Below are positions 1 to 64,000 of a DNA stretch of 64,000 nt, piece after piece; position 1 is the stretch's first letter; the number at the start of each line of letters is the position of its first letter. A program made the position numbers and the translations under genes. The notes beneath the pieces were generated by a model. That model saw only the letters and a list, made by a program, of their open reading frames with translations, ran no database searches and was not told the DNA's origin. Origin of the DNA: [Synechococcus] sp. NIES-970. Lineage in GTDB: Bacteria > Cyanobacteriota > Cyanobacteriia > Cyanobacteriales > MRBY01. Location of the stretch: assembly GCA_002356215.1 (NCBI GenBank), contig AP017959.1, forward strand, positions 2,496,195 to 2,560,194, written 5' to 3'.

Positions 1-334
1 CCCAAAAAGCAAGACTAGACAGCGCAAAGACAATGAGGTTTTTTGCCAGAATATTGACGGTATTTTTAGCACGGCAAAAGCCGCTTTCGAGCATCGCAAA
101 CCCGGCGTTCATAAAGAAAACCAGAAAGGCCGCCACGGTCACCCAGAGCGTATCTAAAACGACCTGGATCGCCGGAGGAATTTCGTCGGGGAGAGTGCCC
201 TGGGCGATCGCCGCCCCCCGCCAGAGGAGCGGTAGGACGCCAGCCAGGAGTAATAGGCGCCCAGTGCGCTGGCTTTGTCTATTGCCCAGGATAGCCTTGG
301 GGCTAAGTAAAAATCGAGTGAATGGGAAGGTCAT
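1..334 (-). CDS. amt: Ammonium transporter (Amt family), N-terminal 111 residues, runs off left edge
   Basis: Reading leftwards from the ATG ending at 334, the frame stays open to the window edge. Residues 20-45 form a signal-peptide-like hydrophobic stretch ending AIAQ. From about residue 57 the protein follows the Amt/Mep family: residues 73-91 include the conserved MNAGFAMLESGFCRAKN, followed by NILAKN and a second hydrophobic stretch. Amt proteins are inner-membrane trimers that take up ammonium and let cells recapture leaked ammonia. About three quarters of the protein lies outside the window. An NtcA-type promoter sits 95-108 bases upstream of the start, fitting induction by nitrogen limitation. 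The family is clear; which amt paralogue it is cannot be decided from this fragment. Confidence 0.9.
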   Translation of the reverse strand, partial: MTFPFTRFLLSPKAILGNRQSQRTGRLLLLAGVLPLLWRGAAIAQGTLPDEIPPAIQVVLDTLWVTVAAFLVFFMNAGFAMLESGFCRAKNTVNILAKNLIVFALSSLAFW

Positions 335-400
335 AGCAAGTGTTAGACATAAACAGGCCAAAGAACTGGCCCATGGATAGGTTGCGGTCACAATAATGTT

Positions 401-442
401 GTATTACGTCATTAAAGAGGGGAAAAATGTAGCTTTTATCAC
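401..442 (-). promoter_or_regulatory. Probable NtcA-activated promoter of amt
   Basis: On the minus strand the sequence GTG-N8-TAC lies at 429-442, one base from the NtcA consensus GTA-N8-TAC. It is followed after exactly 22 bases by TAATAC at 401-406, matching the class II NtcA arrangement (site, about 22 bases, then a -10 box in place of a -35 box). It points at the ammonium transporter start at 334. The consensus and spacing are established for NtcA; its use here is inferred. Confidence 0.6.
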
Positions 443-561
443 GAAGAAAACAAATTACACTCTCTAATATGAGGTTCAGGTAAATTCAGGGCATCATTTG
501 TCCTGACCGTTGCATTTCTGGCGATCGCCTACCCCGCATTCTTCACAGATACCCATAACCC

Positions 562-1194
562 ATGCCGATGAACATCTCTGACAAAATCGTAATTCTCCAC
601 CAAGGGGAGCTGCAGGGGCATATTTGGGAGAAAATCCTGCAATCCCAAGGACTCCAATCCGTGATTTTGCCCTTCAGTGTGGATCTCAAAGGAGAATTAA
701 CCGAACTTGCCAGAATGGAACAGCCTTTACCCAGTTTGATTTTGCTGGAGCAACAATTACCCAGTTTTGATGCCAGTCAGTTTTGTCAGTGGGTATGCGC
801 CCAAGCCCAACCAGTACCAGTGATTTTGATTGCCCCCCAGACCCGTAAAGTCAACTTGGCAGACCGGGAAGCAGCGATCGCCATGGGGGCAACTGATCTT
901 TTACCCCAATTCGATCTCAATAGCATTGCCATCGAAGCCGTTGGTGGCCTAAAAGCCGTCGCGAAGGTTTTAGGCAATATCAATATTGTGAACAGCACCC
1001 TCGTTACTTGCATCATGGATCTCAAGCGGGAATTGGAACATCAACAACTCAAAAATCAACAACAAATACCAGTCCCACCGCCCATCCCACCAATGCCCCT
1101 GGCCGCACCGCCACCTTTACCTCAGCCCACCGCTGCCCCAACCGATGAATCTCCCAGTTCAAAGCCCCGTAAATATCGGGGGCGCGACTACTAG
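562..1194 (+). CDS. Receiver-like domain protein with proline-rich linker and KYRG tail
   Basis: 210 residues. Residues 8-135 alternate hydrophobic strands and helices like a response-regulator receiver (VILHQGE, LILLEQQ, VILIAPQ), but the acidic pocket and the phosphorylatable Asp are not evident, so it is probably a degenerate receiver. A proline-rich linker (about 168-195) follows, then a basic tail ending KYRGRDY. This short YRG motif recurs at the ends of many cyanobacterial proteins and resembles the DUF4278 signature. ATG at 562 and ATG at 568 are both possible starts. No neighbour suggests a pathway. Function unknown. Confidence 0.75.
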   Translation: MPMNISDKIVILHQGELQGHIWEKILQSQGLQSVILPFSVDLKGELTELARMEQPLPSLILLEQQLPSFDASQFCQWVCAQAQPVPVILIAPQTRKVNLADREAAIAMGATDLLPQFDLNSIAIEAVGGLKAVAKVLGNINIVNSTLVTCIMDLKRELEHQQLKNQQQIPVPPPIPPMPLAAPPPLPQPTAAPTDESPSSKPRKYRGRDY

Positions 1195-1257
1195 ACTGGG
1201 TCACCTAACAAAAAAACCATGGCATAATAGCTCCGCTATACTGAATCGCCCAGGAAC

Positions 1258-1782
1258 ATGGATCAACATTGGCAAGGGGAATTTTGGGTGCGGGATTGGC
1301 GGGCCGGCGATCGCCTGGGGGCCGCAGCAGTCATTGAGCAGGTTTTGCAGGAGTACGGCTTACCTTGGGAACCGGAGGGGGCTGACGAAGAGTTATTTGA
1401 AATCGAGACATATTACTGGCAGACCCAAGGGGAATTTTGGGTCGTTGAACAGGCAGGCCAAATCGTTGGCACTGCCGCCTACTATCCCATCTCGCGGGGG
1501 GAAAAGGCCGTCGAAATTCGCAAAATGTATCTCCTGCCAGCAGTACGGGGTCTGGGCCTAGGCCGGTATTTATTACAAGCACTCGAACAGGCGATCGCCC
1601 AGCGGGGTTTCCAGGAAATCTGGCTCGAAACAGTCACCGTTCTCAAAGAAGCCGTACAGCTCTACGAAAACCAAGGCTATCAACGGAGCACTGGTGTGGA
1701 AACGGCCCGCTGCGACCTTGTCTATGTTAAATATTTGCCCGAAGCAGAGCGATCACTCCCTAGCGAATTTCCCCCGGTGTAA
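1258..1782 (+). CDS. GNAT family N-acetyltransferase
   Basis: 174 residues. It shows the GNAT fold: strand VGTAAYYP (70-77), strand EIRKMYLLP (86-94), the acetyl-CoA pyrophosphate loop R97-G-L-G-L-G-R103 (motif A) and the C-terminal motif AVQLYENQGYQR (132-143). The family transfers an acetyl group from acetyl-CoA to an amine; the substrate cannot be read from sequence. AGGA lies just upstream of the ATG, with a rather short gap. The 3' end overlaps the convergent secreted-protein gene by 23 bases. Confidence 0.9.
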   Translation: MDQHWQGEFWVRDWRAGDRLGAAAVIEQVLQEYGLPWEPEGADEELFEIETYYWQTQGEFWVVEQAGQIVGTAAYYPISRGEKAVEIRKMYLLPAVRGLGLGRYLLQALEQAIAQRGFQEIWLETVTVLKEAVQLYENQGYQRSTGVETARCDLVYVKYLPEAERSLPSEFPPV

Positions 1783-2683
1783 GGTACTCAGCCTCCTCCA
1801 AAAACGCTTGTAATGCTGCGGGGAAAGAGCCATAGTTCACCCACTTGCCTTCACAATCGCCCTGGTCATTAAAGTCACCTTGGCATTCTTCCAGGCCCCA
1901 GTCACTGGTCCTGTCATAGCGATATCGCATCAAGTCCCAGCCGGCTTGGGCTTCCCCGAGAATGGCTTTGGTCGCCACATAGCCGGCCAAAACACCATTT
2001 ACTTCATAGTCTTCTTGTGCCGCCGCTTGGATCGAACCCCACATGGCCTGGAGCCGTTCTCGGTGGAGTGGAAAAAACCGCTCTTCCTGGGAAACATCCC
2101 GTAACTCTAAGCCTTCTAGTTGCCAAATTTGGATCGGCGGAAAGCTCCCCGCATAGCTGCTGTAGCGATAAAGAAAACGGTTATCGCTAGTGACATATTC
2201 ATAGATGCGATCGCCATCGGGATCTTCTACGGGCACTGGGCCACCGTCAAAGGCTCCGAGGGGCACAGTTTCCCACTGATTTGTCTCGGGGTTTTGAGTC
2301 AAAATTTTCACCAGGGCGCAACAGTGGGCACCGCCGGAATATTGAGAAAAAATGACCTCCGGAAAATCATTGCTCAGATCCATCTCCGCAATTTGCGCCA
2401 AGCTGTACATCATAAAGGCTGGCTCTTCCGTCAGCCGCAATACTTCTTCTTCGTCAACCATGACCCTAAGGGTCGGCACATAGTCAGTCCAATCATCGTT
2501 GGTTTGCTCTTCATAACTGATGTGGACTGTTACCCCTTCGCTAGTGATTGTGCCCGCACGATTATCGGCATCATAGTTAAACTCTAAAGTCGCTACTTCC
2601 GCCTTGGCAGCGAGGGCCACGCCCAAGGGGATAAATGCAGTTGTGATGATCGTGGCGATCGCCTTTTTGATATCCATGCCCAT
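1760..2683 (-). CDS. Conserved secreted protein, function unknown
   Basis: 307 residues. The N-terminus (1-28) is a clear signal peptide: KK, a hydrophobic core and an AKA cleavage site, so the protein should reach the periplasm or thylakoid lumen. The mature part has the motif YSGGAHCC (115-122) in a strand-rich region that also contains DLSNDFPEVIF and DPDGDRIYEY; such D-x-D/N-x-D loops resemble the calcium-binding repeats of FG-GAP or VCBS-like proteins. Two further cysteines lie near the C-terminus in ECQGDFNDQGDCEG, so disulfides are plausible. ATGs three codons apart compete as start. I do not recognise a named family. Confidence 0.8.
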   Translation of the reverse strand: MGMDIKKAIATIITTAFIPLGVALAAKAEVATLEFNYDADNRAGTITSEGVTVHISYEEQTNDDWTDYVPTLRVMVDEEEVLRLTEEPAFMMYSLAQIAEMDLSNDFPEVIFSQYSGGAHCCALVKILTQNPETNQWETVPLGAFDGGPVPVEDPDGDRIYEYVTSDNRFLYRYSSYAGSFPPIQIWQLEGLELRDVSQEERFFPLHRERLQAMWGSIQAAAQEDYEVNGVLAGYVATKAILGEAQAGWDLMRYRYDRTSDWGLEECQGDFNDQGDCEGKWVNYGSFPAALQAFLEEAEYLTPGEIR

Positions 2684-2777
2684 ACCTCAACACTTTTTCC
2701 CAAATCCTAGCCAATTTCTTCTCGGCCACAGCTTGAGCCGGTTAGAAAAGTTACAGAGCCCAAAAACAGCCGAAAAA

Positions 2778-3284
2778 TTAGCGGGGCAAAAGCACCGTAT
2801 TCGCCGCCGCAAGGGAAAATCCACACCAAGGACAACCCTGCTTCAAGATCTGCTCCTCATAGTGAGAAACTTTACCGCAGCTAGGATTAGGACACTTCAA
2901 ACCGTAGCTTAGGGGCTGAGCCGGGGCTGCTGGGGGGCTGGGGGCTAACTTTTTCAAAATCAGTTGGGTTACCCGTAGTTGAATATGGCCGAGTTGGAGC
3001 TGGCTCCCTTGGGATAGAGGGGCAGTGCCCTGGGTCAGGCGATAACCGTCCACCAGGGGCGGATTAGAGGGACGCAAGCTTTGAATCAGAGCCGCATCAT
3101 GGGCAGAAGAAAAAAAGATCTCGGCCTGGAGGGAAGAAACGCTGCGGTCCGCAAAAACGAGATCACACTGGGAAGGATCGCGGCCGAGGCGTAGTTTCTG
3201 GGGAACCTTAGTGATTGAAGTCAGCTGAAATGTATATTGATGCTGTTGATTTTGGAGAAACCACTCCAAGGTTAATTGAGCCAT
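2778..3284 (-). CDS. FHA domain protein with C-terminal zinc ribbon
   Basis: 168 residues. Residues 1-112 form a forkhead-associated domain: LGRDPSQCDL (33-42), RSVSSLQAE (47-55, the usual S-x-x-H with Gln in place of His) and the G-S-x-L-x-L-G strand near 93-99. FHA domains bind phosphothreonine peptides. A proline-rich linker (115-125) leads to a four-cysteine knuckle at C131, C136, C151 and C154, a likely zinc ribbon. The swap at the His position may weaken classical phosphopeptide binding. The neighbouring minus-strand secreted protein begins 94 bases downstream, so co-transcription is possible. The partner is unknown. Confidence 0.85.
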   Translation of the reverse strand: MAQLTLEWFLQNQQHQYTFQLTSITKVPQKLRLGRDPSQCDLVFADRSVSSLQAEIFFSSAHDAALIQSLRPSNPPLVDGYRLTQGTAPLSQGSQLQLGHIQLRVTQLILKKLAPSPPAAPAQPLSYGLKCPNPSCGKVSHYEEQILKQGCPWCGFSLAAANTVLLPR

Positions 3285-3602
3285 TTTTTAAACCCAGGAT
3301 AAGGCGGTGCTTCCACAGTTTAGCCTTATTTTTATTGATTAATCAGCCATTAGTTTATGGTTTTTAACACCTAAAGTATTGGATTGATTCAAAAGTAATT
3401 TAATATTTTTAGAGCAAATTTTTTGATGAAAAATAACTCCGCTCCGGTCAAAATATTGTCCGATGTAAAAATCAAGAAACATTCAATCGATGGCTGAAGT
3501 TTTCAAGCAGGATCACAAGATACCCCCAGCAATTCTGTCTGGTGGAGCAATTGCCGATAAAATATTTTGAGTCCACAAAAAGTAGCTGAGGAGTCAACCA
3601 AG
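3285..3602. other. AT-rich intergenic region between divergent FHA and pentapeptide genes
   Basis: 318 bases, noticeably AT-rich with poly-A and poly-T runs. It should hold the promoters of both divergent genes. I see no convincing small ORF, RNA gene or strong inverted repeat. An in-frame TTG at 3567 could extend the pentapeptide gene but has no ribosome-binding site. Confidence 0.5.
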
Positions 3603-4103
3603 ATGGTAGCCCCATGGAAAAAATGTTTGGCGATCGCCTATTGCCTCGGATTAGTAATATTCGGCTGGGTTAGCCTGGACATGCCGTCCGCCTGGGCCGT
3701 CGATTACAACAAGCGCACCTTTATCCAGGAAGATTTTTCCCACCAGGATCTACGGGACAACAGCTACGACCTAGCCAGTCTCCGGGGCTGTGATTTTAGT
3801 TACGCTGATTTGCGGGGGGTGCGTTTTTTTTCCGCCAACCTAGAATTCGTCAATTTTGAAGGGGCCGATCTCCGGGGCGCGGTGTTGGATTCTGCCCGCA
3901 TTGGTCACGCCAACTTTAAAAATGCCAACCTAGAGGGTGCCTTCCTGGCCAGCGTGAAGATTACGCCATCCACTGTCATCGAGGGGGCCGACTTCACCGA
4001 TGCGCTCATTTTGGGCCGCGAAAATGACAAACTCTGTGAGTTGGCCAGTGGCACCAACCCGACCACTGGGCGCAACACCGCAGAAACGCTTTTCTGTCCC
4101 TAG
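3603..4103 (+). CDS. Lumenal/periplasmic pentapeptide-repeat protein
   Basis: 166 residues from the ATG at 3603, chosen because GAGGAG lies about ten bases upstream and a normal signal peptide follows. Residues 1-32 are that signal peptide, ending with an AWA cleavage site. Residues about 36-138 are A(D/N)Lxx pentapeptide repeats (YADLR, GADLR, NANLE), which fold as a right-handed quadrilateral beta helix. A non-repetitive tail with two cysteines (C145, C165) may form a disulfide. Exported pentapeptide proteins are common in cyanobacterial thylakoid lumen, mostly of unknown role. Confidence 0.88.
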   Translation: MVAPWKKCLAIAYCLGLVIFGWVSLDMPSAWAVDYNKRTFIQEDFSHQDLRDNSYDLASLRGCDFSYADLRGVRFFSANLEFVNFEGADLRGAVLDSARIGHANFKNANLEGAFLASVKITPSTVIEGADFTDALILGRENDKLCELASGTNPTTGRNTAETLFCP

Positions 4104-4138
4104 TTTCCCCCAAGGGCTCCAGCACCTTTTTGGGGGAA
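4104..4138. terminator. Stem-loop between convergent genes
   Basis: TTTCCCCCAA (4104-4113) pairs with TTGGGGGAA (4130-4138) between the ends of the pentapeptide gene and the LysR gene. There is no strong T-run on either side, so it could be a weak bidirectional terminator or only a transcript-end stem. Confidence 0.4.
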
Positions 4139-4158
4139 CAATCCCCGCCGCGCACCCC

Positions 4159-5034
4159 CTAAAGGCGCTGCTGCAAAAATTCTGTGAGCAGTTTAACCTT
4201 CGTTGAAAGATGGCGGTTGATTGGATACAAAACAGAGACAGCCAGGGTTTTTTGGCAGTAGTCCGGCAACAGGATCTCGAGCTGGCTCGCCCAGGGGGAT
4301 GCTGCCACAATAAATTGGGGAATCTGGGCAATCCCTAGGCCCTGCGCGGCGGCGATCGCCAGTACCTCACCATTATTGGTCCAAAAAGAGCCCGACACAG
4401 GTACCGAAACTTCCCCCTGGGGGCCAAATAATCGCCATTGATCCTTCGCTGCACCATAACCTAAACAGTTATGATGTCCTAGATCTGCTGGGGTCTGGGG
4501 CGTGCCGTGGCGTTCTAGGTAGCTGGGAGCCGCACAGAGTAAAAGCTTGGTTTCACAGAGGGAATGACTGATTAAACTGGCCGATTCTGTGGGGGCGGCA
4601 ATCCGAATTACCAGGTCATAGCCTTCGGCGATCGCCTCCACAAATCGATCTTCCAAGGTTAGCTGCACCCGCACCTGGGGATACTGGGCCATAAATTCTG
4701 CCACTAGGGGGGCCACATACATCGTCCCAAAGGTCATGGGCGCATTTACCCGCAATAAACCCCTCGGTTCCCCATGCAGTCGAGACACTGATAATTCCGC
4801 CTCCTCCAGATCCGCCAAAATTTGGACGCATTTTTCATAGAACGCAGTCCCTGTGGGGGTCGGGGTTACCCGGCGAGTGCTGCGATGGAGCAGTTGCACC
4901 TGGAGCTGATTTTCAAGGGCCAACACCATTTTATTCACCGCCGATCGCCCCAAATTCATCCGCCGGGCCGCCGCCGCAAACCCTCCCGCTTCAACGACCT
5001 GGGTAAAGGCATACAAACTTTCAAATTTATCCAT
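4159..5034 (-). CDS. LysR-family transcriptional regulator divergent from pirin
   Basis: 291 residues, a normal LysR length. The N-terminal winged helix-turn-helix spans about 3-60 (FAAAARRMNLGRSAVNKM), followed by the typical LLHRSTRRVTPTPTG. The C-terminal two-lobed effector domain spans about 90-290. The gene is divergent from the pirin gene with 124 bases between the starts. In Synechocystis a LysR regulator (PirR) lies divergent to a pirin operon and represses it; that precedent and this arrangement make the present gene a likely pirin-locus regulator. The effector is unknown. Confidence 0.9.
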   Translation of the reverse strand: MDKFESLYAFTQVVEAGGFAAAARRMNLGRSAVNKMVLALENQLQVQLLHRSTRRVTPTPTGTAFYEKCVQILADLEEAELSVSRLHGEPRGLLRVNAPMTFGTMYVAPLVAEFMAQYPQVRVQLTLEDRFVEAIAEGYDLVIRIAAPTESASLISHSLCETKLLLCAAPSYLERHGTPQTPADLGHHNCLGYGAAKDQWRLFGPQGEVSVPVSGSFWTNNGEVLAIAAAQGLGIAQIPQFIVAASPWASQLEILLPDYCQKTLAVSVLYPINRHLSTKVKLLTEFLQQRL

Positions 5035-5036
5035 GG

Positions 5037-5086
5037 CAATTGTCTCTTTTTTGGAAACAGTCTGTATATAAAATAACCAATTGTCT
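5037..5086. promoter_or_regulatory. Direct repeats in the LysR-pirin divergent promoter
   Basis: CAATTGTCT occurs at 5037-5045, overlapping the first codon of the LysR gene, and again at 5078-5086. The 41-base spacing is close to four helical turns. Repeated boxes near a divergent LysR promoter are reasonable candidates for the regulator's binding sites. Binding is inferred only. Confidence 0.35.
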
Positions 5087-5158
5087 TTTGAAAGAAGCCA
5101 ATTTACAATAGGGTTGTTCGTTAAAGAATCTCAGCGCACTGAGTTTTGGAGGTTGTCC

Positions 5159-5860
5159 ATGATTCAACTCCGCCCTTCTACTGAACGGGGTCGCGGCAAA
5201 CTAGATTGGCTCGAAAGCTACTTTAGTTTTTCCTTCTCCCAGTACTATGATCCGGCCCACATGGGTTTTTCGAACCTGCGGGTGATCAATGAAGATTACG
5301 TCGCCCCAGGCAAGGGTTTTGCCACCCATGGCCACCGGGATATGGAGATCGTCACCTATGTCCTGGAAGGCGAACTAGAGCACAAAGACAATATCGGCAA
5401 CGGCTCGATTATTCGCCCAGGGGATGTACAGCGCATGAGTGCTGGTACAGGTATTTTGCACAGTGAATTTAACCCTTCTAATGATCAGCCTGTACACCTG
5501 TTGCAGATTTGGATTACCCCAGATCAGCAGGGGGTCGAGCCGAGCTATGAACAAACCTTTTTCGCCCCAGAGGAAAAACAAGGAAAACTGCGCCTCGTCG
5601 CTTCCCCTGATGGTGAGGCTGGCTCGGTAAAAATCCATCAAAACGCGGCGATCTATGCTTCGATTTTGACGCCCACAGATACTGTGACCCATACCCTCAA
5701 AACGGGTAGAAACGCTTGGGTGCAAATTACCAGAGGAGAGCTAACCTTAAATGGAATGACCCTCGGGGCCGGGGATGGGGCCGCTATTAGCGAGGAAACC
5801 GCACTCACTTTTGCGGGTCAAGCTGCGGAAACGGAATTTTTACTGTTTGATTTGCCCTAG
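5159..5860 (+). CDS. Pirin family bicupin protein
   Basis: 233 residues from the ATG at 5159, which has GGAGG seven to eight bases upstream; an in-frame ATG at 5081 would add an unlikely N-terminal extension. The pirin N-terminal cupin carries all four metal ligands: H57 and H59 in HGHRDME, and H101 and E103 in HSEF. The second cupin covers about 130-230. Pirins bind iron and some have quercetin 2,3-dioxygenase activity, while cyanobacterial pirins are stress induced. A CDGSH iron-sulfur protein follows 44 bases later, probably in the same transcript. Confidence 0.92.
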
Positions 5861-5904
5861 GGCTTATTAACAAATTCACCCACATTCTTTTGAGGAAAAC
5901 ACCC

Positions 5905-6141
5905 ATGACTGAACCAACAATCGCCGCGAAAAAACCGATGGTAATGGACCTGGAGGCCGGAGATTATTTTTGGTGTACCTGTGGCAAATCTGCAGGCCAA
6001 CCTTTTTGTGATGGTAGTCATAAAGGCAGCGATTTTCGTCCCCAGAAATTCACCCTAGAGGAGCCCCAAAAGGTAGCCCTCTGTCTCTGTAAGCACAGCC
6101 AGAATCCGCCCTTCTGCGACGGTTCCCACAGTAAACTGTAG
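5905..6141 (+). CDS. CDGSH iron-sulfur domain protein (two clusters)
   Basis: 78 residues from ATG 5905, preceded by GAGGAAAA. It has two full CDGSH signatures: C24, C26, C35, H39 and C60, C62, C71, H75, each with FCDGSH. Each should bind a 2Fe-2S cluster through three Cys and one His, as in mitoNEET/MiNT proteins. The protein is soluble with no signal peptide or membrane anchor. It follows the pirin gene and ends just before the broken coaE copy, so it marks the left edge of normal sequence before the insertion. Confidence 0.93.
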   Translation: MTEPTIAAKKPMVMDLEAGDYFWCTCGKSAGQPFCDGSHKGSDFRPQKFTLEEPQKVALCLCKHSQNPPFCDGSHSKL

Positions 6142-6168
6142 TCTGCACAGCACAAAGGCGATCGCCTA

Positions 6169-6345
6169 ATGACGACCCAGCGAATTATCGGTCTCACGGG
6201 GGGCATTGCGACGGGAAAAAGTACAGTAACGACTTACTTGACCCAACGCTATCAGCTCCCCATTTTTGATGCCGATATTTTCGTGCGGCAGGCGATCGCC
6301 AAAATGCAAAACAATCATCATATCGATTTTTTTCTTGGAGATTAA
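6169..6345 (+). pseudogene. coaE: Truncated 5' copy of coaE (dephospho-CoA kinase)
   Basis: The ATG at 6169 opens a frame starting MTTQRIIGLTGGIATGKST, the N-terminus and P-loop of dephospho-CoA kinase. It matches the intact coaE at 8781 for 40 codons (6181-6300 versus 8793-8912): 21 of 120 bases differ, mostly at third codon positions, and 5 of 40 residues differ. Similarity ends within a base or two of a HIP1 octamer (6292-6299). The frame then continues for 14 unrelated codons to TAA at 6343. With only the nucleotide-binding start it cannot be a working kinase. It is best read as the leftover of the original gene. Confidence 0.88.
6181..6300 (+). repeat. Left copy of diverged direct repeat (coaE codons 5-44)
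   Basis: 120 bases about 82% identical to 8793-8912. The two copies bracket the OLD nuclease insertion. Differences are mainly synonymous, so these are two alleles of one gene rather than a fresh target-site duplication. Confidence 0.85.
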
Positions 6346-6650
6346 CGATTTACTCCTCAAGCGGGTATTGGCTTGGTAACTGATTCAGGCAATGGAACGA
6401 AAAGGCTTGATCCTGAAAATACCTTAGTAGCACTAAAGAAAATTGAAAAGGCAGCGGCGATCACATTGGTAAGCAACTGCGACTTGAGTTAGATGGTCTT
6501 TAAGTATCTGTAAGTACAGTATCCGTCTTCTAATCATTACTCTGCAGCCAAAGTCTGCGGTAATATTCTGGTAGGTTTGGATTGTTATGCTGTAGGTGCG
6601 GCATGACTCCTAGTTAGACCCGAAAAAGAGTTGGATCATAAGGAAGATAT
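6346..6650. other. Insertion left arm: gene remnant plus upstream region of the OLD gene
   Basis: 305 bases without an intact gene. In the same frame as the coaE remnant, after its TAA, the sequence stays open to TAG at 6490-6492. It encodes a hydrophilic peptide with no ATG start (includes VTDSGNGTKRLDPENT) that looks like a fragment of a real protein I cannot identify. GTTAGAT (6486-6492) and GTTAGAC (6613-6619) match the seven-base integron core GTTRRRY, but no complete attC site is visible. AAGGAAG about eight bases before 6651 is a good ribosome-binding site for the nuclease. Confidence 0.5.
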
Positions 6651-8438
6651 ATGAAGCTCAAGAAACTTACTATTCAGAATTTTCGAGCCTACCAGGCGGA
6701 AACGGAAATATCCTTCGGCAATATAACAGGTCTGATCGGCAGAAATGATGTTGGAAAAACATCAATACTCGATGCGCTAGGAATATTCTTTGGCCATAAG
6801 CTATGTAAATATGAAGCTAGGGATAAATGTGTTTATGCCGAAGAAAATGAGGATGTAATTATCACCTGTGAGTTTGAGGAACTGCCACAAGAAATAATCC
6901 TGGATGCCACATCTGTAACGAGCTTAGAGCGAGAGTATTTGTTAACCGATCAGAGAACGCTTTCGTTATCGAAAGTATTCAAGAAAGGGAAAGGATCTGG
7001 AGTCTACATGGCTAACTGTATCCATCCTAGCGCGACGAATGCTAAGGGAATTCTTTTAAAAAGGAACGATGAATTGAAATCTATTGCTCAGTCGCTAGGA
7101 ATCGCAGCGGAAGATAATAGATCCAATGTAAGCTTGCGAGAAGCTATCTATAGTGCTGTTGGTGATCTAAAACTTAAAGATCAATTTGTAGCCTTATCAA
7201 AAGAAGATGGAAAAGCAATTTTAGATCAAATTCAAAATCACTTGCCGCACTTTGCATTATTTAGAGCAGATAGACCTAGCACTGATGAAGAAGCCGAAGT
7301 ACAAGACCCAATGAAAGTGGCAATATCTCAAGCAATTGAGGATATATCCCCACAACTAGAAGATATTAAAGATCAAGTTAAACAAAAAGCTCTTGCGGTC
7401 GCAAATAACACACTGTCGCATTTGGCTGATTTAGACCCTGAATTCGCTATGTCACTTACTCCGAACTTTAAGGTAGATCCAAAATGGGAAGGCATTTTTA
7501 AGTTGTCATTATCTGGTGACGATGATATTCCTATAAACAAAAGAGGTAGCGGAGTAAGACGATTGGTTCTCATCAGCTTTTTCAAAGCGGAGGCGGAACG
7601 CATTAAGCGAGAATATCAGGAGCGAGGTGTAATCTACGCTATTGAGGAGCCCGAAACATCCCAACATCCAGATAAGCAAAAGCTGCTCGTTGATGCCTTT
7701 TCTGAAATGGCTGATAAAGATGGATGCCAAATAGTTATTACCACTCATGTTCCGGCACTCGCTGAGCAATTACCTATCAAATCCATAAGGCATATCTTCA
7801 AGAATCAAGAAGGTGATATTAAGGTCAACTCTAATCAAGATGATGTATTTAAGCTTGTAGCTAAAGATTTGGGTGTTCTTCCTGATAGCAGAGCTCAGGT
7901 GATAGTTTGCGTTGAAGGGCCAAATGACATCGCGTTCTTTAAAAATCTATCGGCACTTTTACTCAATGAAGGCCTTATGGCCCCTGACTTTGAAAATGAT
8001 CCACGAATAGTATTGCTTCCCTTGGGTGGCGACACTCTTAGGGATTGGGTTAATGGCCACTATCTTAAAAATATAGGCAAGCCAGAAGTACATATTTATG
8101 ATCGGGATGATCAGAACCCCCCAAAATATAAAGAAACATGTGATGCAGTAAAGACTAGAGGCGATGGTTCCATAGCATTTATTACTTCCAAGCGGGAAGC
8201 CGAGAACTATCTCCATCCAGATGCGATTCAAGAAGCCCTAGGGATAAGTGTTACCTATACAGATGACTGTGATGTTCCAGCGATAGTAGGTGCTGCGTTA
8301 GGAGTCAATGATAGAACTGCAAAGAGAAAACTAAATCGAGTTGCAGCAAAAAAAATGACTAAAGAAAGACTTGATGAAAGAGATCCAAATGGTGAAATTC
8401 TAGGCTGGTTTGATGAAATATTGCAGCGATGCAGCTAG
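6651..8438 (+). CDS. OLD-family endonuclease (AAA ATPase plus Toprim), putative phage defence
   Basis: 595 residues. The N-terminus is an ABC/AAA-type ATPase: Walker A GRNDVGKTS (30-38), a signature-like RGSGVRRL near 290-300, Walker B VIYAIEEPE (327-335) and switch ITTHVP. The C-terminal half is a Toprim nuclease: E422 in CVEGPNDIAFF and D484/D486 in HIYDRDDQ, then SKREAENYL. This order is that of overcoming-lysogenization-defect nucleases, which include GajA of the Gabija system. No UvrD/GajB helicase follows. A 98-residue-class gene starts 41 bases downstream. The gene is AT-richer than its neighbours and lies between two coaE copies, so it was probably acquired. Anti-phage function is inferred from the family. 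Confidence 0.88.
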   Translation: MKLKKLTIQNFRAYQAETEISFGNITGLIGRNDVGKTSILDALGIFFGHKLCKYEARDKCVYAEENEDVIITCEFEELPQEIILDATSVTSLEREYLLTDQRTLSLSKVFKKGKGSGVYMANCIHPSATNAKGILLKRNDELKSIAQSLGIAAEDNRSNVSLREAIYSAVGDLKLKDQFVALSKEDGKAILDQIQNHLPHFALFRADRPSTDEEAEVQDPMKVAISQAIEDISPQLEDIKDQVKQKALAVANNTLSHLADLDPEFAMSLTPNFKVDPKWEGIFKLSLSGDDDIPINKRGSGVRRLVLISFFKAEAERIKREYQERGVIYAIEEPETSQHPDKQKLLVDAFSEMADKDGCQIVITTHVPALAEQLPIKSIRHIFKNQEGDIKVNSNQDDVFKLVAKDLGVLPDSRAQVIVCVEGPNDIAFFKNLSALLLNEGLMAPDFENDPRIVLLPLGGDTLRDWVNGHYLKNIGKPEVHIYDRDDQNPPKYKETCDAVKTRGDGSIAFITSKREAENYLHPDAIQEALGISVTYTDDCDVPAIVGAALGVNDRTAKRKLNRVAAKKMTKERLDERDPNGEILGWFDEILQRCS

Positions 8439-8441
8439 GGC

Positions 8442-8464
8442 TAACGCCGTGCTCTGCGGCGTTA
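8442..8464. repeat. Perfect inverted repeat after the OLD gene, attC-like ends
   Basis: TAACGCCG (8442-8449) and CGGCGTTA (8457-8464) form a perfect 8-bp stem with a 7-base loop, just after the OLD stop codon. The outer TAAC/GTTA bases are those of an integron attC site, but 23 bases is far below the usual attC length. It may be a collapsed attC or simply a transcript hairpin. Confidence 0.5.
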
Positions 8465-8479
8465 TGGTATTGACAAAAA

Positions 8480-8779
8480 ATGAAAATATCTGAAATATTC
8501 GAAAACGAACCTACGCAATGGGGATTGCGGGGTGATCGATATCTTTGGTGTGAGTTGAAGGAAAGACTAAATAACGTTGATATGCCAGACACACCCGAAC
8601 AACTCAAAAGCATCATCGAAAAGGAATACGAAGTAGCGACAGGTCACCCCATCAATCATAGAGAACATTTCACCGTCGAAAGATTTATGCATGGCGGCAT
8701 GTCTAACGGCAGGATAAGCCCTGAATTTTGGCATGACTGCGAAATTCCACTGTTGGTGAAACGTCATGTCGCGCCATAA
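8480..8779 (+). CDS. Small conserved protein of accessory/cassette type
   Basis: 99 residues beginning MKISEIFENEPTQWGLRGD and ending with a conserved-looking block ERFMHGGMSNGRISPEFWHD. From memory, similar small proteins occur across bacteria in mobile regions and integron cassettes without a known function; I cannot check this here. It has no signal peptide or membrane segment. It follows the OLD gene by 41 bases and could be its partner or an unrelated passenger. Its stop (8777-8779) lies one base before the GTG start of coaE, so it sits right on the insertion's right junction. Confidence 0.7.
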   Translation: MKISEIFENEPTQWGLRGDRYLWCELKERLNNVDMPDTPEQLKSIIEKEYEVATGHPINHREHFTVERFMHGGMSNGRISPEFWHDCEIPLLVKRHVAP

Positions 8780-8780
8780 A

Positions 8781-9380
8781 GTGACAAAACCAAGAATCAT
8801 TGGTCTGACCGGGGGCATCGCGACGGGAAAAAGTACCGTGACGACTTACCTGGCCCAGCGCTACCAGCTCCCCATTCTTGATGCAGATATTTATGCTCGT
8901 GAGGCGATCGCACCACCTTCCTTGATCTTGGATCACATTTTTGAGCGTTACGGTGAGGGCATCAAAAATGCCGATGGTTCCCTCAACCGTCAGGCTTTAG
9001 GGGACATTGTCTTTAACGATCCTGACGAAAAACAGTGGCTCGAAACGCAAATTCATCCCTATGTCCGCCAACGCTTCCAGGACGCTTGCGCCCAAGAGCT
9101 CCAGGCCGCACCGATTATTATTTGCGCGATTCCTTTACTGTTTGAGGCTCGTTTAACGGACTTTGTTTCAGAAATTTGGGTCGTCACCTGCCAACCGGAA
9201 CAACAATTAGCACGCCTGCAACAACGTAACGCCTTGACCCTCGCCCAAGCCCAGGCCCGAATCGCCAGTCAAATGCCCTTAGCCGAAAAAGTGGCCCGGG
9301 CCGATGTGGTGCTTGATAATTCTTTGGATCTCGCAACACTCCATCACCAAGTTGATCTGGCCCTGGGGGGGAATTGCTAG
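8781..9380 (+). CDS. coaE: Dephospho-CoA kinase
   Basis: 199 residues from the GTG at 8781. That start gives MTKPRIIGLTGG, which aligns residue for residue with the MTTQRIIGLTGG of the left remnant; an ATG at 8766 would overlap the upstream gene and add five unmatched residues. The P-loop is GGIATGKS (11-18), followed by DADIYAR, and the lid/CoA region has LLFEARL. The enzyme phosphorylates dephospho-CoA, the last step of CoA synthesis, and is normally essential. The first 44 codons differ from the left remnant at 21 of 120 bases, so this copy probably came in with the insertion. Confidence 0.93.
   Translation: MTKPRIIGLTGGIATGKSTVTTYLAQRYQLPILDADIYAREAIAPPSLILDHIFERYGEGIKNADGSLNRQALGDIVFNDPDEKQWLETQIHPYVRQRFQDACAQELQAAPIIICAIPLLFEARLTDFVSEIWVVTCQPEQQLARLQQRNALTLAQAQARIASQMPLAEKVARADVVLDNSLDLATLHHQVDLALGGNC
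8793..8912 (+). repeat. Right copy of diverged direct repeat (coaE codons 5-44)
   Basis: Partner of 6181-6300; 99 of 120 bases identical. The match stops at the end of a HIP1 octamer (8904-8911), after which this copy continues as normal coaE and the left one does not. Confidence 0.85.
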
Positions 9381-9413
9381 AATACCCAGTGAATCAGTAT
9401 TAAGGTAGCGCCG

Positions 9414-9623
9414 ATGACGATTTGGGTAAATGAACAAATTGATCCGACTGGCATTCTCCAAGCTTGCATCGCCTGTAAAAACGAAGCAGTCGCAAAGGAC
9501 TGCCATGAGCAATGGAAACAAAAGCTCGCCATGGACAAGACGACCATCGGTTGGGAAGCGAAGATCCGCACCGTTGATTCTTGGGATGATGTGCCTGTGA
9601 ATGCGCTCAAGATTAGCTTTTAG
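9414..9623 (+). CDS. Small conserved hypothetical protein
   Basis: 69 residues, soluble, no signal peptide. It has three cysteines in CIACKNEAVAKDC and a C-terminal half rich in strand-forming residues (WEAKIRTVDSWDDVPVNALKI). It starts 33 bases after coaE on the same strand and could be co-transcribed. The composition matches neighbouring core genes, so I take it as a real small gene. No function can be assigned. Confidence 0.6.
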   Translation: MTIWVNEQIDPTGILQACIACKNEAVAKDCHEQWKQKLAMDKTTIGWEAKIRTVDSWDDVPVNALKISF

Positions 9624-9693
9624 GGATGTCTATAACTGACCGATTTTCAGGAAATACGCTAAGTTGAAAGGGATTTCTCTCCCAGACCCAGAC

Positions 9694-10683
9694 ATGGCAC
9701 CCCAGAATCCCCCCAATTTGGCGATCGCCTATGTCCATTTTTATGTTGACGACCTCAATGCCTGGCAAACCTGGTTCCAGAAAACCTTCCCCCTGGAAGC
9801 CATAAACTTCAGGGAGACTTTCCCCTTTTTACCGGCCCAAACGGTACAACTCAGTGGCCCAGATTTAACCCTGATGCTTTCTGCGCCCCAGACTGAGTGT
9901 GATACCGTAGCCCAATATTTAAAAAAGCACCCCTGCGGCGTTGCGGATATCGCCTTTTATATTGACCAGCTCGACACTTTTCATGGTGATGATCGAGGGC
10001 AGGGCGTTAAAGTAATCTGCAACCATGTGGGTTTTCGGCATACTCTCATTTATCGCCGCCACATCCCAAAAACGAATCAGAAAATCGACCACCTTGTGCT
10101 GAATGTTCCCGATGGAAAATTACCGCAGACTGTGCAATGGTACGAGGATAATTTTGGGTTTAACCGTCGGCAACGCTTCACCATCCAAACCAACTATTCG
10201 GGCTTGGCCTCCCAGGTGTTGGTGCATCCCAGCGGCATTCAGCTCCCGATCAATCAGCCGGGCGATCGCCAATCGCAGATCCAAGAATTTCTCGATTACA
10301 ACCATGGGGCGGGCATCCAACATATCGCCTTGAAATGCCATAATTTGCCCGCACAAATTCACGCTTTCCGGCAAAATGGTTTGGCTTTTCTTGAAGTGCC
10401 CGAAAGCTATTACCAAAATCTCCTAGAACGCTACCCCCACCTTGGCCAACAACCGGACTGGCGCCAGCTCAAGCAGGAAAAAATCCTCATCGATGTGGTG
10501 CGATCGCCCGGGGAGATCCTCCTGCAGATTTTCACCCAGCCCATTTTTAAAGAACCCACCTTCTTCTGGGAATTTATCGAGCGTAAACAGCAGGCCCAGG
10601 GCTTTGGGGAGGGGAATTTCCAAGCGCTCTTTGAGGCGATCGAGCAAGCCCAACGGCAACGGTTGGTTTCCCCTCGCCCATGA
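9694..10683 (+). CDS. hppD: 4-hydroxyphenylpyruvate dioxygenase
   Basis: About 329 residues from ATG 9694. An in-frame TTG at 9664 has an AGGA at better spacing and remains possible; residue numbers here count from that TTG. The two glyoxalase-like halves carry the iron ligands H143 (KIDHLVLNV), H220 (GIQHIALKC) and E303 (FFWEFIER), and the C-terminal helix motif QGFGEGNFQALFEAIE typical of HPPD. The enzyme turns 4-hydroxyphenylpyruvate into homogentisate, used in cyanobacteria for tocopherol synthesis. The gene converges with mnmA with only three bases between the ends. Confidence 0.93.
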   Translation: MAPQNPPNLAIAYVHFYVDDLNAWQTWFQKTFPLEAINFRETFPFLPAQTVQLSGPDLTLMLSAPQTECDTVAQYLKKHPCGVADIAFYIDQLDTFHGDDRGQGVKVICNHVGFRHTLIYRRHIPKTNQKIDHLVLNVPDGKLPQTVQWYEDNFGFNRRQRFTIQTNYSGLASQVLVHPSGIQLPINQPGDRQSQIQEFLDYNHGAGIQHIALKCHNLPAQIHAFRQNGLAFLEVPESYYQNLLERYPHLGQQPDWRQLKQEKILIDVVRSPGEILLQIFTQPIFKEPTFFWEFIERKQQAQGFGEGNFQALFEAIEQAQRQRLVSPRP

Positions 10684-10686
10684 AAC

Positions 10687-11748
10687 CTAAGCCACTATAG
10701 AATTTTCGATGAGGCCACCCCCCAGCACCCGATCACCGTCATACAACACAGCGGCCTGACCCGGTGTAATCCCAAATTGGGGTTCATCGAAAACGAGTTT
10801 TAGGCGATCGCCTTCTAGGGGAATCACCGTCACAGGAACGGCGCCACTACGATAGCGCACCTGTACTTCCGTGCGAATCGGTTGGCTAATCCCAGCCAGG
10901 GATAACCAATTCACCCGGCTCACCGTACATTCTGAACGCCCAGCGCGATCGCGCGTTCCGACCACTACTCGATTCATCACATTGTCCAGTTTCACCACAT
11001 AGAGGGGTTCCGGGGCCGCAATGCCTAAGCCTTTCCGTTGACCAATGGTGTAGTGGTGAATGCCTGTGTGGTGACCAAGCACTTTGCCATCGAGGTCAAC
11101 GATGTCCCCTTCCCGCTGGTCGATATATTTATCTAAAAAGGTTTTCATGGAGCCATGGGCTTCAATCAGACATAAATCCTGGCTTTCCGGTTTTTTCGCC
11201 GTCGAAAGCTGCATTTCTTCGGCAATGTGGCGGGTTTCCGGCTTGGTCATTTCCCCTAGGGGAAACAGGGTCCCGGCCAGCATTTCCTGGGTCAGATCAT
11301 AGAGAAAGTAGGATTGATCTTTATTGCGATCCACCGCCCGGAGCAGTTCATAGCGATCGCTTTGGTCGTTATAGCGAATCCTAGCATAGTGGCCCGTCGC
11401 AATTTTATCGATGCCCAGCTCTGCCTTAGCCCACTGGAGCATCGGCCCAAACTTGACCATACGATTGCACTGGGAGCAGGGTAAGGGGGTAACACCGGCC
11501 TCATAGGCAGACACCACGTAGTCCACGATATATTTTTGGAATAAATCCCGGCTATCGACGATGTGGTGGGGCACGCCCAACTGCTCACAAATGTCTGCCG
11601 CATCGACCATCCCCTCAGAGCAACATTGCCCTTTGCCCTTCATCAACCAGAGGGTGACGCCTTCTACGGCATAACCTTGGCGCTGCAAAATCCCTGCTGT
11701 AACGGAACTATCTACGCCCCCTGATAACCCAACTGCGACTTTTTCCAT
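10687..11748 (-). CDS. mnmA: tRNA-specific 2-thiouridylase MnmA
   Basis: 353 residues, the usual length. It has the PP-loop SGGVDSS (9-15), the catalytic cysteine C94 in [11 protein letters not shown] and the second catalytic cysteine C193 in ESQDLCLIE, plus [12 protein letters not shown] of the C-terminal barrel. MnmA thiolates U34 of tRNA-Lys, -Glu and -Gln using persulfide sulfur and ATP. The reading frame and start (ATG at 11748) are unambiguous. Confidence 0.97.
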
Positions 11749-11850
11749 GGCCTTGATGCACCCAATAACATCCCTTAACTGTACCGAACTGCTTTACGGG
11801 GAAAGCAATCTCCCATTGTACCGGGACTTTTTGCGACTGGCTCTGTTTCC

Positions 11851-13017
11851 CTAGGGAATGACAATTTCTGTGGCCACCTGCTTGCGGGGGGAACCCGTCA
11901 CCACCACCTGATTTTGCGCTAAATTGCCCACCGCCCGATCGCCATTGAGTGTAACCCTGGGGTTGCTTTGCTCATAGACCACATTGCCCGTGGCGACCAC
12001 TTGTTCCGTCGCGAGATTCCAGTCCACTTGGTTCGCCTGGAGAGCCGTGGGAGGATTCGTGCCTGTGCCCCGTACCGCACCGCTCAACTGGGCCTGCTGA
12101 CTATTGAGGTTATAGCGTCCTTGATTGGCCCTGAATTGCGTATTTTCGTCGGTTTGAGTGAGTTGTACAGTTTCGCGACCCGTGATGACCCCCGCTTTGA
12201 GATCCCAGGTGGCCGCGCCACTGACAAATTGAATCTCCGGGTCACTACTGTTGAGGAGCACATTACCGCTGACTGTAATGGTTTGGGCAGCAACTTGTGC
12301 TTCGCCTCGATCAGCCCGGAGGCGCGCCGTGAGTGCTTCGTCGGTGTAGCGTTCGATGGTTAGGCCCGTTTCAGCAATGATTCTATCGTCGGCAATGAGC
12401 CAGTTAAACTTGCTTCCCAGAAGGCGGAGGGAAGGCTCAACGGTGATAATTTCAACGGCTTCAGTTAATTCTAAATCTTGGCGATCAATAAAATATTGGC
12501 CCTGGTCAGCCCGAAGCGTTCCATTCGGATAGCGGGCTTGGAGAGCATTGGTGATGAGCAGAACGTTATTGCCTGGTTGCCATTCAGCTTGTTCTGTTTC
12601 AAAAACAACCCCCTGGCGGTTATCTGTCACGAGGACTCCTGCTTCCAGAACAATCCGCTCACCATCATTGATCACTTGCCCCCCGCTGGCCTGGATACTG
12701 AGAATCACTTCTCCATCTTCGTAGAGATTGCCGAGTAGGTTGGTGAGGGTCGCGTCTTTTTGATCCTGGCTATAAACTGCTTCTTCGGCCTGGAGTTTCC
12801 AGAGAATATTGCCGTCGGCATCTGCCTGCTCTAGGAGGGCATTTTCAACGACAAGGCGGTTTTCGGTGTTCTGGTTTTGGGCTTCGGTCTCCCCTGGTGG
12901 CGTTGTATTCCGGCAGGCGCTTAGGCCCCAGGGACTGCCCAAGAGAAGTAAACTGAAGGCCAAAATTTGTGGCGATCGCCCCCATACCCACCGACATTTA
13001 CTGCCCATCACATCCAT
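11851..13017 (-). CDS. lptC: LptC-like lipoprotein (LPS transport, OstA-type repeats)
   Basis: 388 residues. The N-terminus is a lipoprotein signal peptide ending LSAC with lipidated C35. The rest is a long run of beta strands with repeated NG/DG turns (VVENALLEQADADGNILWKL; LRADQGQYFIDRQDLELTEAVEI), as in the LptC/LptA (OstA) beta-jellyroll. Cyanobacterial LptC is longer than the about 190 residues of E. coli. Its role would be to pass lipopolysaccharide from the inner-membrane LptBFG complex towards the outer membrane. It starts five bases after the LabA-like gene ends, so the two form one operon. Confidence 0.85.
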   Translation of the reverse strand: MDVMGSKCRWVWGRSPQILAFSLLLLGSPWGLSACRNTTPPGETEAQNQNTENRLVVENALLEQADADGNILWKLQAEEAVYSQDQKDATLTNLLGNLYEDGEVILSIQASGGQVINDGERIVLEAGVLVTDNRQGVVFETEQAEWQPGNNVLLITNALQARYPNGTLRADQGQYFIDRQDLELTEAVEIITVEPSLRLLGSKFNWLIADDRIIAETGLTIERYTDEALTARLRADRGEAQVAAQTITVSGNVLLNSSDPEIQFVSGAATWDLKAGVITGRETVQLTQTDENTQFRANQGRYNLNSQQAQLSGAVRGTGTNPPTALQANQVDWNLATEQVVATGNVVYEQSNPRVTLNGDRAVGNLAQNQVVVTGSPRKQVATEIVIP

Positions 13018-13022
13018 TCATT

Positions 13023-13637
13023 TTATTCACGACTGGGTAACTCAATTGTGCCACCACCGCGATCATCCAGTAGCCTTGGTTCCGGAAAATGCCCCCGATG
13101 GAGCTTTTGAATATCTGTTTGGATTTGCTCTAGGTCAATGTAGCGATCGGCCACATTAATCAAACTATCGCTCGTCATCGAGCGTAGACTGACCACCTCA
13201 ACCCTCGCCCCCCGGTAGCTGACCGCATCTACCGCATAGGCAAGATCGCCATCACCACTAACCAGAACAGCCGTGTCATAGGAACCGACTAAGGCCATCA
13301 TGTCTACCGCAATTTCCACATCTAGATTTGCCTTTTTCGACCCGTCAGGCAGCTGCACCAGATCCTTGGCGATGACCCGATAGCCATTACGACGCATCCA
13401 GAGCAAAAAACCCTGTTGCTTTTCATTGGCCCGGTCAACTCCTGTATAGAAAAAAGACCGCAATAGCCGTGATCCGCCCGTTAAGCGATAGAGAAGTTTG
13501 CTGTAATCAATTTCGATGCCTAGTTGCAGCGCTGCATAGAATAAGTTAGATCCATCGATAAAGATCGCCACACGACCTCGATTTTCAAGTACCTGTTCAG
13601 GGGAGAAAACCGGATCGCTACCAAAGTGATCCAGCAT
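13023..13637 (-). CDS. LabA-like NYN domain protein
   Basis: 204 residues. The NYN (PIN-like RNase) fold is visible: AIFIDGSNLFYAA with D28 and N31, KANLDVEIAVDMMAL, VLVSGDGDLAYAVD and GARVEVVSLRS. The conserved acidic residues are all kept, so metal-dependent nuclease activity is plausible. In Synechococcus elongatus the relative LabA acts in circadian output by feedback on KaiC-dependent expression. This copy is the first gene of an operon with lptC (gap five bases). Whether it is LabA itself or a paralogue cannot be told here. Confidence 0.88.
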   Translation of the reverse strand: MLDHFGSDPVFSPEQVLENRGRVAIFIDGSNLFYAALQLGIEIDYSKLLYRLTGGSRLLRSFFYTGVDRANEKQQGFLLWMRRNGYRVIAKDLVQLPDGSKKANLDVEIAVDMMALVGSYDTAVLVSGDGDLAYAVDAVSYRGARVEVVSLRSMTSDSLINVADRYIDLEQIQTDIQKLHRGHFPEPRLLDDRGGGTIELPSRE

Positions 13638-13789
13638 TTTAGTTATGCCTCTTGAGATATTAAAACAGAAATATTTATGAAACAGTTTTTATATAAAAAT
13701 GGCTACCCCTCAATAAAAAAGGGAAACCCGATAATTAAGCTTACTGAGAAAGCTGGAATTTCGTCAAAATTTTTATCATTCCCTTGGCT

Positions 13790-15394
13790 TTAGGCCTGAT
13801 TGTCGACCGGAGCTTCGGGTAGTTCGAGGCGGGCAAAGATGGGCTGGGCTTTGTCGAGGGTCCGACGAGACCAGGTCATCCCCCAGCAACTGTGGCTGGC
13901 AAAGGGAGCAGCGGTGGCTAGATTTTTGAAATCGTTGAAATCTCCAGGGAAGCCTAATTGACGATAGATTTTGTTACTGAGGTTCGGAATAATTGGTGCC
14001 AATAGGTAGGCAGCAAGACGCACTGACTCTAGAATTGTCAATAAAGTTTCTTCTACCTGGGCTTGTTCTCCCGCTTTAAATAAAGTCCAGGGGGCTCGGT
14101 CATCGATATATTTATTGCTGGCTTGGATCAGTTCTAAGATATTTTGGCAGGCAAGGGTGAGGTTTAATTGGTCATAGGCTGCGCTGGTGCGATCGCCGAG
14201 GGTTGCTCCCAAAGCTTTAAGGGGATGATCAGCGGCAATGGTCGCCAAATCCAGTGGAGGAATTTCGCTCTTGCAGTATTTTTTCAGCATCCCCAGGGTG
14301 CGGTTGAGTAAATTCCCCAGGTCGTTGGCTAGGTCAGCATTGACCACATTGATAAAGCGGGTTTCGTTAAAGTCACCGTCTTTTCCCAGCTCCACTTCCT
14401 TGAGGAAGTAGTAGCGCAGGGCGTCGGAGCCGTATTGATTCACCAGGGCGATCGGGTCGATGGTATTGCCGAGGCTTTTGCCCATTTTGAGACCATTTTT
14501 CGTCAAAAAGCCATGACCAAACACTTGATCGGGTAAGGGTAAATTGGCAGACATCAACATCGCTGGCCAATAAATTGCATGGAAACGCAAAATATCTTTG
14601 CCGATTAAATGAAGATTGATCGGCCACCATTTTGCCAGGGCATTTTCGAGGGTTACCGTTTCGCCCTCATCCAAGAGAGCTGTGACATAACCCAGCAGCG
14701 CATCAAACCACACATAGATGGTGTGGCTATCGTCGGTGGGCACCGGGAAGCCCCAGTCTAGGTTCACGCGGGAGATGGAAAAATCTTGGAGTCCCTGTTT
14801 GACAAAGTTAATTACTTCGTTGCGGCGGCTGGCGGGTTGAATAAAGTCGGGGTTTTTGTCGTAGAGGGCTTCTAGTTGGGCTTGATATTTAGACAGGCGA
14901 AAAAAGTAATTTTCTTCGTCGCGCCATTCGGCCCTTTTGTTGGTGTGGATCGCGCAGTGGTGATCTTCGATTAGATCTTTTTCTTCTTTAAATTCTTCGC
15001 AGGCAACGCAATACCACCCCTGCTGCTGGGCGAGATAAATGTCACCATTATCCCAGACCCGCTGAAAAAATTCGGCGACGATCTGGGCATGGTTGAGGTC
15101 GGTGGTCCGGCTAAAGCGGTCATATTGGATATTGTAATGCTGCCACAGTGCTTGGAAACTGCTAATGATTTCATCGCAGTGGGTCTGGGGGTCAACGCCT
15201 TTTTCTGCAGCGGTGCGCTGGATTTTTTGGCCATGTTCATCGGTGCCGGTGATGAATAGGACTTCTTCCCCTTTGAGGCGATGGAAACGGGCGATCGCAT
15301 CGGCCACCATTGTCGTGTAAGCGCTGCCAATGTGAGGAACATCATTGACATAATAGAGGGGGGTTGTGAGGGCAAAACGGGCAGGAGAAGTCAT
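13790..15394 (-). CDS. metG: Methionyl-tRNA synthetase
   Basis: 534 residues from the ATG at 15394 (MTSPARFALTT); an ATG ten codons upstream gives an odd extension. The class I signatures are HIGSA (21-25) and KMGKS near residue 300. A knuckle CVACEEFKEEKDL with DHHCAIH represents the zinc-binding insertion, with one of the usual four cysteines changed to His or lost. The anticodon-binding helical domain has NKYIDDRAPW. The C-terminal tRNA-binding extension of E. coli MetG is absent, as in the short bacterial form. Confidence 0.96.
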   Translation of the reverse strand: MTSPARFALTTPLYYVNDVPHIGSAYTTMVADAIARFHRLKGEEVLFITGTDEHGQKIQRTAAEKGVDPQTHCDEIISSFQALWQHYNIQYDRFSRTTDLNHAQIVAEFFQRVWDNGDIYLAQQQGWYCVACEEFKEEKDLIEDHHCAIHTNKRAEWRDEENYFFRLSKYQAQLEALYDKNPDFIQPASRRNEVINFVKQGLQDFSISRVNLDWGFPVPTDDSHTIYVWFDALLGYVTALLDEGETVTLENALAKWWPINLHLIGKDILRFHAIYWPAMLMSANLPLPDQVFGHGFLTKNGLKMGKSLGNTIDPIALVNQYGSDALRYYFLKEVELGKDGDFNETRFINVVNADLANDLGNLLNRTLGMLKKYCKSEIPPLDLATIAADHPLKALGATLGDRTSAAYDQLNLTLACQNILELIQASNKYIDDRAPWTLFKAGEQAQVEETLLTILESVRLAAYLLAPIIPNLSNKIYRQLGFPGDFNDFKNLATAAPFASHSCWGMTWSRRTLDKAQPIFARLELPEAPVDNQA

Positions 15395-15530
15395 ACGGGG
15401 GCGATCGCCTAGAGAGAGATTCAAAATAGTTTATGGTCGTCACCGTCCCCCGCCAAAACAGAGAGAACGCCAACACCCGCCTTATTTTACAAGGATTACC
15501 GCCCCATACCCAACGAAAATCACCTGCATT

Positions 15531-15959
15531 TCACAGGCCCGTCGGAGAAATTTGCCGATAAATGTAGCGAATAATCCAGACCACCAAAAAACACAAGAGC
15601 CCATAGACAATCATCGCAATCAATAAATTGACATCCAAGATATTGTCACCAAGGGTGGCATCGGTTCTTTCTACAGGGCTAATAAACAGGGTAGAAAAAG
15701 GAGAAACAAACGGCGCCGATAGGTTGTAAATAAATTTGGCAAATGTATTTTCTGGATTCGCGCCAGACAGTCGCAGAAAAAACCGCAGCATCAACAGTAC
15801 TTCCAGCAATCCCACAAGCACATAAACACTATTTTCAAGACGCCTAAATAAAATGTTCTGCTTAATTGCATCAATTTTTTTCTGCTCTTGGCGCAGCTGG
15901 GCAATCTCTTGGCCTGGTGGTTCCGCATCCGGTCGCTGGTTGTTTGGTGGTTGATTCAT
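15531..15959 (-). CDS. YggT-like membrane protein
   Basis: 142 residues from ATG 15959 (MNQPPNNQRP), chosen over ATGs 12 and 21 codons upstream because the protein then begins with a proline-rich soluble arm. A charged helix (about 20-45) leads to two hydrophobic segments, VYVLVGLLEVLLMLRFF and LLIAMIVYGLLCFLVVWII, with a loop containing NPFAK/SPF-like residues (FAKFIYNLSAPFVSPFSTLF). This matches YggT/Ycf19-type proteins, which are linked to membrane organisation. No partner is next to it. Confidence 0.8.
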   Translation of the reverse strand: MNQPPNNQRPDAEPPGQEIAQLRQEQKKIDAIKQNILFRRLENSVYVLVGLLEVLLMLRFFLRLSGANPENTFAKFIYNLSAPFVSPFSTLFISPVERTDATLGDNILDVNLLIAMIVYGLLCFLVVWIIRYIYRQISPTGL

Positions 15960-16162
15960 GGTGAGCAAGATCCTTGACCGAAATTTATTCTCCTTCATCT
16001 TAATTAAGCCCATGCTTAACACTTAGAAAAAGTAATAAAAATCAAGACGAGACCGGCTACCCCAAGCGATCCCCTTGGGCTCAGTTGAATTTTGATTGTT
16101 CGGCCAAAACAGCGCTTTAGGGGACTTTTGGTTGTACTTCGGTTTTTTTGCACTGACTGAAT

Positions 16163-16681
16163 TTAAGCTTTTCTGCCGGCAGATTTGAGATATTCGGTGT
16201 TGACGCCGGACTCCCGTACCAGGGCTAATTTTCCGGTCCGCGCCACTTCGATAATGCCGAATTTTTCGAGCATCTGCAGGATGGCAACCATTTTTCCTGG
16301 GTCGCCGACCACTTGTACAGTGACTGTTTTTTCAGAAATATCAACGATCCGCGCCCGGAACACTTGCACCAATTGCATTACTTCAGAGCGTTGGGTGGCA
16401 TCGGCATTGACTTTTACCAGCATCAACTCCCGTTCCACACAGGGTTTAGCGGTGACGTCATTGACTTCCCGTACATGGATCAGTTTATCGAGCTGGGCTG
16501 ATACCTGTTCAATTTCTTTTTCATCGCAAGGAACGACCATGGTGATGCGAGAAATCCCTTCTTTTTCGGCGGGGCCAACGGCGAGGCTTTCGATATTGAA
16601 ACCGCGTCGGGCAAAGAGTCCGGCGATGCGGGTGAGAACTCCGGCTTCGTCTTCGACAAGGACTGAGAGGGTGTGTTTCAT
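16163..16681 (-). CDS. ilvN: Acetolactate synthase small (regulatory) subunit
   Basis: 172 residues from ATG 16681 ([16 protein letters not shown]), the standard family start. The N-terminal ACT domain (1-75) includes the valine-binding turn and [12 protein letters not shown]; the second ACT-like domain follows with ELMLVKVNA and [12 protein letters not shown]. The subunit activates the catalytic subunit IlvB and confers feedback inhibition by valine in branched-chain amino acid synthesis. The catalytic gene is not in the window. The alpha/beta-hydrolase gene lies 54 bases upstream on the same strand. Confidence 0.95.
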
Positions 16682-16735
16682 CATGGTCTGGAAAATGGCG
16701 GCGGCGTTGCTTATTAAAACCAAAGGGATATATTA

Positions 16736-17683
16736 CTATAGCCCGTTGGTGGCTTCTAGCCACTGGGAAAATAATTCGTAAATCTGGGCTGGTGCTTCGT
16801 CCTGGGGACAGTGGCCTAAACCGGGCAGCACTTTGAGGTTGATCTGGGGATTGGTGGCCGCAAGTTTGGGGGCGATCGCCACGGGGACAAAGCGGTCTTG
16901 TTCACCCCAGAGGATGAAGATGGGGCATTGCACTTGGGCGAGAACTTCAGCCATCGGTGGCGCGAAACCCGGTTGGCCAACGCGGCGGCTAAGGGCCACA
17001 AATGCTGTATCGGCATCTTGATCGCAGGTGGGAGCTTGGACGATCGCCAACAGTTCGGCGTCAATCTCGGGCCAAGAAGGATAGGCCAATTTCAACCAAT
17101 TTTTCAACACCAGCGGTTGCCGGGCCAAGCGAAAAATCAGTTTTAGCAGCCAAGGTTGCATCGCACTGCGCTCGAGGCCATTGACAATCGGCCGCAGAGG
17201 TTTGGGTAACATCGCTTGCCGCTGGGCCACGTCAGGCACGCTCAACAGGGCGATCGCCTGCACCTGATTTTTAGGATTTTGTCCTAGGGTGGCACACACT
17301 AGAGAACCCAAAGAATTACCCAGAAGAATCACGGGCCGCTGCACGACCAACCGTAAAAAATCTTCTAGTTGCTCTGTCCAGAGGGGCACGCCAAAATTTG
17401 CTTCCCCCTTGCGGGAACCACCAAAGCCTAACAAATCTACAGCATAGACATCCCGATCCTGGGCCAACTGTGGGATCAACCCCCGCCAATGTTCTAGAGC
17501 GGCCCCAAATCCATGGAGGAGTAAGATTGGCGATCGCCCCCGTCGGTCAGAACTCCGCCAAAAACTATAGCGGATTTGCCAACCCCGCCAGAGCCAGCTG
17601 CGCTGTACCCCAATTCGTTGGGGCCAAGACTTCAACTCGGTTGGGGAATTTTTTTCTTTTCGATCCTGGGCGATCGCCATCAT
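16736..17683 (-). CDS. Alpha/beta hydrolase
   Basis: 315 residues from ATG 17683, which has GAGG nine bases upstream; longer starts up to 17740 are possible. The oxyanion region is LLLHGFGA and the nucleophile elbow is LLGNSLGS with the serine at about residue 124. Later come an acidic residue in ILWGEQDRFVP and the catalytic histidine in GLGHCPQDE. This is the complete catalytic triad of the epoxide-hydrolase/lipase-like fold. Many cyanobacteria carry such a hydrolase of unknown substrate. It may share a transcript with ilvN downstream. Confidence 0.88.
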   Translation of the reverse strand: MMAIAQDRKEKNSPTELKSWPQRIGVQRSWLWRGWQIRYSFWRSSDRRGRSPILLLHGFGAALEHWRGLIPQLAQDRDVYAVDLLGFGGSRKGEANFGVPLWTEQLEDFLRLVVQRPVILLGNSLGSLVCATLGQNPKNQVQAIALLSVPDVAQRQAMLPKPLRPIVNGLERSAMQPWLLKLIFRLARQPLVLKNWLKLAYPSWPEIDAELLAIVQAPTCDQDADTAFVALSRRVGQPGFAPPMAEVLAQVQCPIFILWGEQDRFVPVAIAPKLAATNPQINLKVLPGLGHCPQDEAPAQIYELFSQWLEATNGL

Positions 17684-17848
17684 TATCATCATCCTCAGCT
17701 TGGGGAAAACATAAAATTTTGTCGCTAAAATCCCCCCCATGACGTAACGAAAAGGCCGCCAATGAGTAAAATGGGCATAGTTCTCAATTTCTATTGATCC
17801 TAATTCAACCTACTTTACCGAATCGTAATAACATTCAACGCATAGCCT

Positions 17849-18385
17849 GTGAAAGATAAAAGACGCGTAAACCGTGACCTCCCGAAAATTAACGAAAGAA
17901 TTCGTTTTCCAAATATTAGAGTCATCAGCGGTGACGGGGAACAACTCGGTATCATGACCCCCGCCGAAGCCCTAGCGGTCGCTGAAGAAGAAGACCTTGA
18001 TCTAGTTCTGGTGAGTGAAACCGCAAAGCCGCCAGTGTGCCGGATCATGGACTACGGGAAGTATAAATTCGAACAGGAAAAACGCGCCCGAGAAGCCAAA
18101 AAAAAGCAGCATAACGCAGACCTCAAAGAGGTTAAAATGCGCTACAAAATCGAAGAACATGACTACCAAGTCCGGGTGAATAATGCCCAGCGCTTCCTCA
18201 AAGCCGGGGACAAAGTCAAAGCAACCATCACCTTCCGGGGACGGGAAATTCAGCACTCCAACCTTGCCCAAAAACTCCTCGATCGCATGGCTAAAGATCT
18301 CGAAGAGGTCGGCGAAATTCAGCAACGCCCGAAACGGGAAGGGCGCAACATGATGATGATCCTCGCTCCGAAAAAATCCAGTTAA
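17849..18385 (+). CDS. infC: Translation initiation factor IF-3
   Basis: 178 residues with a GTG start ([19 protein letters not shown]), the usual opening of IF-3. The N domain (to about 75) has [13 protein letters not shown] and [18 protein letters not shown]. The lysine-rich linker leads to the C domain with [17 protein letters not shown] and [19 protein letters not shown]-3 binds the 30S subunit and checks the start codon. A strong terminator follows at 18431. Confidence 0.97.
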
Positions 18386-18430
18386 GCCCGACCAGAGCGG
18401 TCACAACCACCGTTAAACAGCCTTCTAAAG

Positions 18431-18473
18431 GGGAGTAGATTGAGCTTATGGGCAACGCTACTCCCTATTTTTA
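18431..18473 (+). terminator. Rho-independent terminator of infC
   Basis: GGGAGTAG (18431-18438) pairs with CTACTCCC (18458-18465), followed by TATTTTTAT. It also shows that an ATG inside it at 18448 is not the real start of the phosphatase gene. Confidence 0.8.
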
Positions 18474-18600
18474 TGGGGCGATCGCCCCGAGCTGGCTCTT
18501 TCTCCCTGGCCATGGCGCCAAACCTTTTTTCTTTCACCGTCACACTGTTCCCAAGGCTCCCTTTCCGCCCACCCCACCCGTCCCCAAAGGATCCCGCGAT

Positions 18601-20598
18601 ATGGTTATCTGCCCCCAGTGCATCCAAGCAAATCCGTCAGAAAATCGCTTTTGTCAGTATTGCGGTACGCCTTTAACCGTTCCCTGTCCCCAATGTGAAG
18701 CGCCAGTACGCCTACAACAAGACCAGTGTGATATCTGCCAAACTTGGTTAAACCAGCCGCTCCAAGCCCTCGTGTTAGATGGTTCAATAGATTTGTTCCA
18801 AAGCCGAGAAACCTTAGATGAAGAGGGCCGCTATCATCTCGCCGATCCCCCAGAGATCCGCGCCCAGACGTTTCCCTGGCTCAAGGTCATGGATACGGCC
18901 CCCGATGCTTCTTCCTATCTAGAAGAAACCCTACAACAGGAAACGGAGGCGTTTCATCGTCTTGAGGCGACAGATAAGGCTAAAATCTCTGACCCACAGC
19001 TATGGGTAGATATGGGCATTCCGGCGATCGCCCGCCATTATCTCAGTCTCCAAGATAGTTTTAGTACCTTTCCGAAGCTTTACGATGCTTGGATTCGACC
19101 AGACCACCAAATCTTGCTGTTTGAGCACCGCCAGGATCTCTTAATTCCCCTCGAAGCTTACTGCGAAGCAGAGACTCCTTTATTAGAGCAACTCTTGCAA
19201 TGGTGCTTCCAGATGGTGCAACTCTGGCGCGAGCTTGTCCCGATTCAATGTTGTCGGACCCTCTTGGAACCCACAAATCTGTATCTAGATGAAGATCAAA
19301 GTCTGGTGGTGGAACAACTCCTCAATGATGATCCAGAAAACCCCCCAGCCCTTGAACAATTGCCCCAACTTTGGCAAACATTGTTTTCTTTGGGGGAACA
19401 ATCAGAATGGCAGCCCCTCTACGCCCTAACCGAGACCGCCCAGGAAGGCTCATTCAATACAGTGTCCCGTCTCAAAAAGGCGCTGCGAGACCTCGCCCCG
19501 GAGGGCATCGCCGAACTTTTAACCCCAGGAGAACTAGAAGCGGTTGAGCTACAGCCCGAAGATGTGATGACCCTGGATGATTTGCCTTTAGCCGCAGATC
19601 TAAACCCAGAAGAGCTGGCCCTTGACATCGAAGGTTTGGATGAGTCGTCAACGTCTGAGGATGGGCCAGCATATCCCTTGGACATAGAAAATTCAGAGGG
19701 AAATATTGCGTCGGCAGACTTTCAATCCTTTACCTTCCCGGAGGAAGAGGAAGCCTCAACGGTGGTCTTACCGATGAACCTAGTCAGCCTAGAAGATGCG
19801 GGCTTAACGGACATCGGCCAGGAGCGGGATCACAATGAAGATTATTTTGGGATTCGCACAAAAATCGAAAAGCAAGAAAATCTCCTAGGGAGACAAATCC
19901 AAGGCCGGGGTCTATATGTCGTCTGTGATGGCATGGGAGGCCATGCGGCGGGGGAAGTGGCCAGCGCCATGGCGGTGGAGACGATCCAGGATTTTTTCCA
20001 AGAACATTGGGGAGAAACATTACCGGATGAGGCGATGATTCATGAGGGAATTATCAAAGCCAATGATGTGCTCTACAGAATCAACGTCAGAAATTCCCGC
20101 TCTGGGAGTGGCCGGATGGGGACAACCCTGGTGCTGCTGTTGGTACAAGATAATCAATTGGCGATCGCCCATGTGGGCGACAGTCGCATCTATCGGGTGA
20201 GTCGTAAGTGGAACCTCGAACAAGTCACCGTAGACCATGAGGTGGGCCAGCGGGAGATCCACCGGGGGGTTGACCCAGACCTTGCCTACGGACGGCCTGA
20301 TGCTTATCAGCTCACCCAAGCCCTCGGCCCCCGGGAAAATAGCTTTGTGGAGCCAGATATTAACTTTATTCACGTGAATGAAGATTGTCTATTTTTGCTT
20401 TGTTCTGACGGCCTCTCGGACAATGACTTAATCGAAGAAACTTGGAAAGAGTCCCTCTTACCACTCCTCAGTTCCCGGGCAAATTTAGAGGAAGGGGTGC
20501 GGGAGCTGATCGCCCTGGGAAATAAACACAATGGCCATGACAATATCACTGCAGTTGTGGTGCGCCTGCGGGTGCGGCCAAATCTGGGGCTGCAATGA
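18601..20598 (+). CDS. PP2C-type protein phosphatase with N-terminal zinc ribbons and kinase-like middle
   Basis: 665 residues from ATG 18601, supported by AGGA nine bases upstream. Two zinc ribbons open the protein: C4/C7/C18/C21 and C29/C32/C43/C46. The middle (about 90-330) resembles a degenerate protein-kinase-like fold: ILLFEHRQDL where a hinge would be and LLEPTNLYLDEDQSL where a catalytic loop would be, without catalytic residues. An acidic linker follows. The C-terminal PP2C domain (about 395-660) has RDHNEDYF, VVCDGMGGHAAGE, HVGDSRIYR and LCSDGLSDN, so the metal-binding aspartates are intact. It should remove phosphate from Ser/Thr. The next gene overlaps its stop by four bases. Confidence 0.9.
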   Translation: MVICPQCIQANPSENRFCQYCGTPLTVPCPQCEAPVRLQQDQCDICQTWLNQPLQALVLDGSIDLFQSRETLDEEGRYHLADPPEIRAQTFPWLKVMDTAPDASSYLEETLQQETEAFHRLEATDKAKISDPQLWVDMGIPAIARHYLSLQDSFSTFPKLYDAWIRPDHQILLFEHRQDLLIPLEAYCEAETPLLEQLLQWCFQMVQLWRELVPIQCCRTLLEPTNLYLDEDQSLVVEQLLNDDPENPPALEQLPQLWQTLFSLGEQSEWQPLYALTETAQEGSFNTVSRLKKALRDLAPEGIAELLTPGELEAVELQPEDVMTLDDLPLAADLNPEELALDIEGLDESSTSEDGPAYPLDIENSEGNIASADFQSFTFPEEEEASTVVLPMNLVSLEDAGLTDIGQERDHNEDYFGIRTKIEKQENLLGRQIQGRGLYVVCDGMGGHAAGEVASAMAVETIQDFFQEHWGETLPDEAMIHEGIIKANDVLYRINVRNSRSGSGRMGTTLVLLLVQDNQLAIAHVGDSRIYRVSRKWNLEQVTVDHEVGQREIHRGVDPDLAYGRPDAYQLTQALGPRENSFVEPDINFIHVNEDCLFLLCSDGLSDNDLIEETWKESLLPLLSSRANLEEGVRELIALGNKHNGHDNITAVVVRLRVRPNLGLQ

Positions 20599-21287
20599 GC
20601 ATCTCGGTGATTATTCCCGTCCTCAATGAAGCGGCGGGGATTACTCAATGTTTAGGACAATTGCTTCCATACCAAGGGACCGTAGAAATCATTGTGGTAG
20701 ACGGGGGTAGCCAAGACAACACCTGTGATCTGGTGCGCCAATTTCCGGTGATCTTGCAGGAAACAAATGGTGGCCGTGGCAAGCAAATGAATCAGGGGGC
20801 AGCGATCGCCTCGGGGGAGATTCTACTGTTTCTCCATAGTGATACCCAGTTGCCTACCGGCTTTCCGGCCCTGGTGCAAACAACCCTTGCCGATGCCCAG
20901 GTGATCGCAGGGGCTTTTCCGTTGGCGATCGCCGATGCCCGTTGGTCTCTGCGCTTGGTAGAAAAAATGGTGCAATGGCGATCGCAAATTTTTTCCTTGC
21001 CCTATGGTGACCAAGGAATCTTTCTCCGGCGTCGTGACTTTGAGCGTTTAGGGGGCTATGCCGAGTTAGCGATTATGGAAGATTATGAGTTCTTACAACG
21101 ACTCAAGAAACAGGGGCAGATCCGCTTGACGGAGCATCCTGTACTCACTTCGTCCCGGCGGTGGCAGAAACTCGGGGTTTGGCGCACCACTTGGATTAAC
21201 CAAAAAGTTATTCTTGGTTACCACCTAGGCGTTGATGCCGAGGTTTTACGGCAGTGGTATCAACGCCAGATGACCCCAAGCACCTAG
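20595..21287 (+). CDS. Family 2 glycosyltransferase (TIGR04283-like)
   Basis: 230 residues. The N-terminus SISVIIPVLNEAAGI and VEIIVVDGGSQDNT is the GT2 nucleotide-sugar fold. LLFLHSDTQLP supplies the metal-binding DxD-like site, and PYGDQGIFLRR and IMEDYEFLQRLKKQG match the short GT2 subfamily known as TIGR04283, associated with arsenosugar synthesis in some bacteria. There is no membrane segment. Translation is coupled to the phosphatase by an ATGA overlap. The substrate is unknown. Confidence 0.88.
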   Translation: MSISVIIPVLNEAAGITQCLGQLLPYQGTVEIIVVDGGSQDNTCDLVRQFPVILQETNGGRGKQMNQGAAIASGEILLFLHSDTQLPTGFPALVQTTLADAQVIAGAFPLAIADARWSLRLVEKMVQWRSQIFSLPYGDQGIFLRRRDFERLGGYAELAIMEDYEFLQRLKKQGQIRLTEHPVLTSSRRWQKLGVWRTTWINQKVILGYHLGVDAEVLRQWYQRQMTPST

Positions 21288-21301
21288 ATTAGCGACGGTC
21301 T

Positions 21302-22513
21302 TTATTGGCGCCGGCGAATGTTGTCGAGCTGCTCACGGATGCGATCGCAAAAACTATAGAGTTCATCCAGGGCGTTGAGGGAGGCTGGGTTAATCTGGCT
21401 GCGCAAATAAATATGGCGCAATTTCCGCTCTAGTCGTTGGGCAGATTCGACAGCATCATTGCCCAGTTCGTCCATTTGTTGCTGTTGATAAAAGACCAGG
21501 GCCTGGCCCCGCAGCACTTGTAGGGTGCCTTCTTCACCATATTGACCAGGCATTACCCGCAACCGCAGCAAGATCCGCTCTCCCTGGTAATATTGCTCCA
21601 TTTCTACCTTCTTAGGACGGTCAACGGGGCCTGGGGGGAGATGGGCCAGCCGCTTAAATTCATCTAAGACGCCATGAAACGTTGCCTGGGGAATCCCCGA
21701 CAGCATCCCCTTCATCAAACCGCTTTCACTCAGGAGAATGCGGCCTGATTGGGCGTGGTTTTCAAAGTAAAGGCGGCCAATGCCCTCTGTGAGAATTCGC
21801 CCCAAAAGCTCTTGGTAAAGTTGCGCCGCTGGTAAGTGGGTGAGGTTCCCGAGGGGAGTGTTTAAATATTGGGGTGAAACTTGCAGTTCATCGACATCGG
21901 GATTAAACCCTGAGGACGATTGGGGCGATCGCATCTGTACCGGGCCCTTGGGAATAACGATGGCTGGCATATGGCGAAAAAACTCAGATAACTCCGTATT
22001 TACCGGAGCTTGGAGGGCTGTTGTATCTCCCGCAAAAGCGGCTGTGTCTTCTTCTTTTTCGGAATCAGCATTTGTATCTTGAGGCGGCGTCCCAGAAAAC
22101 ATCGGTGGTGGCCCATCTTCCATCACAAGGGTCGCCCGTTCTGACAGGGGCACTTCGGCAGCTTTTGGGGCTGCCGGAGGTTTGCTTTTCGGCTGTTGAT
22201 TCGCCCGTTCGCTACTTTGGTGATATTTCAGGTAAGAAGAAAGGATCAGTTGGTAGGTTTTTAGATCTAGCTGTTGGCCGACAAGCTGTAAATCCCCCCG
22301 GCTTAGGAGCTTATGGATAATTGCCGTCACGTTAGCGCGCTGGGGATCGACAATACCGAGAGTCAAGCGACGCCCCTGGAGAATGAGGGGAAGAATCTCA
22401 TATTTGCGGCAAATATTGAGGGGTATATAGCGATCAATCAGCTGAAAGGTTTGTTCTAAGTTGAGATTAGACCAGGTAAACGGTTCGATGGCGATGGGCA
22501 GGGGGGCTGGCAT
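21302..22513 (-). CDS. PilB/GspE N-terminal domain-like protein without ATPase motifs
   Basis: 403 residues. Residues 15-115 resemble the MshEN/GspE N-terminal module (IDRYIPLNICRKYEILPL, GIVDPQ, IIHKLLSRGDLQLV). A long low-complexity linker (about 118-215) follows. Residues about 225-400 look like the N-domain that precedes the ATPase in PilB/PilT (LGRILTEGIGRLYFE, SGRILLSESGLMKGM, RLRVMPGQYGEEGTLQVLRG). There is no Walker A or B, so it cannot be a secretion motor itself. It may bind a nucleotide second messenger or pilus motor. The assignment is by pattern only. Confidence 0.65.
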   Translation of the reverse strand: MPAPLPIAIEPFTWSNLNLEQTFQLIDRYIPLNICRKYEILPLILQGRRLTLGIVDPQRANVTAIIHKLLSRGDLQLVGQQLDLKTYQLILSSYLKYHQSSERANQQPKSKPPAAPKAAEVPLSERATLVMEDGPPPMFSGTPPQDTNADSEKEEDTAAFAGDTTALQAPVNTELSEFFRHMPAIVIPKGPVQMRSPQSSSGFNPDVDELQVSPQYLNTPLGNLTHLPAAQLYQELLGRILTEGIGRLYFENHAQSGRILLSESGLMKGMLSGIPQATFHGVLDEFKRLAHLPPGPVDRPKKVEMEQYYQGERILLRLRVMPGQYGEEGTLQVLRGQALVFYQQQQMDELGNDAVESAQRLERKLRHIYLRSQINPASLNALDELYSFCDRIREQLDNIRRRQ

Positions 22514-24083
<1,570 letters not shown>

Positions 24084-24098
24084 ATTCACCCACAAAAA

Positions 24099-24126
24099 TC
24101 CCCCTAGACCACCATGGTGGCGGGGG
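24099..24126. terminator. Hairpin between gap1 and the SPFH gene
   Basis: TCCCCC (24099-24104) and GGGGG (24122-24126) flank a central palindrome CCACCATGGTGG (24109-24120). It lies between convergent genes and is followed on the plus strand by GATTTTAAAGC. It probably ends gap1 transcripts; the C5/G5 ends also resemble dispersed cyanobacterial palindromes. Confidence 0.5.
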
Positions 24127-24168
24127 ACTGGGGCGATTTTAAAGCTTTTTAAGCAGTGGGTTGCCTGA

Positions 24169-25167
24169 CTAACTGCCTTGGTGGTGATCCAGCTTAGGGA
24201 AATTCGTATCAAGGGACGCAAGTGCTGCTGGATCGCCAATCACCGACTTCATCCCCTCCAGGGTGGACATCATATTCCGGGGGTCTAAAAACATGACCTT
24301 ACTGCTGTCACTACGGCCGATGGTTTGGCTCATCTCCAAGTATTGCTGGGCCAAGATAAATTGCAGCGCTTCGCCAGCCGTCGGGTTGCCTTTCAACTGC
24401 TGTGCCAAAATTTGCATCGCTTGGGCAGAGGCTTGGGCCCGCATGACTTCTTCCTGACGCTTTGCCTCTGCCCGCATAATAATCGCTTCTTTTTCTGCCT
24501 CCGCCTGGAGGATCGCTGCTTTTTTCTGAGCCTCGGCTTCGAGCACCTGGGACTCAGCACGCCCCTGGGCGGAGTTGACTGCAGATTCTCGTTCTCCTTC
24601 AGACGTGAGGATCGCCGCCCGTTTTTTTCGTTCAGCGGCCATTTGTAGTTCCATCGAATCTTGCACCGCCTTAGAAGGCACGATGTCCCGCAGCTCTACC
24701 CTGGTCACTTTCACGCCCCAGGGGTCGGTAGAAATATCTAATTCTCGCAGTAAAAGTTCATTGATCTCAGTGCGGGCAGTGAACGTTTCGTCTAGTTCGA
24801 GTTTTCCCATTTCTGAGCGGATTTGGGTGAGCACCAAGTTCACCATCGCTGACTGGAGATTTTCGACCTTGTAATAGGCTTTGTACATATCGACGATCCG
24901 CCAGTACACAACGGCATCGACACTGATAGAAACATTATCGCGGGTAATGCAAGACTGGGGAGGAACGTCTAATACCTTTTCACGGATGGTTTCGCGGTAA
25001 ACGATTTTGTCGATAAAAGGGGTGACGAAATTCAGGCCTGGCTCCAAGGTTTTTTTGTAGCTGCCAAGACTCTCGACCAGATATTGATTTTTTTCGTTGA
25101 CAATTTTGACGGAGCCAAAAACAGCGGAACCACCCAGGACTAATAGGATAAAGACTAAAGGATTCAT
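24169..25167 (-). CDS. SPFH/band 7 protein (stomatin-paraslipin type)
   Basis: 332 residues. A single N-terminal hydrophobic segment (2-20) anchors it. The SPFH domain follows (about 20-190): [45 protein letters not shown] and [19 protein letters not shown], typical of stomatins. An alanine/glutamate-rich coiled coil (about 185-265) and a short tail complete it. Such proteins form large membrane rings and affect membrane protein quality control. The usual NfeD partner gene is not next to it. Confidence 0.92.
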
Positions 25168-25271
25168 CAGAGTTGGCCTCGATGCGTGGTGAATAGATAA
25201 AGTTTTTTTCAGGCTAACGCAGGAGTCTAGGGGTGAGGCCCTTCTGTTGTGGAAAAGTTACGTGGTGGCAG

Positions 25272-25304
25272 AAAAAAGGAGAATCAGCACTGGGCTAATT
25301 CTCC
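25272..25304 (-). terminator. Rho-independent terminator of the lumenal protein gene
   Basis: On the minus strand GGAGAAT (25304-25298) pairs with ATTCTCC (25284-25278), followed by TTTTTT (25277-25272). It lies 24 bases beyond the stop of the gene at 25328. Confidence 0.85.
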
Positions 25305-25327
25305 TGTGAATTTCACCAGATCAAGGG

Positions 25328-25897
25328 TTAGTTGGCAAAGCCGGAATTGTATTCGTTGAAGGATTGGATCGGTTTTTTCAGGTTGTCCCCTTCCCGCAGG
25401 GGCAGATCGAGGAGTTTGCGGAAAGTGTTATCAATTTTGTTGAAATCGCTTTGGCCGACTTCATCGAAGATGACGTTACCTTTTTCATCAAGAATTACGG
25501 TCTGGGGGATCTTGCCGCTGTAGTAGTAGCCAACTTCATCTTTGGTGTAGTTTTTTTTCTGGGGAATGGCATCGATCGCCACGGGGATAATGCTAATCAC
25601 TTTTTCGTAGTAGGACTGAATTTCAGAAACGATGGGCGCAAAGCGCTTGCTGTCGCGGCTATCGTCGGCATAGAACACGAGCATTGCAGGTAGTTCTCGT
25701 TCTCGGGTTTCTTTCAGGGAAAGGCGCGGTGGCACAAGGGAACCGTTGCCGGCATAAAGGACAAATACATTGCCATCGTAGCGGTCGTCATCGAGGCTGG
25801 CCCAGGCGGGGGTGACACACAGTGATAGCGTTGTTATCAGAATAACGAGGCAGCTAAGGAAGATGTGTTTGGGGGAAGGGCACTGGGCTTGCATCAT
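25328..25897 (-). CDS. Exported thioredoxin-like protein, probable photosystem I accumulation factor family
   Basis: 189 residues. The signal peptide (about 1-33) ends AWA before SLDDDRYDGN. The mature protein has the family opening DGNVFVLYAGNGSLVPPRLSL and a thioredoxin-like fold (AMLVFYADDSRDSKRF; GKIPQTVILDEKGNVIFDEVG), but the CxxC pair is absent. Cyanobacterial relatives, as I recall, are annotated as thylakoid proteins needed for photosystem I accumulation. The fold reading is from sequence; the PSI link is from memory of the family. Confidence 0.8.
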   Translation of the reverse strand: MMQAQCPSPKHIFLSCLVILITTLSLCVTPAWASLDDDRYDGNVFVLYAGNGSLVPPRLSLKETRERELPAMLVFYADDSRDSKRFAPIVSEIQSYYEKVISIIPVAIDAIPQKKNYTKDEVGYYYSGKIPQTVILDEKGNVIFDEVGQSDFNKIDNTFRKLLDLPLREGDNLKKPIQSFNEYNSGFAN

Positions 25898-26079
25898 GGA
25901 ATTTGTGCTGTAATCTAAGGGGTTTTATAAAAAGCTTTATCAACTTGACGGGGATCGCTATGGTGAATTATCGCATTAGCCTAGGGGCATGGGTAGGGCG
26001 ATCGCCTGAAAACCTAAGAAAAAATGCTTATTGATATTGGTTAATTACGTAGTCGTGGCGACAGGGGAACAGCAGCAGG

Positions 26080-27006
26080 ATGCGGGAAGAACAACAGGCG
26101 CTTTTCTTTCGACAGTTGGGAGCCACCCTCAAGTCGGGGATGGGTTTGGGCCATGCGGTGGGATTGTCTATCGGCGAAATTCCCCGGCGGGAGCGGGCTG
26201 CTTGGCAGGGGGTAATCCTACGTTTAGAGCGGGGCCATAGCCTCAGGGACAGTTGGCAGGGAGTTCAATCTCAGTTTTCGGGGTGGGCGATCGCCTTAAT
26301 GGAAATTGCCGAAACCAGTGGTGCCTTGGTGATCGTCTGTGGGGATATCGCTGAAACCTTAGGGGAAATGGCGGTGCGGCGGCGGCTGATTCGCGGGATG
26401 ATCCTACGCACTTTCTTAATGTTTTGGTCTTGGGGGATGGTGTTTAAGCTGATTTGGGGGGGCGGCAATTTTACTAAGGATCTGGCTATGACTGGCTTGG
26501 GTTTGGCGATCGCCTTACTTATTTTTTTTGCTCTAGCCTTTACCTGGCAACCCCTGCGCCGGGGGCTACGACATCTTCCTCCCCTGCGTGGCATTACCCA
26601 GCTCCAAACATTAATCCATTTGGGTTATCTACAACTGCCCCTCGATTGTGGGTTACCGCTCACGGCGGCGATCGCCTGGTTGGGCCAAGGCTTCCCTGAC
26701 CTTGATCTCCAACGTATTTGTCAGCGGGTGGAACCTCAAATCCGCCAAGGCACTGACCTCACAACGGCGATTGCACCCTATTTTTCGCCGATGGTGTTGC
26801 AAATTATCCGCTCCGGGGAAACGGCCGGGACTTTACCCCTGAGCTTTAGCCAAATTCGTCAATATCACGAACGGGAATTAAGTCGCCGCTTCACCTTGCT
26901 TCGGGTGCAGATTTTATTATTGAGCCTTCTGAGTTTCGGGCTATTTGTGGCAATTTTAGGGGCAACCATGATCCAATCAATTTTTCAGCAATTTGATGGG
27001 CTTTAG
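26080..27006 (+). CDS. Type II secretion/pilus inner-membrane F domain protein
   Basis: 308 residues, shorter than PilC/GspF (about 400). Two copies of the T2SSF domain are present: residues 8-110 (FFRQLGATLKSGMGLGHAV, MEIAETSGAL) and about 175-290 (GYLQLPLDCGLPLTAAI, IIRSGETAGTLP). Hydrophobic segments lie at about 125-145, 148-165 and 280-300. F proteins form the platform that pilin-like subunits are assembled on. No pilin, ATPase or secretin is next to it, so it is an orphan part. The ATG at 26080 follows a weak ribosome-binding site. Confidence 0.85.
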   Translation: MREEQQALFFRQLGATLKSGMGLGHAVGLSIGEIPRRERAAWQGVILRLERGHSLRDSWQGVQSQFSGWAIALMEIAETSGALVIVCGDIAETLGEMAVRRRLIRGMILRTFLMFWSWGMVFKLIWGGGNFTKDLAMTGLGLAIALLIFFALAFTWQPLRRGLRHLPPLRGITQLQTLIHLGYLQLPLDCGLPLTAAIAWLGQGFPDLDLQRICQRVEPQIRQGTDLTTAIAPYFSPMVLQIIRSGETAGTLPLSFSQIRQYHERELSRRFTLLRVQILLLSLLSFGLFVAILGATMIQSIFQQFDGL

Positions 27007-27069
27007 GGGAGGAGATTATTGAGATCTGGCATTGGTAAACCCCCTCCCCTAGCCCCTCCCTTGGGGGAG

Positions 27070-28428
27070 TTAACCCTGGGGCAGATAATTTTCTTGAATG
27101 GCTGCCACCACCCGGTTGAGACCCACGGAATTGGAGGCCTTGAACAAAATGCGATCGCCTGGCTGGATATTGTCTAAAAGGTGTTGAATGAGGCTGTCAT
27201 GATCTGGGAAACATTGACGGGGGATGTCGGTCGCCCCCTGGGCGATCGCCTGGGCTTCGGGATCATCTACCAAAACATAGAGCTGGTCGAGGGCAAGGGC
27301 CTGGGCTTTTTCTCCCACCTGGGTATGGAGTTGCGGGGAAAATTCCCCCAATTCTTTCATCGTCCCCAAAACCGCAAGATGGCGATCGCCAGGGGTTTGT
27401 TTGAGGAGCTCCAAGGCGGCAAGCATCGACTCCAGGCCTGCATTGTAGGTTTCATCGAGGAGCAAAATATCATTAGGGAGAGAAATCCGTTGCGATCGCC
27501 CCTTCGGCATGGCAAGGGCAATGCCCGTGGTCAAACGTTGCCAGTCGAAACCCAACACCTGCATCACCCCCAAAGCCGCCAAATAATTCAGGGCATTGTG
27601 CTGTCCGGGGAGGGGCACAGGAAATGTCTGCTGGGCGATTTTGATCTGATCTGGCGCCAGGTACTCCCCTTGCACATCCCCCTGGGTCAAACCGTAGCGA
27701 ATGGTGCGTCCTGACCAGACCGTTGCCGCCGTGGTCATCAGTAGATCGTTGTCGGCATTGAGAATGGCCACACTGTCCTTGGGCATAAATTCCAGCAATT
27801 CACATTTGGCTTTGGCGATCGCCTCCCGGGAGCCCAAACGACCGATATGGGCGGTCCCCACATTGATGATAATGCCGATGGTGGGTTGGGCGATCTCCGC
27901 AAGGCGTGCAATTTCCCCTGGGCCGCGCATCGCCATTTCAATCACGGCAAAATCATGGTCTGGGGTGAGCTTGAGCAACGTTTTGGGGACACCAATTTCA
28001 TTGTTAAAATTCGCCTCAGTCTTCAGGACCTTTCCCTGGGTACCCAAAACCCCTGCAACTAATTCCTTGGTGCTCGTTTTGCCCACAGACCCCGTAATCC
28101 CAATCACAGGGATTTGGAACTGTTGCCGCCACCAAGCCCCCAAGTCTTGATAAGCTCTGAGGGTATCGGCCACCACCCATTGGAATAAATCTGTCTCCAC
28201 CGGGCGGCTCGTGATGCAGGCGATCGCCCCAGCTTCTTGCGCTTGGGTGAGGTAATCATGACCATCAAATTTTTCCCCCGCTAAGGCCACAAACAAATTT
28301 CCCGGCTGGATATCGCGAGTATCTGTTGAAACCCCTGTGACCGTCGCCAGCGGCATTTTTTCAGGCGATCGCCGCAGATTCTCCCCTAAAATTGCCGTCA
28401 ACTGAGCCAAAGCCAACACCATACCCAT
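27070..28428 (-). CDS. murF: UDP-MurNAc-tripeptide--D-Ala-D-Ala ligase
   Basis: 452 residues. The Mur ligase pattern is complete: N-domain STDTRDIQPGNLFVALAGEKFDGHDY, P-loop GITGSVGKTST, ANFNNEIGVP, EMAMRGPGEI, GTAHIGRLGS and the C-domain DETYNAGLESM. MurF adds the D-Ala-D-Ala dipeptide to the peptidoglycan precursor using ATP. It stands alone here rather than in a dcw cluster, as is usual in cyanobacteria. Confidence 0.96.
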   Translation of the reverse strand: MGMVLALAQLTAILGENLRRSPEKMPLATVTGVSTDTRDIQPGNLFVALAGEKFDGHDYLTQAQEAGAIACITSRPVETDLFQWVVADTLRAYQDLGAWWRQQFQIPVIGITGSVGKTSTKELVAGVLGTQGKVLKTEANFNNEIGVPKTLLKLTPDHDFAVIEMAMRGPGEIARLAEIAQPTIGIIINVGTAHIGRLGSREAIAKAKCELLEFMPKDSVAILNADNDLLMTTAATVWSGRTIRYGLTQGDVQGEYLAPDQIKIAQQTFPVPLPGQHNALNYLAALGVMQVLGFDWQRLTTGIALAMPKGRSQRISLPNDILLLDETYNAGLESMLAALELLKQTPGDRHLAVLGTMKELGEFSPQLHTQVGEKAQALALDQLYVLVDDPEAQAIAQGATDIPRQCFPDHDSLIQHLLDNIQPGDRILFKASNSVGLNRVVAAIQENYLPQG

Positions 28429-28800
28429 AATGCCCAGGATCTCCCCTAGAAACGTTTCTAGGCAATCTTACGGGATTTTGGTTGCTCCAGAGTGATATTT
28501 ATCACCACCAATGTGGTGGTTTTCTCGTAGCATTGGGAAAATTCTTTTAATCTCTTAACCCACCAAACTATTCCCGTCTAACCCCAGACTGGACCAACCG
28601 CACCCTCAGAAAATAACCTTCAAGCATTTCCTCGGCCTGTATTCAATCTTCAGCAAGAAGCAAGAAAATATAAATATATTGCAATTCTCCTTTCCGTCTA
28701 GTTGCCGCCTAATATAGAAGGTAGAAAGTTCTCTCCTTTTTTTACTGTCGCCTAATTATTTGCGAAACTAGCCTATCCTTTACCCAGTCCCCTTACCAGC
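28429..28800. other. Divergent intergenic region with a hairpin
   Basis: 372 bases between divergent murF and a GTG-starting gene. It holds a perfect 7-bp hairpin, ACCACCA-atg-TGGTGGT (28504-28520), followed by TTTT on the plus strand, a terminator-like shape where no gene ends. The rest is AT-rich near 28670-28750 and probably carries the promoter of the downstream gene. No small ORF is convincing. Confidence 0.45.
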
Positions 28801-30114
28801 GTGACGAACGTAACTCCCATTGCTTCCTATCTCGGACAAACCCACTCTGCCGAGCAAGAGCTTTATGATTACCTCCTGCGCGCCGTCCAGAGCCATACCC
28901 CCGATGAACTTCTCCAGGAATTTCAATGGTTTCTCATTGAAGGTCGTCAAGCGCCTACCCCAGAGTTACACCAAGCCTTAATAACGGTTCTCAAAGCACC
29001 AGGGGCAGAAGAAAATTTTAAGTTCATTCTGAATCGCTGCTGTCACATCATTATCAATCGCTGGCAGATTCACCCCCAACTACAAAAATCTATTCCGCAG
29101 CTGATTGATCTTTTCAAAACGATCTCGCCGCCGACCCCAAGCACGCCCCGTCTCACCCGCTTACACCGTCAATTGGTCGCAGATTTTAGCGCCTCAGAGC
29201 AATATTTAACGCTGCAACGCTTGGCCCTGGTCATCAAGGGGGAAGAGGAAAACAAAAAAAAATTCACTTGGAAGGATGGGAAGGATGAAAGTGTTTCTGT
29301 TGGGCAACTCATTCAGCGCTATCCTTACCTATACGAACACTGTCTCTTGAGTGAAAATAGCAGTGTTGAAAACCAACAGACAGTGCGTCAAATCCAAGCG
29401 AGGATGCAACGGGGCTTTGAATTAGATCTGTCGAAATATGTTATGTATCAGGTGCGGCTTGCCCAGCTCACCCGGCGAAATCATTCCATTAAGGATGCGA
29501 AACAATTAATCCAGGGGGTCCAAAACCCGACTTTGTTGACGGAGCGAGAATTGGGCACGGCCCTAAAATATTTTGTGGGCAAGCCAGAACAGGGACGTAG
29601 TTACCGGGACCTTTCTCAATATTTTCTCCGTCGCACGGCCGAAATAGTTTCCTATGAAGACTTTAAGCAGGAACTATTTGGCTATTTGATTTCTAGTGTG
29701 GATCAAAAATATGGTCGGTTGCAGTTTAATCAGAAGCTTTACCAAAAGTTGCAAACGATGTTGCCAAATTATGACCAACAGAAACCAAATGAGCTCTTAA
29801 TGATGCGGACGGCAAGTCAATTGTTGAATTTTTTGATTGTCGAAAGTCCCCAACGGCCAGAGCATTACGTTTTTGTGGACATGATTACAAATCTCGGCCC
29901 GACGGTCACCGTTGCTTTACTTCTTAAGTTGGTGTTGATGTGTGGCAAGGCAAAGCCCCATCTAGAAAGACGCTTTTCGATTTTGTTTAGTCACTACGAA
30001 TCTCAATCTCAAGATGGCGTACCTTGGTTGATTAAATCCCTCGAAAATCTCCACATCGCTCTCAGTGTGCACTTCGGTAATGCAGATGTCTCGTTCCTTA
30101 AGCAGATTATGTAG
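28801..30114 (+). CDS. Conserved cyanobacterial protein of unknown function
   Basis: 437 residues with a GTG start. The protein is soluble, helical and rich in Gln, Leu and Arg, with no signal peptide, membrane segment or known motif that I can see. Regular helical stretches (about 60-130, 200-300, 320-430) suggest an all-alpha scaffold. It ends eight bases inside the convergent universal stress protein gene. Codon use and HIP1-context match the surrounding core genome. I do not recognise a family. Confidence 0.75.
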   Translation: MTNVTPIASYLGQTHSAEQELYDYLLRAVQSHTPDELLQEFQWFLIEGRQAPTPELHQALITVLKAPGAEENFKFILNRCCHIIINRWQIHPQLQKSIPQLIDLFKTISPPTPSTPRLTRLHRQLVADFSASEQYLTLQRLALVIKGEEENKKKFTWKDGKDESVSVGQLIQRYPYLYEHCLLSENSSVENQQTVRQIQARMQRGFELDLSKYVMYQVRLAQLTRRNHSIKDAKQLIQGVQNPTLLTERELGTALKYFVGKPEQGRSYRDLSQYFLRRTAEIVSYEDFKQELFGYLISSVDQKYGRLQFNQKLYQKLQTMLPNYDQQKPNELLMMRTASQLLNFLIVESPQRPEHYVFVDMITNLGPTVTVALLLKLVLMCGKAKPHLERRFSILFSHYESQSQDGVPWLIKSLENLHIALSVHFGNADVSFLKQIM

Positions 30115-30673
30115 TAGGGTTCGTGACGGAGACTTCTGGCATGGGAGAGGGCTGGACGATTAGTACGGAACAGGGGGCATGGTGCAAAACGTAGTTACTG
30201 ACGCTGCCGAGAAAAATTTCCCCAAGGCCACTTAGCCCCCGGCGACCGAGAATAATCAGGTGGATGTGATTTTGTTTAGCGATCGCACAAATGGCTTGGT
30301 TCGGGTCACCAATTTGGTGTGTGGTCGTGGTGTGGGGAATCCCTCGGCGGTGGGCTTTATCGGCAAGGCTCTGTAGCCAATTTGTCACATTATCTACATG
30401 ACGCTGAAATTGTTCTTCCTGTTGGGCGATCGCCGTTGTGTCAATCATGCCACCATAGGCAGCGAGGGCGCCAATCTCGGGCATCACCACGGGTTGGGGC
30501 TGAATGCAGTGGAAAATGGTGAGTTCTGCCTGAAATTTTTCCGCAAAATTAAGAGCTTGATCGAAAATAGCAGTATTTTCACTCGGATAGTCTAAGGCAA
30601 CAAGGATTTTTTGGATTCCCATAACCGGAGAATCTTGGGGAGTAGAAGTCGGCAGCATTGTCGGGTCCTCCAA
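30107..30673 (-). CDS. Universal stress protein (UspA family)
   Basis: 188 residues. The UspA fold begins with KILVALDYPSENTAIFDQAL and ends with the ATP-binding motif GRRGLSGLGEIFLGSVSNYVLHHAPCSVLIV (G-x2-G-x9-G-S type), so it should belong to the nucleotide-binding class. An internal loop (about 65-100) is longer than in minimal UspA. The start could be a few codons downstream (ATG within MEDPTML). It marks the left border of the AT-rich block. Confidence 0.93.
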   Translation of the reverse strand: MEDPTMLPTSTPQDSPVMGIQKILVALDYPSENTAIFDQALNFAEKFQAELTIFHCIQPQPVVMPEIGALAAYGGMIDTTAIAQQEEQFQRHVDNVTNWLQSLADKAHRRGIPHTTTTHQIGDPNQAICAIAKQNHIHLIILGRRGLSGLGEIFLGSVSNYVLHHAPCSVLIVQPSPMPEVSVTNPTT

Positions 30674-30963
30674 TGGTGACGAAAAAACATCTTTTCTATT
30701 TCCAGTGTGTCATCTTTCTAATAAATTCCTGTGTTCTTGAGAAAAAAATTCATAGAATTCATGGCTAAGTAAATTTGGAACATAACAACACTCTTCTGAC
30801 TCCTTTAGGTACAAGTTGCTGAAAAAATATTAAAATCTCCAATTTGTTAAATGAAGTTAAATAAAAGTATGCGCCTTCAGTTCAGGTAGAGTATATTTAT
30901 TGTAAATAAGCTTGTTTTTGATTTCTTTATACATCCTCTACAATATGTAAGTTTCCATAAAAT

Positions 30964-33126
30964 ATGTATCCCTTAAAGGTTTTTCTGGACAAGGTTAGTA
31001 AATGTATCATTTTTTGCAAGTCTGATTTAAAAACTATCTTAATCATCTTGGTAACCGCTACAGTAACCAGTACGGCTACAGTTGTCTATATTCCGTGGCT
31101 TTTAGAATCCCGCCGAAATAATAAAATATTTGTCGAACTGTTAACAGAAGCGCTAGCTCGAGAAATAACCCAAGAAGTGGCATATTTGTTTGAGAGCACT
31201 GAATCCCTTTTAGTCTTACTTTCTCAGAACTTAAATCGCAACATATTAGATCCTAATTGGATTGATCAAAATGAGCGCTTTTTTTTAAGTATGCTCAATT
31301 CATATCCAGAATTTACATGGGTACAAAGTGGTTATCCAAATGGTGATTTTATTGGGGCGCAGCGAACTTCGGAAACAACGCTACAATTTCATATTCGCAC
31401 TTGGAATAATACCGAGCAAGTAAGTAGTGAAGTTATTAGGCATTATCAAATAAATGACCGTGATTTAAACTTCATAAAACAAGAAAATATAGCCAATCAA
31501 TCGTTTTATTCTCCGGGTCGACCTTGGTATCAAAACGCAACTAAAAATGTAGGAAATGTCGCCTGGACAGTTTATCAATACCAGTCCAATAATATGCTTG
31601 GCATGGATTCTTCGATAGCATTTGCAGAAAACAACCAAATTTCAACAGTTGCAGGTGTTGGCATCAATTTTGATCAATTAACAAATTATCTCAAAGGAAT
31701 TCAGAAAATTCATCCTGAAACGGAGCTATTTATTATTGATCAACAAGGTCAACTTTTAGTTTCTACTGATGAGAATGATCGCAACAGGTGGAGAAATCAG
31801 GAAGCAAGTGAATTAGGGCTTGATTTGTCAAGTGATTCATCAAATCCTCTAGTCCAAGTCTCGGAAAGAGTCTGGCAGCAATATCAAGCTAGTCAGCAGA
31901 CCATACAAGACATAGAATATTTTTCCTACCAAGATCCTGACACAGGTAGTAACTATATTGTTTCTTTAGCGCCTGCAGGTCCTTTAAATTGGTTTGTCGG
32001 CTCTGTCATTCCAGAATCTGCATTTTTAATTGATGTGCGCCGCAAGCAACTTTATTTATTGATCTCGATCATTGTATTAGTTCCCATTATTGCTTACGGT
32101 GTCATATATTTTGGCGATCGCATTGTGATCAAACCAATTTTTACCATTTCTAAAGCAGCCAGAAATTTTGCTTCTGGAGCAAGAGAAACTAGAGTTGCCA
32201 TTAAGACTCAAAATGAAATTGGATTACTTGGTCAATCTTTTAATCAAATGGCAGATCAGCTAGATCATTCTTTTCAAAAACTAGAAAATCAAAATATTGA
32301 ATTAGAAAAAGCAAAAGCAAAACTTGCCCTTATTAATGAAGATTTAGAAAATAAAGTCATTGAAAGAACACGCGAACTTGAAGAGACTATTGAAGCGGTT
32401 AAGTCTGCTCGGATGGAAGCTGAAGCCGCCAATGCAACTAAAAGTATTTTTCTTGCCAATATGAGTCATGAATTAAGAACACCTCTTAATGCCATTATTG
32501 GCTATAGTGAAATGCTTATAGAAGAAGCAGATGAATTAGAGCCAGAAGATTTTGTTTCTGATTTAACTAAAATTAAGCGCTCAGGAGAGTTGTTATTAAA
32601 CTTAATTAGTGACCTCTTAGATCTTTCAAAGATTGAAGCAGGGAAAATGGATTTATATGAAGAAGAAATCCAACTAAATAGCTTCATAAAAGATATTGTT
32701 GATACATCTAAACCATTGTTTTTAAAAAAAAATAACGAATTCATTCTCGAAAATAAATTCCAGAGGCCAACCATCATTGCTGATGCAACTAAGCTGCGTC
32801 AATCGATTCTTAATCTGCTAAGTAATGCTGCTAAGTTTACAAATAATGGTCAAATTTCTTTATTTATTGACTCTATTTTTGAAAAAAATCAAAACTGGAT
32901 TGAATTTAAGATCCAAGATACTGGTATTGGTCTATCTCCGGAGCAAATAAACAAACTTTTCCAGCCATTTACCCAGGCTGACTCATCGACAACAAAAAAA
33001 TATGGTGGCACCGGCTTAGGTTTAGTTTTGAGTCGACAATTTTGTCAACTGCAAGGCGGAGATATCACTGTAAGTAGTCAGTTTGGTCTCGGATCTTGCT
33101 TTACAATAACCCTGCCTCTTAAATAA
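30964..33126 (+). CDS. Cache-domain sensor histidine kinase
   Basis: 720 residues. TM1 at about 22-48, a large extracytoplasmic double-Cache region (about 55-350, with SFYSPGRPWYQNA and ELFIIDQQGQLLVSTD), TM2 at about 360-380, HAMP, a coiled coil to about 480, then the kinase core. The phospho-acceptor is H502 in ANMSHELRTPLN, the N-box is LSNAAKFT, and the G boxes are DTGIGLS and GGTGLGL. It ends after the ATPase domain with no receiver. dCache sensors of the PWYQ-containing type often bind amino acids or other small ligands. No response regulator is adjacent. The gene is AT-rich compared with the surrounding core and converges with the transporter operon. Confidence 0.93.
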   Translation: MYPLKVFLDKVSKCIIFCKSDLKTILIILVTATVTSTATVVYIPWLLESRRNNKIFVELLTEALAREITQEVAYLFESTESLLVLLSQNLNRNILDPNWIDQNERFFLSMLNSYPEFTWVQSGYPNGDFIGAQRTSETTLQFHIRTWNNTEQVSSEVIRHYQINDRDLNFIKQENIANQSFYSPGRPWYQNATKNVGNVAWTVYQYQSNNMLGMDSSIAFAENNQISTVAGVGINFDQLTNYLKGIQKIHPETELFIIDQQGQLLVSTDENDRNRWRNQEASELGLDLSSDSSNPLVQVSERVWQQYQASQQTIQDIEYFSYQDPDTGSNYIVSLAPAGPLNWFVGSVIPESAFLIDVRRKQLYLLISIIVLVPIIAYGVIYFGDRIVIKPIFTISKAARNFASGARETRVAIKTQNEIGLLGQSFNQMADQLDHSFQKLENQNIELEKAKAKLALINEDLENKVIERTRELEETIEAVKSARMEAEAANATKSIFLANMSHELRTPLNAIIGYSEMLIEEADELEPEDFVSDLTKIKRSGELLLNLISDLLDLSKIEAGKMDLYEEEIQLNSFIKDIVDTSKPLFLKKNNEFILENKFQRPTIIADATKLRQSILNLLSNAAKFTNNGQISLFIDSIFEKNQNWIEFKIQDTGIGLSPEQINKLFQPFTQADSSTTKKYGGTGLGLVLSRQFCQLQGGDITVSSQFGLGSCFTITLPLK

Positions 33127-33161
33127 ATATTAATTTATTTACACAGAATCTCGTAAGCAGA

Positions 33162-34439
33162 TCAGCAATTTGCTCTGGGAGTGATTAATGTAGTTGCTGC
33201 TACTCCTGTATAGGTTATCCCTAGAGTTCTAAGTGGATCCATAACCGGATCAATTGCAATAAATAAAGTTAATACAGCAGATAGCGGTAAACCCAGTGGA
33301 TTAAGAACAATATCTAGCATTGCAAGTGTCACAATGCCTGTAGCTCCAGCAGTAGCCATCCCTGCGAAAATTGATAATATAACTACTGAAATGAAGGTTT
33401 CAATGCCGATCTGCTTATTGTATAATTCAGCGACAAATAAAGTTGCTGAAGCAAAGTAAATAATAGAGCCAAATCGGCACAAACTTATTGCTAGTGGAGT
33501 AACTAATTTTCCAGTTTTTTCATCTAGATTTAAACTAACTAAAGAATTGATAGCACAAGGGATACAAGCAAGACTACTTGATGTTGCCAAGGATAATAAT
33601 ATTAAATCTTTTAGTTTTTGCAAAACCATTCTTATTGAGAATCCTGAACGTATAGATAAAATCAGAGTACTGATCATAAAAACACAAGCGAAAGCTAATA
33701 AAACACTAATAATAAATCGAGTCATTAAAAAAATGACACTAATACCCAATTGAGAAAACTGATTTGACAAAAGGCAAAATAAACCGATTGGCAGAAATAA
33801 GATCAAAAACTGAATAAGCTTATTGAATCCTTCATAAATACTTTTTAGCGCTTCAATTAATGAATGACTTTGGTTCTCTTCAAGAGCTCCAACACAAGCA
33901 CCAAATATAATCGAAAACATCAATATCTCTAGTGTTTTTTCTTCAGTAAATGCTCGAAAAATATTATCCGGCACTAGACTTGAAATGATCTGACTAACAA
34001 TTGGCTCTCTGATTTCATCCACTGTCGGTCGTAAGGAAATTTCAAAGTCAGCCCCTAGTTGATTAACAATACTACCCAGCTGAATTAAAGTTGCAGCGGG
34101 TATATTTGTAGTCAGATTTATAACCATACCAATGGCAACAGAAATAAAACTAATGGAAAGCAAACTTCCCAAAAAAACAAAAAAAACATTCTTTAAAATA
34201 TTATTTTTCTTATTTTCTCGAATCAAATTATAAACACTAATAATAGTAACAGATGCCAATATGGGCAACACACACATTTTTAGTAGCTCTAGATATAATT
34301 GTCCGATAGGAGCGATCCAATTAGCAATATTACTGTGTTTTAAACCAATATAAAAAGCAGCGAATATACTAAGTAGTATTGTAAGAGGCGATCGCAATAT
34401 ATTTTTCATAGAAAATAAATGACTTTTAAAAGTTATCAA
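33162..34439 (-). CDS. Divergent dicarboxylate/amino acid:cation symporter (DAACS)
   Basis: 425 residues with eight or more hydrophobic segments in the order of GltP/GltPh. The HP1 serine-rich tip is present (ATSSSLACIP). Where the family has NMDGT in TM7, this protein has CRFGS (ISLCRFGSIIYFASATLF). HP2 follows as AGMATAGATG. In TM8, the D-x-x-R of substrate binding is kept (DPLRT), but the following N and GD are replaced (LGITYTG). So the backbone is DAACS but sodium- and substrate-site residues differ. It is the last gene of the racemase/binding-protein operon, 26 bases after the binding-protein stop. Confidence 0.85.
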   Translation of the reverse strand: MITFKSHLFSMKNILRSPLTILLSIFAAFYIGLKHSNIANWIAPIGQLYLELLKMCVLPILASVTIISVYNLIRENKKNNILKNVFFVFLGSLLSISFISVAIGMVINLTTNIPAATLIQLGSIVNQLGADFEISLRPTVDEIREPIVSQIISSLVPDNIFRAFTEEKTLEILMFSIIFGACVGALEENQSHSLIEALKSIYEGFNKLIQFLILFLPIGLFCLLSNQFSQLGISVIFLMTRFIISVLLAFACVFMISTLILSIRSGFSIRMVLQKLKDLILLSLATSSSLACIPCAINSLVSLNLDEKTGKLVTPLAISLCRFGSIIYFASATLFVAELYNKQIGIETFISVVILSIFAGMATAGATGIVTLAMLDIVLNPLGLPLSAVLTLFIAIDPVMDPLRTLGITYTGVAATTLITPRANC

Positions 34440-34465
34440 AAAAGAGAGTCCACAAACATAAAAAT

Positions 34466-35392
34466 CTAATTAAATTCAAAATCGCCATTTAAAAGAGTAT
34501 CTGCTGAATATTGAATATTTAAGGTTTCAAAGGCCTGGCTGACAAATTCTGCCAAATGAAGACTATCCCATGGCAGTGCTACTGAAATATTATCTTTTGT
34601 ATCGAGAATAACGACTGTTTGGAGAGATAAAGAAAGCTCAGGATTACTCAAGACAGTTTTTTTAATGGCAAATTCATCTCGATAAGCAGCGACGACATTA
34701 CCTTGAATTGTGGCATCAATTACTTTTTCCCAGGATTCTAATTCAACGACATCAGCTCTGGGGAAACGTCTCTTTGCAAAATTTACATAAGAGGAGCCTT
34801 TAATTACGCCGATCTTACCTTGAAGATTACGAATAATTTCAACTTCATTCATGGAACGAGTTGTTAAGTTAGCAAGACTCACACGATTGATTAATAAGCC
34901 TTCTTTCAAAGTAACATATGGTTCTGAAAATGAAACTAATTTAGTTCTTTCTAAGGTGCGACTCAGCTTAGAAAAAGCCATGTCAACTTTTTTTTTATAT
35001 ACTAAATCGACAACTTCATCGAACGTTTGAGCAGAGCGATTGAATTTAATCTTAACACCTAGTTGCTCTGCGATTGTTTTTGCTAGGTCTACATCTAATC
35101 CACTAAGAGTATGAGAAGAGTTCAAACTAAAAAAAGGGGGATTTTGACTATTTAAAATTGCAACTTGCATTTCCCCTTTTTCTAGAATTTTTCTAATATC
35201 AGGCGCAGTAAAAAATAATTCTTCCCTATTTGCAACTGTATCTACTTCTACTTCTAAAGATTTTGTTGATGACTCCGGAACAAAAGAAGGATTAGCTAGT
35301 ACTGCACTGGGAATTGATACAAAAAAAAATGCAATAAAAATAGCGAAAAAGAAAGAAGTGCAGAAGTGATTTTTATTATTTTGATTGATCAT
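34466..35392 (-). CDS. Extracellular solute-binding protein, family 3
   Basis: 308 residues. A signal peptide ends near residue 33 (VLA). After a linker, the type II periplasmic fold appears: GEMQVAILNSQNPPFFSLN, LSGLDVDLAKTIAEQLGVKIKF, DMAFSKLSRTLERTKLVSFSEPY and GKIGVIKGSSYVNF. These are the features of glutamate/glutamine/polar amino acid binding proteins. There is no ABC permease or ATPase gene nearby. Its ATG overlaps the racemase stop (ATGA), so translation is coupled. It may deliver ligand to the neighbouring symporter or to the Cache kinase; both are inference. Confidence 0.9.
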   Translation of the reverse strand: MINQNNKNHFCTSFFFAIFIAFFFVSIPSAVLANPSFVPESSTKSLEVEVDTVANREELFFTAPDIRKILEKGEMQVAILNSQNPPFFSLNSSHTLSGLDVDLAKTIAEQLGVKIKFNRSAQTFDEVVDLVYKKKVDMAFSKLSRTLERTKLVSFSEPYVTLKEGLLINRVSLANLTTRSMNEVEIIRNLQGKIGVIKGSSYVNFAKRRFPRADVVELESWEKVIDATIQGNVVAAYRDEFAIKKTVLSNPELSLSLQTVVILDTKDNISVALPWDSLHLAEFVSQAFETLNIQYSADTLLNGDFEFN

Positions 35393-36198
35393 TTGTGTGC
35401 CTGATTAAACTCTGAAAGATTTCTGAGGCCAAATGCAAAATCTAAGGTAACATCCGCAAGAATTTTAAGTGGGTCAATCCATAAAATAGCAGCAGGTGGC
35501 TTTATTTTAAGTGCTATTGATAGCTCCGTGCATCCCGTCACAATTAATTCAGCACCATGTTGTTTTAACCAATCAATACTCTGATGTAAAGAATGTAATG
35601 ATTCTAATGATATTTCCGTTCCTGTTCGCTTAATGCCCCAGATAGGATGATAGATTGCATTCATAATATTTTTTTGTGTAGGAGAATTGAGCGGAGGCTC
35701 AATGGTTACAATCTTGTAATTACTAAAATGTTGTTGATAAAGCTGGGTTGATAATGTGCCATCGGTAGATAATACGCCAACATAGCGAATTTGAGGATAG
35801 GCATGTGCGATGAATTTTGCAGTTTCTTCAATTAGATGAATCCAAGGGATCTTCAGTTCAGAAGAAACCTGTCGATGGTAAATATGTGATGTATTACAAA
35901 TCACAACAATAAAATTTGCGCCAAAACTTTCAAGGCATTGACTATAGTAAAGGAGTTGCTTTAGGCAATCTTCCTTTTGTTCTAAAATACATTGTGTTCT
36001 ATCTGGCACTTGGGTTGCATTGATAGTTATCCACAAAGGATAATCTTGATCTGCCATCGAAGAACATAAATCATATTTACTTCTGTGCTGTTCAATTAGT
36101 TGCTGTTCAAAAAAAACGTGTGAAAGGGGCCCCATGCCACCTAAAATGCCAGGAATGTTAGCTTGTGTCTGTGTATGGAGACTAAGATTCATACCCAT
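35389..36198 (-). CDS. Aspartate/glutamate racemase family protein
   Basis: 269 residues, soluble. The family opening is GILGGMGPLS (17-26). The two catalytic cysteines are both present: C101 in VVICNTSH and C223 in IVTGCTELSIAL, as needed for the two-base PLP-independent racemases of Asp and Glu. It is the first gene of a three-gene operon with a binding protein and a symporter. The substrate (Asp or Glu) cannot be read from sequence. It might supply or recycle D-amino acids. The start could be either of two close ATGs. Confidence 0.9.
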   Translation of the reverse strand: MGMNLSLHTQTQANIPGILGGMGPLSHVFFEQQLIEQHRSKYDLCSSMADQDYPLWITINATQVPDRTQCILEQKEDCLKQLLYYSQCLESFGANFIVVICNTSHIYHRQVSSELKIPWIHLIEETAKFIAHAYPQIRYVGVLSTDGTLSTQLYQQHFSNYKIVTIEPPLNSPTQKNIMNAIYHPIWGIKRTGTEISLESLHSLHQSIDWLKQHGAELIVTGCTELSIALKIKPPAAILWIDPLKILADVTLDFAFGLRNLSEFNQAHK

Positions 36199-36368
36199 AT
36201 CATTTTGGCGACTTTAAAACCTGAAGACATAAGTAAGTACATTACTGACCTGGGTATATTCTAGAGAATTACAGAAATACCAAGTTAATCTGTAATAAAA
36301 AAATATTTGTGAATATTTCTATTAGAAAAACTTTAGTGTTATGAGTATCTTTAGAAGAGGCTTAGCCT

Positions 36369-36397
36369 AAAAAAATGGAGCCTCTTAAAAGGCTCCA
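36369..36397 (-). terminator. Rho-independent terminator of ndbA
   Basis: On the minus strand TGGAGCCT (36397-36390) pairs with AGGCTCCA (36383-36376), followed by a T-run (36375-36369). It lies 13 bases beyond the ndbA stop and separates ndbA from the AT-rich operon. Confidence 0.9.
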
Positions 36398-36409
36398 GCG
36401 AAATTGACC

Positions 36410-37792
36410 CTAAGCTTCGACTTTGAGATTCACTTTTGTTTCTTTTTCGGCGGCCTCTTGATAGAGCTTAAAACCAGATACTAGATCTTTCTCGCCGGTA
36501 ATTAGGCGGGCACCCCGACTCCGGGTGAAATAGTTCCAACCCCATTGGAGCATCACGACCATCTTGTTATCAAATTCAATTAGATAGTAAACATGGGCAA
36601 AGATCCAAACCAACCAAGCCAAGAACCCAGAGAACTTAATGAAGCCTAAGTCGACGACGGCGGCATTTTGGCCAATCACTGCCAGGCTACCGAGCTCTAC
36701 ATAACGGAAGGGGGCTATTTCTTGCCCATTGACTCGTTGCTTGATGAGTTTGGCGACATATTCCCCTTCTTGCATCGCGACGGGGGCAACCCCAGGTAAA
36801 GGCCGCTCATTTTGGTGGGGGAAATTGGCGAGATCGCCGATGACAAACACATCGGGATAGTTGGCGACGCTGAGGTTCGGTTCCACAATCACCCGGCCGG
36901 CCCGGTCTAGGGTCGCGCCCAGACGACTTTCGAGAACTTTACTCATGCCTGAAGCTTGGACGCCCGCTGCCCAGACAATGGTTTTAGCGGAAATTTCGAG
37001 CTGTTCATCCCCTTGCTTGAAGGTCACGAGATTGTCTTCAATGTTGGTGACGAGGCTCTTGGTTTGGACCTGAACGCCTAATTTTTCCAGGGATTTTTGG
37101 GCTTTAGCTGACAAACTGGGATCATAGGGCGGCAAAACGCGGTCCATCCCTTCTAGGAGGATGATCCGGGCGCGGGTGGTGTCAATTTTGCGGAAATCTT
37201 TTTTCAGAACGCTGTAGGCAATCTCGGCGATCGCCCCGGCGAGTTCTACCCCTGTGGGACCGCCCCCCACGATTACAAAGGTAAGCCAAGCCTGCTGAAG
37301 AGCGGGATCAGTTTCTTTTTCTGCTGCTTCGAAGGCCATAAAAATTCGGTGGCGAATTTCGAGGGCATCTTCAACGGTTTTGAGGCCCGGCGCATAGGGC
37401 TTCCAATGTTCATTGCCAAAGTAATGGTGGCTCACCCCCGTAGCGACGATCAGGCTGTCATAGTTCACAATCCCTTCATTCATCACCACCGTTTTACTGT
37501 CGGCATCAATATCGACCACCTCATCGAGGAGCACGTGGGTGTTTTTGTTACCGCTGAGGACACCGCGCAGGGGGGAAGCGATATCAGCGGGGGAAAGGGT
37601 TCCCGTAGCGACTTGGTATAGGAGCGGTTGAAAGAGGTGAAAATTTCGTTTGTCGATCAAGGTCACATCAACGACAGCTTCGTATTTACCGAGGGTTTTT
37701 GCGGCATAGAGACCACCAAAACCACCACCGATGATTACGACTTTATGCTTGTCTGTCTTGGGGGTGAGATTGGGGAGGGAAAGATTAGCCAT
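36410..37792 (-). CDS. ndbA: Type II NAD(P)H dehydrogenase (NDH-2), NdbA-like
   Basis: 460 residues. Two Rossmann motifs are visible: FAD-binding IIGGGFGGLYAAK (20-32) and NADH-binding VIVGGGPTGVELAG near 165-178, and QVATGTLSPADIASPLR in the quinone region. The C-terminal amphipathic/hydrophobic part (FSGFLAWLVWIFAHVYYLI) anchors it at the membrane. It passes electrons from NADH to plastoquinone without pumping protons. Length and C-terminus fit NdbA rather than the shorter NdbB; the subclass is inferred. Confidence 0.9.
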   Translation of the reverse strand: MANLSLPNLTPKTDKHKVVIIGGGFGGLYAAKTLGKYEAVVDVTLIDKRNFHLFQPLLYQVATGTLSPADIASPLRGVLSGNKNTHVLLDEVVDIDADSKTVVMNEGIVNYDSLIVATGVSHHYFGNEHWKPYAPGLKTVEDALEIRHRIFMAFEAAEKETDPALQQAWLTFVIVGGGPTGVELAGAIAEIAYSVLKKDFRKIDTTRARIILLEGMDRVLPPYDPSLSAKAQKSLEKLGVQVQTKSLVTNIEDNLVTFKQGDEQLEISAKTIVWAAGVQASGMSKVLESRLGATLDRAGRVIVEPNLSVANYPDVFVIGDLANFPHQNERPLPGVAPVAMQEGEYVAKLIKQRVNGQEIAPFRYVELGSLAVIGQNAAVVDLGFIKFSGFLAWLVWIFAHVYYLIEFDNKMVVMLQWGWNYFTRSRGARLITGEKDLVSGFKLYQEAAEKETKVNLKVEA

Positions 37793-37940
37793 GGGTTCGC
37801 TGGGGTGGGGGAAATATAAATTTTTATTTCAATGCGCCTGTGTTAGGTAAGAATACTAACAGAAATCTACCCAAAGATAGAAAAGTCAATTCTCAGGGAC
37901 AAAATAGGGTTTAAAAAATGAGGCGGAGACGTTTAGGTTA

Positions 37941-38651
37941 ATGCAGCGTTTGGTAATTTCTGAGGCGCAATTTCTGGATGCTTCTCGGGTTCATTTAACG
38001 GCAGAACAGCGGCATTATCTGCTAAGTGTGTTACGGATGCGTCCGGGCGATCGCCTAATTGTGCTCAATGGCCTGGGTCAGGCTTGGGTGGGCACCTTGG
38101 CCGACGAAAGCGAGATCGCGTTGCAGGAGCCCTACGCTCTACAGACAGAATGCCCCATGCCGATCAAATTAGTGGCAGCGCTGCCGAAAAATGGCTTTGA
38201 TGAGGTGGTGCGTTGTGTCACGGAGTTGGGCGTTACCCACATTTATCCGGTGATTTCTGAGCGCACGGTCTTAAAGCCCAGTGACAATAAACTCCAGCGT
38301 TGGCGCAAGATTGCGACGGAAGCAGCGGAACAATCAGAGCGGCTAGTGGTGCCGACCATCGAAACGCCCCAACCCTTTTTGAAGCTTCTGCACCAATTAC
38401 CGCCTGACCATATTTATCTTTGTGGAGCGCGGGAAAAATCGCTTCATCTATTGGATGCCCTGCCTGACAATATTCCCCCAGAAATAACGTTATTAGTCGG
38501 GCCAGAGGGGGGCTGGGCGGAAGCAGAAATACAACAGGCGATCGCCCAAAATATTCCCGTAGTTTCCCTCGGAAAGTCAATTTTACGGGCAGTGACGGCG
38601 TCGATTACGGCGATCGCCCTCGTGAATGGTTACTACCGCGCTCGATTTTAG
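37941..38651 (+). CDS. rsmE: 16S rRNA m3U1498 methyltransferase RsmE
   Basis: 236 residues. The N-terminal PUA-like part has HYLLSVLRMRPGDRL. The SPOUT knot shows ALPKNGFDEVVRCVTELGV, TEAAEQSER, LLVGPEGGWAEAE and LGKSILRAVTA, all family hallmarks. RsmE methylates U1498 near the decoding site. It overlaps the convergent small gene by four bases. Confidence 0.95.
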   Translation: MQRLVISEAQFLDASRVHLTAEQRHYLLSVLRMRPGDRLIVLNGLGQAWVGTLADESEIALQEPYALQTECPMPIKLVAALPKNGFDEVVRCVTELGVTHIYPVISERTVLKPSDNKLQRWRKIATEAAEQSERLVVPTIETPQPFLKLLHQLPPDHIYLCGAREKSLHLLDALPDNIPPEITLLVGPEGGWAEAEIQQAIAQNIPVVSLGKSILRAVTASITAIALVNGYYRARF

Positions 38652-38884
38652 CCCTGGGAATCGCGACGAGATTTTTCAATGGCAATTAAGGTTTTGCGCA
38701 GAGATTCAAGTTCGCTCTGGAGCTGGCTGGTATAGGTGGCGTTACTCTGGGCGGCGGCGAGGATTGCGGCCGCGTGGAACGCCGCATCTGCGGTGATATT
38801 ACCCTTGTAGGTCATCATGATGCGCTGGTAATGTTCGCCAAGGTCATCGTGCATCATGCTCACAAAATCAGCGAATTCACTCAT
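38648..38884 (-). CDS. Small conserved hypothetical protein
   Basis: 78 residues, helical and soluble, with no known motif: EFADFVSMMHDDLGEH, then an alanine-rich helix and a C-terminal coiled-coil-like helix SQLQSELESLRKTL. A clean start (ATG 38884) with GGAGAAG upstream and composition like neighbouring genes support it being real. It ends inside rsmE by four bases. Function unknown. Confidence 0.7.
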   Translation of the reverse strand: MSEFADFVSMMHDDLGEHYQRIMMTYKGNITADAAFHAAAILAAAQSNATYTSQLQSELESLRKTLIAIEKSRRDSQG

Positions 38885-39040
38885 TTGTCCGCTTCTCCAA
38901 GCCGTTAGGGGAAATTTTTATTGCCTTACACCGTCATCGTACCGGAGATAACAGGCGATCGCCTGGGAAATTTACCGAATGTATTTTTTTGTGCCGACTC
39001 AGGCCAAAATGGGAAGGATTTTTATCCATTTTTCAGTGTA

Positions 39041-40081
39041 ATGAGCAACGCCATTAACCCGATTGTCTGGCAAGAAGACCGCGTCCTTTTGGTTGACCAG
39101 ACCCTGCTGCCCCTCGCCTACAAAGTTGTCGAAATTAAAACCTACCAAGCCATGGCTGACGCGATTCGCACCATGATCGTCCGGGGGGCTCCCGCCATCG
39201 GCGTTGCAGCGGCCTATGGTCTCTACTTAGGTGCCAAAGAGATTCACACTTCAGACCGGGCTGTCTTTCTAGAACAATTGGCGGCGATCGCCAAAACACT
39301 GGGGGAAACTCGGCCCACCGCCGTGAATTTGTTCTGGGCGATCGAACGCGTCCTGAGCACTGTCCAAAATGCCCAGGGAGATGTCCCCGCCTTACAAGCT
39401 CTGATCCTCAGCACCGCCAAAGATATCCATGGAGAAGACCTGGCTACCTGTCAGGCGATCGGCGATCAGGGCTTGGCTGTGCTTCCCCAAACCCCCGAAA
39501 AACTCACCATCCTCACCCATTGCAATGCCGGGGCTTTAGCGACAGCAGGTTACGGCACAGCCCTCGGAGTTATCCGTTCCGCCTGGCGCGAAAACCGTTT
39601 AGGAATGGTCTACGCCGACGAAACCCGGCCTCGGCTCCAAGGCTCTAAGCTCACCACCTGGGAATGCGTCCAGGAGGGGATCCCCGTCACCCAAATTTGT
39701 GACAACATGGCCGCCCACTGCATGCAACAGGGCCGCATTGACGCCGTAGTCGTCGGTGCCGATCGCATTACCGCCAATGGTGACGCCGCCAATAAAATCG
39801 GTACCTACAGCTTGGCGATCGTCGCTAAGGCCCACAATGTTCCTTTCTATGTGGCCGCTCCCCTGTCTACCGTCGATTTTTCTCTCAGTGACGGCAGCCA
39901 AATTCCCATCGAGGAACGCGATCCTAAGGAAATTTATCAAATCGGCGACACCCGCATTTGTCCCGAAGGTGTGCAATTTTATAATCCTGCCTTTGATGTG
40001 ACCCCCGCCCATCTAATTACGGCGATCATCACTGAAAAAGGAGCAGTCTCCCCAGATCAATTGATTACCCTCAAAGCCTAA
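39041..40081 (+). CDS. mtnA: S-methyl-5-thioribose-1-phosphate isomerase
   Basis: 346 residues from ATG 39041 ([20 protein letters not shown]), the usual family start; upstream in-frame codons give an unlikely leader. Hallmarks: [16 protein letters not shown], the catalytic cysteine in [11 protein letters not shown], and the catalytic aspartate in [12 protein letters not shown], plus NKIGTYSLA. It isomerises methylthioribose-1-phosphate to the ribulose form in the methionine salvage pathway. No other mtn gene is in the window. Confidence 0.95.
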
Positions 40082-42564
<2,483 letters not shown>

Positions 42565-42634
42565 TGTCGAAATCATGATCAAAAGCAGATATCAATTGGC
42601 CTAACCACCACAGTCATTCATGTTTTCTAAAATC

Positions 42635-42668
42635 AAAGCCCCACGGCAATTAATTGCCGTGGGGCTTT
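42635..42668. terminator. Perfect bidirectional terminator between katG and lepA
   Basis: A 34-base perfect palindrome: AAAGCCCCACGGCAATT and its complement, with flanking A and T runs suited to both strands. It lies between the convergent ends of katG and lepA. Confidence 0.93.
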
Positions 42669-42696
42669 TCAGCAGCTAGCGTGCCGATAATGTCAT

Positions 42697-44505
42697 TTAT
42701 TGATCTAACTTCAGCACTGCCATAAATGCTTCCTGGGGCACATCCACTGTCCCGATCGCCTTCATCCGTTTTTTACCCTTGGCCTGTTTCTGGAGAAGCT
42801 TTTTCTTCCGGGAAATGTCCCCACCGTAGCACTTCGCCAAAACATCCTTACGCAGGGCTGGAATATGTTCACTGGCAATGATTTTTGCCCCGATCGCCGC
42901 CTGGATGGGGATCTTAAACTGGTGCCGGGGGATCAATTCCTTGAGCTTTTCGGCCATCGCCCGGCCCACATGGTAAGCCTTATCCCGGTGAACGATCATC
43001 GCCAGGGAATCGACGGGATCTTTGTTGACCATGATATCGAGACGTACTAACTGGCCTACCCGATAGCCGATCAATTGGTATTCCATACTGGCGTAGCCCC
43101 GGGTGCGGGATTTTAATTGGTCAAAAAAGTCCGTGACTACTTCTGCCAAAGGCAACTCATAGATGATATTGGTGCGGCTTTCGGTGAAATATTTCATGTC
43201 CTTAAAGACCCCCCGCCGCGTCTGGCACAGATCCATAATCGTGCCGACAAACTCTTCTGGCGTAATAATGTCCACCTGAATGTAAGGCTCTTCGATTTTT
43301 TCCCGCTTTTGGGGGTCAGGCAGTTGGCTAGGATTATCAATTTCCATCACCTGACCATCGATGGTTGTGACCCGATATACCACCGAGGGGGCCGTCGTAA
43401 TTAGGTCTAAGTTGTATTCTCGCTCTAGACGTTCCTGGACAATTTCGAGGTGTAACAGGCCCAGGAAGCCACAGCGAAAACCAAAGCCCATGGCACTAGA
43501 TGTTTCCGGCTCGAAGGAGAGGGCCGCATCGTTCAGTTTCAGTTTATCCAATGCTTCTCGGAGATCGGGATATTGGTCCGCATCGGTGGGAAAGAGACCA
43601 CAGAATACCATTGGTTTGGCTTCGGTGTAGCCCGGTAGCGGTTCGGAGGCGGGTTTGACGGCAGAGGTGATCGTATCGCCGACCCGAGCATCTTCGACAG
43701 ATTTAATCGCGGCGGCAAAATAACCAACTTCCCCAGCATGGAGGGAATCAACTTTAACTTGGTTGGGAGCGAGAATGCCAAGTTCATCAATTTCATATTC
43801 TTTACCGGAGGCCATGAGACGCACCTTATCGCCTCTTTTCACTTCGCCATCCATCACCCGGAAGTAAACGACAACGCCCCGATAGGCATCGTAATAGCTG
43901 TCAAAAATTAGCGCCCGGAAAGGCTGATCCAAGGTATCTGCTGGGGGCGGCACCTGCTGGACGATCGCCTCGAGGATATCGGCAATCCCGAGACCCTGCT
44001 TGGCAGAAGCTTGGATGATATCGGTGCAATCGAGACCCACCACTTCTTCGATTTCTTCGGCGACCCGTTCCGGCTCTGCACCAGGCAGGTCAATTTTGTT
44101 GAGGACAGGGATAATTTCCAGGTTGTTATCGAGGGCGAGATAAACGTTGGCCAAGGTTTGGGCCTCTACCCCCTGGGACGCATCGACCACGAGTAAAGCC
44201 CCCTCGCAGGCGGCCAGCGATCGTGACACTTCGTAGGAAAAATCCACGTGACCCGGCGTATCAATCAGATTCAGAATATATTCTTCACCGTCCTTGGCGA
44301 CGTAGCGCATCCGAGCCGCCTGGAGTTTAATGGTGATCCCCCGTTCCCGCTCCAGTTCCATGTTGTCGAGGAACTGCTCTTTCATGTCCCGTTGGGCCAC
44401 GGTTTGGGTGTCCTGCAGCATTCGGTCAGCAAGGGTCGATTTCCCATGGTCGATGTGGGCAATGATCGAGAAGTTGCGAATACGGGAGACGGGAACGTCA
44501 GTCAT
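42697..44505 (-). CDS. lepA: Elongation factor 4 (LepA) GTPase
   Basis: 602 residues, the standard length. The G-domain has [21 protein letters not shown] and NKIDLPGA; then domain II, the EF-G-like III and V domains, and the LepA-specific C-terminal domain ending [17 protein letters not shown]. LepA acts on stalled or misplaced ribosomes. Start ATG 44505 ([21 protein letters not shown]) is standard. Confidence 0.98.
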
Positions 44506-44629
44506 GGAGGATCCACTAATTTTTGAAAAACTTTACTTATTTTAACTAATGGCGGCCTCCTTCATCTGGATTTGACCCCCTGAAGCGTTAGATTAGGCGA
44601 TCGCCCGGCTTTTCCATAGTGGCGGGGAT

Positions 44630-45100
44630 TCAGATCCGTTTCCGGCGATTGAGGGTAATCCCCTGCTCCTTGAGGGCATTACGTACCGTTTCCCGGCAAA
44701 TTTTTTTGACAATGCCCCGGGCTTCGAGCTCCTGCACCAAAAGACTCAGGGACCAATAGCGGCGACCAGCGGGGGGCGCTTCGGCATAGAGGGCCAAGAG
44801 CTGCTCTACCTTTACCCCGACGAGTTTGGGTTTGACGGGGGGCGATCGCCTCAACTTGCGGCCCAGGGCTGAGGTTTCTCCCTCAGTGGCAAACAGCTTG
44901 CGCACGCGGCCCACAGTATTTGGGTGAATGCCCAAGGCTTGGGCGATTTGTTGATCCTGCCAATTGCCCTTAGGATGGGCCCGGTCTGCCATCAGTAAAA
45001 TACGGGCATGGAGTATTTTTTTCGCTGGGTGATGACCATTCCGGGCGATCGCCTGGAGCCTTGCCCGTTGCTCAGAGGTAAGACATACCCGATATTTCAT
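44630..45100 (-). pseudogene. IS630-type transposase N-terminal (helix-turn-helix) fragment
   Basis: 156 residues matching only the DNA-binding half of IS630-family transposases: ILHARILLMADRA, DQQIAQALGIHPNTVGRVRKLF, and YWSLSLLVQELEARGIV with ETVRNALKEQGI. The DDE catalytic half is missing; the sequence between its stop and lepA is only about 120 bases and codes for nothing similar. I see no terminal inverted repeats. It is either a remnant of an insertion element or a stand-alone DNA-binding protein; the frame is intact, so the second is possible. Confidence 0.7.
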
Positions 45101-45188
45101 ACCCTGTCCCCCCCAGAGAAGCCGATAAAATAGACTGAAACGCTCAAAAATCCCCTAAAAAACCGCCAAAAACCGCCCCCAACTTACC

Positions 45189-46751
45189 ATGACTATTACC
45201 CCTCGCAAACGATCAAAACAGACCAAGCGTCGCCCCGTGAGTCTGCTCTTTGAACGGGGGATGGCCCTCCTCGCCTCTGTTAACTTAGTGTTTGTAGCCT
45301 TCGACCTCAGCTATATTCCCCTTCGCAACTTTTGGCTCCAAGGTCGAGTGCAATTCTACGCCCGAATCGCGAGATATGAATGGAAATTTCCCGCCGAGCC
45401 CGTGCGCATCCTACCCGTAAATATTACCCCGGCCTATGACTGGGTAAAAGGCATCGAACCCTACCGTGACACTGCCTACTACCTACAGCGAGTCGAAGAC
45501 CTGCTCGCCAATCGTCAGCAAATTGATAGCCTCACCCCCTCTCTTCTGGACGCGAATGAAGCTGAAATAGACACAATCAGCACCGAACTCAACCGCCTGA
45601 ACACCGAACAAGAAGCCATCTTGGCTGAATTGCGGACCTTGAGTGTAGAAATGGTTGATACCAACCCCTTTGAAATTGCCAATAAAACCGGTACCCTCGA
45701 AAAAATCAAAAATCGAATGCGCCGGCACATTTTTGATGATACCAATGCCTCTGCCCGAGAATCTTTTCAGCAATTTTGGAGTAGTGAATACCTTACAGAA
45801 AATGACTGGCGCGAAGAAATCAACTTTTACGAGCGAGAAATTAAGCCTCTCCTCGAAACAAATTATTTTCGGCCCATTGGTGAAAACGGCCGCTATGTTG
45901 ATAACTTTGGTCTTTTGGACTTTCCCTTTTTCCTTATTTTTCTCCTGGAATTTTTAGCCCGCAGTTGGTATATTAGCCGTCGTCATACTGGTGTCAGTTG
46001 GTTTGATGCCATGCTTTGGCGGTGGTATGACATTTTCTTCTTGATTCCTCTGTTGCGCTGGCTGCGGGTCCTCCCCGTTGTGATTCGCCTCAACCAAGCT
46101 GATCTCATTGATCTCAGTGCCATCCAAAAGCAAGCCAGTCAAGGTTTCGTTGCCAGCATTGCCGAAGACATCACTGAAATCGTTTTTATTCGGATTATCA
46201 ATCAGATTCAAGGCTCGATTCATCGAGGAGAATTTGCCAATCTTCTTTCTCAAACTATCGATAGACAGTACATCGACATTAATGACACCAATGAAACCGT
46301 TGAATTGGTTAAATTAATCGCGAATTTATTTACCCATCAAGTTTTACCGCAAATTCAACCCGCAGCGGAAGCCTTGATCAAACATACTATCGAAGAAGTG
46401 ATTAGTCTGTCGCCAGCTTACCAAAACTTCCAAGTGCTCCCAGGTATGGCAGATCTAAAAGCACTATTAGCCACTCAAATTTCTCACCAAATTTATCAAA
46501 TCACAACCGATATTCTAAAAACTATTGTGGAAGAAGATCCCATCTATGATGAATTGTTTGATGCTCTCGTTGCACAGTTTACTCGTACCATGACCACAGA
46601 AATGCAGGCAAAAGAAAGCTTAGAAAGAATGGAGTCTTTATTGAGTGATCTCCTTGAGGAAATCAAAATTAATTATATTCAACGCCTCTCGGAAGAAGAT
46701 GTGGAAGAGATCCTTGAACAAACCCGCACTTTACGGCAGATAGTCCATTAG
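45189..46751 (+). CDS. Conserved membrane protein of unknown function
   Basis: 520 residues. A hydrophobic segment at about 25-45, a long extracytoplasmic or soluble coiled-coil part (about 60-235), then hydrophobic segments at about 242-262 and 275-300. The segment WFDAMLWRWYDIFFLIPLLRWLRVLPVVIRLN has arginines spaced like a voltage-sensor S4 helix. The C-terminal 200 residues are helical and charged. No pore motif is seen. The resemblance to voltage sensors is weak and only by pattern. Confidence 0.7.
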   Translation: MTITPRKRSKQTKRRPVSLLFERGMALLASVNLVFVAFDLSYIPLRNFWLQGRVQFYARIARYEWKFPAEPVRILPVNITPAYDWVKGIEPYRDTAYYLQRVEDLLANRQQIDSLTPSLLDANEAEIDTISTELNRLNTEQEAILAELRTLSVEMVDTNPFEIANKTGTLEKIKNRMRRHIFDDTNASARESFQQFWSSEYLTENDWREEINFYEREIKPLLETNYFRPIGENGRYVDNFGLLDFPFFLIFLLEFLARSWYISRRHTGVSWFDAMLWRWYDIFFLIPLLRWLRVLPVVIRLNQADLIDLSAIQKQASQGFVASIAEDITEIVFIRIINQIQGSIHRGEFANLLSQTIDRQYIDINDTNETVELVKLIANLFTHQVLPQIQPAAEALIKHTIEEVISLSPAYQNFQVLPGMADLKALLATQISHQIYQITTDILKTIVEEDPIYDELFDALVAQFTRTMTTEMQAKESLERMESLLSDLLEEIKINYIQRLSEEDVEEILEQTRTLRQIVH

Positions 46752-46762
46752 ACTAGGGGCAC

Positions 46763-46791
46763 AAAAAAAGAGGGTAAGATACCTTACCCTC
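46763..46791 (-). terminator. Rho-independent terminator of dnaK
   Basis: On the minus strand GAGGGTAAG (46791-46783) pairs with CTTACCCTC (46778-46770), loop of four, followed by TTTTTTT (46769-46763). It also lies 18 bases past the convergent upstream gene's stop. Confidence 0.9.
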
Positions 46792-46846
46792 ACAGCTTAT
46801 CTAATTTATGCCGTCCAACCCTGGTGGGTGGTTGGCCTGGTGTTAA

Positions 46847-48769
46847 TTACTTGGTTTCAGAGAACTCAGCATCTATCACATCATCACCACCGTCATTGGC
46901 GCTACCAGGGGTCGGGCCACCTGCCGCAGCATTGGGGTCAAACCCTGCCGCAGAAGGATCACCACCTGCCTGTTGATAAATGTTGCTACCAATGGTGTAG
47001 AGCAACTGTTGCAGTTCGGGCATCAGGGTGGAAATTTTTTCATCGTTTTCCTGAGCTACCGCTTCCTTGAGATCTTTGATCATCTGATCTGCTTTGCTCT
47101 TTTCGTCAGCGGGAACTTTATCACCGAGTTCCTCTAACTGCTTCTCTGCTTGGTAAACGAGGGAATCTGCTTGGTTCTTGCGGTCAATTTTTTCACGGCG
47201 TTCCTTATCTGCAGAAGCATTCGCTTCCGCTTCTCTGACCATCCGATCCACTTCATCATCAGGTAATGTCGAAGCACCTGTGATGCTGATAGATTGCTCT
47301 TTGCCGGTGCCTTTATCCTTCGCGGTGACGCTTAGAATCCCGTTAGCATCAATATCAAAGGTAACTTCGATCTGGGGAATACCACGGGGGGCAGCAGGAA
47401 TCCCGTCGAGGCGGAAAGTTCCGAGACTCTTGTTGTCCTTCGACATTTCCCGTTCCCCTTGGAGAACGTGAATTTCCACGTTGGTTTGACCATCAACGGC
47501 TGTCGAGAAGACTTCGGATTTTTTGGTGGGGATGGTGGTATTTCTGGGGATAATCTTCGTCATCACACCACCGAGGGTTTCTACACCAAGGGATAGAGGT
47601 GTAACGTCGAGGAGCAGAATGTCCTTGACTTCCCCGGCGAGGATCCCGCCTTGGATTGCGGCACCGATCGCCACTACTTCATCGGGGTTAACGGTTTGGT
47701 TGGGTTTTTTCCCTAAAACCCGCTCAACGACATCTTGAACCGCAGGAATCCGCGTAGACCCCCCCACGAGAACAACTTCGTCGATCGCCGACTTGTCGAG
47801 CTTCGCGTCACGGAGCGCATTCTCAACCGGAATCCGGCAGCGATCAATTAGGTCTGCGCAGAGCTCTTCAAACTTCGCCCGGGTCAAACCCATATCAAGG
47901 TGCTTAGGTCCATCTTGGGTTGCAGTAATGAAGGGGAGGTTGATATCCGCTTGGGTCACATTGGACAGCTCAATTTTGGCTTTTTCTGCTGCTTCAGTGA
48001 GCCGTTGGAGCGCCTGCTTGTCCTTACGGAGGTCAATGCCTTCCGTCCGTTGGAATTCATCGGCGAGGAAGTCGACAATTTTCTTGTCGAAGTCATCACC
48101 ACCGAGGTGCGGGTCTCCGGAGGTTGCCAACACTTCAAACACACCATCGCCCACTTCAAGGATCGACACATCGAAAGTGCCACCCCCAAGGTCAAAGACG
48201 AGGATCGTCTCGTTACTCTTTTTGTCTAAACCATAGGCGAGGGAAGCGGCAGTTGGTTCGTTGATGATCCGCAGAACTTCAACCCCAGCGATTTTCCCGG
48301 CGTCTTTGGTAGCCTGTCGCTGGGAGTCGTTAAAGTAAGCAGGAACAGTGATGACGGCTTGGGTAACGGGTTCACCGAGGTACTTGCTCGCATCCTCGAT
48401 TAATTTCCGGAGGACTTGGGCTGAGATTTCTTCGGGGGCAAACTTTTTCTCTTTAGCGGGGCAGTCGATTTTAACGTTGCCGCTACTATCTCTTTCGACA
48501 ACGTAGGCGACTTCTGTGGATTCGTTGCTGACTTCGCTGTGCTTACGTCCGATGAAACGTTTCACGGAAGAAAAGGTGTTGCCGGGGTTCATCACGGCTT
48601 GACGCTTGGCAATTTGTCCAACGAGGAGGTCGCCATTTTTCGCGTAGGCAACAACGGAGGGGGTTGTTCTAAATCCTTCTGCGTTAGCGATAACGGTGGG
48701 CTTGCCGCCTTCCATTACGGATACGCAGGAGTTGGTGGTTCCGAGGTCAATACCGACAACTTTTCCCAT
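46847..48769 (-). CDS. dnaK: Molecular chaperone DnaK (Hsp70), DnaK2 type
   Basis: 640 residues, full length. ATPase motifs: [38 protein letters not shown]; substrate domain with [15 protein letters not shown] and [16 protein letters not shown]-terminal tail with the conserved [14 protein letters not shown] lies nine bases before the ATG. Cyanobacteria have several DnaK proteins; the canonical tail and length fit the essential DnaK2. No grpE or dnaJ is next to it. Confidence 0.97.
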
Positions 48770-48854
48770 GGCAATGTGACTCCAAAGATCAGCGATTAAA
48801 TAAGACTTTCAAATAGTAGTTCGACTATGACGACTAGTTCAGCTAGATTCGTGC

Positions 48855-48866
48855 ATGTAACTACAT
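48855..48866. promoter_or_regulatory. Inverted repeat upstream of dnaK
   Basis: ATGTA-AC-TACAT is a perfect 5-bp inverted repeat 86 bases upstream of the dnaK ATG, beside TATAG. It may be an operator; no known regulator is implied. Confidence 0.25.
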
Positions 48867-48945
48867 CTATAGTGCTGTGTGATCTAGGGATTTTAATAGT
48901 GTAGGTTTCCGAACCTGTGGGGGCGGTTTTGGGCCAGACACCGGC

Positions 48946-49953
48946 TTAATGGCAAAGCACAATCCGGTAATGGGCAGCGCCGCTTTTGAGGCGGGCGATC
49001 GCCTTGTTGACGTCTGCAAACTTAAACGTCTCGATTTTGGGCTGAATATGGTGCAGTTTAGCGAATTCCAACATTTTTGCTATGGTGGCGGGGCTACCGA
49101 CGGGGGAACCAGAGATCGAACGCTGTTGCATAATGAGGGCAAAGACATTGATATCGAGGGGATCTAGGGTTGCGCCAACAAAATGCAAGCGACCCCGGGG
49201 CTTCAGGGTGCTGAGGTAGTGATTCCAATCGAGTTTGACATTGACAGTCGAAATAATCAGATCAAACTGACCTGCAGCGGCGGCGATCGCCTCTGGATCA
49301 CGAGAATTAAGGGTATGGTGAGCACCGAGTTCGAGGGCTTCTTGGATTTTTGCTTCGCTGGAAGTAAAGGCCGTCACTTCACAACCCCAGGCATTGAGGA
49401 ACTGCACCGCCATATGGCCCAAGCCACCAATCCCGATGACGGCGACCTTTGAAGTGGGTTCAATGCCATATTGGACGAGGGGATTAAAAACAGTAATCCC
49501 GCCACAAAAGAGGGGGCCAGCAGCTTCTAGATCAATGCCTTCGGGAATCGGTACAACACTATTGGCTGCTGCCCGGACTTTTTCTGCAAAACCGCCATGG
49601 TGACCGACAATGGTGCCTTGGGCCGTGGCGCAGAGATTTTGATCGCCCGTTGTACATTGGGGGCAGTTATTGCAATAGCCAGCGTGCCAACCGAGACCGA
49701 CAACTTGCCCAACGCTAAGATTTTTTACGTTTTTTCCAACTTTGGCGATCGCCCCTACAACTTCGTGACCAGGGACAAGGGGATACTGCGTCGTCCCCCA
49801 TTCATTCGCAATCATACTGAGGTCACTGTGACAAATGCCGCAGTATTTTACGTCAATCTCCACCTGATCCGGCATCAGCTCACCGGGGTCATACTCAAAA
49901 GGTTGTAAATCACCGATGGGTTCGTGGACGGCAAAGGCTTTAATCATTGACAT
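48946..49953 (-). CDS. Zinc-dependent NAD(P) alcohol dehydrogenase (MDR, cinnamyl-alcohol type)
   Basis: 335 residues. Catalytic zinc ligands are C41 (CGICHSD), H63-E64 (PGHEV) and the cysteine of PLFCGG; the structural zinc is held by C94, C97, C100 and C108. The Rossmann motif is GIGGLGHMA. The order fits the YahK/AdhA group that reduces aldehydes with NADPH. Synechocystis AdhA is a close functional comparison. ATG 49953 or the ATG two codons later may be the start. Confidence 0.93.
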   Translation of the reverse strand: MSMIKAFAVHEPIGDLQPFEYDPGELMPDQVEIDVKYCGICHSDLSMIANEWGTTQYPLVPGHEVVGAIAKVGKNVKNLSVGQVVGLGWHAGYCNNCPQCTTGDQNLCATAQGTIVGHHGGFAEKVRAAANSVVPIPEGIDLEAAGPLFCGGITVFNPLVQYGIEPTSKVAVIGIGGLGHMAVQFLNAWGCEVTAFTSSEAKIQEALELGAHHTLNSRDPEAIAAAAGQFDLIISTVNVKLDWNHYLSTLKPRGRLHFVGATLDPLDINVFALIMQQRSISGSPVGSPATIAKMLEFAKLHHIQPKIETFKFADVNKAIARLKSGAAHYRIVLCH

Positions 49954-50072
49954 TGGGAATTTGTGGGGAACGATTACTCCCCGAGTGTGCCATAGTTTTT
50001 TCTCGTTGTCGTTGTCAGGAGGCTTGAATCCACAGGTCAGGGCAGACCCAAGGCTCTTTTTTTGACAAGCAG

Positions 50073-50525
50073 CTAAACGCTGATCCGGGCCATCAGGGCA
50101 GCCATTAAAGGGATGAGACAGAAACCCAACAATTCACCACGGATTGACCAAGTGATTAAGGTGTGTTGCACCTCAGAAATGGCCGGGACTTGATCTTTGA
50201 TCAGGTCTTTCACCCACCAGAAAATGAATGTGACCGTGGGATAAAGGGAAAGTAGGCCCACGACGATGAAGATAGCGATTTTCACCCAAAAAAGAGTGTT
50301 GTTGAGATAGTAGGCGGAACCTTTGCCGAAATAGAGCACCCGCAGAATGCCTGTCACAAGGATCGTACTCGCAGCGAGGCCATAGACACCATCAGCAATG
50401 CCTACAAGTTTCGCTTCCTTGAGGGAGATATCTTTCTTAAAAAAGAGAGCTTCCACAAACAGGGCCGCAAAACTGAGCATCAGGCCGAGATAGTGGAGGT
50501 AGGCGACGATCGCACTGGTGATCAT
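50073..50525 (-). CDS. DUF2214-type membrane protein
   Basis: 150 residues with four hydrophobic segments (about 3-25, 45-65, 78-100, 125-148). The opening AIVAYLHYLGLMLSFAALFVEALFF and KLVGIADGVYGLAA match the DUF2214 family, which is related to small membrane proteins of unknown role. It starts 137 bases before ispE's stop on the same strand. Confidence 0.8.
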   Translation of the reverse strand: MITSAIVAYLHYLGLMLSFAALFVEALFFKKDISLKEAKLVGIADGVYGLAASTILVTGILRVLYFGKGSAYYLNNTLFWVKIAIFIVVGLLSLYPTVTFIFWWVKDLIKDQVPAISEVQHTLITWSIRGELLGFCLIPLMAALMARISV

Positions 50526-50662
50526 GGCTTCGAATTGATAGATGGGTTGATAGATCTTGAGCGAATGAAGGGAAATGAAAAAATGAGGGGACTCAATGGT
50601 AATTAATCACCCTTGGGTTATTTTAGGCCGTTTTTTCGTAGAGGGGGTTTGGCGGCGATCGC

Positions 50663-51613
50663 CTAACGAATTTCTGCTTGAATGTCAGGGCTGGCGATCT
50701 GGGTGACCCAGAGTTCGAGGTCGGCATCGTTGAGTTCTTGGGCCACTTGATGCTTGAGTGCTTCGGCTTGGTCACGGCTCTCACAGATCGCAAAAACACT
50801 AGGACCAGAGCCAGACATCATTGTGCCGATCGCCCCATGGTTGACAAAGCAATCCCGCAGTTGTTGTACTTTGGGAAATGCGGGGAGCACCACTTTTTCG
50901 AGATCGTTGTAGAGTTCTTTGGCGATCGCCTGGCGGTCTTGTTTCTGAATTGCTTGGATGAGGCCACCAGAATGGAGTTGTTTCATGCGGGTCTGCCAAC
51001 CGGCAGCATCCCGGATGTAGCCATTGCCAAACTGTTCGCGGTAGGTCTGGTAGGCCCAGGGGGTAGAAACGGCGATATTGCGGTATTTCGCCAGGACAAT
51101 GGGAATGCCATCGAGGTCAGTAATGGGGTCTAAAATTTCACCGCGCCCGGTGGCAATCGCCGTGCCGCCGCCAATACAGAAGGGCACATCGGAACCCAAT
51201 GCCGCCGCTAATTCTTGTAATTCTGGCTGGGTCAGGCCCAGATCCCAAAGCAAATTTAAGCCTACCAGCACCGCCGCCCCATCTGTGGATCCCCCGGCAA
51301 GACCTGCCGCCACGGGAATATTTTTCTCGATGGTGATGTCGACGCCCCCAGCAATTTCCCCATAAATGTCGGCGAACTGGCCCATCATGAGTTGGGCTGC
51401 ACGGTAGGCAATATTATTTTCGGTGAGGGGTACTTCTGGGTGTTGGCAATAGAGGTTGATCTCGCCACTGCGATTTTGGCGCACTTCAATGCGATCGCAG
51501 AGGTCAATGGTTTGCATCACCATCACCAACTCGTGAAAACCATCGGGGCGATCGCCCAAAATTTCTAGATAGAGATTAATTTTTGCAGGGGCAGTCAGGA
51601 GATAGGCAGACAT
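50663..51613 (-). CDS. ispE: 4-diphosphocytidyl-2-C-methyl-D-erythritol kinase
   Basis: 316 residues. GHMP kinase motifs: [21 protein letters not shown] at the start, [17 protein letters not shown] (ATP loop) and [11 protein letters not shown] near the end. IspE phosphorylates CDP-methylerythritol in the MEP route to isoprenoids, which feed carotenoid and chlorophyll side chains in cyanobacteria. Confidence 0.96.
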
Positions 51614-51802
51614 CGCACAATACCAAGCAAGAGACCGACCCTATTATCCGGGTTCCGTTAGTTTTTGGGAAATCTTTGGGCCTCGACCACTATGCTTAAT
51701 ATTTCTTTAAAGAATGAGTGCGATCGCCTGCCTTCCTTAAGGGCCAGCACCTTTCGCAGTAGCATAAGGAAACGAGTTTTTGAATGTGGCGGGGTAAAAG
51801 TA

Positions 51803-53215
51803 ATGCAGAAACCCATTCTGGTTGGTGGCTTAGGTTTGGCTTTATTTTTGGCGATTTTGGGCCATTGGCAGGTCTCTGTTTTTGACCTGGGGGAATGGCT
51901 CTTCTGGGGGGCGATCGCCTGGGGCGGTGTGATGCTCTGGCAGAAAAAACAGCCCCCCCAACCCCGGGATAATCCGAAAAATCCTCTGAAAAAAGCCGAT
52001 GTAGACCAGGCGATCGCCACCGCCCAAACCTGGGTGAATGCCTTGCAGCAGGAAGCGCCGGATCAAGATTTCAGCAACTTTCAGCAAATCCTCACAGACC
52101 TCAGCCAAGAATTCCAACAAGACCACTTCAATATCGTCATCACCGGCGGCCGGGGGGTCGGCAAAACCACCCTGCTAAAACAATGCCAAGACCGCAAACT
52201 CGCCCATTGCACTTTTCAAGAAACACCACCCCTCTTTACGGATCTGGCGGCCTATGACCAACAGGCCCAAAATCAAGTTTTTGCTGCCGATCTGGTTATT
52301 TTTCTAGTGACAGGGGATCTGATGGCCTCCCAGTGGCAACTCCTCAACCATTGGCACCATGCCCGTCAAAAAATCCTCCTCGCTTTTAATAAGCAAGATC
52401 AATACCAACCAGAACAACGGGAATTGATCCTCAATCAACTGCGCCATCACTGCCAAACGGCGATCGCCCCCAGCCACATCCTCCCAATTGCGGCGGCACC
52501 CCAGGTGGTGAAAGTGAAAAAAATCCAAGCTGATGGCACCACCATTGAACATTTTGAGCAGCCTGCCCCCGATCTAGACCACCTTCACATACAACTCAAA
52601 ACTCTCCTCGATAATCCTGAGATACAGCAACAACTCCGTTGGTCAACCATTTGGCGTACCGCGAGGCTGACCCAGCATAATGCCAAGGCCGCCCTCAACC
52701 AGTACCGCCGGACAAAAGCCTTACCTATCCTCGAAAAATACCAGTGGCTCGCCGCTGGAACGACCTTTGCAAACCCGGTTGCGGCGTTAGACCTTCTCGC
52801 CACCGCCGCCGTTACTGGACAAATGATTATGGATTTGGGAGCGATTTACCACCAGCGTCTTTCCTTTGGTCAAGCCCAGGCGATCGCCACCGCCCTCGGT
52901 AAACAAATGATTCAACTGGGCCTCGTTGAGCTTTCGACCCAAGCCGTCGGTGGCGTTCTGAAAACCAACGCCATTACCTATATCGCCGGGGGAACCATTC
53001 AAGGCGTGAGCGCCGCCTACTTAACCCACATCGCCGGGCTGAGTTTGATCCAATATTTCCAAGAACAGCTCCCCCAAACTCAAAATGAACCTCTGAATTT
53101 CGAAAAACTTGGCCATATTTTAAAAACTGTTTTCGAACAAAATCAACGCTCCCAGTTTTTCGGCAACTTCGTCAAAGGAACTTGGCAGCGCCTTTCCCCC
53201 CAAACCACTGGCTAA
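51803..53215 (+). CDS. Membrane-associated GTPase with DUF697-like domain
   Basis: 470 residues from ATG 51803; an ATG 46 codons upstream gives an unlikely basic leader. Two hydrophobic segments (5-22, 30-46) precede the GTPase: P-loop GGRGVGKTT with K121, an LVTGDL stretch and LLAFNKQDQ as the N-K-x-D box. The C-terminal part (about 330-440) has ANPVAALDLLATAAVTGQMIMDLG, AQAIATALGKQMIQLGLVELSTQAVG and AGGTIQGVSAAYLTHIAGLSLI, typical of DUF697/YcjF-like domains. The following coiled-coil gene begins 43 bases later. Confidence 0.85.
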   Translation: MQKPILVGGLGLALFLAILGHWQVSVFDLGEWLFWGAIAWGGVMLWQKKQPPQPRDNPKNPLKKADVDQAIATAQTWVNALQQEAPDQDFSNFQQILTDLSQEFQQDHFNIVITGGRGVGKTTLLKQCQDRKLAHCTFQETPPLFTDLAAYDQQAQNQVFAADLVIFLVTGDLMASQWQLLNHWHHARQKILLAFNKQDQYQPEQRELILNQLRHHCQTAIAPSHILPIAAAPQVVKVKKIQADGTTIEHFEQPAPDLDHLHIQLKTLLDNPEIQQQLRWSTIWRTARLTQHNAKAALNQYRRTKALPILEKYQWLAAGTTFANPVAALDLLATAAVTGQMIMDLGAIYHQRLSFGQAQAIATALGKQMIQLGLVELSTQAVGGVLKTNAITYIAGGTIQGVSAAYLTHIAGLSLIQYFQEQLPQTQNEPLNFEKLGHILKTVFEQNQRSQFFGNFVKGTWQRLSPQTTG

Positions 53216-53257
53216 GGTCTTAAGATCTATAGTTACCCCCAAAGTCATAAAAATCAT

Positions 53258-54280
53258 ATGGATATCGAACTTGAAAACTTAGAAGCATCTGTCGAAAATT
53301 TACTCTCAGCGGCGAAAACCCACCTAGAAGAACAAAAACTTCAGCAACAGCGGGATGAGCAATATCAAGAAATTGTGCGTCAACGGGAAGCGAAGTTAAA
53401 TCCTCTCCTAAAAAAAGTAGAAGAAATGATTAGTACCTACCGGGCTGAAGGATATCACCATGCCGAAATAATTCAACAATTACAAGAAAAAGCCGAAGAT
53501 ATTCGCCGTGAAATTGCTGAAATTCCCGAAAGAGCAGCGGAAATTGTTGATGCTCAACTTGTACTCCGGGAAGAAAGACTTTTAGAAGAAAAGGTACGAG
53601 AAAAAGTCCAGAAATGGCAATCAGATCTGCGGGATGATCTCCTAGATATGATTTTTGAACAGCAAGACTTTTTTAGTGCTACCGATGCGGCGATCGCCAT
53701 TCGTGGTTACATCGAAGATCTCAAAGACATCGGTGCCCTCGAAGAGGTCGTTGATGCCCTCATTAATCAAATCAATGAACATAGCGAAGAAGGCCCTGTG
53801 GCCCGTTTGCGGGGAACCCACGAGCAGACCTTAAATTTTATCTACAACAAAGCCCTTGAAAATCGTTCCCGCACTGACCATCACCCCAATATCCAGCCTA
53901 AATCGCGTCACCGTAAATCGGATAAGCGGCCGGAACTCTATATTGATTTAGCAGGAAAAGTGATCGTTTTTGGTGGGCACGATCGCCTCCAGACCGCCGT
54001 TAAAAATCGTCTCCGGGGTTCCCAAGTAGAATTGCTCTGGTACAGCGAACAAGATGGCTTACAGCTTTCGGCCCAGGGGGAGACCCAGGTCAGTAGCGCA
54101 GATTTGATCTTGATTATCACTGGCTATGCGAGCCACTCCATGACGGAGCGAGCCATGGAAGCCTGCAAAAAAGTTGACAAAAGATATGAAATTATCAACA
54201 CCACTGGCATGACTAGGGTACTAGAAGCCATCGAAGCAGGCTTGAAAACCCAACAACTGGCGCAACTGTGGAATAAATAA
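53258..54280 (+). CDS. Coiled-coil protein with C-terminal DUF2325 domain
   Basis: 340 residues. The first 125 are strongly coiled-coil (Gln/Glu-rich, LRE repeats). A helical middle follows. The C-terminal 100 residues have KVIVFGGHDRLQTAVKNRL, ADLILIITGYASHSMTERAMEACKKVD and INTTGMTRVLEAI, matching DUF2325. The family's function is unknown. It follows the GTPase by 43 bases and precedes the GST by eight, so the three probably form an operon. Confidence 0.85.
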   Translation: MDIELENLEASVENLLSAAKTHLEEQKLQQQRDEQYQEIVRQREAKLNPLLKKVEEMISTYRAEGYHHAEIIQQLQEKAEDIRREIAEIPERAAEIVDAQLVLREERLLEEKVREKVQKWQSDLRDDLLDMIFEQQDFFSATDAAIAIRGYIEDLKDIGALEEVVDALINQINEHSEEGPVARLRGTHEQTLNFIYNKALENRSRTDHHPNIQPKSRHRKSDKRPELYIDLAGKVIVFGGHDRLQTAVKNRLRGSQVELLWYSEQDGLQLSAQGETQVSSADLILIITGYASHSMTERAMEACKKVDKRYEIINTTGMTRVLEAIEAGLKTQQLAQLWNK

Positions 54281-54288
54281 TCAATCCC

Positions 54289-55257
54289 ATGGCAGTCCCC
54301 CCTAAGATTCTCATCCAAACGGCTCAATTGGTTTGGCAAACGCTTTGGCACACCATGATGGCCCAGTTAGCCCCGGGCGATCGCTCAGGAAATTTCCAAC
54401 GGGTAGACAGTCAATTTCGGCAGGAGATTGGTACAGAGACCTTTCCGGCAGCGCCCCATCGATATCGCCTGTATGTTGGCTTAACCTGTCCCTGGGCCCA
54501 TCGCACAGTCATCACCCACGTGCTGAAAGGCCTCGAAGACTGCATTGATCTCAAGGTGGCGATCGCCGACCTGTCGGTGGGGGGCTGGCGCCTTGAAAAC
54601 GATCCAACGGGTTGCCGCAGTATGAAGGAACTTTACCGCCTGGGCCAACCAGGTTACACCGGGCGCTATTCTGTGCCAGTGCTATGGGATTGTCAAAACA
54701 AACAAATCGTCAACAATGAAAGTGCCGAAATCATTGTCATGTTGAACGAGGCCTTTAACCTATGGGCAAAATACCCAGACCGTGATTTATACCCAGCCCA
54801 TCTACGTGGGGAGGGCGATCGCCTCAATGAACTGATCTATCGCACGGTGAATAATGGCGTATATCGCTGCGGTTTTGCCCGCACCCAAGCGGCCTATGAC
54901 CAAGGGGTAACAGAACTATTTGCCACTTTAGATTTGCTAGAAAAGCAACTCGACGATCGCCGTTATCTGTTGGGCGACCAGCTCACCCTCTGTGATGTAC
55001 GCCTGTTTACGACGCTGATTCGTTTCGACCTGGTTTACCATGGCCTGTTCAAATGCGATCGCCGCCGCATTCGCGATTATGAAAACCTCTGGGGCTATGT
55101 GCGTGACATTTACCAACAGTCAGGCATTGCTGCCACCTGTCCCCTCCAGACCATTCACCGGGAATATTACCAGTCTCTTTTCCCCCTCAATCCCGGTGGC
55201 ATTATTCCCATTGGTTTTGATATCACTGAATTAACTATTCCCCATCATCGCGGTTGA
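54289..55257 (+). CDS. Xi-class glutathione transferase (glutathionyl-hydroquinone reductase)
   Basis: 322 residues. The catalytic cysteine C67 lies in LTCPWAHRTVI, the mark of the Xi class (YqjG/ECM4), and RYSVPVLWD with NNESAEII gives the glutathione-binding region. The C-terminal helical domain has LLGDQLTLCDVRLFTTLIRFD and YENLWGYVRDIYQ. The family removes glutathione from glutathionyl-quinones. Eight bases separate it from the DUF2325 gene. Confidence 0.93.
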   Translation: MAVPPKILIQTAQLVWQTLWHTMMAQLAPGDRSGNFQRVDSQFRQEIGTETFPAAPHRYRLYVGLTCPWAHRTVITHVLKGLEDCIDLKVAIADLSVGGWRLENDPTGCRSMKELYRLGQPGYTGRYSVPVLWDCQNKQIVNNESAEIIVMLNEAFNLWAKYPDRDLYPAHLRGEGDRLNELIYRTVNNGVYRCGFARTQAAYDQGVTELFATLDLLEKQLDDRRYLLGDQLTLCDVRLFTTLIRFDLVYHGLFKCDRRRIRDYENLWGYVRDIYQQSGIAATCPLQTIHREYYQSLFPLNPGGIIPIGFDITELTIPHHRG

Positions 55258-55597
55258 GCCCAGCAATACAGATTTTTACCTGGGAATTAATTGCGCTCAA
55301 CAAAAAAAAACACAGTCTAGATGTGGACTTTTTACAGAATATCAATGGGGCAATCCATCTCAGAAATGAAGGTTTGCGGATATGGTCCTTGGGAGCAATA
55401 CTGCCTGTAGAGGGCATGAAACGAAACAGGACAATCCAGCAAAACGTCAGTTTTAATGAATGCGGTTTCCGTTCCCATGGAATTAGGGAGCCCGCACTCT
55501 ATGGCTAAGCGATGCACGTCGTCGGGTCGTTCACCACTGCTTACATTTGTTTGGCTTGATTAAACGGCAGTCTCCCGACCGAAAGCTGGCTTAGGCT
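55258..55597. other. Long intergenic region containing a candidate structured RNA
   Basis: 340 bases between convergent genes. The left part (55258-55450) has an A9 run and no ORF worth calling. The right part holds nested inverted repeats described separately. Small ORFs on both strands have no ribosome-binding site or conserved-looking sequence. Confidence 0.5.
55503..55596 (+). ncRNA. Candidate structured RNA with three nested stems
   Basis: CTAAGC (55505-55510) pairs with GCTTAG (55589-55594); GTCGGG (55521-55526) with CCCGAC (55574-55579); ACTGC (55536-55540) with GCAGT (55567-55571). The three stems are nested around a 26-base loop, which is unlikely by chance in a 94-base stretch. The strand is not certain, because both strands fold. 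The block CAGTCTCCCGACC recalls conserved elements of cyanobacterial small RNAs of the Yfr2/Cyano-1 type, but I cannot confirm that. It could alternatively be a 3' UTR structure of the minus-strand DUF3134 gene. Confidence 0.35.
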
Positions 55598-55828
55598 CTA
55601 ATCGAGATCTGCCGCATCATCATCATCCTCTTCTTCAAAGCCGTCATCATCCATGAGTTCAGAAAGGTCTTGATCATCGATCATGTCATCAATGAAATCT
55701 TCTTTTTTCTCACGATAGATAATCCGTCCATTCTCTTCTAGCCATTCTAGTAATGATGTCTTTTGCTCTAGGGCAATCACAGAAGCAGGCGCATATCGGG
55801 GCTCTTGGCGCAAAGAAGGGTTTTTCAT
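55598..55828 (-). CDS. DUF3134 family protein
   Basis: 76 residues. The start MKNPSLRQEPRYAPASVIALEQKTSLLEWLE is the conserved opening of DUF3134, a family restricted to cyanobacteria as far as I recall. The C-terminal third is almost entirely acidic (DDGFEEEDDDDAADLD). It is soluble and small. Function unknown. Confidence 0.88.
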   Translation of the reverse strand: MKNPSLRQEPRYAPASVIALEQKTSLLEWLEENGRIIYREKKEDFIDDMIDDQDLSELMDDDGFEEEDDDDAADLD

Positions 55829-55897
55829 ATCTCAGACGAATCAATATCGGAATGTGGGCAATTTTTTAGTATAACCTATCACCGGGGCTCTTTCGTC

Positions 55898-56653
55898 CTA
55901 GACCAAGAGGGGATAAGCCTGGCCAGACACTGGCTCTAAGACCGAAGTATCAGGCTGTTTTTGGTGGAGCATTGCCTCAAAATCTGCGACAGTGCCCTGG
56001 GGCTTGAGAAATTTCATCACAATGCCTTCAAAACTCACATCCCCTCCAGCCGCGGTGGGTAAAACGACCTTGGGCTTGAGCCACTCACAGGCTTGGAGGG
56101 CACTGGCCTGGCCTTTGATAACAGGGCCGAGCAAGGGCAGGGTGAGATTAATTAGGGGGGTCACAAGCACATCGATGGGGGCATATTGCTTCAGGCTTGG
56201 CCAATGGTAACCATGGGGTTCGTAATAGAGGCTGTGGCCAGTGCTGAGATCTTTCAGCAAATAGCCATTCTCAAAGGTGGTTGGCCCCACAGGGGAGCCT
56301 TTTAGGGCTAAGATTTCGAGCTGATCAAATGTGATTTTTTGATTGTGGTTGAGGGTGTGAATGGTCTGGTAACCGATCGCCTGGACAACTTTTGCCCCAT
56401 TGGGTGAGGCCACAACGGGTAAGCTTTGGTCGAGGTGGCGTAGGGTAGGCGGATGGGCGTGGTCTGGGAGACCTTGGGATAAGAGAATCAAGTCAACATT
56501 TTCCGGAATTGATCGGTCCTGGGGGCGATCGCCCTTAAAGAGCCAGGGGGTATTGCCAAAGGTCAAAGAGCCCACTAGCCAAGGGTCAAGGAGAATCCGT
56601 TTGCCAGCGATCACAATCAGCCAGCTATTACTATCGAGGTATGTCAGTTCCAT
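55898..56653 (-). CDS. MBL-fold protein with altered metal site
   Basis: 251 residues. The metallo-beta-lactamase fold is clear (ELTYLDSNSWLIVIAGKRILLDPW; ILLSQGLPDHAHPPTLRHL; KVVLPTAAGG). In place of the usual H-x-H-x-D-H it has Q-G-L-P-D-H, so the first two histidines are missing while D and H remain. This SQGL-DH form occurs in cyanobacteria and plants in my memory of the family. Catalysis, if any, must use a changed metal site. No operon partner is evident. Confidence 0.85.
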   Translation of the reverse strand: MELTYLDSNSWLIVIAGKRILLDPWLVGSLTFGNTPWLFKGDRPQDRSIPENVDLILLSQGLPDHAHPPTLRHLDQSLPVVASPNGAKVVQAIGYQTIHTLNHNQKITFDQLEILALKGSPVGPTTFENGYLLKDLSTGHSLYYEPHGYHWPSLKQYAPIDVLVTPLINLTLPLLGPVIKGQASALQACEWLKPKVVLPTAAGGDVSFEGIVMKFLKPQGTVADFEAMLHQKQPDTSVLEPVSGQAYPLLV

Positions 56654-56725
56654 GGGTCACCTAGAAGCGCTCTTTTACAAATCTTAACTAAATTGCGGCC
56701 CCAGAGGGATAACTAACCCCGGGCA

Positions 56726-59062
56726 TTAACGGCGTGGTTCGAGGGCGGCCTGGGGATAGGAGATCCGCTTATGGTTGTACTGTGCCCATACCTCCACAAA
56801 CACATTGGCAATGGCATTGAGTTCATTCCGGCTAATGCCAGATTCTGCCAGTTGTCCATCCTGTAGACGCGCCCGAAAGATGCGATTGACCATAATGACA
56901 GCCTGGGCGGGGGTGGCTTCCTTGAGCGACCGCAGGGCCGCTTCACAACTGTCGGCTAGCATTACAATGCCCGTTTCTCGCGATTGGGGAATGGGGCCTT
57001 CATAGCGGAACTGACTTTCATCGACACTATCGGGAGATTTTCCTTCCTCTTCGGCGATCGCCCGGGCCCGGTGGTAAAAATAAGAAATTTGCATCGTCCC
57101 CTGGTGCTCTGGGATAAAATCTCGAATCGCCTTAGGCAGCTTATGTTTTTTTGCCATTTTGATCCCTTCCGTCACGTGTTTGCGGATAATCTCCGCGCTT
57201 TCGTAGGGATTGAGGTGATCATGCTTGTTGGGAGTTCCCTGTTGATTTTCGATAAAACCTTGGGGGTCATGGGTTTTGCCAATGTCATGGTACAGGGTTC
57301 CGGCTCGAATCAACTCCACATTGCAATTGAGTTTGCGACCAGCAGCCTCGGCGAGGGAGGCAACGAACAGTGTGTGTTGAAACGTCCCGGGGGTTTCGTT
57401 CGCCAGCTTTGTCAGGAGGGGACGGTTGGGGTTAGACAGTTCAGCAAGGCGGATGGGGGTCAACAGCTCAAACAGGCTTTCAAGGTAGGGAGAAAGCCCT
57501 AAAGCCACAATGATCCAGACGGTGCCTGAGAGGCCAAACAGAGCAGCTTCTGGCAAAAGAATATACCAGATGGTATCAGCACTAGCACTGCTGCCGAGAT
57601 TCCAAGCAAGGCTGATGATAGTTTGCACAAAGCCAACCCGCAAACCCAGGGTTGCCTGTTCTTCTCGGGAACGGAGATGGCCACCCATCTGGGCCGCAAT
57701 TAACCCCCCAATGGTGGCCGCAACGAGTTGATCCCATTGAATATCTTCCTGACTGATGCCTGTAATGCTGGAGAGCAAAATCACTTGGGTGACGGCAATG
57801 TGGGGATGATACAGGCTACTAGTCAGTAGACCGACGGCGGGGAGGTTGTTGTTATAGGGAAACTTGACGAGCGCCAGGACCGGTGTGCTTAGACTAATGC
57901 AGAGGAGTAAAATCCAATCCCGGCGTCGGGGAGATTTTTGGGTTTTGAGAGTGATGAAGACGACAAGGCCGACAGCACCGCTGATCAGCAGACCATAACT
58001 CCCAAGGCCGAGCCAATTGATTTGGCGATTGCTCAAGTTAAAGCCGTCGAGCAAAACAAATGTTGCTTGATCGATTTGTTCGCCTTTTGCGACGATGATA
58101 TCTCCATCACTGACACTAACAATGACTGGTTCTACGGCAAGGGCGGCCTGTTCTGAACGGCGTTTTGTTTCATCACGGTCTTCAATGAGATTGGGACGCA
58201 GGGTTTGGGTAAGCACTTCAATGCTAAAAGAGCGGCCAATGTCTTCATTTTCTAACTGGGCCTGGATGGTCTCTTGTAAAAGGCTCTGAGAAACCCCTTG
58301 GGGAATACCTTGGGTCAAGATACGATCGCCCGCCTGGAGAATATTGCGGCGAATCTGTTCCCAGTCACCATCGGACAGACGGAGGAGGGTGGTTTGGTGG
58401 GTTTGGAAAAGCTCCGTATCAAAGGTGGTTTGGGATTCGGCGATCGCCTGTTGATAGCCCTCCCGGGCGACCATAACCTGGGTCATCACATCCTGCACTG
58501 CCTGGGGAGATGCCTCCCCAGCATAGGTATAAAGCTCCCGGAGAGGCGTTACAAGGCTTGGATCATCCGGGAGGAGGCTCTCTAGGGGAGGGAGTGGTGT
58601 TTCGGCGAACTGGTCAGTAACACGGACAATTTCCTCCCATTGCTCACGGTCACTTTGGCGGAGAGTGGCTTGGCTGGGCAAGGAGAGAATGGAGGGTTCG
58701 AGGAAGGGGAACTCCCCAGCAACACTGCGAATATTACTGATACTGTCAAGAATTTTTTTGAGATTTTCTTTGATCACTGGGGTCACTTCAGGATCACGCT
58801 TTAGGCTCGGGATTGCTCCTTTGCGAATTTCTTGGCGTTTTGCTTCGGTGGTTTTTGTATCTTCAAATTCGCCATCTGCGGGGGCAATGATCGTTCTCGG
58901 GGCAATTGTATCTACGGCGAGCTGGGGCTGATTATAAAAGCGATCGCCAGTGACCCCCGTCAGCGAGACCACTGCAATGACTGCCAGGATTGACATGGGA
59001 ACTGTGCGGGAAGACGATGACAGAGAGTCTTGATCTCGTTTTGAATTCAACCAAAAATTCAT
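56726..59062 (-). CDS. 7TM-HD phosphohydrolase (PgpH-like)
   Basis: 778 residues from ATG 59062 (MNFWLNSKRD). An N-terminal membrane segment (about 20-45) is followed by a large extracytoplasmic region (about 50-340), seven membrane segments (about 345-540) and a cytoplasmic HD domain (FQHTLFVASLAEAAG, TLYHDIGKTHDP, EHQGTMQISYFYHRA, LADSCEAALRS). This is the 7TM-HDED/7TM-HD order of PgpH, which in Gram-positive bacteria hydrolyses cyclic di-AMP. The same use here is inferred. Upstream on the strand are an unknown gene and trmD. Confidence 0.9.
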   Translation of the reverse strand: MNFWLNSKRDQDSLSSSSRTVPMSILAVIAVVSLTGVTGDRFYNQPQLAVDTIAPRTIIAPADGEFEDTKTTEAKRQEIRKGAIPSLKRDPEVTPVIKENLKKILDSISNIRSVAGEFPFLEPSILSLPSQATLRQSDREQWEEIVRVTDQFAETPLPPLESLLPDDPSLVTPLRELYTYAGEASPQAVQDVMTQVMVAREGYQQAIAESQTTFDTELFQTHQTTLLRLSDGDWEQIRRNILQAGDRILTQGIPQGVSQSLLQETIQAQLENEDIGRSFSIEVLTQTLRPNLIEDRDETKRRSEQAALAVEPVIVSVSDGDIIVAKGEQIDQATFVLLDGFNLSNRQINWLGLGSYGLLISGAVGLVVFITLKTQKSPRRRDWILLLCISLSTPVLALVKFPYNNNLPAVGLLTSSLYHPHIAVTQVILLSSITGISQEDIQWDQLVAATIGGLIAAQMGGHLRSREEQATLGLRVGFVQTIISLAWNLGSSASADTIWYILLPEAALFGLSGTVWIIVALGLSPYLESLFELLTPIRLAELSNPNRPLLTKLANETPGTFQHTLFVASLAEAAGRKLNCNVELIRAGTLYHDIGKTHDPQGFIENQQGTPNKHDHLNPYESAEIIRKHVTEGIKMAKKHKLPKAIRDFIPEHQGTMQISYFYHRARAIAEEEGKSPDSVDESQFRYEGPIPQSRETGIVMLADSCEAALRSLKEATPAQAVIMVNRIFRARLQDGQLAESGISRNELNAIANVFVEVWAQYNHKRISYPQAALEPRR

Positions 59063-59130
59063 ATGCAAGTTAGGGAAAATAATTAACCAGATGCTGGCCC
59101 GTCGCGGCAAATTTCAAAAAGGGTCGCACG

Positions 59131-59928
59131 CTATTTAACAGAATGGCACTGGGAGATAAGTTGAAGTTGGGGACGATATTGCAGAACGGACTGACTCGCA
59201 ATGAGTGGCAACTGATCCAACTGTAACTGATTTTTTAGCGGAAGTCCTGACCAACGGCTCCAAAATTCCAAGACCTGTGTGCTGATCTCCCGGCGGCTGT
59301 GGTCGCGGGATAGAAGTAAGGGGAAATGGCGATCGCCCCGGAGTGCCCCCAGCAAGATGGCTACCCATAATCGCACGACAGCAGGACTCGATTGGGCCAG
59401 GGCTAACGCCTCTGACCAGCGACAATAGCCCTTGGCGATCGCCCCACAAATCAGCAGAAGCCCTTGCATCTCCTCTGGTTCTCCCAAACTTTGCACTGTT
59501 TTTTGGTAACCATGCCAGGTCTGCCCCTGGCGCAAACAATCCCGGAAACCTGGGCCAAACCGAGTAGATTGGATCACTTGATCTACCCAATGGTCACTGG
59601 TGAACTTTTCCCGGAGGCAGCCACTGATGAGCTGCGCCAAGTCGAAGATAATGTCCTGCTGCGTTGCGGGTAAGGAAAAGGCGCTGAGGCGATCGCCCAA
59701 ATAATCAGGATCTTCATGGAAAAATAAAAAGACTGGCAGCAACAAAAACCCATTGGCCAAGGGATCCGCCGTCCATGTGGGTTCCCAATTGCCCACTTCC
59801 CCTCGCTGACAGAACTGTGCCAGCAAGGTTTCCATCTCAATTTTTAATGGCGCGGTGGATTCTTGATCGAAATGCCAGGCGATCGCCAGCTGAATACCCA
59901 ATAGGCGGTGATACAAACTAACAATCAT
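59131..59928 (-). CDS. Uncharacterised protein, possibly degenerate ADP-ribosylglycohydrolase-like
   Basis: 265 residues, soluble and helical, rich in Leu and Trp. The segment VVRLWVAILLGALRGDRHFPL resembles the glycine-rich region of ADP-ribosylglycohydrolase-type helical folds, but the acidic metal-binding motifs of that family are not found. Its ATG overlaps the trmD stop region by 11 bases, so it is translationally linked to trmD. I do not assign a function. Confidence 0.65.
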   Translation of the reverse strand: MIVSLYHRLLGIQLAIAWHFDQESTAPLKIEMETLLAQFCQRGEVGNWEPTWTADPLANGFLLLPVFLFFHEDPDYLGDRLSAFSLPATQQDIIFDLAQLISGCLREKFTSDHWVDQVIQSTRFGPGFRDCLRQGQTWHGYQKTVQSLGEPEEMQGLLLICGAIAKGYCRWSEALALAQSSPAVVRLWVAILLGALRGDRHFPLLLSRDHSRREISTQVLEFWSRWSGLPLKNQLQLDQLPLIASQSVLQYRPQLQLISQCHSVK

Positions 59929-60634
59929 CCCCTTTTCCTCCCTGGGAGCGTTGCCAAGCTTCCCATAGATCTGGCCGCCGCGCTTTGGTGCGACTCACCT
60001 GTTGCGCCAAACGCCAGGCCGCGATTTTTTGATGATTGCCGGACCGGAGTACCTCTGGCACCTCCCAACCCCGGAATGTCGCTGGACGAGTATATTGCGG
60101 ATAGTCAAGTAGCGGCAACTGAAAACTATCGGCTCTTAGGGACGCCTCCTTGCCCACTGTCCCTGGCAACAGACGAATAATGCCATTGAGTAATGTGAGG
60201 GCGGGAATTTCACCGCAGGTTAAAACAAAATCCCCCAAAGATATTTCCCGCGTCACTAAATGTTCCCGCACCCGTTCATCTACCCCCTCATAGTGACCAC
60301 AGATCAAAACCAATTGGTCATAGGTTGTTAATTCGGCTAAAAGCTGTTGATCTAACCGCTCCCCCTGGGGGGTCATTAAAATAATTTCTCGCTTGGGTTG
60401 TATGGGCAAAGATTCTACTGCGGCAAACAGGGGTTCTGGTTTTAAGAGCATGCCAGCTCCGCCACCATAGGGTTCGTCATCAACGCTGCGGTGTTTGTCT
60501 GTGGTGAAATCGCGCGGATTGGTAAAACTGACCGTAGCAACGCCTTTCCCCAGGGCTTTCCCTAGTAGGCCAGACTGGAGGGGAGAGGTAAAAAAGTCTG
60601 GAAAAAGGGTCACGAGATCGAAATGTAAAGCCAT
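59918..60634 (-). CDS. trmD: tRNA (guanine-N1)-methyltransferase TrmD
   Basis: 238 residues. Hallmarks are FDLVTLFPDFF at the start, DEPYGGGAGML, LICGHYEGVDERV, EISLGDFVLTCGE and PEVLRSGNH. TrmD methylates G37 in tRNAs next to the anticodon and prevents frameshifts. In many bacteria trmD sits with rpsP and rplS, but not here. The next gene overlaps it by 11 bases. Confidence 0.97.
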   Translation of the reverse strand: MALHFDLVTLFPDFFTSPLQSGLLGKALGKGVATVSFTNPRDFTTDKHRSVDDEPYGGGAGMLLKPEPLFAAVESLPIQPKREIILMTPQGERLDQQLLAELTTYDQLVLICGHYEGVDERVREHLVTREISLGDFVLTCGEIPALTLLNGIIRLLPGTVGKEASLRADSFQLPLLDYPQYTRPATFRGWEVPEVLRSGNHQKIAAWRLAQQVSRTKARRPDLWEAWQRSQGGKGDDC

Positions 60635-60864
60635 GGAAAAAAGGAGGTAAAGTGATGATTTTTTGACCTAAAGAAGGATAATCAGTGAATTTGAGAATGA
60701 CAAGGACTATGCAATAATTGGGGGGATTTTTCTGGATTTCTCTGGTTTTTTGGGTAAGGGTTCAGACCGTAGAAATCTGGTCGCTGGCTCGGGCCAACTA
60801 GTCACCCGATCCAACACAAACGGATCTAGAATTTTTTCACTCACCTGTCCTCAAGATTAAACTA

Positions 60865-61704
60865 ATGCCGTCAGAAACTCCGCTTGCGCAGCCGACTTCT
60901 TTTAAGAGTTCCATCCTCGTTATCGGGGGAGCGGAAGATAAGGTGCATGGTAAAGAAATTCTTACTTCGTTTTTCCGGCGCTCTGGGGGAACGGAAGCGG
61001 CGATCGCCATTATTCCTTCGGCCTCCCGGGAGCCACTCTTGATTGGCGATCGCTATCAGCGGATTTTTGAAGACATGGGCGTCTCCCAGGTGAAGGTTTT
61101 GGATGTACGCGATCGCATCCATGCCGAAGATAGCTATTACCAAGACTTTGTCGAAAATTGCACAGGGGTTTTTATGACTGGGGGCGATCAACTCCGCCTC
61201 TGCGGTCTTCTTTCAGATACACCGTTAATGGAACGGATCCGCCAGCGACTCCATGGGGGCGAAATCACCTTAGCAGGGACCAGCGCCGGAGCGGCGGTGA
61301 TGGGGCATCACATGATTGCTGGGGGTAGTAGTGGCGAATCTCCCAACCGGGGGCTGGTGGATTTGGCCATGGGTCTGGGGATGATCCCAGAAATTGTGGT
61401 GGATCAACATTTCCATAACCGCAATCGCATGGTACGCCTCCTCAGTACAATCGCCGTCCACCCAGACCGTTTGGGTTTAGGTATTGATGAAGATACAGCG
61501 GCGGTTTTTGAGCGAGAGGGCTATCTGGAGGTACTCGGTCGCGGCACGGTGACCATTGTGGATGCTCGCGATCTTAGTTATACCAACCAGGCGGCCGTCG
61601 ATACCGCTGCCCCCCTTAGCCTGCATAACCTCCACCTCCATGTCCTCTGCCATGGCGATCGCTATGACCTCAAAACCCACCGGCCAATGTCCGGAAACCT
61701 TTAA
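60865..61704 (+). CDS. cphB: Cyanophycinase
   Basis: 279 residues. The serine-protease-like core has LVIGGAEDK, MTGGDQLRL, the nucleophile S140 in AGTSAGAAVMG, and DQHFHNRNRMVRL. CphB cleaves cyanophycin into beta-Asp-Arg dipeptides. cphA follows 199 bases downstream on the same strand, the classic cyanobacterial pair for storing and using nitrogen. Confidence 0.97.
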   Translation: MPSETPLAQPTSFKSSILVIGGAEDKVHGKEILTSFFRRSGGTEAAIAIIPSASREPLLIGDRYQRIFEDMGVSQVKVLDVRDRIHAEDSYYQDFVENCTGVFMTGGDQLRLCGLLSDTPLMERIRQRLHGGEITLAGTSAGAAVMGHHMIAGGSSGESPNRGLVDLAMGLGMIPEIVVDQHFHNRNRMVRLLSTIAVHPDRLGLGIDEDTAAVFEREGYLEVLGRGTVTIVDARDLSYTNQAAVDTAAPLSLHNLHLHVLCHGDRYDLKTHRPMSGNL

Positions 61705-61903
61705 ATGATGGTCACTAACCGACAAATAATTCGCGAACAAATTGTCCTAGAATAATTAGCAATTTTAAGGCGATCGCCAACGATCACTCCCCCCTGTGCC
61801 CCACTCTCTCCCTAGGCCTCTCCACCATCCCTAGCCCCCAGCGCCGATTGTCCTTTGTGTGTCGTCCCCCACAAGCCCCCCCAGATCTTCAACAACGCCA
61901 ACC
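61705..61903. other. cphB-cphA intergenic region
   Basis: 199 bases containing one HIP1 site near 61771 and a C-rich stretch. No clear terminator or NtcA-type GTA-N8-TAC site is seen, so cphA may be read from the cphB promoter or its own. Confidence 0.4.
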
Positions 61904-64000
61904 ATGAGAATCCTCAAGACCCTAACCCTCAGAGGCCCGAACTATTGGAGCATTCGACGCACAAAATTGATCGTCATGCGTCTTGACCTCGAAGAAATTG
62001 CCGAAGTCCCTTCCAATGAGATCAGTGGATTCTACCAAGCCCTCAGTGACACTCTCCCTAGTCTTGTTGAACATTACTGTTCTCCCGGTTGTCGCGGCGG
62101 CTTTTTGACCCGAGTACGAGAAGGAACCCTCATGGGTCACATTGTTGAGCATGTTGCCCTCGAACTCCAAGAACTAGCAGGGATGCCCGTCGGTTTTGGC
62201 CGCACCCGGTCTACCGCAGATCACGGTGTATATAACGTTGTATTTGAATACATCTACGAACAAGCTGGCCGCTACGCTGGGCGCGCTGCCGTGCGCCTTT
62301 GCCAGTCGATCCTCGACACTGGCCGCTACCCCGCCGAAGATCTTGCCCAAGACATTGCCGATTTAAAAGATCTCTGTGCCAGCTCTGCCCTTGGTCCCAG
62401 CACAGAAACCATTATCAAAGAGGCTGAATCCCGCGGCATTCCCTGGTCTCTTTTGAGTGCTCGGTCGATGATTCAGCTCGGTTATGGCGTCAATCAGCAG
62501 CGGATTCAAGCAACCCTGAGTAGTCATTCAAGCATTTTGGCCGTCGAGCTTGCCTGCGACAAAGAAGGAACCAAAAACATTCTCGCCGACGCTGGCATTC
62601 CCGTGCCCCGGGGCACAGTCATTCGCTACCTTGATGACCTTGAAGATGCGATCGCCGATGTCGGTGGCTATCCCATTGTGCTCAAGCCCCTCGATGGCAA
62701 CCATGGCCGGGGCATCACCATTGATATCAAAAGCTGGGAAGACGCCGAACATGCCTATGATCTTGCCAGCGAAGCCTCAAAAACCCGTTCCGTTATCGTC
62801 GAGCGCTATTACAAAGGAAGTGACCACCGTGTCCTAGTAATCAATGGCAAGCTGGTGGCTGTCTCTGAGCGTGTACCGGCCCATGTCCTTGGAGATGGCC
62901 ACTCTACCATCGAAGCATTAATTGACGAAACAAACCGTGACCCCAACCGGGGCGATGGCCATGACAATGTTTTGACTCGCATCGTAGTTGACCAAACGGT
63001 TTTGAAGGTACTGGCCCGCCAAGGCTTGTCCCTCGATACCATCCTCCGGGAAGGAGAGGTCGCTTACCTCCGGGCCACCGCAAACCTCAGCACTGGCGGA
63101 ATTGCAGTCGATCGTACCGATGATATTCATCCCTACAATGCCTGGATCTTTGAGCGGGTCGCTAAGATTATCGGTCTAGATATTGCGGGTATCGATGTAG
63201 TAACCGAAGACATTACCAAGCCCCTCCCTGACACCGATGGGGTCATTGTAGAAGTGAATGCAGCTCCTGGGTTTCGGATGCATGTCGCCCCAAGCCGGGG
63301 CTTACCACGCAATGTGGCAGCCCCCGTTCTTGATATGCTCTACCCGAAGGGGCAACCGAGCCGAATCCCAGTGATTGCCCTAACAGGAACCAACGGCAAA
63401 ACCACCACAACTCGTTTAACGGCCCATATTTATCGCCAGACGGGTAAGGTGGTGGGCTATACCAGTACTGATGGGGTTTATATCGGCGATTATCTTGCCC
63501 AAAAAGGCGACAACACTGGCCCCCAAAGTGCAGCGATGATCCTCCAAGATCCGACCGTGGAAGTGGCGATTCTTGAATCAGCCCGGGGCGGCATTTTGCG
63601 AGCGGGTTTAGCCTTCGATAGCTGTGATGTGGGTGTTGTATTAAATGTTGCTGCCGATCACCTTGGCCTCGGAGACATTAACACTATTGAACAGATGGCC
63701 CAAGTTAAGGGGGTGATTGCGGAAACGGTGAGCCCCGATGGTCATGCAGTGCTCAATGCGGACGACCCCCTAGTGGCGGCGATGGCAGAAAAAGTTCGGG
63801 GGAAATTGACTTATTTTTCGATGCAGCCGGATAATCCGCTGGTCTTAGAGCATGTACGTCGGGGCGGCTTAGCGGCGATTTATGAAGATGGTTATCTGAC
63901 CCTCTTGGAGGGAGACTGGAAACTGCAGATAGAGCATGTCAAAAATGCCCCTGTAACCATGGGGGGGATGGCGCCTTTTATGATTGCCAATGCCCTCGCT
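61904..64000 (+). CDS. cphA: Cyanophycin synthetase, N-terminal 699 residues, runs off right edge
   Basis: Starting MRILKTLTLRGPNYWSIRR, the frame is open to the edge. The N-terminal domain spans about 1-160. The ATP-grasp domain follows (YPIVLKPLDGNHGRGI; VIVEVNAAPGFRMH), then the Mur ligase-like domain with P-loop ALTGTNGKTTTTRL at about 493-506 and SARGGILRAGLAFD. The ATP-grasp domain adds Asp and the Mur-like domain adds Arg to make the Asp-Arg polymer. About 170-180 residues are missing compared with the usual length near 870-900. There is no strong ribosome-binding site before the ATG, but the start matches the family. Confidence 0.97.
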   Translation, partial: MRILKTLTLRGPNYWSIRRTKLIVMRLDLEEIAEVPSNEISGFYQALSDTLPSLVEHYCSPGCRGGFLTRVREGTLMGHIVEHVALELQELAGMPVGFGRTRSTADHGVYNVVFEYIYEQAGRYAGRAAVRLCQSILDTGRYPAEDLAQDIADLKDLCASSALGPSTETIIKEAESRGIPWSLLSARSMIQLGYGVNQQRIQATLSSHSSILAVELACDKEGTKNILADAGIPVPRGTVIRYLDDLEDAIADVGGYPIVLKPLDGNHGRGITIDIKSWEDAEHAYDLASEASKTRSVIVERYYKGSDHRVLVINGKLVAVSERVPAHVLGDGHSTIEALIDETNRDPNRGDGHDNVLTRIVVDQTVLKVLARQGLSLDTILREGEVAYLRATANLSTGGIAVDRTDDIHPYNAWIFERVAKIIGLDIAGIDVVTEDITKPLPDTDGVIVEVNAAPGFRMHVAPSRGLPRNVAAPVLDMLYPKGQPSRIPVIALTGTNGKTTTTRLTAHIYRQTGKVVGYTSTDGVYIGDYLAQKGDNTGPQSAAMILQDPTVEVAILESARGGILRAGLAFDSCDVGVVLNVAADHLGLGDINTIEQMAQVKGVIAETVSPDGHAVLNADDPLVAAMAEKVRGKLTYFSMQPDNPLVLEHVRRGGLAAIYEDGYLTLLEGDWKLQIEHVKNAPVTMGGMAPFMIANALA

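Follow-up and report, generated by a model that had tools for sequence, protein, structure and literature searches.

The first 44 or so codons of coaE occur twice in the window (the whole 64,000-nt stretch of [Synechococcus] sp. NIES-970 DNA that was analysed), once as a 5' fragment and once as the beginning of the complete gene. Between the copies lie a decayed antitoxin gene, a block resembling an integron attachment site, a gene cassette and a small gene (Table 1). Across codons 5-44 the two copies have 21 mismatches in 120 bases, exactly the count given in the initial annotation, and extending the comparison to codons 1-44 gives 27 in 132. These differences had been called mostly silent, which is true by a narrow margin: 15 of the 27 fall in synonymous codons and 12 in non-synonymous ones. 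The insert is indeed AT-richer, with a GC content of 0.406 for the cassette and 0.489 for the window. As also described earlier, the left copy breaks off at a HIP1 octamer and the right copy continues as full coaE. About 1.5% of window positions are no more than 2 nt from the edge of a HIP1 octamer, and a junction there is therefore mildly improbable by chance; HIP1 may have had a role in the original coaE duplication.

Table 1. Positions of the features at the coaE locus
Feature	Positions	Strand	Basis
coaE 5' fragment (left copy)	6169-6303	+	Homology with codons 1-44 of complete coaE; pS between G000 and G002 0.70 at codons 1-10, 0.20 at codons 11-44
HIP1 octamer at left-copy end	6292-6299	.	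Junction at or near the equivalent HIP1 in G002 and G003
Decayed higA (XRE antitoxin) remnant	6304-6510	+	6338-6462 matched in tblastn by the HigA-like protein that is intact in G003; start region alike by eye
attI-like block, 70 nt	6544-6613	+	Cut site 6613/6614 (CCTAG^TTAG); kept before differing cargo
Variable gene cassette, 1848 nt	6614-8461	+	Flanks kept; cargo without homology to G002 or G003 cargo
AAA_15/OLD-like ATPase, 595 aa, presumed OLD-type nuclease	6651-8438	+	Model and homologue matches
Short attC-like hairpin, R''-like GGCTAAC ... GTTATGG	8439-8467	+	Box and fold comparison
Fixed module with 99-aa gene	8462-8780	+	R''-like box 6/7
Promoter-like site TTGACA-18-AATATT	8470-8499	+	Consensus match only
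99-aa protein gene	8480-8779	+	Conserved in G000, G002 and G003
Full coaE	8781-9380	+	GTG start 8781, or ATG 8766; right copy of the repeat at 8781-8915
HIP1 octamer within full coaE	8904-8911	.	Putative right limit of imported segment

A shared slot with differing cargo

The coaE-bracketed architecture is present in three of six genomes of the genus, namely that of the window (G000), G002 and G003 (Picosynechococcus PCC 7117). Their common order is CDGSH, coaE 5' fragment (frameshifted in G003), decayed higA, 70-nt block, cargo, 99-aa gene and coaE, and because G002 and G003 share this arrangement, it is not an assembly accident of G000. The cargo, which had been expected to vary by strain, is completely different in each: an AAA/OLD-like ATPase in G000, a type II restriction-modification pair in G002 and unassigned cargo in G003, with similarity limited to chance matches of 11-20 nt. 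A comparison for empty sites had been suggested as well, and no empty CDGSH-coaE interval was found among the six genomes.

Reading of the sequence between 6303 and 6613 revealed no recognizable higB, and an Rfam scan of 5800-9500 returned no families. A consensus scan found five promoter-like sites in the region (shuffle mean 6.5), none of them on the + strand near 6613; the sole 10/12 match is the downstream site in Table 1, which could serve as a coaE promoter. The fixed module may represent a second cassette, cut short at its R'' box (CCATAA|A). Relatives of its 99-aa protein occur in 3 of 291 genomes of the order, all of this genus, and in eight plasmid records at no more than 44.1% identity; a scan of genome contigs (protein alignment plus very specific peptide patterns) recovered them in PCC 7117 only. 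The candidate status of this gene as a known cassette gene elsewhere was unconfirmed: of the eight plasmid contexts two were examined, and both lack integron annotation.

The attI-like block and a distant integrase

The 70-nt block stands before different cargo in G000, G002 and G003 and on Picosynechococcus plasmids, and it resembles attI sites that adjoin cyanobacterial integron integrases. We evaluated this resemblance with a PWM made from ten intI-adjacent sites. A filter gave a site in six of ten intI loci and four more were added by inspection; G188, which has no site, was dropped, and the remaining known intI loci were left out. The set includes G264, which has one extra base of spacing, and two sites whose adjoining integrase is decayed (that of G359 and the decayed one in G000). 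The coaE site ranks first in the loci of both relatives (G002 and G003, each 14-15 kb) and third of 127,968 positions in the window, where the top-ranking site (11.0) looks like chance. Scores are modest, at 10.3-13.7 for the block and 3.0 for a plasmid homologue. A site in G007 joins the upstream half of the block to a typical attI core and scores 21.8.

No integrase gene was found adjoining the cassette (a tblastn search of the window at E 1 gave no intI hit). An intact integron integrase with its own attI is present elsewhere in G000, at C1:531208, which is 1.97 Mb away in contig coordinates. It scores 470 bits against a cut-off of 265, and G000 is the only one of the six genomes of the genus with an integrase above that cut-off.

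Alternatively, the block could be what is left of a higBA cassette, namely its attC or 3' end, which would make the locus an integrase-less CALIN with insertion between attC sites. The decayed higA directly upstream of the block fits this arrangement, as does plasmid pAQ5, where the initial 25 nt of the block come after an intact higBA. However, the block lacks a directly upstream higA on pAQ7, on PCC 7117 unnamed5 and in G007, and its end matches intI-adjacent attI sites. By the default of PMC9024848, a CALIN is at least two attC sites without an integrase; the coaE locus has one short attC-like site and a truncated R''-like box, and a strict attC finder reports none there. We consider this alternative unlikely and favour an attI-like identity for the block.

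Cassette-like boundaries and defence-type cargo

In all three genomes the cargo begins at the same base, TAG^TTAG, and its 5' bases are complementary to a box close to its 3' terminus. Such boundaries resemble those of integron cassettes, a point that the initial annotation had missed. The G000 cassette start GTTAGAC pairs with the R''-like GGCTAAC at 6 of 7 positions and the other two cassettes match at 7 of 7; among 2000 shuffles, 72, 42 and 38, respectively, did as well, for a joint chance of about 1.4e-5 if the three are independent. Bottom-strand folding of the re-joined site was equalled by 1 of 300 shuffles for G000, 5 for G003 and 56 for G002, which puts G000 and G003 ahead of most shuffles. 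The G002 site folded no better than shuffles, also in a separate run (177 of 200 as good or better).

The attC-like sites at the coaE loci are short or degraded. The strict finder, applied to the coaE loci, L036, L038 and L079-L088, identified sites only in L079, L084 (doubtful), L085 and L086, and none at the coaE loci or at the G000 intI locus. R'' boxes were not found for the plasmid cassettes, and for G007 the only boxes have one mismatch and lie at a distance of over 3 kb. The array beside the intact G000 integrase has an exact 7-base R'' match at a distance of 2838 nt, with 90 nt of attC-like sequence behind it, and the array at the decayed intI has an exact one 1391 nt on; such matches are weak because a 7-mer is expected about 0.37 times per 6 kb by chance.

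Degraded sites that escape a strict finder would also be seen at a plain recombination hotspot, where whole cargo segments are swapped through conserved flanks and no integron takes part. Recombination did apparently move the module, with crossovers placed in coaE (see below), in agreement with such a hotspot. Nevertheless, an identical start base in three of three genomes combined with R''/R' complementarity, the attI-like sequence on the left and the presence of an integron integrase in G000 make this explanation improbable.

The G000 cassette protein matches the AriA (AAA_15) model at 1.5e-58. The PARIS system (AriAB) consists of the AriA ATPase and AriB, and the cassette has no second sizeable + strand ORF that could encode the partner. 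GajA models match as well, 7.1e-27 being the best value among the best 25 of 137 matches. Gabija (GajAB) pairs a GajA-type ATPase-nuclease with a neighbouring GajB helicase gene; no GajB is found beside the ATPase, and the adjacent 99-aa gene has no Pfam, PADLOC or NCBIfam match. The ATPase part was matched to solved OLD and GajA chains. For the TOPRIM domain of the OLD family, no model matches at E 0.001, and two listed homologues with 36.6% identity are annotated as TOPRIM-domain proteins. Among the 25 matches listed of 365, the nearest plasmid relative is from Vibrio maritimus (57%); it adjoins a type I restriction-modification region, and no integron is annotated in that plasmid context. 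The G002 cassette carries a DNA methylase (PF00145, 1.1e-67) and an endonuclease (RE_Bpu10I, 8.3e-30), forming the restriction-modification pair. Cargo in two of the three strains is thus of defence type and presumably functions in defence.

Probable horizontal transfer through the coaE repeats

Synonymous divergence is low inside the module and high in the backbone that surrounds it, with dS values of 0.17-0.46 and 0.9 to saturated, respectively. In the G000-G002 comparison the 99-aa gene has a dS of 0.17, coaE codons 1-44 have one of 0.46 and left-copy codons 11-44 one of 0.23; outside, it is 1.36 for coaE from codon 45 to the end and 1.39 for pirin, and CDGSH is saturated. Fisher tests on rounded counts give p values of 2e-9 (99-aa gene versus coaE 45-end) and 0.0035 (coaE 1-44 versus 45-end); the frameshifted G003 left copy was omitted from codon tests. 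The module therefore appears to have been gained horizontally by the G000 lineage, and the earlier proposal that the incoming DNA is foreign and from a related lineage gains support from its likeness to G002 and G003.

That proposal went further, envisaging a single incoming segment (cargo plus the entire coaE of a related strain) that took the place of the resident gene, whose start survived. Comparison with G002 and G003 does support two coaE alleles bracketing the insert, the left one truncated at HIP1. The left copy starts MTTQR, much as the only coaE does in two of the three relatives that are more distant (TTQR in G004 and TPQR in G001, but MTQG in G005), and the right copy starts (V)TKPR, as in G002 and G003. 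However, coaE codons 45-end differ from those of G002 and G003 at pS 0.62-0.63, on a par with neighbouring resident genes (pirin, CDGSH and LysR, 0.52-0.85), which largely refutes replacement of the whole gene and makes this scenario very improbable. The left copy is likewise only in part a resident leftover: relative to the G002 left copy, codons 1-10 look resident (5.5 of only 7.8 sites differ), but codons 11-44 are module-like (5.0 of 24.8). Restoration of the essential gene by the incoming copy is supported.

Changepoint support for G000-G002 falls at left-copy codons 3-12 when CDGSH is included. On the right, with the 99-aa gene included, it falls at right-copy codons 5-43 (G002) or -2 to 43 (G003); from coaE alone the signal is weak (92 and 268 of 2000 permutations). 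Both putative crossovers lie within the coaE repeats, and therefore only the start of full coaE would be foreign, up to a point in codons 5-43, with the remainder resident. The repeats would thus have acted as homology arms that kept coaE intact. Over coaE codons 1-44, G002 and G003 (pS 0.37) are no closer to each other than G000 is to either (0.34), a pattern that suggests conversion between coaE copies.

Alignment of the coaE copies of the relatives, suggested earlier as a check, places each 5' copy nearest to the same-side copy across the three strains, so the duplication probably predates their split or the transfer. Left-left identities (112-118 of 134-135) nevertheless overlap left-right ones (105-116), and a tree with supports of 39-94 is too weak to stand alone. 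Same-side affinity would also follow from vertical inheritance of a coaE 5' end duplicated in place, with its insertion, in a common ancestor and evolving slowly since, but a pseudogene stretch and 99-aa synonymous sites are unlikely to stay so alike beside near-saturated neighbours, and this is the least credible explanation.

We therefore prefer, with a probability of roughly two in three, an integron cassette site that lacks its own integrase and sits in a coaE-repeat-bounded module spread by homologous recombination. An integron piece comprising the decayed higA, the attI-like block, a cassette and the 99-aa gene would have been placed between two coaE 5' ends, and cassettes with different genes would enter at TAG^TTAG. 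Integrase action at this site would be supplied in trans, and G000 retains a candidate enzyme elsewhere. The donor of the G000 module would be a relative resembling G002 or G003, with one crossover in the left coaE copy, within its first dozen codons, and the other in the right copy, either at HIP1 or upstream of it; natural transformation is a plausible transfer route.

Sedentary chromosomal integrons and CALINs, as presented in PMC9024848 and PMC12444791, similarly have R''/R' cassettes at G^TTRRRY, arrays away from the integrase, conserved neighbours and defence cassettes. Unlike them, the coaE site has a single variable cassette, an attI-like site, no integrase in cis, degraded attC and partial essential-gene copies that bracket it. 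Insertion at attG by IntI, mentioned in PMC12444791 and PMC12901181, also places a cassette away from the integrase, whereas the coaE site is a conserved 70-nt block found at several loci, related to intI-adjacent attI and followed by differing cargo. Integron parts can move as free DNA between species by natural transformation, according to PMC3410848; the coaE module would itself carry the recombining homology in its duplicated coaE 5' ends.

The HIP1 junctions may also have a precedent. Work by Akiyama from 1998 reportedly concerned HIP1-linked recombination in Synechococcus PCC 7002, with a title about plasmids; the junctions here are deduced from gene-end copies at coaE and argH. That work, cited in PMC4390886, concerns the same genus group, and the junctions are at GGCGATCGCC. 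A broader, tentative idea is that Picosynechococcus integron pieces are portable modules with a HIP1-ended copy of an essential gene end (coaE 5', argH 3') as homology arm, such that the host gene would be restored at every recombination event and new defence cassettes would be supplied to the site by an integrase encoded elsewhere. Integrons would then be able to move without transposon or plasmid.

According to PMC12444791, integrons are not in themselves mobile. If the preferred reading is true, a cassette site equipped with homology arms from an essential gene would account for the passage of sedentary integron parts between species of naturally transformable bacteria. It would also provide a concrete route for swapping defence genes at a fixed chromosomal address. 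The integron parts occur in the genus of PCC 7002, a cyanobacterium widely used in the laboratory, where the idea is directly testable. Cyanobacterial integrons have already been reported (PMC2426708), and they are seldom mentioned in the integron literature surveyed.

The coaE locus and its cargo

In the 3.12-Mb genome of [Synechococcus] sp. NIES-970 (G000), the first 44 codons of coaE are present twice, and the copies are unlike at 21 of 120 bases across codons 5-44, as the initial annotation had described; its placement of the end of the left copy at a HIP1 octamer also holds. A decayed stretch and two ORFs lie between the copies, the second of which overlaps coaE if coaE is read from an ATG start.

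A second, partial coaE match was found in three of six genomes of the genus (G000, G002 and G003, the last being Picosynechococcus sp. PCC 7117), and the other three (G001, G004 and G005) carry a single coaE. The former share the order pirin, CDGSH, coaE 5ʹ fragment, shared noncoding stretch, cargo, 99-amino-acid gene and full coaE. No empty CDGSH-coaE interval was found among the six genomes, because CDGSH is far from coaE in G001 and the two genes reside on separate contigs in G004 and G005. The 99-amino-acid gene occurs in the same three genomes of the genus; across the order, 3 of 291 genomes have it. Distant relatives of its product are encoded on plasmids of Pseudomonas, Curtobacterium, Rhodococcus and others, one being part of an annotated ankyrin-repeat protein.

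The occupied loci carry unrelated cargo sequences that share only chance-like matches of 11-20 nt. The cargo is predicted to be defence-type in two of the three strains, since G000 encodes an AAA_15 ATPase with AriA-, GajA- and OLD-type matches and G002 a type II restriction-modification pair (a C5 DNA methylase and a Bpu10I-type endonuclease), whereas the 253-amino-acid protein of G003 yielded no match in Pfam and NCBIfam searches. PADLOC returned one weak match for this protein, to a homing endonuclease (E 0.003).

In all three strains, the cargo starts immediately 3ʹ of CTAG in CTAG^TTAG and ends just 5ʹ of TTAT(G/A)GT(A/C)YTGACA. Integron boxes follow the consensus sequences RYYYAAC and GTTRRRY. 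The cargo starts (GTTAGAC, GTTAGCT and GTTAGCA in G000, G002 and G003) are complementary to boxes (GGCTAAC, AGCTAAC and TGCTAAC) situated 23, 49 and 53 nt 5ʹ of the cargo end, with 6, 7 and 7 of 7 bases pairing, values equalled by 72, 42 and 38 of 2000 shuffles. This complementarity appears to be the Rʹʹ/Rʹ relation of integron cassettes. With the cargo ends rejoined, as they would be in a free cassette, the bottom strand of G000 and G003 folds better than almost every shuffle (1 and 5 of 300 as good, respectively), but that of G002 does not (56 of 300). A strict attC finder picked no site in the three coaE loci.

It is already known that cassettes can lie apart from an integrase (CALINs), that they can insert at attG sites and that integrons can carry defence genes (PMC12444791, PMC9024848, PMC12901181); the first of these sources cites papers from 2025 that deal with integrons and phage defence. 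In the literature searched, no paper was found on Picosynechococcus together with an integron, nor any related to coaE as a defence-insertion hotspot, as judged by titles and the starts of abstracts.

Locations of features at the coaE locus and at comparison sites (window coordinates unless a contig, C1, or an extracted locus, L, is given)
Feature	Location	Remarks
Left coaE copy	6169-6303 (+)	5ʹ fragment
HIP1 octamer	6292-6299	end point of left copy
attI-like block	6544-6613	cut site 6613/6614
Cargo	6614-8461	
595-aa ORF	6651-8438	
99-aa ORF	8480-8779	
Full coaE	8781-9380 (+)	begins with the right copy (8781-8915)
Integron integrase, G000	C1:531208	downstream of argH
argH-end cluster, G000	L036 5941-13630 (C1:527941-535630)	five copies including own end
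argH-end cluster, G002	L112 4991-8811, C1	five copies including own end
attI-like site at argH, G002	near L112:6562 (-)	cyanobacterial type
Block copies, pAQ7 of PCC 7002 and PCC 7117 plasmid	L092, L095, ~8001-8078	beside HIP1
attI-like site of coaE-block type, G007	L087, C1:3966663	

The attI-like block

The favoured reading of the 70-nt block that precedes the cargo, judged from its sequence, is that of an attI site. A matrix was built from ten attI sites, each adjacent to a cyanobacterial intI gene (a decayed one in two cases). By this matrix the coaE site comes first in both the G002 and the G003 locus, and third among 127,968 window positions. Its scores are modest (10.3-13.7, versus 7.7-22.3 for the ten training sites left out singly). 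In genome G007, a copy of the block ends in TCTAATACATAGTTAG, a typical cyanobacterial attI core; its neighbours, read by eye, look like genes for a transposase and for a small membrane protein, and a tblastn search of this locus with the G000 integrase gave no match.

Alternatively, the block may derive from the end of a higBA cassette, since a decayed higA lies upstream of it and, on pAQ5, the block's first 25 nt come after higBA. Intact higA is found elsewhere in G003 and on pAQ5. The putative attI block also recurs on plasmids of PCC 7117 (matrix score 3.0), PCC 7002 (pAQ7), PCC 73109 and PCC 8807, and in both contexts examined, pAQ7 and the PCC 7117 plasmid, it precedes a DUF4386 gene. 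Directly 5ʹ of the plasmid block, PCC 7002 has an annotated GFA gene, which seems to be truncated in PCC 7117.

Integron integrase and the argH locus

G000 encodes one intact integron integrase (TIGR02249, 470 bits; cut-off 265), and none above the cut-off was found in the other five genus genomes. It lies 1.97 Mb from coaE in contig coordinates, or ~0.87 Mb the shorter way if the 2.84-Mb contig is circular. Its sequence holds motifs with the usual catalytic residues, and it is accompanied by its own attI and, 2.8 kb beyond, by a weakly supported attC-like site. Cyanobacterial integrase genes have been reported before (PMC2426708); 24 of 386 cyanobacterial genomes contain relatives of the G000 enzyme (E <= 1e-60), and 7 of the 28 matches have an internal stop.

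The argH locus appears, from its repeats, to parallel that of coaE. A search that scored up to 40 candidates in each genome found the terminal ~100 nt of argH, its own end counted, five times each in G000 and G002, twice in G005 and a single time in each of G001, G003 and G004. In G000, a HIP1 octamer marks the start of four of the five copies, and the cluster encloses the intact integrase, a second, decayed one together with its attI, and two genes that resemble cassettes, named by eye as glyoxalase-like and GNAT. At the G002 argH locus, tblastn (E 1e-3) detected no integrase.

Divergence and possible exchange

Between G000 and G002, dS in flanking sequence is 1.36 for coaE codons 45-end, 1.39 for pirin and 1.51 for LysR, with CDGSH saturated. 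Within the module it is 0.17 for the 99-amino-acid gene, 0.46 for coaE codons 1-44 and 0.23 for left-copy codons 11-44; left-copy codons 1-10 give 2.06. The low values inside the module, set against far more diverged neighbours, indicate that it moved horizontally. On rounded counts, the 99-amino-acid gene differs from coaE 45-end at p = 2e-9, left-copy codons 11-44 from CDGSH at p = 7e-7, and coaE 1-44 from 45-end at p = 0.0035. The G000-G003 comparison gives the same picture (99-amino-acid gene 0.19, coaE 1-44 0.46, coaE 45-end 1.33, pirin 1.28, LysR 0.90, VOC gene 1.75, CDGSH saturated), the frameshifted G003 left copy being excluded from the test.

The left changepoint falls within left-copy codons 3-12 (best 9). 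With the 99-amino-acid gene included, the right one falls within coaE codons 5-43 (G002) or -2 to 43 (G003), with best positions 9 and 6, which places the right limit upstream of HIP1 or at the octamer itself; taken by itself, coaE is not long enough for a decision (92 and 268 of 2000 permutations). What speaks against a simple account is that codons 1-44 of coaE are equidistant among the three strains (pS 0.34-0.37), a pattern suggestive of sequence exchange between the left and right copies.

The coaE repeats could serve as the two arms of the module, matching coaE in a relative that has no insertion and only one copy of the gene, such that recombination would always restore coaE. These arms would thus let incoming DNA recombine despite neighbouring genes that are only ~73-77% identical. 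In the P-loop segment, the G000 and G002 left copies share a 27-nt identical run.
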